35,334 nucleotides of DNA, from positions 1 through 35,334 of the forward strand of contig JAAZKF010000035.1 in the NCBI GenBank assembly GCA_012799975.1, given 5' to 3'. The notes under the pieces were generated by a model, which worked only from the letters and a program-made list of their open reading frames with translations, did no database searches and was not told where the DNA came from. Below, piece after piece: positions 1 through 35,334 of this stretch (the stretch's first letter is position 1; each line of letters begins with the position of its first letter). The position numbers and the translations under genes are program-made. This stretch comes from Burkholderiales bacterium. Lineage in GTDB: Bacteria; Vulcanimicrobiota; Xenobia; Xenobiales; Xenobiaceae.

Positions 1-261
1 CCCTCCGCGGCCTGGGGCTACCATCAACAGCCGCCCATACACCCCCTCAGCCGGGCTCGGGAGGCCCCTGTCCCACCCGGAGGACTCCCTGCGCGCCGTT
101 GCCAGGGTCCAGGCGGCGGATTCAGGCAGATCTAGCTTTGTTTGACACCACCGGGGGCGTGTGATATCCTGGCCGCGCCGGTGGCTCCGGCACGCTGCCC
201 GCCTCCGGCGACCCGCAGCCCAACTCCCCAGGAAGCGACCGCCTCCCAAAGCGAGAGAAGC

Positions 262-567
262 ATGAACCACAAGGCAAAGCTCCTCCGCACCTTCCTCGAA
301 CGTCACCAAGACCAGGGCACGTACCTGTGCTTCGACTACGTCGAAGGTCGGATCATCGACTTCGACAGCGATTATGTCCTGGTCCGCTCCTGTGGCGAAG
401 AGTCCGAGCAGCCCTTTGACGTGCTGATCCGCCTGGACCAGGTGACCTGCATCTATCCTGCCGAAGACAAGCTGGTCGAAGACGAGAAACTCCGCAAGCT
501 CGGGGAGATCTACGGCAAGCGCCCGGAGCCCAATCCAGGCGAGCCCGAGCCTCGCAGCGAAGGATAG
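262..567 (+). CDS. Small conserved-type hypothetical protein (about 101 aa), possibly Sm/SH3-like beta fold
   Basis: Internal ATG at 262 preceded by a purine-rich GAGAGAAG; translation MNHKAKLLRTFLERHQDQGTYLCFDYVEGRIIDFDSDYVLVR... The supplied ORF start at 142 looks non-coding upstream of this Met. Confidence 0.6.
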   Translation: MNHKAKLLRTFLERHQDQGTYLCFDYVEGRIIDFDSDYVLVRSCGEESEQPFDVLIRLDQVTCIYPAEDKLVEDEKLRKLGEIYGKRPEPNPGEPEPRSEG

Positions 568-585
568 TCCCCCAGGACGAGAGGT

Positions 586-621
586 CCGCAAGTCCAAGAC
601 CCTGAATCCGGTGACTTGCGG
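586..621. terminator. Perfect 9-bp inverted repeat (CCGCAAGTC / GACTTGCGG, 18-nt loop), possible terminator of the upstream gene
   Basis: CCGCAAGTC at 586-594 and GACTTGCGG at 613-621, followed by GCTTCTTGCCGTTTT; the T-tract is not contiguous. Confidence 0.35.
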
Positions 622-714
622 GCTTCTTGCCGTTTTGGGTAGAGAAGGGGTTGGGCTTGAGCGTCGAAAGGCCCCGGAATCATCCAGGCAGTGTGACGGA
701 GGCCCGGAATTCCT

Positions 715-1725
715 GTGACATCCTTTGATTTGTGGCGGTGGGGCCTCTTCCATGTCTTCATCCTGGGCATGCTGGCCCTGGACCTGGGAGTCTTCAATCG
801 CAAGGCCCACACCGTCAAGATCCGCGAGGCCCTGACCTGGAGCGCCGTCTGGATCATCCTGGCTCTGCTCTTCTGCGCCAGGATCTACTACTTCGAGTCT
901 CATGACCTGGCCATGAAGTGGCTGACCGCCTACGTCGTCGAGAAGTCCCTGTCGGTGGACAACATCTTCGTCTTCGTCCTGATCTTCAGCTACTTCCGCG
1001 TCCCCTCTGAATACCAGCACCGGGTGCTCTACTGGGGCATCCTCGGCGCGGTCCTCATGCGGGCCTTCCTGATCGCCTTCAGCGTCACGCTGGTACACAT
1101 GTTTTCCTGGGTGATGTACTTATTTGGGCTCTTCCTGGTGGTTTCCGGTTTGAAGTTCGCCTTTCAGGACGAGGAGGGCGTCCATCCCGAACGCAACCCG
1201 ATCTTCCGGGCCGCTCGCCGCTATCTTCGGGTCACTCCGGACTACGTGGGGGCTTCCTTCCTGACTCGGATCGACTCCCGATGGTATGCCACGCCGCTCT
1301 TCCTGGTGCTGGTGGTCGTCGAGTCCACCGATCTGCTCTTCGCCATCGACTCCATCCCGGCGGTCATCGCCGTGACGAAGGACCCCTTCACCGTCTACAC
1401 CTCCAACATCATGGCCATCCTGGGGTTGCGCGCGTTGTACTTCGCCTTGGCCGGGGTGATGGAAAAATTCCATTACCTGAAGTTCGGCCTGTCGCTGATC
1501 CTGGTCTTCATCGGAGTCAAGATGATCCTGGAGGAAGGGGCGCACCATTGGCATCCGGCTGGCGATTGGGAAATGCCGATCCTGTGGTCCCTGGGCCTGA
1601 TCCTGGGGACGCTTGTCACCACCATCGGGGCTTCCTTGATTTTCCCCAAGCGAGTTGCGGCCAGTGTGCCCGCCCTGCCCGAGCCCGGCGCGGCGGATCC
1701 CGAAACATTGATCGAGATCCAATAA
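715..1725 (+). CDS. TerC/Alx family integral membrane protein
   Basis: GTG start; EKSLSVDNIFVFVLIFSYF and VVVESTDLLFAIDSIPAVIAVTKDPFTVYTSNIMAILGLRALYFAL are hallmark TerC motifs; multi-TM. Confidence 0.93.
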   Translation: MTSFDLWRWGLFHVFILGMLALDLGVFNRKAHTVKIREALTWSAVWIILALLFCARIYYFESHDLAMKWLTAYVVEKSLSVDNIFVFVLIFSYFRVPSEYQHRVLYWGILGAVLMRAFLIAFSVTLVHMFSWVMYLFGLFLVVSGLKFAFQDEEGVHPERNPIFRAARRYLRVTPDYVGASFLTRIDSRWYATPLFLVLVVVESTDLLFAIDSIPAVIAVTKDPFTVYTSNIMAILGLRALYFALAGVMEKFHYLKFGLSLILVFIGVKMILEEGAHHWHPAGDWEMPILWSLGLILGTLVTTIGASLIFPKRVAASVPALPEPGAADPETLIEIQ

Positions 1726-1797
1726 AGGGCATGAAACCCATCACCACCCCTTGGCCAGAAGGGAATCCAGCCGAGATGCGGGAACTGGCATGTCGCC

Positions 1798-3774
1798 TTG
1801 CTTGAAATCGCTTGCCCCTCCTGCGGCGACGCCATCCGCTTTCGCTCCGAAAGCTCGGTCTACTCGACCTGTCCTTCATGCCGTTCCCTGCTGGTCCGCC
1901 ATGACGTGAACGTCGAGCTGCTGGGGAAGGTAGCCGACCTGCAGCCCGACGGAACTCCCATCCAGATCGGGACCTCCGGGGTCTTCAACGGGGCGGCCTT
2001 CGAGGTGCTGGGACGGATCCAGATCCTCCACCCCGAAGGCTACTGGAACGAGTGGTTCCTTCTTTTCCAGGATGGCTCCCACGGCTGGCTGGGCGAGGCC
2101 ATGGGCGAGTACTTCGTCTCGTCCTTGGCCCAGATCGAGCCCCAGGCCATACCGGACTTCGCCGACCTGCATGTGGGCAAGGCAATGCTCGTCGGCTCGC
2201 GCGAGCTGGTCGTGACCAACCTGGCCCAGGCCCGGGCTGTCTCCTTCCAGGGCGAGCTGCCCTTCGTGATGAGCACGGAATACGAGCTTCCCTATGCGGA
2301 CTTCCGCTCCTCAGGACGGACGGGGGCCACCCTGGACTACTCCGAAGAGCAGCCCCTCCTCTTCGTGGGCTCCTTCCTGGACTTCGAAGAGCTGCAATTC
2401 AGGGGGCTGCGTGACCCTGAGGAGATGGTCGAGCAGCGCTCGGCTGCCCAAGCCAAGGTACTGCGCTGCCCCAACTGTGGAGCTCCCCACGAGCTGGCCG
2501 GAGGCCCCCGCAGCCAAACCCTGGCCTGCCCCTTCTGCGACGCCGGGATCGACCTGACCGACCCCAACTACGGCCTTCTGTGGAAGATCCAGAAGGCCCC
2601 CAAGGAGGAGCCGGATATCCCCCTGGGCAGCAAGGGAAACCTGGACGGTGCGGTCTGGGAATGCCTGGGCTTCCAACGCCGCTTCGTGCGCATCGAGGGC
2701 ATCGACTACTACTGGAGCGAGTACGTCTGCTACAACCGGGAACGAGGCTACCGTTACCTGGTGGAGTCTTCGGGCCACTGGACCTGGGTAGCTCCCTTGC
2801 ACAAGCTGCCGACGGGCTCGGACGGACGGCCGGTACACGGCTGGCCCCCCCGGGACTTCCTGGTGCTGAACGGGAAGAAGTTCAAACACTTCCAGTCCGC
2901 TACCGGGCAGGTCTCCTACGTGAAAGGAGAATTCCCCTGGCGGGTCAAGGTGGAGGACTCCGCCGGGCTGCATGACTATGTCTGCCCGCCCCAGATCCTC
3001 TCGGCCGAGGTCACCGCCGACGGGATGACCTGGTCGCTGGGTCGTTACCTGGAACCTGAAGAGGTCTGGAGCGCCTTCGAACTTTCCGGGAATCCGCCCG
3101 TACGCAGCGGCGTCGGAGCCAACCAGCCCTCCCCCCTGGCCGATACTCTGCGCACGGCCTGGATGCAGTATGCGGTCTTCTTCCTGGTCGGCTTCCTGAT
3201 AATGATCGGCTTCTCGATCCTTTCGGCGCGAGCCCCCGTCCTGGTCCAGGAATTCGTGACCGTGCAGGGTGAGGAACCCAGCGTGGTGACCCGTCCCTTC
3301 GAACTGGAGGGGCGGACCTCGAACCTGGTGATCCGCCTCCAGACGGATCTCGACAACCGCTGGGCCTACTTCGACATGGCCCTGATCAACGAAAAGACCC
3401 GCGAGGCCAGGATCTTCTCGCAGAGCGTCAGCTACTACCACGGTTCTTCAGGAGGCGAGAGCTGGCGGGAGGGCAACAGGACCGAGGATGTGACGGTCCC
3501 CTCGGTCCCCTCCGGCACCTACATCCTTCGGATCGAGCCCCAGACCGGCACGGGGAACACGCCCGAAAACCTCTCAGCCAAGGACTCCAATGCCGGTCAG
3601 CCGGTCCTGCAATACAAAATCTTCCTGACCCGGGATGTTCCCTCCTGGGGCTATATGTGGTTCCTGATGCTCGTACTGGCGATCTACCCCATCTTTATCT
3701 TGATCCGCTGCGGGTCCTTCGAACAGAAGCGCTGGATGGAGAGCGACCACCCCCCCGGGGAATCCTCGGATTAG
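1798..3774 (+). CDS. DUF4178 domain protein with two zinc ribbons, two DUF4178-like units and C-terminal TM segments
   Basis: CPSC..CPSC and CPNC..CPFC ribbons; LGKVADLQPDGTPIQIGTSGVFNGAAFEVLGRIQ...WNEWFLLFQDGSHGWLGEAMGEYFVS resembles DUF4178, and GSKGNLDGAVWECLGFQRR...YYWSEYVCYNRERGYRYLVESSGHWTWV looks like a second copy. TTG start is tentative. Confidence 0.8.
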   Translation: MLEIACPSCGDAIRFRSESSVYSTCPSCRSLLVRHDVNVELLGKVADLQPDGTPIQIGTSGVFNGAAFEVLGRIQILHPEGYWNEWFLLFQDGSHGWLGEAMGEYFVSSLAQIEPQAIPDFADLHVGKAMLVGSRELVVTNLAQARAVSFQGELPFVMSTEYELPYADFRSSGRTGATLDYSEEQPLLFVGSFLDFEELQFRGLRDPEEMVEQRSAAQAKVLRCPNCGAPHELAGGPRSQTLACPFCDAGIDLTDPNYGLLWKIQKAPKEEPDIPLGSKGNLDGAVWECLGFQRRFVRIEGIDYYWSEYVCYNRERGYRYLVESSGHWTWVAPLHKLPTGSDGRPVHGWPPRDFLVLNGKKFKHFQSATGQVSYVKGEFPWRVKVEDSAGLHDYVCPPQILSAEVTADGMTWSLGRYLEPEEVWSAFELSGNPPVRSGVGANQPSPLADTLRTAWMQYAVFFLVGFLIMIGFSILSARAPVLVQEFVTVQGEEPSVVTRPFELEGRTSNLVIRLQTDLDNRWAYFDMALINEKTREARIFSQSVSYYHGSSGGESWREGNRTEDVTVPSVPSGTYILRIEPQTGTGNTPENLSAKDSNAGQPVLQYKIFLTRDVPSWGYMWFLMLVLAIYPIFILIRCGSFEQKRWMESDHPPGESSD

Positions 3775-3792
3775 TCTGGTACGGAGACGAAC

Positions 3793-3966
3793 ATGAAATT
3801 CTGGTACGGAATCCTGGGAACCGCCGCCTTGGCCCTGCTCTTCTGGATCCAATTCGTGGGTTGGGCACCGACTCCGGTCGACCAGTTGCCGGATGCCCCC
3901 AAGAACATCCGCAACAACCCGGCTGCCTATCGGAGCTTCTACGCTGTCGGCTTCCACGGCAAGTAG
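3793..3966 (+). CDS. 57-aa small single-TM protein within the DUF4178/SpeE cassette (absent from supplied ORF track)
   Basis: ATG at 3793, TAG at 3964-3966; MKFWYGILGTAALALLFWIQFVGWAPTPVDQLPDAPKNIRNNPAAYRSFYAVGFHGK. Lies 18 bp after the DUF4178 gene and 12 bp before the SpeE-like gene. Confidence 0.75.
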   Translation: MKFWYGILGTAALALLFWIQFVGWAPTPVDQLPDAPKNIRNNPAAYRSFYAVGFHGK

Positions 3967-3978
3967 GCCAGGACTTCG

Positions 3979-5475
3979 ATGCCCCAACTGATCCTGCTGT
4001 CGGTTTTCGTAATCGCGACTTGCGGGCTGGTCTACGAGTTGCTGGCGGGGACCCTGGCCAGCTATCTGTTGGGCGACTCGGTCCTGCAGTTCTCGACGGT
4101 AATCGGGACCTACCTCTTCGCCATGGGGGTGGGATCGTGGTTTTCGAAGTTCGTGGTCCGGGGATTGCTGGCCCGATTCATCCAACTCCAGATCATGGTG
4201 GGTCTGCTGGGCGGCCTCTCAGCTCCCCTGCTCTTCCTGACCTTCGGTCATGCCTCGGCGGGAGCCTTCCGGCTGCTCTTGTACCTGGTGGTCTTCCTGC
4301 TCGGAATGTTGGTCGGCCTGGAGATCCCCCTCATCCTGCGCATCCTGAAGGACCGCCTGGAGTTCCGCGACCTGGTCTCGCAGGTCCTGGCCCTGGACTA
4401 TATCGGCGCCCTCCTGGCCTCAGTCCTCTTCCCGATGGTCCTGGTCCCCTATCTGGGCCTGATCCGGACGGCCTGCTTCTTCGGTCTGATCAACGTGGCC
4501 GTGGCCCTGGTCTTCCTGCACACCATGAGGTCCCAAGTGGCTTCCCGGGCCTGGCTGGGCATCCAGGCCGGTCTGGCAGCACTGGTCCTGGTCGGATGTT
4601 TCGCGGCCTCCGAGCACATCACCCGGCTCTCTGAAGAAGCGCTGTACACCGACGAAATCATCCTGACCCGCGACAGCCCCTACCAGCGGATGGTGCTGAC
4701 GCGCCATCGCGATGACCTGCGCCTGTATCTGAACAACAACCTGCAGTTCTCATCCCAGGACGAATACCGGTATCACGAGGCCCTGGTCCAACCCGCCCTG
4801 GCCAGCGCCCCCAATCCCCGCCGGGTCCTGCTCCTGGGCGGAGGCGACGGCCTGGCGGCCCGCGAGGTCTTGCGCGATCCGCGCGTCCAGTCGATAACCC
4901 TGGTCGATCTGGACCCCGAGATGACCCGAACCTTCGCCACCCACCCGCTTCTGACCAGCCTCAACGAGGGGTCACTGACCTCGCCCCAAGTGCGGGTGGT
5001 CAACCAGGACGCCTTCATCTGGCTGGAAGAGAACCCGGACATCTTCGACGTCATCCTGGTGGACTTCCCCGACCCCAGCAACTTCTCGCTCGGGAAGCTC
5101 TATACCACAACCTTCTACCGCAGGTTGCGCGCCCACCTGGCTCCAGACGGGGCTTGCGCCATCCAGTGCACCTCCCCGATGTTCGCCCGGCGCTCCTTCT
5201 GGTGCATCGTCCAGACCCTGGCCGATGTGGGCTTCCAGGTCCGTCCCTACCACACCTACGTCCCTTCTTTCGGGGAGTGGGGCTTCTGCCTGGCGACGAC
5301 CCGGGAGGTTCCCGTCCCCCAGGCCCGGGGCGAGCGCTACCTGACCCCTGCGACCTGCGCAGCCATGTTCGAATTCCCCGCGGACATCGAATCCCTGCCC
5401 GTCGAAGTCAACCACCTGTACAATCAGGCCCTGGTACGCTACTACGACGCCGAATGGCGGGCCATCATCGAGTGA
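3979..5475 (+). CDS. Polytopic membrane protein with C-terminal spermidine-synthase-like (polyamine aminopropyltransferase) domain
   Basis: N-terminal multi-TM half; NLQFSSQDEYRYHEALVQPAL, RVLLLGGGDGLAAREVL, ITLVDLDPEM, FDVILVDFPDPSNFSLGKLYTTTFYRRL match PAPT motifs. Confidence 0.88.
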   Translation: MPQLILLSVFVIATCGLVYELLAGTLASYLLGDSVLQFSTVIGTYLFAMGVGSWFSKFVVRGLLARFIQLQIMVGLLGGLSAPLLFLTFGHASAGAFRLLLYLVVFLLGMLVGLEIPLILRILKDRLEFRDLVSQVLALDYIGALLASVLFPMVLVPYLGLIRTACFFGLINVAVALVFLHTMRSQVASRAWLGIQAGLAALVLVGCFAASEHITRLSEEALYTDEIILTRDSPYQRMVLTRHRDDLRLYLNNNLQFSSQDEYRYHEALVQPALASAPNPRRVLLLGGGDGLAAREVLRDPRVQSITLVDLDPEMTRTFATHPLLTSLNEGSLTSPQVRVVNQDAFIWLEENPDIFDVILVDFPDPSNFSLGKLYTTTFYRRLRAHLAPDGACAIQCTSPMFARRSFWCIVQTLADVGFQVRPYHTYVPSFGEWGFCLATTREVPVPQARGERYLTPATCAAMFEFPADIESLPVEVNHLYNQALVRYYDAEWRAIIE

Positions 5476-7073
5476 TCGGCCGCCGCGAATTCCTGGCTGG
5501 ACTGGGGATGGGAGGCGCCCTGCTGGCGGCTGCAGGCTGCCGCCGTCGAAAAGACTTTCCGGGTTGCCTGGTGGGCAGCGCTGAACGTCGGGGGCACGGA
5601 CTCTTCGCGCCCCCTCGCAAGCCCCCCGCTCGTCGTGAACGCGTCGCCGTGGCCATCCTGGGAAGCGGCGTGGCCGGCCTGAGTGCAGCCTGGAAACTGG
5701 GACGGGAGGGCATGGATGATTTCCGGGTCCTGGAAGTAGAGGACCAGGCGGGCGGCAACTGCCGATACGCCGAGTATCCCGAATCCAGGGCGCCCTGGGC
5801 CGCCCACTACCTGCCCGTTCCGACCCAGGAGGCCCGAGCCACCCTGGAACTTCTCGATGAGCTGGGCCTGGTGCGAGGTTGGACCCCATCCGGGGACCCG
5901 ATCTACGATGAGCGCCATCTCTGTCACGCCCCGGACGAGCGCCTGTATCAGTTCGGACGTTGGGAGGAAGGGCTCTACCCCCACCTGGGCGCCACCCCCG
6001 ACGACCTGCGCCAGATCCGGGCCTTCTATGCCGAAGTCGAGCGCTGGCAGTCCCGACTCGACAAATCGGGCCGTCGGGCCTTTGCCATCCCCGTCGACCT
6101 GTCTTCTCCGGAAGCCCGGGAACTGGACCTGGTCTCGATGTCCCAGTACCTGACGAGTCAGGGGTGGACCTCGGAAAGACTGCGCTGGCACATCGAGTAT
6201 GGTTGTCGCGACGACTACGGGACGTCGCTGGAGTCGACCTCGGCCTGGGCCGGAATGCACTACTTCGCCAGCCGCTCGCCGGATCGGGCCGGGCCACCCG
6301 GGGCGCTCTTCACCTGGCCGGAGGGGAACGGCTGGCTGCTCCGGGCCATGCTGGAGCGCGTCGGCCCCCGGCTGACCACAGGAACGCTGGTGTACAGAGT
6401 CGCCGAGGCAGGTCGCGGGGTAGAGGTGGACTACCTGGACCAGGCTCGCGGTGAACCGGTGCGCCTGCAAGCCGACCGCGTGGTGTATGCCCTGCCGACC
6501 TTCCAGCGTGCCCGTATCCTGGAAGGCAGTCCTGCCTTCCGAGATTTCACCTTCTGTCCCTGGATCGTAGCCAACCTGGTCCTGGACCGTCCACCCGAAT
6601 CGGGGCATGGTTTTCCCTTGAGCTGGGACAACGTGATCTACGACTCCCCGTCCCTGGGCTACGTCGTGGCCACCCATCAGGACCTGAAATCCCGAACCAC
6701 CGGGCCCACGGTCCTGACCTGGTACCGTTCCTTCGTCGAGGACCCCTCACAGATCCGCTGGGGGTTGCTGAGCAGGACCTGGGAGAGCTTCCGGGACGAG
6801 ATTCTGGCCGACCTGGTCCCGGTGCACCCGGACCTGCCCGAGAAGATCCGGAGACTGGACGTGATGGTCCTGGGCCACGCGATGATCCGCCCCGTTCCGG
6901 GGCTGGTCTGGGGTTCCGAGCGCCGCCGGGCTGCCCTCCCCCAAGGTCGGATCCACTTCGCCCACTCCGATCTGTCGGGAATCTCACTTTTCGAGGAGGC
7001 CCAATATCACGGGGTCCGAGCCGCTCAGGAGGTGCTCCGGGCCGGCGGAGTCTCCTTCGACTCTTCGCTATAG
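5472..7073 (+). CDS. FAD-dependent amine oxidase-like flavoprotein with Tat signal and lipobox
   Basis: GTG start overlaps the upstream stop (GTGA). N-terminus VIGRREFLAGLGMGGALLAAAGC has RRxFL plus a lipobox Cys; AILGSGVAGLSAAWKLGREG...VLEVEDQAGGN is an FAD-binding Rossmann motif. Confidence 0.82.
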   Translation: MIGRREFLAGLGMGGALLAAAGCRRRKDFPGCLVGSAERRGHGLFAPPRKPPARRERVAVAILGSGVAGLSAAWKLGREGMDDFRVLEVEDQAGGNCRYAEYPESRAPWAAHYLPVPTQEARATLELLDELGLVRGWTPSGDPIYDERHLCHAPDERLYQFGRWEEGLYPHLGATPDDLRQIRAFYAEVERWQSRLDKSGRRAFAIPVDLSSPEARELDLVSMSQYLTSQGWTSERLRWHIEYGCRDDYGTSLESTSAWAGMHYFASRSPDRAGPPGALFTWPEGNGWLLRAMLERVGPRLTTGTLVYRVAEAGRGVEVDYLDQARGEPVRLQADRVVYALPTFQRARILEGSPAFRDFTFCPWIVANLVLDRPPESGHGFPLSWDNVIYDSPSLGYVVATHQDLKSRTTGPTVLTWYRSFVEDPSQIRWGLLSRTWESFRDEILADLVPVHPDLPEKIRRLDVMVLGHAMIRPVPGLVWGSERRRAALPQGRIHFAHSDLSGISLFEEAQYHGVRAAQEVLRAGGVSFDSSL

Positions 7074-7208
7074 CAGAATTCGCTCGGACCGCCAGGGACC
7101 AGGGAGGCAGGCACGAAAGAGGCCCCTGGAGTGCAGGCCTGACCATCCTGGCGCCCTGGGACTCCAGTAAGCCCGGAGCGCGGGCATCTGAGGAAGGTGA
7201 AGACACTG

Positions 7209-7469
7209 ATGACTGGTGAATGGGTCGAAGCCCTCAAAACCCTGGTCTGGGCCCTGGTGGCCTCTGTAGCCATGAGCCTGTCCTTGGGACTCCTGATGTT
7301 CGTCTGGGACAAGATGACCCCCCGCATAGACGAATGGGAGGAGCTCAAGAAGGGCAACGTGGCCGTGGCCATCGTGATGGCCGCCGTGATCCTGACCTTC
7401 GGAATCGTGATAGCCTCTGTCCTGCATCAAGGGATCACCATCCAACCCCCGAACCTCGGGATGCCCTGA
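7209..7469 (+). CDS. DUF350-family small membrane protein
   Basis: MTGEWVEALKTLVWALVASVAMSLSLGLLMFVWDKMTPRIDEWEELKKGNVAVAIVMAAVILTFGIVIAS; 'ELKKGNVAVAIVMAAVILTFGIVIAS' is typical of DUF350. AGGAAGG SD upstream; GTG 7197 is the alternative start. Confidence 0.8.
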   Translation: MTGEWVEALKTLVWALVASVAMSLSLGLLMFVWDKMTPRIDEWEELKKGNVAVAIVMAAVILTFGIVIASVLHQGITIQPPNLGMP

Positions 7470-7603
7470 TCTCCGAGATCCACCTGGACCGTAGTCGGAG
7501 GGACCTGCTCGCCGGCGGGTCCTTCTGCGATCCGGCGGAGGAGATACCTGCCGGTCACAGAATGCCCCGCCCCAACTCGGGGGACGACAAGGGAGGCCTA
7601 CCT

Positions 7604-8941
7604 TTGGACAGCATAAGGCTGGATCACGACGAAGTCGTCAAAAAAGTCAGAGAACTGGACATCAAGATCATCCGGCTCCAGTTCACGGATATCCTGGGAG
7701 GCCTGAAGAGCATCGGGATCCCGGGCCGCCACATCGAGACGGCCCTGAACGAAGGCATCATGTTCGACGGTTCCTCGATCGAGGGCTTCGCCCGCATCGA
7801 AGAGTCAGACATGTTGTTGATGCCGGATCCTTCCACCTTCGCAATCCTGCCCTGGAAGCCCGAAAACCACAAGGAAGCGCGCTTGTTGTGCGACGTCCTG
7901 CAACCCGACCGCTCACCCTTCGCAGGCGACCCTCGGGGCTTCTTGCGCCGCATGATCGCGCGGGCCCAGAAGATGGGCGTACGCATGGCTGCAGGCCCTG
8001 AGGCTGAGTTCTTCCTGTTCGAGCGCGAGCCTACTGGAGAGCTGACCACCCGAACGCACGATCAGGCGGGCTATTTCGACCTGACCCCGGTCGACCGCGG
8101 CGAGGAAGCCCGGCGCGACATGGTCACAACGCTGGAAGCCATGGGCTTCGAAGTGGAGGCCTCCCACCACGAGGTGGCCTTCGGCCAACACGAGATCGAT
8201 TTCCACTACGCCGACGCCTTGAAGACGGCCGACCAGGTGGTCACCTTCCGCATGGTGGTCAAGACCGTCGCCCTGAAACACGGACTGCACGCGACCTTCA
8301 TGCCCAAGCCCATCTTCGGGATCAACGGCTCGGGGATGCACGTCAACCAATCCCTGTTCAGCAATGGGCAGAACCTCTTCTTCGACCCCAAAGCGCCCCG
8401 CCAGCTTTCGCAGGAATGCCTGCACTACATCGGAGGCCTGATGCACCACGCCAAGGCCTTCACAGCCTTTACCAATCCCCTGGTCAACTCCTACAAGAGA
8501 CTGGTGCCAGGGTACGAGGCACCCGTGTACGTGTCGTGGGCCGAGAAGAACCGCAGCCCGATGATCCGAATCCCGTCCTCGAGAGGGAAGGGCACCCGGG
8601 TCGAAGTGCGCTCGCCGGATCCATCCTGCAACCCCTACCTGGCCATAGGCCTGATGTTGTGCGCAGGTTTGGATGGCTTGGAGAAGCGGTTGGACCCGGG
8701 GCCTCCCATGACCTGCAACCTCTACGATCTGAGCCCCGAGGAACGGGAGCGCTTGAATATTCCTACCCTGCCGGAGCACCTGATCGACGCCTTGGAGGAG
8801 TTTGAACGCGACGAGGTCCTCAAAGAAGCCATCGGCCCCCATATATGGAACCAGTTCCGCGCCGCCAAAGAGATGGAGTGGGAAAGCTATCGCTGCCAGG
8901 TCCATCCCTGGGAACTGAAGCGCTACCTCTCGATCTACTGA
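7604..8941 (+). CDS. glnA: Type I glutamine synthetase
   Basis: MFDGSSIEGFARIEESDM, GPEAEFFLFE, FGQHEIDF, NPLVNSYKRLVPGYEAPVYVSW, NRSPMIRIP. TTG 7604 follows GGGAGG at 7591 with 7-nt spacing; ATG 7562 is the alternative start. Confidence 0.95.
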   Translation: MDSIRLDHDEVVKKVRELDIKIIRLQFTDILGGLKSIGIPGRHIETALNEGIMFDGSSIEGFARIEESDMLLMPDPSTFAILPWKPENHKEARLLCDVLQPDRSPFAGDPRGFLRRMIARAQKMGVRMAAGPEAEFFLFEREPTGELTTRTHDQAGYFDLTPVDRGEEARRDMVTTLEAMGFEVEASHHEVAFGQHEIDFHYADALKTADQVVTFRMVVKTVALKHGLHATFMPKPIFGINGSGMHVNQSLFSNGQNLFFDPKAPRQLSQECLHYIGGLMHHAKAFTAFTNPLVNSYKRLVPGYEAPVYVSWAEKNRSPMIRIPSSRGKGTRVEVRSPDPSCNPYLAIGLMLCAGLDGLEKRLDPGPPMTCNLYDLSPEERERLNIPTLPEHLIDALEEFERDEVLKEAIGPHIWNQFRAAKEMEWESYRCQVHPWELKRYLSIY

Positions 8942-9034
8942 GGACCCCGACCGGGCCTCCGGGGAGACCCGGGGCCCGGCCAGGGAGGGTCGAAGCGGCC
9001 AGGAGGTGGCCGGGATTGGACGAAGATCCCTCCT

Positions 9035-9913
9035 GTGGAACAACGCGAATTCGTCATAATCACCGGGATGTCCGGCGCCGGTAAGAGCCTGGCCATGAAG
9101 TGCTTCGAGGACCTGGGCTATTTCTGCGTCGACAACCTGCCGCCCGCCCTGATCCCGAAATTTGCCCAACTCTTCGGTTCTTCAAGCGTGGCCCGGCTGG
9201 CCTTGGTGATCGACATCCGCGGACGGGAGTTCTTCCCCGAACTCCAGGGAGCCATCTCCGAGCTGCCGCGCCTGGGTTTTGAGCCGTTCATCCTGTACCT
9301 CGAGGCTGCCGACGAGGTGCTGGTCCGGCGCTACTCCGAGACCCGCCGTCAGCATCCCCTGGCCTCCAACGGCCGGGTCCTGCATGGCATCCAAGAGGAG
9401 CGCCGCCTGCTCAAGGGACTGCGCAACCGGGCCGACTGGAACCTGGACACCTCCCGTCTGTCGGCGCATCGATTGCGCACCGCCATCCTGCATCGTTTCT
9501 CCGGCTCGGAATCACCTGACCAGGCCAGCCTGCACGTAGTCAGTTTCGGGTTCAAATACGGGGTCCCCACGGATGTCGACATGATCCTGGACTGCCGATT
9601 CTTGCCCAACCCCTACTACATCCCCGAGCTGAACCCGCTCTCGGGGTTGGACGAGCCGGTCCGCGACTACCTCCTGGCCCGGGAGGCTGCCCGGGAATTC
9701 CTGGCCCGGATCCTGGAACTCCTGGACTTCCTACTGCCCAACTTCGTCCGCGAGCACAAGCGCCACCTGACCCTGGCCTTCGGCTGCACCGGAGGCCGCC
9801 ACCGCTCGACGGCCATGGCCGCCGCGGTGGCCCAGGCCTTGCAGGAGAAGGGTCACCCGATCTCGGTCGAACACCGGGACATCCGCCGCTCCGAGACACA
9901 TCCACCCTCGTGA
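9035..9913 (+). CDS. rapZ: RNase adapter / nucleotide-binding protein RapZ (YvcJ)
   Basis: EFVIITGMSGAGKSLAMKCFEDLGYFCVDNLPPALIPKFAQL, VVSFGFKYGVPTDVDMILDCRFLPNPYY, FGCTGGRHRST. Confidence 0.95.
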   Translation: MEQREFVIITGMSGAGKSLAMKCFEDLGYFCVDNLPPALIPKFAQLFGSSSVARLALVIDIRGREFFPELQGAISELPRLGFEPFILYLEAADEVLVRRYSETRRQHPLASNGRVLHGIQEERRLLKGLRNRADWNLDTSRLSAHRLRTAILHRFSGSESPDQASLHVVSFGFKYGVPTDVDMILDCRFLPNPYYIPELNPLSGLDEPVRDYLLAREAAREFLARILELLDFLLPNFVREHKRHLTLAFGCTGGRHRSTAMAAAVAQALQEKGHPISVEHRDIRRSETHPPS

Positions 9914-11349
9914 AGATGGATCTCCTGGCACCGCTGAAGTGGCTGCTGCCAGGCATGAGGATCAAGCGCTGGTTCTTCCTGTCGATGCTCGGCGTGGTGA
10001 CCTTCGCGACCGGCCTGATGTTGTTGACCGCCAATAAACCGGCCGTAGTGCTGGAGCTGGCCTTGATCGAGAGCATCAGATCCTGGACGGGCTGGAGGCC
10101 TCCCGGTCCCCTGGTCGACTGCTTTCTGATGGTGGTTGGCCTGGCCATCATGCTCTGGTCAAGATACCGATGGTTCCTATCGGTCTATCACGCGGCCGTC
10201 CCCCACCAGCAGAAACGACTGGTGGAACTTCTGTACGAACGACGCCAGCTTGGTCACGGATTGAAGATCGTCGCCATGGGAGGGGGAACGGGTCTGTCCA
10301 CCCTGCTGCGAGGACTGAAGAGCCACACCTCCAACCTGGTGGCCATCGTGACGGTTTCCGACGATGGAGGCAGCTCAGGGCGGCTTTCCAAGGAGCTGGG
10401 GATGCTCCCCCCCGGCGACCTGCGCAACTGCCTGGTGGCCATGGCCGACGACGAGAGCCTGTTGTCTGAACTCTTCCAATATCGCTTCCGCGACGGGCAA
10501 GGGCTGGAGGGGCACTCCTTCGGCAACCTCTTCCTGGCGGCCCTGACCGAAATCTCCGGAGACTTCGAGTTGGCTTTGAAGCGAGCCAGCCAGATCCTGG
10601 CCCCCCGAGGGCGGGTCCTGCCCGCGACCCTCACGCCGGTCACCCTGTACGCCCGCCTCAAGGATGGTCGCTGCGTCCGCGGCGAGAGCGATATCCCCAA
10701 GGCCCACGGGGCCATCTCGGAGGTGTATCTGGAACCTCGACGCTGTCAACCGCCGGCCGAGGTGCTGAAGGTGATAGCCGAAGCCGACCTGATCGTCCTG
10801 GGTCCGGGAAGCCTGTACACCAGCGTGATCCCCAACCTGCTGGTGGAAGGGGTTGCTGAAGCAGTTCGAGCCTGCCCGGCCCCGAAGATCTACGTCTGCA
10901 ACGTCATGACCCAACCCGGCGAAACCGACGGTTACAGCGCCGCCGACCACCTCGAGGCGATTCACCGCCACGTGGGAGGTTCACTGGTGAACTATGCCGT
11001 GGTGAACGTAGCGCCCCCCAACCGACTGCTCAGCAAATATGAGAAGGAGGGGGCCTACCCCGTAAAACCCGACCTGAAACGCGTGCGCGAGCTGGGGGTC
11101 GAACCGATCCCTGCCAACCTGATGAACGAGGGCTCCCTGGTGCGCCACGATCCGGTCAGCCTGGCCGAAACGGTCCTGGAGGTCATGGCCGGGCACCGCA
11201 GCTCCGGCGAGATGCCCGCTGCCCCCCCAGCCTCCAACGCTTCGCGCCGGAGCCCTCAGGAACCGGGCCGCGACGGCGACCCGAAGTCTAAGAAATCCCG
11301 CCCGGCGAAGTCCTCTACCTCCAGGAAAAGGCCCTCTCCCATTGAATGA
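9910..11349 (+). CDS. yvcK: YvcK/CofD-like gluconeogenesis factor with N-terminal membrane segments
   Basis: GTG start overlaps the rapZ stop (GTGA). KIVAMGGGTGLSTLLRGLKSHTSNLVAIVTVSDDGGSSGRL, GDLRNCLVAMAD, SFGNLFLAALTEISGDF; two hydrophobic segments at the N-terminus. Confidence 0.93.
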   Translation: MKMDLLAPLKWLLPGMRIKRWFFLSMLGVVTFATGLMLLTANKPAVVLELALIESIRSWTGWRPPGPLVDCFLMVVGLAIMLWSRYRWFLSVYHAAVPHQQKRLVELLYERRQLGHGLKIVAMGGGTGLSTLLRGLKSHTSNLVAIVTVSDDGGSSGRLSKELGMLPPGDLRNCLVAMADDESLLSELFQYRFRDGQGLEGHSFGNLFLAALTEISGDFELALKRASQILAPRGRVLPATLTPVTLYARLKDGRCVRGESDIPKAHGAISEVYLEPRRCQPPAEVLKVIAEADLIVLGPGSLYTSVIPNLLVEGVAEAVRACPAPKIYVCNVMTQPGETDGYSAADHLEAIHRHVGGSLVNYAVVNVAPPNRLLSKYEKEGAYPVKPDLKRVRELGVEPIPANLMNEGSLVRHDPVSLAETVLEVMAGHRSSGEMPAAPPASNASRRSPQEPGRDGDPKSKKSRPAKSSTSRKRPSPIE

Positions 11350-11385
11350 ACCCAGGTTCGAACCATCATCCGTACAGGAGGCACC

Positions 11386-11871
11386 ATGAACTCATCCCTT
11401 CGGCTCCAGGCGGGGAGGCTTCTGAGCCTCCTGGCCGTCGTGCTGCTGCTCACCTGCACCGCTCAGGCCCGAGAGAAAACCCCGGACCTGGGACAACTCA
11501 TGGAAAAGTCGGGTCTGAAATCCCAGGCCCTGGGCGAAGCAGGCTTCCTGGTCCGCTACGAGACCGAATCGGGGCCCGACCTGGATGTGCTGGTCGTCTA
11601 TTGGGACGAAACCAAAGAACAGATCCTGATCTTCACCACCGTGGTAGACCGGGAACCGGGGGCGGAATTCAGCCATAAGCTCCTACAGAAGGCCATGGAG
11701 CTGAATAACGACCACCCCTTCGCCAAATTCGTATTGGACCCCAAATACGGCGACCTGGACTGCCAGACCGAGTTGGACCTGGCCGGATTGACCCCCAAGG
11801 CCCTGGCCTGGCACATCAACTGGGTCGCTTCGGTCGGCGAAAAGGCGCGCGGAATCTTCAAAGACCTCTGA
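11386..11871 (+). CDS. Exported small protein, YbjN / type III chaperone-like fold (tentative)
   Basis: AGGAGG SD at 11376-11381, ATG 11386; signal peptide RLLSLLAVVLLLTCTAQA; alpha/beta pattern reminiscent of YbjN-type proteins. Confidence 0.65.
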   Translation: MNSSLRLQAGRLLSLLAVVLLLTCTAQAREKTPDLGQLMEKSGLKSQALGEAGFLVRYETESGPDLDVLVVYWDETKEQILIFTTVVDREPGAEFSHKLLQKAMELNNDHPFAKFVLDPKYGDLDCQTELDLAGLTPKALAWHINWVASVGEKARGIFKDL

Positions 11872-11901
11872 TCCCGGTCCTACCCGACCAGGTTCATTGA
11901 G

Positions 11902-11940
11902 GACCCGGCCTCGTGTCCGCAGCACGGTGCCGGGTCTTCT
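11902..11940. terminator. Hairpin terminator between convergent genes
   Basis: GACCCGGC (11902-11909) / GCCGGGTC (11929-11936) with inner CGTG/CACG stem, followed by TTCT. Confidence 0.6.
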
Positions 11941-13776
11941 TCATCCCGCCTGCTGACGGCCCAGGAAAGCCAGTTTTTCGGCCAGGAACAACACGTCCAC
12001 GGGCCAGTATTCCTGAGGTCGAGGGTGGGGGCTTGAAGAAAGCGGACGGCAACTCAATACCGCCGACTCCCATCCCGAAGGGATGGCCGGACGGCCATGG
12101 ACGGCGCCCAGCAGGGCCCCGGCGATGGCTGCGTTGGTGTCGGTATCCCCCCCACAGGCCACCGTACCCACCACACCCTCCTCCAGGGTCGCAGAATGCA
12201 ACAACCGATAAAAGGCATTCTGCAGGGCAATCCGGACCCAACCCTGCTGGCTGGTGAATCTGGCCGGTGGCCCCTGCTCAGCGGCCGAAATGGATTCCAG
12301 CACCGCGCTGTCGGCATGGTCGCGCGCCCAGTCCCGGGCCACTTCCCAGACGGCCCGGGGCGACCCGCCGGTCCGGATCGCGAAGGCGATGGCCAACACA
12401 TAGGCCGCACAAGCATCCCTACAGACGGGATGGGCGTGGGTCAAGGCGCTTTCCCGGCGAGCCAGCTCGACCAGGGCCTCCGGCTTCAGGGCATATCCGA
12501 AGACCCCCAACGGGCTGATCCTCATCAGCGACCCATTGGCCTGCCCGCCCTGCCGGGCCACCTGAAGAGCGGCCCTTCCGCAGATGGCTTCAGCGTCTTC
12601 GGGTGAAGCCTCCGCCGGGATGCCTCCCAAGGTATACCGGGTCGTGTTCCCGACATCAAAGGGCCCCGAGCGGAACCAGGCCCCGTAGGCCAAAGCCGCC
12701 GCCCCCGACGAGTAGCCTCCCGAGGTCAGAATCGAACGGGCCAGGGCCAGGGCCATCTCCGAATCGTCAGTCGGCTGCCCCGCCAGCGTGTTCCAGGTCC
12801 CCCCGTTGGCCAGCTCCCTGGGCCCATCCGGATAGACGCGCAGGATCTGCTCCGGCCGCTGGAACTCGACCAGACTGCCCAACGAGTCTCCTGCCACCTG
12901 TCCCAGAAGACAACCCTGGGCTCGCGAGAGGACTCCCAGATCGGTCAGGATATGCTGCGAAGAAGGCCAGCACAACTTCGAATCCTGCCGACGGCCCAGG
13001 GTCCAGGAGCGGCCTGCCAGGTCACGCACCACGGGCTCGGGGCCTCCGAAGCAGCGCGTCAGGAAACTTCGCCCCTGGGCGTCGTACCCTACGGGTCTTC
13101 CCGCTCCGTCGTAGAGTTCTGCACCCGCTCCGCGCAACAGGGCGTGGCCGGCCGCGTAATCCCAGTCGACGGGTCCCGAGAGCGAGACCGCCGCTACCGC
13201 CTCACCTGCCGCCACCAGGGCCAACCTCCAGGCGATCCCGGGAATGGCCCGGAAACGGGCCGGTGCGACGGCCCTAGCATTGAAGTCCGGGCAGTGGTCG
13301 GCGTGCTGGGAGACCAGGACCACGTCCTGCTCCGAGAGGTGTTCGGGCCAGGTCCTGGCCGACAGGGGACGGCCGTTGCGCAGCACAGGCCCGCAGCCCT
13401 CGGCCCAGGTGAAGAGGTCGCCCTCCCCTACCGCAAAGGCGTACACTACCCCCAAGACCGGACGCCCCTGGTGGACCAGGGCGATCGAGACCGCGCTGCC
13501 GCGCCATCCCTCCAGGTAGGCCCTCGTTCCATCGTTGGGGTCGACCACCCAGATATGGTCACCGCCTCGGCGCAGGTCCGAACATTCCTCTCCCCGGAAA
13601 CCCCAGTCCGGGAAAAGGGAAAGCAGGTCCTGGGCGATCCGTGCTTCCGCCTCAGCGTCCACCGGGGCGTGGCCGGAAGAACCCCGGGGGCCTCCGGGAC
13701 GATAAAATTCGGCCAGAAGAATCTCGCCTGCACGTCGGGCGGCCTGAACTGCTGCTTGAAGAGCCTGGGAATACAT
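11941..13776 (-). CDS. Fusion: N-terminal inositol monophosphatase-like domain, C-terminal ADP-ribosylglycohydrolase domain
   Basis: IMPase motifs FRGEECSD, WVVDPNDGTRAYLEG, DWDYAAGHALLRGAGAEL; ARH motifs GQVAGDSLGSLVEF, PTDDSEMALALA, GGDTDTNAAIAGALLGAVHG. Start 13776 (MYSQALQ) preferred over 13854. Confidence 0.9.
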   Translation of the reverse strand: MYSQALQAAVQAARRAGEILLAEFYRPGGPRGSSGHAPVDAEAEARIAQDLLSLFPDWGFRGEECSDLRRGGDHIWVVDPNDGTRAYLEGWRGSAVSIALVHQGRPVLGVVYAFAVGEGDLFTWAEGCGPVLRNGRPLSARTWPEHLSEQDVVLVSQHADHCPDFNARAVAPARFRAIPGIAWRLALVAAGEAVAAVSLSGPVDWDYAAGHALLRGAGAELYDGAGRPVGYDAQGRSFLTRCFGGPEPVVRDLAGRSWTLGRRQDSKLCWPSSQHILTDLGVLSRAQGCLLGQVAGDSLGSLVEFQRPEQILRVYPDGPRELANGGTWNTLAGQPTDDSEMALALARSILTSGGYSSGAAALAYGAWFRSGPFDVGNTTRYTLGGIPAEASPEDAEAICGRAALQVARQGGQANGSLMRISPLGVFGYALKPEALVELARRESALTHAHPVCRDACAAYVLAIAFAIRTGGSPRAVWEVARDWARDHADSAVLESISAAEQGPPARFTSQQGWVRIALQNAFYRLLHSATLEEGVVGTVACGGDTDTNAAIAGALLGAVHGRPAIPSGWESAVLSCRPLSSSPHPRPQEYWPVDVLFLAEKLAFLGRQQAG

Positions 13777-13865
13777 GGCCTGTCCTTGGCCCTTCCGGGA
13801 AAACCGGAAGGGGAAGTCATTCTGGGCAAGAGGAACCGGGCGTCGGGCGTTCAAAGCCCAGGCCG

Positions 13866-14630
13866 ATGAAAATCCTCTCGTGGAACGTCAACGGCATTCG
13901 GGCGTGCTTTCGCAAAGGCCTGCTCTCCTGGGTCCAGATCGAGGTTCCCGACCTCCTCTGCCTGCAGGAGATTCGGGCCCACAGGGAGCAGGTAGAGGCC
14001 GAGCTACAGGGCTTCTCGGACTATTACGCCTTCTGGAATCCGGCTCGACGTCCCGGTTATTCCGGCGTAGCCACCTTCTCGCGACGCCCCCCCGACTCGG
14101 TTCACGTCGGACTTGGAAGACCCGAATTCGACGTGGAGGGACGGGTCCTGACCCTGGAGTTCGGCTCATTGTCCGTGGTCAACGCCTACTTCCCCAACAG
14201 CCAGAGAACCCACGCCCGGTTGCCCTACAAGCTGGCCTTCTGCCAGGCCATGCTGGACTGGCTGAAGACCCTGCGTGCGAAAGGCCAGAGCGTGCTGCTC
14301 TGTGGGGACTACAACATCGCCCATCGCGAAATCGACCTGCGCAATCCTCGCGAGAACCAGGACAACGCGGGGTTCCTGCCGGAAGAGCGGGCCTGGATGG
14401 ACCAGTTACTGGGCTCGGGCTTCGTAGATACCTTCCGTTCCCGCTGCCCCGAGCCGGGTCACTACACCTGGTGGAGCAACCGCAAGGGAGTCCGCGAGAA
14501 GAATATCGGGTGGCGTATCGACTACGTGACGGCGGATGAGGACCTGGACACCCGGGTCCGTCAGTCCTTCCACCAGCCGGATGTCATGGGTTCGGACCAT
14601 TGCCCCGTGGGGGTATTGCTGGACACATGA
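13866..14630 (+). CDS. xthA: Exodeoxyribonuclease III / AP endonuclease
   Basis: MKILSWNVNGIRA, LCLQEIR, GDYNIAHREIDLRNP, WRIDYV, GSDHCPV. Confidence 0.94.
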   Translation: MKILSWNVNGIRACFRKGLLSWVQIEVPDLLCLQEIRAHREQVEAELQGFSDYYAFWNPARRPGYSGVATFSRRPPDSVHVGLGRPEFDVEGRVLTLEFGSLSVVNAYFPNSQRTHARLPYKLAFCQAMLDWLKTLRAKGQSVLLCGDYNIAHREIDLRNPRENQDNAGFLPEERAWMDQLLGSGFVDTFRSRCPEPGHYTWWSNRKGVREKNIGWRIDYVTADEDLDTRVRQSFHQPDVMGSDHCPVGVLLDT

Positions 14631-14640
14631 GGCGCGTTTC

Positions 14641-14703
14641 CCCTGAGGCAGGGATCGCCCTTTTGGCGAGAAACCGATAGATCGGGAGGCTCCCGCAGCG
14701 GTT
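14641..14703. other. Three-hairpin intergenic element (candidate structured RNA / leader or terminator)
   Basis: CCCTG-AGG-CAGGG (14641-14653); TCGCC-CTTTT-GGCGA (14655-14669); AACCG-atagat-CGGGA-GGC-TCCCG-cag-CGGTT (14672-14703). Confidence 0.45.
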
Positions 14704-14790
14704 GGCTACTGACAGGCGAATTCCCGGGGCTCCGGCAGGCCATCCCCCGACCCGGTTCCTCCCACTCCGCTTTGCCCAAGGGGACTGATT

Positions 14791-15603
14791 TTGGTGGATA
14801 CTCCTTCGCGCCGGCTGCTGCTCTTCATCCCCGCCTTCAACTGTGCGCGGCAGGTCGTGAGGGTCCTGGACCAACTCGAGCCGCGGGTGATGGTCCACAT
14901 CCAGAGGGTCCTGCTCATCGATAACCGCAGCACCGACGGAACCGTCGAGGCCGTCCTGGAATGGGCAGGGCAGAACCCGGGTCTTCCCCTGCTGTTGCTG
15001 CGCAACGACTCGAACTACAGCCTGGGTGGCAGCCACAAGGTCGCCTTCGACCACGCCCTCCAAAACGATTTTACCCACGTGCTGGTGCTGCACGGGGACG
15101 ACCAGGCAGATATCCGGGACCTCCTGCCCTGGTTGGAGGACGGCCGGGCCCTCGAGGGCGATGCCTTCCTGGGCAGCCGCTTCGCCCGGGGGAGCAGGCT
15201 TCCCGGGTATTCCTGGTTCCGCATCCTGGGCAACCTGGTCTTCAACTCCCTGGTCTCGCTGGTGGCCGGGCGCCGACTGACCGACCTTGGTTCAGGGCTG
15301 AACCTGTTCCGAATGTCCCCCCTGGCCGGCAGGTCCTACCTCTCCTTCCCCGACAACCTGAACTTCAACGTCTATCTGCTCTTGTACCTGGTGCACACCC
15401 GGGCACGCTTCGAATTCTTCCCGATCAGTTGGCGGGAAGAGGACCAGATCAGCAACGTCCGCTTCGTCCGACAGAGCCTCGAGATCCTCAGCGTATGCCT
15501 GCGCTACCGTCTGAACCGACAAAAGCTCTTCGCGCCCCGCCGGGATCTCCCACCCGACCGCTACACCTCCCGGGTGCTCTTCGACGTTACCCGGGATTCC
15601 TGA
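14791..15603 (+). CDS. GT2-family glycosyltransferase
   Basis: LLFIPAFNCARQVVRVLDQL, VLLIDNRSTDGTVEAV, VLVLHGDDQADIRDLLPWL, TDLGSGLNLFRM. TTG 14791 or GTG 14794 after AAGGGGA. Confidence 0.88.
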   Translation: MVDTPSRRLLLFIPAFNCARQVVRVLDQLEPRVMVHIQRVLLIDNRSTDGTVEAVLEWAGQNPGLPLLLLRNDSNYSLGGSHKVAFDHALQNDFTHVLVLHGDDQADIRDLLPWLEDGRALEGDAFLGSRFARGSRLPGYSWFRILGNLVFNSLVSLVAGRRLTDLGSGLNLFRMSPLAGRSYLSFPDNLNFNVYLLLYLVHTRARFEFFPISWREEDQISNVRFVRQSLEILSVCLRYRLNRQKLFAPRRDLPPDRYTSRVLFDVTRDS

Positions 15604-15625
15604 AGCCGTTACCCGGTCGAAAATC

Positions 15626-16294
15626 TCAGCGCCCCTCCATCGGATGGGCGAAGAAGCGGACCTCATTGTTCTCGAAGGCCCCGGGATGATTCCGGAAACC
15701 TCGGACCAGGGTCGTGCGCCGGAAGTTCTCGCGTCCCGCCTGGGTGATCGCCGGCCCGCTGGCCCGCACCTCCTGGGCCGTGCGGATCTCCGGGCGCACC
15801 AAGGCGATATGTCCGGGACGTTCCGGATCCGGATTGCGGTAGGAAGCCACCACCAGCCAGCCCTGATTGGCCCGGGCCTGGGCTTCAAGAGCATCGGAGA
15901 GGGGTTCCCACCCTGCCTTTCTGCCCTCTTCGGAATGCAGCCAAGTGAACTGGGCATTGGCCAACAGATGGAGCGGGTGCTGGGGTGGACGCAACAGGTA
16001 TACCCCGAGGTGCATGCACGCTGCCGCCGCGAACTGGCTGCAGCGGGTCCGGGGCCTCTCGAAGCGCTCCGGCCCCGTGACGCGGCCCGTGCGCCAGTCG
16101 ACGGGGTGCCTTCCCGGCAACCACCGGGAATCGACCTTCAAAGCGTCAATCTTCCGGACCAGCTCCCTGCCAGCAGGCAGAACCCCCGGGAGGACCTCAG
16201 AGGCTGGAAGCGGACCGGCTGCCGACGAGGGGATGGAGGAGAAAGCGACAAGGAAGAGAAGCGCGGCCAGCAGTCGGAAGGTTCTCGTGCTCAT
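15626..16294 (-). CDS. Secreted Cys/His amidase-like protein (papain/CHAP-like, tentative)
   Basis: Signal peptide LLAALLFLVAFSSIPSSAA; candidate Cys in RTRCSQFAAAACMHLG and His in RPGHIALVRPE. Confidence 0.6.
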   Translation of the reverse strand: MSTRTFRLLAALLFLVAFSSIPSSAAGPLPASEVLPGVLPAGRELVRKIDALKVDSRWLPGRHPVDWRTGRVTGPERFERPRTRCSQFAAAACMHLGVYLLRPPQHPLHLLANAQFTWLHSEEGRKAGWEPLSDALEAQARANQGWLVVASYRNPDPERPGHIALVRPEIRTAQEVRASGPAITQAGRENFRRTTLVRGFRNHPGAFENNEVRFFAHPMEGR

Positions 16295-16390
16295 ACCCGG
16301 GACCTTCCAGACCGGGTGCAGCCCCCCTCTTCCCAGAGACCCTGTGTTTCACAAAATCCGGGGCTACCACGAGCCCACCGAGGTATCACG

Positions 16391-17842
16391 ATGATTGACC
16401 TGACTGTACACCCCGAGCCCCTGAAACGCACCGTCGCACGCGCCCGCGAGCGGAAGATCCGGATTCCCACCTTCAAGCAGATGCGCCATCCCGAGCTGAT
16501 CCCGGCGGATGTGGTCGAGGCCCTGAAGGATGTCGGCCTGTGGGACATCAACCCGCTGAACCTGTTCCGCATCACCTGGCACAACGAGCCGGTAGTCCAT
16601 GGAGGCGGCTTCGGCCCGATCAACTACCTGGAATTGCCCTCCGAACTCACCGGGATTCCGGCGAGGATCGTGGCTTTGGTGGGCAAGTGGCTGCCGACGG
16701 GTTCCCATAAAGTCGGGGCCGCCTTCGGATGCCTGGTCCCACGCCTGGTGACCGGGCAATTCGACCCCACCCGCCAGAAGGCGGTCTGGCCCTCGACCGG
16801 CAACTACTGCCGGGGAGGTGCCTACGACTCGGTCCTGCTGGGCTGCGAATCGATCGCCATCCTGCCCGAAGAGATGAGCCAGGAACGCTTCGACTGGTTG
16901 AAGAGCGTGGCCGGCGAGATCATCGCCACCCCGGGCTGTGAGAGCAACGTCAAGGAAATCTTCGACAAATGCTGGGAACTGCGCAAGTCGGGCCAGGACC
17001 TGGTGATATTCAACCAGTTTGACGAATTCGGCAACTACCTGTGGCACTACCACGTGACCGGGCCCGCCATGGAGGAGGTCTTCAAAAAGGTGGGCGGCAC
17101 CTATCGGGGGCTGGTCTCGGCCACCGGTTCGGCGGGGACCATCGCCGCCGGCGACTACATGAAGAACCTCTTCCCCACCTCGAAGATCGCCGCCTCCGAG
17201 GCCATCCAGTGCCCGACCCTGCTGATCAACGGCTTCGGCGGACACCGCATCGAAGGCATCGGCGACAAACACGTGCCCTGGGTTCATAACGTCAAGAACA
17301 CCGACATGGTCGTGGCCATCGACGACGAGGCGGCCATGAGCCTGCTGCGCCTGTTCAACGAGCCCGAAGGCCAGCGCTACCTGGCTGACCAGGGCCTCAA
17401 ACCGGAGTTGCTCGAGAAACTGCCGTGGCTGGGCATCAGCTCGATCTCCAACGTGTTGTCAGCCATCAAGATGGCGAAGTACTACGAGCTGACCTCAGAC
17501 GACGTGGTGATGACCATGTTCACCGACTCGGCCGAGATGTATACCAGCCGTCTGAACGATATGAACAAGACCCGGGGCCAGTTGACCGCCCATGATGCAG
17601 CCGTGGCCTTCCACCGCTACATGCTGGGGACCACCACCGACTGGATGCAGGAATTGACCTACGTGGACCGCAAGCGCGTCCACAGCCTGAAATACTACAC
17701 CTGGGTCGAGCAGCAGGGCAAGACCTACGAAGAGATCCAGGCCCAATGGTATGATCCGGAGTATTGGAGCCAGTTGCAACAAGGACTGGATCCGCTGGAC
17801 AAGCTTATCGACGAGTTCAACCAGGCTACCGGCCTGGGCTGA
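16391..17842 (+). CDS. Fold-type II PLP-dependent enzyme (TrpB/cysteine-synthase superfamily), function unassigned
   Basis: LPTGSHKVGAAFG (PLP lysine), WPSTGNYCRGGAYDSVLLGCESIAILPEEMS, SATGSAGTIAAGDYMK. Confidence 0.85.
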   Translation: MIDLTVHPEPLKRTVARARERKIRIPTFKQMRHPELIPADVVEALKDVGLWDINPLNLFRITWHNEPVVHGGGFGPINYLELPSELTGIPARIVALVGKWLPTGSHKVGAAFGCLVPRLVTGQFDPTRQKAVWPSTGNYCRGGAYDSVLLGCESIAILPEEMSQERFDWLKSVAGEIIATPGCESNVKEIFDKCWELRKSGQDLVIFNQFDEFGNYLWHYHVTGPAMEEVFKKVGGTYRGLVSATGSAGTIAAGDYMKNLFPTSKIAASEAIQCPTLLINGFGGHRIEGIGDKHVPWVHNVKNTDMVVAIDDEAAMSLLRLFNEPEGQRYLADQGLKPELLEKLPWLGISSISNVLSAIKMAKYYELTSDDVVMTMFTDSAEMYTSRLNDMNKTRGQLTAHDAAVAFHRYMLGTTTDWMQELTYVDRKRVHSLKYYTWVEQQGKTYEEIQAQWYDPEYWSQLQQGLDPLDKLIDEFNQATGLG

Positions 17843-17906
17843 TCCTCCCGCCCTGGGTCTGAAGACCGTCGGGTTCCTCCCGGCATCAGCCCCACAAGTG
17901 AAGAAG

Positions 17907-17945
17907 CGGGCCGAACCTCCGGGTTCGCCCGTTTCTTTTTTATTT
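17907..17945 (+). terminator. Intrinsic terminator downstream of the PLP enzyme gene
   Basis: CGGGCcGAACC-tcc-GGGTTCGCCCG hairpin with a one-base bulge followed by TTTCTTTTTTATTT. Confidence 0.8.
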
Positions 17946-18018
17946 CCGGCGCACTTTCAGGTGGAGGATTTCCCGGTACTCTGCGGGTCAGGTCGGGCGG
18001 CCATCGCGATCGGGCGGT

Positions 18019-19986
18019 TCAGAGTTCGGCCCGAACTCCTCCCAGTCGCCAAACCACCGCGTAGGGGACCAGGATCAGAACCAGCAAGACCATCCCATAG
18101 GCTGAAGCATCGAAGACGTCGCCCTCCTGGATTCGCTGGAAGACGAAGATGCTGGCCGGGTACCAGCGGGGCGGGCAGGTCATCAAGGTTATCGCCACGT
18201 CCTGCATGGCCGAGATGAAAACCATGATGGCTCCCGCCATGAATCCCGGCAGGATCAGGGGGATGGTCACCCGCGCCATGGTCAGCGAGCTGGTCGCCCC
18301 CAGGGTCTTGGAGCCCTCCTCGAGCGAGGGGCCCACCTGTTGCAGGGAAGCCAGGATCGAGCGGACCGCGAAGGGCATGCGGGTCACCACGTAGGCGCAC
18401 AAGACCAGGGTGGCCGTCAGGTGCAGGGCCAGGGGTGGACCGTTGAATATCCCGATCAGGGCCACCGCGAAGGCCACCCCCGGAACGACGAAGGGAAGGA
18501 CGGTGGCGAAGTCCAGCAGGTGCCGGCTCCAGTGTCGGCTCCTGGCCAGGGTCCAGGCTATGGTCAGGGCCAGAATCAGGGTCAGGAGCAGGGCCGGCAG
18601 CACCAGGGCAAATGAGTTCAGCAGGGGGGAATCCGCCCCCATCATCCGGCGCAGGATTTCGCCATAACGGCTCAAGGTATAGGCGGTGGGTAGGGTTTCC
18701 ACCCCCCAGCGGGCCGACAGGCTGACCAGCAGGGTGGCCGCCACGAAAAGTAGGGGCACCGACAGAATCGCTGCGCACGCGGCCAGACAGGCGCGACAGA
18801 CCCAAGGCGTGCGTACCAGGTCAGGCTCCCCCGCCGCCCGGCCGGTTACCGTCTCGAACCCTCCTTCCTCGGCGAAGGACTTCTGGAGGGCCAGGACGGC
18901 CAGGATGGTCAGGACCATCAGGGTGCTGAGCATCGAGGCTCCGCCCCAGTCGGTCGAGCCCGACAGGTCCCGGTAGGCTTCTACCACCAGGATCGGCCTG
19001 CCGATGGGCATCAGGAGGCTGAGGACGGCGAAGTCCCCGAACGAGCGGATGAAGGTCAGGAAGGCTCCGGCCGAAAGGCCGGGCAACAACATGGGGAGGT
19101 GCACCGTCCACAGCGAGAAGCCCGGCCGAGCGCCCGTGACCTGGGCAGCCTCGCCCAGGGATGGGTCCATCCGCTCCAAGGCCGCGGCCGTGGTCAGCAC
19201 GACGAACGGGAAGAACAAGAAGGTTTGCACGATCCCGGCCGCCAGTACCGACTGTCCCTCGAAAGGCGTTCCCAGCCCCATGGCCTCCAGGATCCGGGTG
19301 AGGAGCCCTCCCTCCCCCAGCAAGTTGCGGAAGGCCAGGGCTCCTAGGAACGGAGGCAGGGCCAAGGGCACTATGCACAGCCAGCGGACCAGGTTTCGCC
19401 CGGGCATGGCCGTCCGGACCACCGACCAGGCCACGATCCCCCCCAGGATGGTGGACGCCAGGGTGACCAGGGGGCAGAAGCCCAGGATCTGCCAGAGCCT
19501 CCCCTCCCAGGAGCGGCTCGGCGCGATATGATACATCCAATGCGCCTGCTGGGCCTCGGCGGGAACCAGCAGGCGCCAGAAGACCCCGGCCAGCAGGACC
19601 AACCCGAAGACCAGGCCCATCAGGGGAAGTCCGGCCCGGCGGTACCATGCAGGCGGGACCGGGCCGACCAGCAACCCCCACCCGCCCAGGGCCACCCGCG
19701 CCACCCCCCAGGCCAGGATCGCGGCCAGGGGGGCAGCCCCTACGGCATTGAGAAATCCCCTGAAATAACGGCGTGTCTCGAAGAACCCGGCATAGTAGCG
19801 CCAGTCGGCCTTGTCAGCCAGTTGGCGAATCAGCCCCGACAGGTCTCCGCGGACCAGGTGTCCCAGCAGATCGACCGGCTCTCCGGTGAAACCGACCAGG
19901 ACCATACTGATCATCGGCAGGACCAGGAAGAGGCCCAGGAAGGCCAGCACCAGGCCCGCGAAGAGCCAACGCAGGGCCCGGCTCAC
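18019..19986 (-). CDS. Fused two-domain ABC transporter permease (Fe3+/thiamine/phosphonate-type)
   Basis: Two 6-TM-like halves with EAA-type loops: GEAAQVTGARPGFSLWTVHLPMLLPGLSAG and EEGSKTLGATSSLTMARVTIPLILPGFMAG. GTG start overlaps upstream ATPase stop. Confidence 0.88.
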   Translation of the reverse strand: MSRALRWLFAGLVLAFLGLFLVLPMISMVLVGFTGEPVDLLGHLVRGDLSGLIRQLADKADWRYYAGFFETRRYFRGFLNAVGAAPLAAILAWGVARVALGGWGLLVGPVPPAWYRRAGLPLMGLVFGLVLLAGVFWRLLVPAEAQQAHWMYHIAPSRSWEGRLWQILGFCPLVTLASTILGGIVAWSVVRTAMPGRNLVRWLCIVPLALPPFLGALAFRNLLGEGGLLTRILEAMGLGTPFEGQSVLAAGIVQTFLFFPFVVLTTAAALERMDPSLGEAAQVTGARPGFSLWTVHLPMLLPGLSAGAFLTFIRSFGDFAVLSLLMPIGRPILVVEAYRDLSGSTDWGGASMLSTLMVLTILAVLALQKSFAEEGGFETVTGRAAGEPDLVRTPWVCRACLAACAAILSVPLLFVAATLLVSLSARWGVETLPTAYTLSRYGEILRRMMGADSPLLNSFALVLPALLLTLILALTIAWTLARSRHWSRHLLDFATVLPFVVPGVAFAVALIGIFNGPPLALHLTATLVLCAYVVTRMPFAVRSILASLQQVGPSLEEGSKTLGATSSLTMARVTIPLILPGFMAGAIMVFISAMQDVAITLMTCPPRWYPASIFVFQRIQEGDVFDASAYGMVLLVLILVPYAVVWRLGGVRAEL

Positions 19987-21098
19987 TCGGAGTCCTCCAG
20001 GACCATCAGGTCCTCCGGCTGCAGACCCACCCGGACCTCGTCTCCCATCCCGACCCCCTCTGCTATTGAAGCCAGGGGTGCCGCCACCGTCCACTCCAGG
20101 GGTCCGCTGGCCACCACGTAGCGGACCGTGCTTCCCATGAACATGCGCAGTTGGACCCGGCCCGTGAAGGTCCCCGGTGCCTCCTCTCCTGCTCCCAGCA
20201 AGCGCAGGGATTCGGGGCGCACGGCCACCGAGAAGGCCCCCTGGGCGGGAATCGCGTGGGTCGTGGGCAGGACCGGCCCCTCCAGAAGGCGGACGCGCCC
20301 CGGGCCTTCCGGGCGCGCCGAGAAAAGATTCGTCAAACCGATGAAGTCCGCCAGGAAGCGGGTTCGGGGGCGCAGGTAGAGTTCCTCGGGAGGGCCTACC
20401 TGGACCACCCGCCCCTGATTCATCACGGCGATGCGATCGGAGACCGCCAGGGCCTCCTCCTGGTCGTGGGTCACATACAGGGTGGTGATGCCTGCCCTCC
20501 TCTGGATGCTGCGGATCTCCTGGCGCATCTTCACCCGCAAGCGGGCATCCAGGGCGCCCAGGGGCTCATCGAAGAGCAGGACCCGGGGGCGGATCACCAG
20601 GGCTCGAGCCAGAGCCACCCGCTGCTGCTGTCCTCCCGAAAGTTGTCCCGGCCGACGCTCTTCCAGGCCCTCCAGTTCGACCATGGCCAGAGCCTCGCGA
20701 ACCCGATCCATATCCTCGGAGGGGAGGCAGGCCGAAACGGTCCGGAGCAACCAGCCCATCCGCCCCAGGAGGCCTGCCTGGCGGTAGCGCCGGGCCATCA
20801 GGCCATAGGCCACGTTGTCGGCCACGGTCATGTGCGGGAAGAGGGCGTAGTTCTGGAAGACCATCCCGCAGTTCCGATCCCAGGCAGGCACCTGGGCCAC
20901 GTCCTGCCCGTCCAGGAGGATCTCTCCCCCGCTGGGGGTCTCCAGGCCGGCCACACAGCGCAAGGTGGTGGTCTTTCCGCAACCCGAGGCCCCCAGCAGC
21001 GAGAAGAACTCCCCGTCGCCCACGTCCAGACTCACCCGGTCCACGGCCAGGGTGGAACCGAAAGACTTGACCAGATTACGGATTTCGACGTGGCTCAT
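19983..21098 (-). CDS. ABC transporter ATP-binding protein
   Basis: Walker A GASGCGKTT, signature LSGGQQQRVALARAL, Walker B VLLFDEPLGALDA, C-terminal TOBE-like region; ATGA overlap with SBP stop. Confidence 0.95.
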   Translation of the reverse strand: MSHVEIRNLVKSFGSTLAVDRVSLDVGDGEFFSLLGASGCGKTTTLRCVAGLETPSGGEILLDGQDVAQVPAWDRNCGMVFQNYALFPHMTVADNVAYGLMARRYRQAGLLGRMGWLLRTVSACLPSEDMDRVREALAMVELEGLEERRPGQLSGGQQQRVALARALVIRPRVLLFDEPLGALDARLRVKMRQEIRSIQRRAGITTLYVTHDQEEALAVSDRIAVMNQGRVVQVGPPEELYLRPRTRFLADFIGLTNLFSARPEGPGRVRLLEGPVLPTTHAIPAQGAFSVAVRPESLRLLGAGEEAPGTFTGRVQLRMFMGSTVRYVVASGPLEWTVAAPLASIAEGVGMGDEVRVGLQPEDLMVLEDSE

Positions 21099-22210
21099 TC
21101 CTCGGCTGTGGCCTCCACCCGGTTCTGCCAGATCTGGCGGACCCGGTCGTAGTTTTCGGCCATCCACTCGGGATCGAGTTTCATGGCCTTGTCCAAAAGG
21201 TCTTGCAGGGTGACACCTTCCAGGCCGGCCGGAGGTGGTATGGAGGGGTCCACCGAGAAGTAGAAGCGGTTGATGATCCTTTGACCCTCCTGCGAGAGGC
21301 AGTAGTCGATGAAGGCCTTCCCGGCCTCCGGGTTGGGACCGCCCCGGACCAGCGCAATCCCCTCGGTCAGGACCGGGCTGGACGGAGGAAGATACCAGCG
21401 GATATTGGCCTGCGCGTCCGCCACCTGGGTATTCCCCGCCTGCATGGCCAGGAACTCCAGGAACTGGAACTCGAAGTGGATGCCGATCAGGCTCTGCCCT
21501 CGAGCCACCGCAAAGGAAGGAGCCCCCTCCCGCGTGTAGCGCTTGAGGTTCTTGAAGAGCCGGGTCAGGTAGTCCCAGCCCGCCTCCTCGCCCTGCCCGG
21601 CATTCATGGCTCGCAGGAGGGCCGACTCGAGGAAGAGCATCGAGGTGCCGCTCTCGGCCGGGTCCCACATCTCGATATGGCCGTGCCAACGAGGAGTGGC
21701 CAGCTCCTCCCAGGTCCGGGGGATCTGGTCCGGCCCCAACTTCTGGGGGTTGTAGGCAAAGCCCAGGGAGACGACCCCGATCCCCACCCAGCGCCACTCC
21801 CGGTCGCGCAGGATCAGGTTGCCCCGTTCCCGAGGCATGTCCTCGTATCCCGTCGGAACATAGGGTTGCAGCAGACCCTCTCCGGCCGCGGTCATGAAGG
21901 GGATCATCCCGCCCCCGCCACACCAGACATCCGCCCGGGGATGGTTCTTCTCGGCGCGCAGCCGGGCGAAGACCCGGGCGGTCCCTTCGCGGATCTGCTC
22001 GACATGGAGCCCCGTCTTGCGGGTGAAGCCCTCCGCCAGTTCATCGACCGTCAGGTCGGGGAAGGGGGTGTAGACCACCACCTGATTGGACGAAGATATC
22101 CGAGGGACAGATGAGGATGAGGGTTCGGGTGCCCGGGACGTACAGGAGGCTCCGGCCAGGATCGCCAGCAACAGCACAGACCAGACCCAAAGCCTGTCGC
22201 AGGACGTCAT
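21095..22210 (-). CDS. Extracellular solute-binding lipoprotein of the ABC importer (Fe3+/thiamine/phosphonate-type)
   Basis: AAGGAGG SD just before ATG 22210; lipobox LLAILAGASC; VVVYTPFPDLTVDELAEGFTRKTGLHVEQIREGTARVFARLRAEKNHPRADVWCGGG. Confidence 0.9.
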   Translation of the reverse strand: MTSCDRLWVWSVLLLAILAGASCTSRAPEPSSSSVPRISSSNQVVVYTPFPDLTVDELAEGFTRKTGLHVEQIREGTARVFARLRAEKNHPRADVWCGGGGMIPFMTAAGEGLLQPYVPTGYEDMPRERGNLILRDREWRWVGIGVVSLGFAYNPQKLGPDQIPRTWEELATPRWHGHIEMWDPAESGTSMLFLESALLRAMNAGQGEEAGWDYLTRLFKNLKRYTREGAPSFAVARGQSLIGIHFEFQFLEFLAMQAGNTQVADAQANIRWYLPPSSPVLTEGIALVRGGPNPEAGKAFIDYCLSQEGQRIINRFYFSVDPSIPPPAGLEGVTLQDLLDKAMKLDPEWMAENYDRVRQIWQNRVEATAEE

Positions 22211-22298
22211 GAAGTTCCTCCTTGCCAGCCGCAGCATCTCCTCAGGCCTGGCCTGGAAGACTCATCCCCAGGCCCCGCGCTTCTTCGAGGTATCGGGA

Positions 22299-22314
22299 TC
22301 TCCTATAGAGGAGA
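22299..22314. other. Perfect inverted repeat TCTCCT-ATAG-AGGAGA upstream of the SBP gene
   Basis: Read directly; 85 bp upstream of the SBP start; role unknown. Confidence 0.3.
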
Positions 22315-22432
22315 AGAACCCCCGCACCGAGATACAGCCTATTCCCCAGGAATCTGCTGCAAAACACGACGGGTCAGCCGGCGCCCAGAAGTGCAGAACG
22401 GAGTGAGTGGATCAAGTAGCGCTCCGTGGCGA

Positions 22433-24226
22433 TCAACCCTCGGGATTCTCGCGAACCTCGAACTCCAGCTTCCAACGGCCCTGGCCATCACGTTCCAGGC
22501 ACCACAATTCCAGGGTTCCCACCTCGGTAACGCGGCTCTGCAGGCGCACGGGGACGATGGTGCCGGGTTGGGCCTCGGTCTGCAGTGTGGTGCCCAGCGA
22601 GGTCAGCTCTTCGAGCTCCTCTTCCCAGTCTTCCAAAGTCTCGCCGACGGGGTCCTCTCGTCGGGTGGTCGAGCCCAGGAAGCGAAACTCGACAGGGTCC
22701 CCCACCACCAGGCCGAACTCCCGGCCCGGCAGGTCGGCCGAGGTGCCCTCTTCCATGCCAAAGGGGGCTACACAGACGGCTTTTATGGGAGGGGGGAGGC
22801 CGGGAATGGCCGGACGGGGCACCTCCACCCCGATGTAGTAGGAGCGGTTGGTGCCGCCCCTGATGCGGATTCCCTGACCGCGGCGCACCAGCCCGTAGCG
22901 GGAGGCTCCACGCGAAACGGCGAGGTCCAGGTCGGCACCTTCCAGCGTCTTTATGGGGGGAGAGCCTTCGGCCTGGAGCCACGAATCCAGCACCTGGGTC
23001 AGGCGCCGGCGCAGCACGGGTGCTTTGAGCACTCCACCGTTGAAGAGGATCGCCGTGGGATGTAGGAAGGTCCAATCCTTCTGGACCGGGACCGCGCCGC
23101 GGTGGGCTGAGAGGAAGCGCGCCAGGTGGCGGGTGACGGCCGGATCTGCTTCGAAAGGCAGGCCCAGCTCGGTCAGGCCGGTCCGGCGTCCGCGCATAGC
23201 TGCCTCGGAGGGCCTGCAGATGGGGAAGAAGCCATCCACCAGGACGGTCTCGACCTCCGAGCGTTTCAGCTCGGCGCGCAGGGCCCCGCCGATCAGGCTG
23301 CTACCCCGGCCGGGAATGGTCACCGGCCAGCTCTCGTCGGCCTCCTCCTGGAGGAGTTGCTCCTTGCCCACCCGGCAGCCGTGGGTCAGCACCTGCATCT
23401 GCCAGGAGTCCAGCTTTGTGCCCTGGGTCTTCAGGCGCTGCTGAACGGTGGCCGCCAGGGTGAGATCCATGTTGTCCCCACCCGACAGGATATGGTCACC
23501 GACGGCCACGCGTTCCAGGGCCAGGTCACCGTCCTCCTCGGTGACCAGGATCAGGCTGAAGTCGGTCGTGCCGCCTCCGATATCGCAGACCAGGATGCGG
23601 TCTCCGAGCGAGACCTGCTTGCGCCAGTCTTCGCCCACGCCGTCCAACCACGAATAGAAGGCGGCCTGGGGTTCCTCCAAGAGGGTCAGGTTCTTCAGAC
23701 CGACCGAACGGGCGGCCTCGGCGGTCAGTTCGCGAGCCACGACATCGAAGGAGGCCGGGACGGTAAGGACGATCTCCTGCTCGGCCAGGGGGCGGTCGGG
23801 GTTCTGGGAATCCCAGGCCTCCTGGATATGGCGCAGGAAACTGGCCGAGGCCTCGACCGGCGAGCAGCGGGGGACCTCGTCGGGCGAGCCCCAAGGCAGG
23901 ATGGAGGCCCGGCGGTCGACACCCTCGTGGCTCAGCCAGGACTTGGCCGAGGAGACGACCCGGTGGGGGACCTTGGCTCCCTGCTCGCGGGCCAGCCAGC
24001 CGACCACCCGGGTGGGTTCCTTCTCCCAGGGCAACTCCGTGCTGCCGGCGGGCAGCTCGTGGGGACCCGGCAGGTAGAGGAAGGAGGGCAGGGTATTCCG
24101 GGGCTCGACCATGCCCGGGTGGGTCAACTGGGGGATGGGGAAGTCTCCCCGCCCGTCCCGGTCAGCCCAGGCCACCGCGCAGTTGGTGGTGCCCAGGTCG
24201 ATGCCGATGATGGTCGCTTCACTCAT
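22433..24226 (-). CDS. Hsp70 family protein (non-canonical DnaK-like)
   Basis: TIIGIDLGTTNCAVAWADRDG, VLTVPASFD, LLEEPQAAFYSWL, LVCDIGGGTTDFSLI, ILFNGGVLKAPVLR. Confidence 0.9.
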   Translation of the reverse strand: MSEATIIGIDLGTTNCAVAWADRDGRGDFPIPQLTHPGMVEPRNTLPSFLYLPGPHELPAGSTELPWEKEPTRVVGWLAREQGAKVPHRVVSSAKSWLSHEGVDRRASILPWGSPDEVPRCSPVEASASFLRHIQEAWDSQNPDRPLAEQEIVLTVPASFDVVARELTAEAARSVGLKNLTLLEEPQAAFYSWLDGVGEDWRKQVSLGDRILVCDIGGGTTDFSLILVTEEDGDLALERVAVGDHILSGGDNMDLTLAATVQQRLKTQGTKLDSWQMQVLTHGCRVGKEQLLQEEADESWPVTIPGRGSSLIGGALRAELKRSEVETVLVDGFFPICRPSEAAMRGRRTGLTELGLPFEADPAVTRHLARFLSAHRGAVPVQKDWTFLHPTAILFNGGVLKAPVLRRRLTQVLDSWLQAEGSPPIKTLEGADLDLAVSRGASRYGLVRRGQGIRIRGGTNRSYYIGVEVPRPAIPGLPPPIKAVCVAPFGMEEGTSADLPGREFGLVVGDPVEFRFLGSTTRREDPVGETLEDWEEELEELTSLGTTLQTEAQPGTIVPVRLQSRVTEVGTLELWCLERDGQGRWKLEFEVRENPEG

Positions 24227-24729
24227 TGGATCTCCACCTCGGCGGGGCTGATCACCGAGTCATCCGAGCCTTCCGGTGGAACCGGCAGGCGGGCCGTCTT
24301 CAACCGCCAACCGGGGTGGCGCAGGACGCCCTGGAAGGGCGGGTCGCCCTCCACCCGCCCGATCAGGCGGATGGCCGAAGCGTCGAAACCCGATTCCACG
24401 GTCACCGTCTCGCCCTCGCTGCTGTCCAGGACGGGGACCAGATCCAGATATTCTTTGAAGGCCCGGCGACACCCCTCGTAGACGGTGGTCCGGACCACCG
24501 CTCCCAGCTGGGCGTCCGAGGCTCCCTCCAGATCCTCCTGCAGGAAGTCCACCAGGCGACCCTCGCGTTGTAGGAGGCCCAGTATCTGGACCGCTGCCGG
24601 GTCCACGGCGGGTTTCTCGGGGGGCGGTTCGGCCGGGCCATCCCCCGCCAGCAGGGCCTCGACTGCCTGGGCAAACCCCTGGTCCGAGAAAATCCGGAAG
24701 AAGGCCTTGAAAGCAAGTCCAATACGCAT
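24223..24729 (-). CDS. DUF2760-like protein
   Basis: MRIGLAFKAFFRIFSD...AVQILGLLQREGRLVDFLQEDLEGASDAQLGAVVRTTVYEGCRRAFKEYLDLVPV...; ATGA overlap with the Hsp70 gene. Confidence 0.85.
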   Translation of the reverse strand: MRIGLAFKAFFRIFSDQGFAQAVEALLAGDGPAEPPPEKPAVDPAAVQILGLLQREGRLVDFLQEDLEGASDAQLGAVVRTTVYEGCRRAFKEYLDLVPVLDSSEGETVTVESGFDASAIRLIGRVEGDPPFQGVLRHPGWRLKTARLPVPPEGSDDSVISPAEVEIQ

Positions 24730-24808
24730 CGTGCGCGGCTTCTACGACGCACCCGGCGCAGAAACCTCCGCAGGCCTGGGAAGGCGGAGGACTCGAGGTT
24801 TTCCGCTT

Positions 24809-25390
24809 TTACAGGAATGGTTTCCCAGGTCTGCCGACCACGGCCCGCTGGCGAAAGGCCAGGATCTGCCGGGCCAGGTGCTCGGTGTAACGGGGGGCCG
24901 AGGTCCTGGTGAGGTGGACGTCGTTCTCCATGTCTTCCCGAGCAAAACCCAGGGGTTCGTCGATTAGCAGGTGGGCCTGGGGGCATGAAATCGCCAGGTC
25001 GGCCAGTTCCCGGTGCAGATTCCGCCAGCAGGCTTGAAAGGGCGGCTCCTCTAGCAGGCCTTCGTAGACGGGGCCCAAGGCGATATAGAGCGGGAAGTCG
25101 TGGGCCTGGGAGGCCTCCAGCAGTGCCTGCAAACCGCGGCGGTTGCTGTCGCTAAGGGTCCAGCACGCCTCCGTCTGCATCTCTTCAAGGTGGGCAGCGG
25201 CCGTCTGTTCGACCAATTCCGGATTGGCCGGAGAGGCCAGGAAACCGTCGGGCTGAAGCTCGACCTTCTCGAGTTCACGAAAAGCGTTCCAGGGAGTCAG
25301 CAGGGGCCGTGAGACCGTGGAACTGGCGTAGTAGATCGGCAGGTGCTTCCTGGCCGCGACCTGGACCTGTTGGGAGAGGCTCAGCGTCAA
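24809..25390 (-). pseudogene. C-terminal part of an SGNH/DltD-like protein, possibly truncated
   Basis: ENDVHLTRTSAPRYTEHLARQIL resembles the SGNH DxxH block; only a TTG start (25390), no signal peptide or clear GDS block. Confidence 0.4.
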
Positions 25391-25666
25391 GGCGGATTCA
25401 GGGATCCAGGCACCTCTTGACGGCCGCGTGCTCCCCCGTCACGTTGGGGTGAGGATGGTACGGGCAGGCGTTTTGGACTACCGGCCAACCGCTCCGGTCA
25501 GGGTCGGCTCAAAAGTGACCTGCAAATGTGGGCCTCAACAGGGGGGTTCAAGACTTTCGGCGAAACAGGATCTGGGGTGGCTGGTGTCAGGACACCGCAG
25601 GCCCGTGGGCTGGAAGCCGGGTCCGACCTGGGCACCACGGGGAACCCGCCTCGAAAGGAAATCGGG

Positions 25667-27832
25667 ATGAGCATCGCCTTCGAGCCGCTTGCGCCACCGA
25701 CACGCGGCTCGGACGAGATTCAGGATCTCGCTCCGCTCCAGAACTTCCAAAGGACGCTTTCCTTGGCTACCGGCCTGTCGCTGGCCGTCGTCAATCCGGC
25801 GGGGTTGCCCTTGACCATGTACAGCCACCCCTCCGACCAACTCCACAGCGTCCTGATGAAGTCCCCGACGCTGATGCGTACACTCCTGGCCCCCGGATGC
25901 AACGAGTTCCGCGTGATCCATGGCCCGGGAGGCTTGCTCTTCATGCGCCACCCGATCCACATCCGCGAAGTCCTCTTCGGGCACGTGCTGACCGGCCCGG
26001 TCTGGGAGATCCCTCCGGGTTCGGAGGAGTTGCTGGAATTGAGCACCTTGATCGGCCTTCCGGTCGATCAGGTCGAGTCCGCCATCCGTTTCCACCCGGC
26101 CCCGGTTCCCTTGGACCTGTCGCTGGGCCGGGAATTGACGGCCTCGCTGGCAGACCTCTCGGGTCATCTCCTCCACGACCGCCGCCAACAGCGCCAGACC
26201 CTGACCACCCTGGCTTCCCTGTACGAAATTGGGACCGCAATCAGCTCGTCGCTGGACCTCGAAGAGGTCCTGACCACCGTCTTGAACCGCTCGATCGAGC
26301 TTTTCGGGGCCACCACGGGTTCCTTGATCCTCTTGGACGAAGTTCGCGGCGAGCTGAAGATCCTGGCTCAGGACGCCCCGAATGATGCCACCGTGTACAC
26401 CAGCCGCAGCCCCCTGGGAGAGGATGCCGGTGAATGGGTCGCCCGCGAGGGCCAGCCGAGCATCGGAGGTGGAACCGAAAATGGGCACCTGCGCGTCCCC
26501 CTGAAGGTCAAGGATCGCTGCATCGGGGTCATCCACGTCGGCTCACGCCAGGACTGCACCGCCTACACCGTGCGCGACCTTCAGGTCCTGGGCATCCTCT
26601 CCAGCCATGCGGCTTCGGCCGTGGAAAACGCCCAACTCTACAGCCAGGTCACCCGCCAGGTGCGCGAGCTCGAGGCCCTGCAGGAAGTCGGCCACTCGCT
26701 GAACTCCAGCCTGGATGTTCCCGAAACCCTGCGACAGGTGCTGGATCGAGCCTGCGATCTCCTGGAGGCCACCAATGCCTCCGTCATGCTCCTGGAACCC
26801 GACGGCCGTCACCTGCGAATCCGTGTGGCCCGAGGCCTTTCCGAAGAGGTAATCCAGAAGACCCGGGTCCAACTGGGTGAGCGTATCTCGGGTCGGGTGG
26901 CTAAGGAGGGCCTCCCCATCTCCCTGCCAGGAGGGGTGGATCTCCAGGGTGAGGAGATCGCTCCTTCACTCTCGGTTCCCCTGAAAGCCGACAACAAGGT
27001 CATAGGTGTCCTGAACGTGCGCGGCCGTCCCCACGCCGAAGAGTTCACCCGCGACGACGTAGACATGGCCATACGACTGGCCAGCATCTCGGCTGCGGCC
27101 CTGGAGAACGCCGAACTGCACTACGAACTTCAGCAGTTGCTGATCGACTCGATCACCGCCCTGGCCAACGCCATCGACGCCCGGGACCCCTATACCCGCG
27201 GTCACTCCGAGCGGGTCACCGAGTATTCGGTGATGTTGGGCGAGAAGATGGGCTTTGGTCCTGATGAACTCGAGCGGCTGCGTTACGCCGCACTGCTGCA
27301 CGACATCGGCAAGATCCGTATCCCCGACCACATCCTGAACAAGCCGGGGCGCCTGGATGACGCCGAATATGAAGAGATGAAACGGCATCCGGTCTACGGG
27401 GTCGGCATCATGCTCCCGGTGCGGGCCTTCCGCCCGCTTCTCCCCTACATGCTGCACCATCACGAGCGCTTCGACGGGATGGGCTATCCCGACCGCAAGA
27501 TGGCCGACGAGATCCCCCTGGCGGCACGGATCATCTGCGTCGCCGACTGCTTCGACGCCATGACCAGCGACCGCCCCTACCGCAAGGGTCTGGCCGTCAA
27601 GGTCGCCGTCGAGGAACTCCAGAAGAACAAGGGAACCCAGTTCGACCCGGAGGTGGTGGAACTGATGCTGGGGCTGATCACAGAGGGGAAACTCGACCCG
27701 GTGCTCGAAAAGATGCGAGCCCAGGCCTCGGCCTCTTCACTTCTGGGACGCCGCGCCGGCGGCTCGAGGGTAGTGTTCTCGGGGTTGGTTGGGCGGGGCC
27801 GGCTGGGCGGGCTTCCTGGCCCGAGTATCTGA
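25667..27832 (+). CDS. PocR-like sensor - GAF - GAF - HD-GYP cyclic-di-GMP phosphodiesterase
   Basis: ATG 25667 (MSIAFEPL) after AAAGGAAATCGGG; HD-GYP motifs LLHDIGKIRIPDHILNKPG, LHHHERFDGMGYPD, ARIICVADCFDAMTSDRPYRKGL; two GAF-like repeats. Confidence 0.88.
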   Translation: MSIAFEPLAPPTRGSDEIQDLAPLQNFQRTLSLATGLSLAVVNPAGLPLTMYSHPSDQLHSVLMKSPTLMRTLLAPGCNEFRVIHGPGGLLFMRHPIHIREVLFGHVLTGPVWEIPPGSEELLELSTLIGLPVDQVESAIRFHPAPVPLDLSLGRELTASLADLSGHLLHDRRQQRQTLTTLASLYEIGTAISSSLDLEEVLTTVLNRSIELFGATTGSLILLDEVRGELKILAQDAPNDATVYTSRSPLGEDAGEWVAREGQPSIGGGTENGHLRVPLKVKDRCIGVIHVGSRQDCTAYTVRDLQVLGILSSHAASAVENAQLYSQVTRQVRELEALQEVGHSLNSSLDVPETLRQVLDRACDLLEATNASVMLLEPDGRHLRIRVARGLSEEVIQKTRVQLGERISGRVAKEGLPISLPGGVDLQGEEIAPSLSVPLKADNKVIGVLNVRGRPHAEEFTRDDVDMAIRLASISAAALENAELHYELQQLLIDSITALANAIDARDPYTRGHSERVTEYSVMLGEKMGFGPDELERLRYAALLHDIGKIRIPDHILNKPGRLDDAEYEEMKRHPVYGVGIMLPVRAFRPLLPYMLHHHERFDGMGYPDRKMADEIPLAARIICVADCFDAMTSDRPYRKGLAVKVAVEELQKNKGTQFDPEVVELMLGLITEGKLDPVLEKMRAQASASSLLGRRAGGSRVVFSGLVGRGRLGGLPGPSI

Positions 27833-27851
27833 AACCACGACCGGAGGCGAT

Positions 27852-29171
27852 ATGGCCCGCGGCCCACGCCGCTCGCTGGTAACGTTCGAGTTCGACCCCT
27901 CGGACGAGGACCTGCCCGGCCAGGTCCAGTCCGAGGCTTCTGGCCTTTGTCCCGACATCGAGCGACTCATCGGTAGACGTTCCTCGGTTCCCTGGCTCAA
28001 TCTCCCCTTCGCGATACGGGAAGGAGACCTGGCAAGGCTGCAGGAGATCGCTTTGGAGCTGCGGGCCAACTCCGACGTACTTCTGCTCCTGGGCTCTCCG
28101 GGTCTGGAGGCGGCGGCCTGCTCCCTGATCCGGGTCTTGGGACCCGTTCTGCCCGAAGGCGGCCCACGGCTCGAATTCATCGGCCGCGACTGGTCTGGAA
28201 CCATGCGGCTGACGCGACTGCTAGAGTGGCTGGGGGATCGTCGGATCAGCCTGGTTGGCCTTATTTCCGAAAACTTCTCTCCCCTGAACTCGGCTTGCCT
28301 GAGCATTCTGCACGAACATGTGGAACGACGGCACGGCCCGGCCGAAACGGCGCGCCGGGTAGTCCTGGCCGGCTCGGGTGCCCAGACTCCCCTGGCCCGC
28401 CGGGCACAGGACTCCGGCCTGCGGGTCCTCGAGCATCCCCTGTTTCTTCCCGAGCCCTACGCCGCCCTGACCCCGGCTGGCCTGTTCCCTGCCGCCCTGG
28501 CCGGCGTCGACCCCACCGCCCTGCTGGAGGGGGCTCGCAGCCAGGCCCGCAGCATGGAAGGGCAGGAACCCGCCAGCCTGCCTGCCGTCCAGTATGCCCT
28601 GGCCCGCCTCCTGCTGGCGGAGGACGGCCGCGATCTGGAATTCGTGGGAGCACAGGGCCACCCCTGGACGGGGTTGGCCCGGGAGGCCGAACGGATCCTG
28701 GCCATACCCCTCCAGGGGAACCGCCGGACCCCGCTCCCGATGGCCTGGTGCCCCGAGGCTCCTCCCTCGCGTCGGGACTCCTGGTTGGAGAGAGGGAGTC
28801 TGAAGGCGTTTGGAACCTGGATCAACACGCCCACCCCGGACGGCCCCGCCATCCCGGAGGACCGCCTGGGCGCTGACTGCCCCGACCTGGAGGAACTCTT
28901 CCTGGGACCTTTGGAGCAGAGCCTGGTGCGGGCCGAAGCGGCTGCCTGGCGACACGCAGGTCTGCCGGTCCTGCAGCTGCGGATGGCGCGACCGGATCCC
29001 CTGAGCACCGGAGCGCTGATCTTCTTCCTGCAATGCGTCCGCGGGCTATCCTCGGCCTGGCATGCCCCCGAGGCGGATGCTAGGGTCTCTCCCTCGGCTC
29101 GACACCAACAAGACAAGGGCCAGCCCGCCTCGCAGACGGCGAACCGCGCTCCGCAGAGCAACGAGGCCTGA
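27852..29171 (+). CDS. Divergent phosphoglucose-isomerase-like protein, probably not a standard isomerase
   Basis: GGAGG SD, ATG 27852. VPWLNLPFAIREGDLARLQEIA, DVLLLLGSPGLEAAACSL and LTPAGLFPAALAGVDPTALLEGA parallel PGI segments, but the SKSGGTSET-type motif is replaced by ISENFSPLNSAC. Confidence 0.7.
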   Translation: MARGPRRSLVTFEFDPSDEDLPGQVQSEASGLCPDIERLIGRRSSVPWLNLPFAIREGDLARLQEIALELRANSDVLLLLGSPGLEAAACSLIRVLGPVLPEGGPRLEFIGRDWSGTMRLTRLLEWLGDRRISLVGLISENFSPLNSACLSILHEHVERRHGPAETARRVVLAGSGAQTPLARRAQDSGLRVLEHPLFLPEPYAALTPAGLFPAALAGVDPTALLEGARSQARSMEGQEPASLPAVQYALARLLLAEDGRDLEFVGAQGHPWTGLAREAERILAIPLQGNRRTPLPMAWCPEAPPSRRDSWLERGSLKAFGTWINTPTPDGPAIPEDRLGADCPDLEELFLGPLEQSLVRAEAAAWRHAGLPVLQLRMARPDPLSTGALIFFLQCVRGLSSAWHAPEADARVSPSARHQQDKGQPASQTANRAPQSNEA

Positions 29172-29182
29172 AGACACAGGTC

Positions 29183-29503
29183 TCATTCCCAGTCGGGCTC
29201 CTGGGGTGTCGGAGGCCGAGAGGCCTTCTGTTGGCGTTCCTTGGCGCGGCTCTTGCGGCGCTCCAGGCGGGCGGCCGCCGATTTCCTGTCGTGCTCCACG
29301 AGCTGTTCGAAGATCTGGAAACCGTGGCCCCCGTTCTTCAGTGCTAATTCGGTGCAGTCCACTACTCCTCGGGAGTCCACGGGAAGACTCGTCGTCTCGT
29401 ATTCTCCGAAGATAGCGTCTAGGAGCCTTCCCCCGAGTTCCCGCCTGCCCACCCGGGAAGTCTCCTCGTCCTTGGAGGGAACAGACTCTGCTTCCGAAGA
29501 CAT
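29183..29503 (-). CDS. Small hypothetical protein ending RPPTPQEPDWE
   Basis: MSSEAESVPSKDEETSRVG...; charged C-terminal region ERRKSRAKERQQKAS. Confidence 0.5.
   Translation of the reverse strand: MSSEAESVPSKDEETSRVGRRELGGRLLDAIFGEYETTSLPVDSRGVVDCTELALKNGGHGFQIFEQLVEHDRKSAAARLERRKSRAKERQQKASRPPTPQEPDWE
29196..29219. repeat. Imperfect 24-bp direct repeat, copy 1 (partner at 29554-29577)
   Basis: GGCTCCTGGGGTGTCGGAGGCCGA vs GGCTTCTGGGGTGTAGGGGGCCGA; encodes the RPPTPQ(E/K)P motif on the minus strand. Confidence 0.6.
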
Positions 29504-29522
29504 CTGCAGACCTCTTGGCCCC

Positions 29523-29783
29523 CTACAGGATGGCACCGTCTCGCCGATGGGAAGGCTTCTGGGGTGTAGGGGGCCGAATTTCCACGAGGACCTTGTCCAG
29601 GTTCCTGGTTACCACGGGGATGCCGAGTTGCCTCAACTTCTCGTCCAAGAGGCGGTGTATCTCCTCCTCCTCCTCGGGCGTCCGGTTCAGGGGGAGGTTC
29701 GACAGACTGCCGAAGCTTCTTTTCCCGGTCGATGCTTCAGAGATATCCGTACACTGCATCGGTCTTTCCGCATCCATCGCCAT
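29523..29783 (-). CDS. Small hypothetical protein containing RPPTPQKP
   Basis: MAMDAERPMQCTDISEAS...TPEEEEEIHRLLDEKLRQLGIPVVTRNLDKVLVEIRPPTPQKPSHRRDGAIL. Confidence 0.5.
   Translation of the reverse strand: MAMDAERPMQCTDISEASTGKRSFGSLSNLPLNRTPEEEEEIHRLLDEKLRQLGIPVVTRNLDKVLVEIRPPTPQKPSHRRDGAIL
29554..29577. repeat. Imperfect 24-bp direct repeat, copy 2
   Basis: See 29196-29219. Confidence 0.6.
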
Positions 29784-29889
29784 GGCACCTCACCCAGGAT
29801 AATATACCCCATTTGAAGGTCAACGGACGTCCTGCCCCCTGCCCCCCTGAATCCACCCGGACCTGCCAGGGAAAGGCTCCCCGTCCAGC

Positions 29890-31488
29890 TCAGGGCTCGG
29901 AACCCGTGGACAGGCCCCGCAACCAAGCGGGTCCTCCCCTTGAGGACGAAGGGGTCCTGAGGTCGGCGGCGGCCCAGCACTCCAGAGCCGCCTTGGGAGA
30001 GCGCCCCAGCAGCAGCGCATACCCCAGGTTCCGCCACAGGGCGGGGCGGCTCGGAGCCAAGGTCAGGGCCTTGCGATAGCGGGCCTCGGCCTCGGCGGGC
30101 CGCAGGGCCACGAACTCCAGGTGGCCGCGCAGGGTTTCACCCGCCACCGTCCCTTCGGCGGGGAGACGGGAGCGCAATTCGAGGTCGCTCCCCGGCCGGG
30201 GGAGCCGGTTCCGAGCCGGTCGAGGGTCCGGGCGGGCCAGGTAGCAGGAGAAGACCTCCAGGGCCAGGGGATCCTGCTCTACCGGGGCCGGGGAGGGCCC
30301 CGGAGCCGGCAGCAGGCGCGCCCGGTCCAGGCTGAGCAGCAGGGCCCGGGCCACGCTCTGGTTGCCTTCGGGCAGGAAGTGGCAGAAGTCCAGGAAGAGC
30401 TGATCCCCCAGGACAGGCCCATGCTCCTGACGCAAGGCGGCTGGGATGTCGACGAATAGGGCTCCCGAGGTCCTGGCCGCTGCGCGCACCAGCCCCACGA
30501 AAGCCGGGGTCGCCCGCGAGGGCTCGGGGTCCAGGCCGACCGCTGCGCCCAACTCGACGGCGGCCTCCACCAGGCGCCCCGCGTCGGACCTGCGACACCC
30601 CTGCTGGTAGTGCAACCAGGCCAACTCGGGATGGCGACGGAGCTCTTCCTCCATGGACCGCTCCAAGGTCCCTTGCATGCGCGCATCGGCCAGGCGTGAA
30701 TCCAGATCGGGGTCGCGGTCCGGCCGGCCATACTCCGGAGGGTACATCTCGTTGACGGCCACCGCGCACAGCACCAGGGGCACGCCCGACTGCTGGCAGG
30801 CCTCCCCCATCCGGACCAGGTTGCTCCGATAGAAGTCTTCCACCAAAGGCCGATCCTGCGCCGTGATCCGCGACTTCAGTTCCTCGATATGCACGCCTTC
30901 CATGGTGGCAGCCTGGTCCACCACCCTGAAGCGGCTGGCCAGCCAGCGGTAGAGAGGAGTCCGCTCCAGCAGGCTGCGCAGCCGTTCGGTCCGGGCCGTC
31001 CAGAGGGGATGCTGCTCCTTGTAGGCGCGCAGGCGATGGTACTCGTTGTTGCCGCAATACACCACCACCAGGTCGGGTTCCAGCCACTCCAAGCCCTCCC
31101 GCACGGTCCGCCGCTGCAGCCCCGAGTCGCTTCCGGGAACCCCCGCGTTGATGACCTCCACCTGCCGCCCCTGCTCGTCCAGGAGGCTCTGGAGCCTTCC
31201 CGGGATGCTCTGGAAGGGCGAGACCCCGCCCCCCTGCATAGCTGAACTCCCCACCATCAAGATGCGGAAGGGCTGCCCCTGCCGGGGAGGGAGGACCGGC
31301 TGGCCCAGCCAGGTCAGGAAGAAGCCTTGCGGACAGCGCTCGATCCAGGCCGCCGGGAGAGGGTTCCGGAAAGGGAGGGGATCGGGATCCCAGGCCGGGG
31401 CCCAGGGGAGGGTCAGGAGGTTGGCCAGGAGGAACAGGACCACCACCTGCTGGGCCACCACCAGGGGGCGAGGGAGGGGACGCCGCAT
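29890..31488 (-). CDS. Membrane-anchored SGNH/GDSL-hydrolase-like protein with C-terminal TPR-like region
   Basis: N-terminal TM; ILMVGSSAMQGGG, VINAGVPGSDS, VVVYCGNNEYH, LDFCHFLPEGNQSVA; C-term AEAEARYRKALTLAPSRPALWRNLGYALLLGRSPKAALECW. Confidence 0.82.
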   Translation of the reverse strand: MRRPLPRPLVVAQQVVVLFLLANLLTLPWAPAWDPDPLPFRNPLPAAWIERCPQGFFLTWLGQPVLPPRQGQPFRILMVGSSAMQGGGVSPFQSIPGRLQSLLDEQGRQVEVINAGVPGSDSGLQRRTVREGLEWLEPDLVVVYCGNNEYHRLRAYKEQHPLWTARTERLRSLLERTPLYRWLASRFRVVDQAATMEGVHIEELKSRITAQDRPLVEDFYRSNLVRMGEACQQSGVPLVLCAVAVNEMYPPEYGRPDRDPDLDSRLADARMQGTLERSMEEELRRHPELAWLHYQQGCRRSDAGRLVEAAVELGAAVGLDPEPSRATPAFVGLVRAAARTSGALFVDIPAALRQEHGPVLGDQLFLDFCHFLPEGNQSVARALLLSLDRARLLPAPGPSPAPVEQDPLALEVFSCYLARPDPRPARNRLPRPGSDLELRSRLPAEGTVAGETLRGHLEFVALRPAEAEARYRKALTLAPSRPALWRNLGYALLLGRSPKAALECWAAADLRTPSSSRGGPAWLRGLSTGSEP

Positions 31489-31543
31489 CCGCCCCCTCTT
31501 AGACCGATTCCGGTTCTCCTCCTCCCCGACCGCCAGGCCAGGC

Positions 31544-31726
31544 TCAGCCGCGGGGCGGGTCCTCCTGGCGCTCCTTCTCCAGATGTTTTTGGAGGAACCC
31601 TGGGGCGATCAGGGCCTTCCCGAGATACTGACTCGCCACGTCGCGGCTCCCCATGGCCTCCAGTTCCGCTTTCATTGCCTGCAACCTGGTCTTGGGTTCC
31701 GCGTTTTCTGGTTCAGGTGTCGACAT
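31544..31726 (-). CDS. Small hypothetical protein (60 aa)
   Basis: MSTPEPENAEPKTRLQAMKAELEAMGSRDVASQYLGKALIAPGFLQKHLEKERQEDPPRG; close spacing to flanking same-strand genes. Confidence 0.5.
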   Translation of the reverse strand: MSTPEPENAEPKTRLQAMKAELEAMGSRDVASQYLGKALIAPGFLQKHLEKERQEDPPRG

Positions 31727-31747
31727 TATCGCACTCTGATCGGGTTG

Positions 31748-32227
31748 CTAGCGGGCTGGAAAGATGTAGATAAACAGGACCCGGTCTCCCTCGGTCTGGA
31801 CTCCCAGTCCCCGGGAGGTGAAGACGTAGTAATACTGCTTGGACATCCTGGCGGCCGTCGGCAACTGGTGGGACTGCCCGGCTTGGCCGTACAGAGCCGA
31901 AATCTGGCTGGAAGGGTCTCCGACCTGGAGGCCCTCCGGGGTCTTGATTCCAGGCTTGTCGACAACGATCTGCAGGGCCTTCACAGCGTCGTCATAGTGG
32001 ACCTGGACACCCTCGTTGTAGTAGATCCACTTGGGCTTGCCTGAAACTTCCTGGTGGTCCGTCCGAGAGCTCCGAGTCACCATCTTCTCGATGGCAGAGG
32101 CAGTCATCCCCAAGCGGAGTTCCCCCACTCCGACTCCCGGGGTCGCCACCCAACCGGCCTGAGCCCAGGCCCAACCGCTCAGGGCCAGGGCCAGGAACAG
32201 GAACGCGACTTTGAAGAACCTCTGCAT
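31748..32227 (-). CDS. Secreted hypothetical protein
   Basis: GGAGGTGCTC then ATG 32227; signal peptide MQRFFKVAFLFLALALSGWAWAQA. Confidence 0.7.
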   Translation of the reverse strand: MQRFFKVAFLFLALALSGWAWAQAGWVATPGVGVGELRLGMTASAIEKMVTRSSRTDHQEVSGKPKWIYYNEGVQVHYDDAVKALQIVVDKPGIKTPEGLQVGDPSSQISALYGQAGQSHQLPTAARMSKQYYYVFTSRGLGVQTEGDRVLFIYIFPAR

Positions 32228-32253
32228 GAGCACCTCCTCGACCAAAGAGCCAC

Positions 32254-32277
32254 TCGGGCTGGTCTCCGATAGCCCGA
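32254..32277. other. 7-bp perfect inverted repeat TCGGGCT-N10-AGCCCGA upstream of the secreted protein gene
   Basis: Read directly at 32254-32260 / 32271-32277; possible leader stem-loop. Confidence 0.3.
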
Positions 32278-32432
32278 TTCCAGTCGGGTTCCTGGAGGCT
32301 GGCCGAACACGGGCAATCAGATTCTATTCCCGACAAAAGGTTCCTCTCCTTGCCTCCCGGACGGATCCGAAGTGGAGGAAGGCCTGACCCCGCCCGGGGA
32401 GAGCGAGCGGGAATATTCCACCGAGGTTCCTG

Positions 32433-33296
32433 TCAATGGCCGCGAGGGCGGGGGCCCAGGGCAGTGAAGGCCAGTCCGACCAGGCCACCGCCCAGGTGTC
32501 CCCAGTTGTCCAGGGGGATTCCAAAGACGTCGGAAAGGGCGAAACCAAGCACCAGCAGGAATCCCAAGGCCATGCCTATCCGGCGTGCTCCGGCTGCCTC
32601 GAAAAGACGCCAGCGCCAGGATAGCCCGACATAGGCGGCTCCGATTCCAAAGAGCGCCGTGGAGGCCCCCACCCCGGGGACCGGATTGAAGGCCCAGGAC
32701 AGGATGTTGCCACCCAAAGCGGCCAGAAAATATAGCGCCAGGAAGCGTGGCGTGCCCAGCACGCCCTCCAGGGGTGGGCCCATGTTCAGCAGGAAATACA
32801 TGTTGGCCAACAGGTGCCACCAACCGGCGTGCAGCAGGACCGGAGTCAGGAAACGCCACAGCTCCATGGTGTCCAGGGAATTGGCATGGTTGCACAAGAT
32901 CGACCAGATCAGGGTGGGCAGTGGTTGCGGGAGGAAGGACGAGAAATCCGGTGGGGCTAGCAGATAGACCGCGACGGTCAACACGGTCAGTCCGGTCACC
33001 GCGTGGGCCAGGGGCGAATAGTTGGAGAAGCTGGCGGTATACTTCTGCTGGATTTCCTGCTGAAAACTGGCGCTGATCCGCCCCGTGCCGTTGCAGGAGG
33101 GGCATTGGGTGGGGCAGTCAATCACCTTGAGTCCGTTACATATTCGACAGGTGGACTTTATTCCGCGTGGTGAAGTCTGGCTGCCCCGACCTTGACATCC
33201 CGGACAGGTCACCTGGCCGGTCCCCGAACAGTCGATGCAACGACCTGAACCTTCGCATCGGGGGCACGGTCTCCCCAGGTCATCATTTCCAGCCAA
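32433..33296 (-). CDS. Rhomboid-family intramembrane serine protease with N-terminal DnaJ-type cysteine-rich zinc domain
   Basis: CPRCEGSG, CIDCSGTG, CPGCQGRG, CRICNGLK, CPSCNGTG followed by multi-TM domain with HAGWWHLLANMYFL, GVGASTALFGIGAAY (Ser) and DNWGHLGGGLVG (His). Confidence 0.9.
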   Translation of the reverse strand: MAGNDDLGRPCPRCEGSGRCIDCSGTGQVTCPGCQGRGSQTSPRGIKSTCRICNGLKVIDCPTQCPSCNGTGRISASFQQEIQQKYTASFSNYSPLAHAVTGLTVLTVAVYLLAPPDFSSFLPQPLPTLIWSILCNHANSLDTMELWRFLTPVLLHAGWWHLLANMYFLLNMGPPLEGVLGTPRFLALYFLAALGGNILSWAFNPVPGVGASTALFGIGAAYVGLSWRWRLFEAAGARRIGMALGFLLVLGFALSDVFGIPLDNWGHLGGGLVGLAFTALGPRPRGH

Positions 33297-33422
33297 GTAT
33301 GCCTCCTGAGCCTCTTGAGGTATTGCCGGCCCCTGCCAGGGAGGGAACGCGGTTCTCTGCAGCTAATGAATGATTTCGATCTGGGGCCCGCACCTACGCC
33401 GGGCCCAGAGGGAGCCGAGTCG

Positions 33423-34205
33423 ATGATTCTTCTTGCGCGGGCAGCCGCGCTCCTGGCTTTGGTGGGAATTCTTGTAACCGCGGCCCCCGCCCGCGCGGAT
33501 TCCACCTGGGCCGAGACGCGATACGTAGATGGGAAGCCCCAGACTGTCTACACCAATAGTGGGGCTGCCACCTTCCGGCGTGAGATCCGTCAAGAAGGCA
33601 AGGTGCTGCGGAATTCGCGACCGGCCCTCCGACCTCGCGTCTTCCAGGAGCTGCCTCCCGGAACACCGGCAGCGACCGGAGCCGTGCCCCGCGAGTTTGC
33701 CTTCAGTACTTTTGACGCCGGCAAGAGAACGCCGCGCCCTATCTCCTGTCTGGCCTGGGTTCGCGACGCCTCCGGCCAGATGGTTCGCCGCATGGCCCGG
33801 GTCGACCTCAATGAGATCATCATCCGGCACGCCCGGACGAACAACGTGGATCCCTTGCTGGTAGAGCTGATTATTCGCCACGAATCGAACTTCGACCCGC
33901 AGGCCATCTCGCCCGCTGGAGCCCAAGGCCTTATGCAGTTGATGCCCGGCACGGCCGTCGGATTGGGAGTCTGGGATCCCTTCGACCCCGACCAGAACGT
34001 GAGCGGTGGAGTGCGCTACATCGCCAACCAGTTGCGCCGTTTCAAGGATGTTCGCCTGGCCCTGGCAGCCTACAACGCTGGTCCGGGCGCCGTCCTCGAG
34101 TATGGGGGGATACCTCCGTATGCCGAGACCCGCTACTACGTGGACACCATCTATTCGGAGTATCGCACCTGTCTGGCAGCCCGCAATCGGACGCGTTCCA
34201 GGTGA
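33423..34205 (+). CDS. Secreted lytic transglycosylase (SLT domain)
   Basis: ATG 33423 with signal peptide MILLARAAALLALVGILVTAAPARA; IIRHESNFDPQAISPAGAQGLMQLMPGTA, LALAAYNAGPGAV. Confidence 0.93.
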   Translation: MILLARAAALLALVGILVTAAPARADSTWAETRYVDGKPQTVYTNSGAATFRREIRQEGKVLRNSRPALRPRVFQELPPGTPAATGAVPREFAFSTFDAGKRTPRPISCLAWVRDASGQMVRRMARVDLNEIIIRHARTNNVDPLLVELIIRHESNFDPQAISPAGAQGLMQLMPGTAVGLGVWDPFDPDQNVSGGVRYIANQLRRFKDVRLALAAYNAGPGAVLEYGGIPPYAETRYYVDTIYSEYRTCLAARNRTRSR

Positions 34206-34508
34206 GACCTGGCCGGGCTCACCGCTGCCTGCCCGGAAGACCACCGGAGCCCGGGCTCCCCTCACCTGCTGTTTCGATCACCAGTGGGCGGTCCGGGCCG
34301 TCCTGGTCAAGTCCTTCCCAAATCCCTGAATCTCCGGGTGCGCAGCCGCGAGATGCTGTTTGTCGGTGATGGCGTCTACGGCCCGGTTCTACCGGGGGAC
34401 AGCGCCCGCCAGCCGGGCATCCTGATTTCCCGGAACGGACGGTCCCTTGCCTGCTCAGACTTTTCAACCCGGTTTCGGTCTGGTATATGCAGAACGAGGA
34501 CTGATTTT

Positions 34509-35153
34509 TTGAGAAAACTGATCCTGGGGATGCTGGCCTGGTTCTCGTTGCTGGTCGGGCCGCTGGGGGCTTCCGGCATGCCGATCACGCCAAACTGCGA
34601 TTGCGATGGGCACAACCTTTCCGGTGAATGCAATTGCAACAAACCCCTGGACGAAGAATCGGCGCATCAGCTCCTGGAGTATGTGGTCTTCCTGCTGGTT
34701 CGCAAAGCCGGTCCTGAAATGCGTCTGGACCCTCTGCCTTCGGTTCGGATGGCCTCGGCCGAGGAACTGCGCCTGGAAGGCGAAGACGTGGCCCTGGCCA
34801 CCTGCCAGGGGAGCGAGATTCGCCTGGGCCGTTGGCTTCGTCGTCCCGAGGCCCTGGTCGTGCTGGCCCATGAATACGGGCATGCCTGGCAGGACTCTCG
34901 AAATGCCCGATGTCGACAACTCAAAGAACGGTTCAGTGAAGGGTTCGCCTCCTGGGTGGCCCACGTAGTAGCTCGCCAGACCGGGTATCTGCGAATCGCT
35001 GACCGCATTTGCCTGCAGTCGGGGCCGGTCTATCAACAGGGGTTGCAGGCCTTCCTGGATTGGGAGAAGACCATCGGGGTGGCCCGACTTCTGGAGTTGG
35101 CCGCTTCGTGGTCCGATTTCTCGGGAGAAGGATCACCTCTCGAGGAGCCTTGA
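34509..35153 (+). CDS. Secreted HExxH metallopeptidase-like protein, resembling the DA1-like domain
   Basis: TTG 34509 with signal-like LRKLILGMLAWFSLLVGPLGASG; CDCDGHNLSGECNCNKPLD; ALVVLAHEYGHAWQ...RFSEGFASWVAHVVARQTGY (HEYGH plus downstream E). Confidence 0.72.
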   Translation: MRKLILGMLAWFSLLVGPLGASGMPITPNCDCDGHNLSGECNCNKPLDEESAHQLLEYVVFLLVRKAGPEMRLDPLPSVRMASAEELRLEGEDVALATCQGSEIRLGRWLRRPEALVVLAHEYGHAWQDSRNARCRQLKERFSEGFASWVAHVVARQTGYLRIADRICLQSGPVYQQGLQAFLDWEKTIGVARLLELAASWSDFSGEGSPLEEP

Positions 35154-35259
35154 ACCAGGGGCCAACCGATGCTGGGCGGGCTCGTTGCCGGGCCGGGCGG
35201 TCCGCGAGAACCTGAATCCGCCGCCTGGCGTGAGAACCGAGGCCATCGAGGCGGGTCTG

Positions 35260-35326
35260 GATGCCAGGAAGGCGTGCATCGAGGAGCGGAGCGTAGTTGG
35301 AAACTACGTGAGCACCGCAGAGGTGC
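35260..35326. repeat. Cluster of hairpins at the right edge
   Basis: GATGCC-aggaa-GGCgtgCATC (35260-35280), CGTAGTT-GGA-AACTACG (35292-35308), GCACC-GCAGA-GGTGC (35312-35326). Confidence 0.45.
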
Positions 35327-35334
35327 GCCTGACG

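Follow-up and report, generated by a model that had tools for sequence, protein, structure and literature searches.

The window (the whole stretch of DNA that was analysed, 35,334 nt) contains a set of five genes encoding a DUF4178 protein, a 57-aa membrane protein, a membrane-fused SpeE, a Tat-signal FAD protein and a DUF350 protein. These genes, the flanking genes and the sites discussed below are:

715-1725, + strand: TerC, Alx-type (TIGR03718, 403 bits), directly upstream of DUF4178
1798-3774, + strand: DUF4178 gene, TTG start, 658 aa (PF13785 twice, 91 bits, plus two zinc ribbons)
3793-3966, + strand: gene of the 57-aa single-TM protein, MKFWYG...RNNPAAYRSFYAVGFHGK, of the lysine-tail family
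3910-3963, + strand: predicted extracytoplasmic tail RNNPAAYRSFYAVGFHGK of the 57-aa protein, based on relatives and position-picked ORFs
3961-3963, + strand: AAG codon of the C-terminal Lys of the 57-aa protein, invariant in position among clusters
3979-5475, + strand: membrane-fused aminopropyltransferase SpeE of the PRK03612/NF002956 type (NF002956, 659.5 bits, cut-off 472)
5472-7073, + strand: Tat-signal FAD protein with amine-oxidase fold (PF01593, 45 bits, cut-off 19.8; PF13450)
6573-6575, + strand: codon of N368 of the FAD protein, the classical catalytic-Lys position as assigned by eye
7197-7469, + strand: DUF350 (YjfL-type) short membrane protein, 90 aa (PF03994, 53 bits)
downstream of DUF350, + strand: glutamine synthetase (GlnA)

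The five genes are collinear and separated, in order, by 18, 12, -4 and 123 bp, in agreement with the original prediction; the GTG start of the FAD gene sits inside the SpeE stop codon (GTGA overlap). The first four genes form an operon with conserved gene order, and DUF350 is a linked but mobile member of the system. No internal terminators or excess of promoters were found across the five genes, which carries little weight, and an Rfam search of the 35,334-nt window gave no match. TerC was considered as a member of the system and rejected, being present in only one of 80 loci of FAD relatives. Further upstream, positions 262-567 encode a 101-aa protein to which no family was assigned.

Conservation of the gene set and published neighbourhoods

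FAD orthologues with 44-92% identity were found in 13 of 18 genomes of the host's class, and the sampled phylum outside the class gave a single further genome with a FAD match, a weak one. Among named genomes, UBP9_UBA6111 is a close relative, with 90% identity in FAD. In 12 class loci the genes for DUF4178, the small protein, SpeE and FAD follow each other in this order, overlapping or nearly so, as far as the contigs reach; the small protein of L031 escaped the profile and was recovered in a later reading of the locus. The 57-aa protein is conserved within the host's class. The same gene order recurs across many phyla, and the conserved co-occurrence on which the original prediction had staked its proposal was thus found both within the class and far beyond it.

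Relatives of the FAD protein in named genomes number at least 564. The 80 that match best come from Acidobacteria, Pseudomonadota, Planctomycetota, Myxococcota, Elusimicrobia, Nitrospiria, Cytophagales and others, with SpeE nearby in 59 and DUF4178 in 42 of the 80, counted within a 10-kb range that is shortened by contig ends. DUF4178 was encoded elsewhere in the genome in all 15 FAD genomes checked, which were picked mostly for DUF4178 not being seen beside FAD, and TM-SpeE was present in five of five tested genomes without DUF4178 near FAD. The position of DUF350 varies: it follows FAD in L021, L022 and L023, whereas most other families have it ahead of SpeE and after the small protein, and in one it is divergent.

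In many phyla the operon is extended by genes for AdoMet decarboxylase and for a protein of the Band_7_1-SHOCT type. At L044 and on Novosphingobium plasmid p1, band-7, DUF4178, small protein, DUF350, SpeE, FAD and SpeD make up one operon. Small AdoMet decarboxylases (L044:11663-12043, L085:5710-6081, L099:11347-11724) vary in position, lying either 5' of DUF4178 or 3' of FAD. A family without a Pfam match flanks the operon in eight loci (e.g., L042:5283-6272, L050:11632-12828 and L100:4567-5667).

The five-gene set is a local variant of published neighbourhoods, belonging to a widespread and poorly understood membrane operon, and is not new as a gene neighbourhood. PspA-CesT/Tir operons that combine 7TM-SpeE, DUF350, the Ctha_1186 lipoprotein and DUF4178 were reported by Ravi et al. 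(2024; PMC11237479) in a context of membrane-stress assembly complexes. The same paper places under an ATP-grasp group a variant that contains band-7-SHOCT together with an AdoMet decarboxylase and a polyamine oxidase. Within the literature searched, DUF4178 was named only in that paper. The window shares with the PspA operon the membrane-fused SpeE, DUF350, DUF4178 and one anchored protein, which is Lys-ending in the loci read. It differs in having a 57-aa TM protein as anchor in place of a lipoprotein, in having an added FAD gene, and in being flanked by TerC and GlnA with no PspA or CesT/Tir gene in cis. PspA gave no match in the genome assembly (3.65 Mb, about 96% complete). Band_7_1 and SpeD are encoded in trans to the five-gene set, in contrast to the relatives that carry the genes of the band-7-SHOCT/AdoMet decarboxylase variant within the operon. 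The operons of L044 and plasmid p1 very probably have the same gene set as this published variant, for which the consulted sections of Ravi et al. (2024) do not mention a Lys-ending tail.

A C-terminal lysine on membrane-anchored tails

The 57-aa protein, treated as a minor member in the original prediction, carries the most constrained feature of the operon and is likely its substrate. The Lys-ending pattern was first noticed when the genes between DUF4178 and SpeE were listed, and a mechanical rule was applied afterwards. The rule accepted ORFs of 30-110 residues that start between -60 and +200 bp from the DUF4178 stop and have a hydrophobic N-terminal stretch, and it ignored the last residue. 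Run on 78 DUF4178-SpeE loci, with the actinobacterial relatives (DUF4247/DUF2617 type) left outside the survey, it yielded 73 non-DUF350 ORFs.

A C-terminal Lys was found in 69 of these 73 position-picked ORFs (63 distinct sequences). The four ORFs without it are spurious and occur in three loci that each also hold a Lys-ending ORF. After clustering at 50% identity, Lys was the last residue in 30 of 30 clusters, preceded by Gly in 20 and by His in 10 (-GK/-HK). The background frequency of a C-terminal Lys was 7.5% of 657 genes, so that independent draws would give 30 of 30 with a probability of about 1e-34, the clusters not being fully independent. Some clusters can hardly be aligned with each other except at the last residues, and none of the representatives tested, the 57-aa protein of the window included, matched a Pfam or NCBIfam model. 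The charge bias of the small proteins favours an N-in/C-out orientation by 26 to 2, with 2 ties.

Two trivial origins of the pattern were considered and rejected. Chance introduced by ORF picking is countered by the blindness of the rule to the last residue and by the control with DUF350 from the same interval, where none of 40 sequences ended in Lys. An overlap artefact, in which AAATGA would supply the Lys, is countered by the 33 of 63 distinct small-protein genes that have no start codon overlapping the stop. Because both Lys codons, AAA and AAG, and all three stop codons are used as well, the terminal Lys is chosen at the protein level. The tail regularity is a solid result in its own right and is unreported in the literature searched.

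The same ending is found on other carriers. PspA-type operons, sampled from Bacteroidota, Acidobacteriota, one gammaproteobacterium and one Alteromonas plasmid, encode between DUF4178 and DUF350/SpeE a lipoprotein-like anchored protein of about 230-510 aa with a Ser/Arg/Gly-rich stretch before the Lys end. Its endings include -GFGK, -GGK, -RRGK, -SSGK and -ARGK (L185-L189, L194-L197, L199, L246, L255, L258, L260), and judging by its position it is probably the Ctha_1186 protein. On the Alteromonas mediterranea plasmid (L246:5944-12602), SpeE-TM, SpeD, a toxic-anion-resistance protein, DUF4178, the Lys-ending lipoprotein-like protein and DUF350 follow each other in one gene run. Where the small protein is absent, DUF4178 itself ends in -GSHK or -GGK (L191, L192, L204, L253, L257). 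These tail-fused DUF4178 proteins always have one or three TMs, whereas those of the window and L022 have two; the odd number would place the tail outside, provided that the zinc-ribbon domain is inside. Other Lys-ending tails are -YGSHK in Burkholderia and -NRVK in Tritonibacter.

PspA-type operons lack the FAD gene and keep the lysine tail, which suggests that the tail tracks SpeE and DUF350 and not FAD, and the possibility that it is a substrate of the FAD protein only was rejected on this basis. No Lys-tail protein was present at L198, a PspA-DUF350-DUF4178 locus from which SpeE is absent. Two Calditrichota had no recognisable tail protein near TM-SpeE in the 16 kb read, the TM-SpeE gene adjoining a cysteine-synthase-like gene in both genomes.

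The predicted enzymes and their location

The NF002956 match spans SpeE residues 4-495, and the score with the model for canonical soluble SpeE (TIGR00417) was 117 bits, below its cut-off of 249.55. The predicted structure (AlphaFold pLDDT 90.5) has seven long TM helices (residues 2-209) followed by the SpeE domain (residues ~224-440). Foldseek superposed this domain on a Thermus aminopropyltransferase with a TM-score of 0.75 by target length, the nearest fold being the Thermus triamine/agmatine aminopropyltransferase. In an alignment to 3anx, the residues of the decarboxylated-SAM site and the diamine site (Gln, DE..YHE, GGGDG, DxD, D, DxxD) are present. Q256, D261, E262, Y265, H266, E267, D290, D312, D344, D362 and D365 are invariant in 54 of 54 sequences, and D310 is found in 52 of 54. 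Judged by these residues, the SpeE of the window retains an aminopropyltransferase active site, which bears out the aminopropyltransferase-like domain named in the original prediction.

Loops 2-3, 4-5 and 6-7 of SpeE contain about 9.3 Lys and Arg residues per sequence as compared to 2.4 in the remaining loops, a bias seen in 54 of 54 sequences and, in the same sense, in ten PspA-type SpeE relatives. Together with the seven helices, these loop charges place the N-terminus inside and the enzyme domain outside. Based on helix count, positive-inside charges and the usual export signals, the tail, the SpeE domain and the FAD protein are all predicted to be extracytoplasmic. The lipoprotein anchors of other operons would be exported too, provided that their signals behave normally, as is assumed for the Tat signal of the FAD protein; all players in the proposed reaction would then be on the outside. 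Decarboxylated SAM is made inside the cell and, as far as known, is cytoplasmic. An active site on the outside would therefore need an exporter of decarboxylated SAM.

The DUF4178 protein contains two CxxC zinc ribbons, with Cys pairs that are invariant in the family alignment, two DUF4178 domains, and TM segments at residues 459-477 and 618-636 as indicated by hydropathy. We infer that an extracytoplasmic beta-rich domain lies between the TMs and that the C-terminus is inside.

The FAD protein starts with VIGRREFLAGLGMGGALLAAAGC, which holds a Tat motif and a lipobox-like Cys (RREFL...AAAGC), and it is probably lipid-anchored at C23. The twin arginine is present in 61 of 70 relatives and is followed by a Cys in 42 of 70, in line with the export signal that had been noted originally. 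The GxGxxG motif and E90 are conserved in the family. With the AlphaFold model (pLDDT 92.6), the top Foldseek structures were bacterial MAO, putrescine oxidase and MAO A/B, and SpdH of P. aeruginosa was also listed. Classical flavin amine oxidases (MAO, PAO, LSD1) have a catalytic Lys near flavin N5. Among the 70 sequences no conserved Lys was found, with no Lys column above 47%; N368, matched to the catalytic-Lys position by eye, is Asn in 67 of 70. In a profile alignment with the PDB only short segments and the dinucleotide fold matched, which leaves the N368 assignment by eye. The original prediction of an oxidase is supported as to the fold, with MAO and putrescine oxidase as nearest structures; oxidase activity itself is putative, as no Lys is conserved in the family.

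In two Calditrichota (L067:9403-11620, L062:6957-9193), FAD is directly preceded by the gene of a cytochrome c with two haem-binding CxxCH motifs (di-haem), which suggests that the FAD protein is a dehydrogenase feeding periplasmic carriers. The C-termini of these cytochromes are -RKMRK and -RGMRK.

A possible modification of the terminal lysine

The terminal Lys of the anchored tail is the best candidate target of the polyamine-type enzyme of the operon. As a tentative reading, which we judge to be close to evenly balanced, the SpeE domain aminopropylates this Lys on the extracytoplasmic side of the membrane. The small anchored protein would present a flexible tail with Lys as its last residue, and the SpeE domain would transfer the aminopropyl group of decarboxylated SAM to the side-chain amine. 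The butylamine end of the Lys side chain, a four-carbon primary amine, would mimic putrescine, and a flexible tail that ends in Lys behind Gly or His could fit the narrow SpeE pocket. The tail would thereby become hypusine-like and more cationic at the outer face of the membrane. The seven-helix part of SpeE-TM, which is transporter-like, may export the donor, DUF4178 and DUF350 may be the scaffold in the membrane, on whose cytoplasmic face DUF4178 would act as a sensor or coupling element, and the Tat flavoprotein may oxidise or remove the modification and pass electrons to periplasmic carriers. An aminopropylation is suggested by the AdoMet decarboxylase gene, which is part of the operon in many phyla and is found in trans here. 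The Calditrichota TM-SpeE without a tail protein counts against it. That such a transporter-fused, SpeE-like enzyme acts on C-terminal Lys outside the cell as a widespread bacterial modification, with a small TM protein, a lipoprotein or DUF4178 as carrier depending on lineage, is a possible but more doubtful extension.

The proposed product can be compared with known polyamine-derived modifications. It resembles deoxyhypusine/hypusine in eIF5A in placing a polyamine-derived group on a Lys side chain, but hypusine is formed on an internal Lys, from spermidine, in the cytoplasm and by an unrelated enzyme. In E. coli, YjfC and YgiC, from the YjfIJKLMC and YgiBC sets, are reported to be peptide-spermidine ligases (Pederick et al., 2023, cited in PMC12568646). 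These loci likewise have PspA and DUF350 neighbours and a tailed partner beside a spermidine-peptide enzyme; they differ in using an ATP-grasp ligase and a C-terminal Gly instead of an aminopropyltransferase and a C-terminal Lys. YjfM (L245:5388-7192), encoded beside YjfC, has a Gly/Ser/Arg-rich tail ending in -GHWGG, possibly a parallel carrier tail with Gly in place of Lys. No publication on aminopropyl-lysine was found in the literature search. For 'aminopropylation of other substrates', Ravi et al. (2024; PMC11237479) refer to the work of Li et al. (2019).

The same genome encodes, on another contig, SpeD and a soluble canonical SpeE side by side. With this separate pair available for ordinary spermidine, the operon is unlikely to serve the synthesis of free polyamines. 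A fusion of an MFS transporter and spermidine synthase, studied by Li, Kurihara, Kim, Liang and Michael in 2019, is reportedly linked to AdoMet decarboxylase and DUF350 and is said not to complement a spermidine synthase deletion. The SpeE of the window is the same fusion, and a candidate acceptor is put forward here.

These observations bear on an alternative that we consider unlikely: TM-SpeE would supply the envelope with a free polyamine-like compound, either spermidine or a different aminopropylated amine, which the flavoprotein would degrade outside, and the tail would be no more than a docking or assembly signal. SpeE residues like those of diamine-using enzymes, the Thermus fold, and a flavoprotein closest to monoamine and putrescine oxidases, with SpdH also listed, would all agree with a free product. 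The separate SpeD-SpeE pair and the reported failure of the fusion to replace spermidine synthase argue against it, and a fixed extreme C-terminal residue across unrelated anchors would be left unexplained. The original proposal, in which a polyamine-like group is formed and then oxidised outside, is supported in part, by the enzyme site and the exported fold.

The terminal Lys could instead be the target of another reaction, such as oxidation to an aldehyde by the flavoprotein for cross-linking, or joining to an envelope polymer, with SpeE acting on another target. An exported amine-oxidase fold encoded in the same operon fits this, as does the di-haem cytochrome c gene before FAD in two Calditrichota, which would suit a periplasmic dehydrogenase. 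The retention of the tail in operons without the FAD gene and the lack of an amine-oxidase-type Lys in the FAD family nevertheless make such a reaction rather improbable. C-terminal residues often act as recognition signals, and the conserved Lys could likewise serve for recognition or assembly, in non-covalent binding or quality control, for instance by a partner in PspA or band-7 complexes. The published context of membrane-stress assembly complexes is compatible with such a role. However, a bare -K with variable residues upstream (-GK, -HK, -RVK) is poor for recognition and suits a narrow enzyme pocket, and the enzyme encoded next to the tail has an intact aminopropyl-transfer site; we therefore consider a pure binding signal improbable, slightly more so than another reaction at the Lys.

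Many bacteria have a membrane-fused spermidine synthase, for which a substrate other than putrescine has been suggested in the literature. The invariant C-terminal Lys on three types of carrier reduces the substrate question to one mass-spectrometry experiment. If aminopropylation of the tail is confirmed, it would represent a new protein modification of the bacterial envelope and would tie polyamine chemistry to the PspA and band-7 systems of membrane stress. In that case, YjfC and YgiC, the peptide ligases of E. coli, would represent another way of meeting a similar need.
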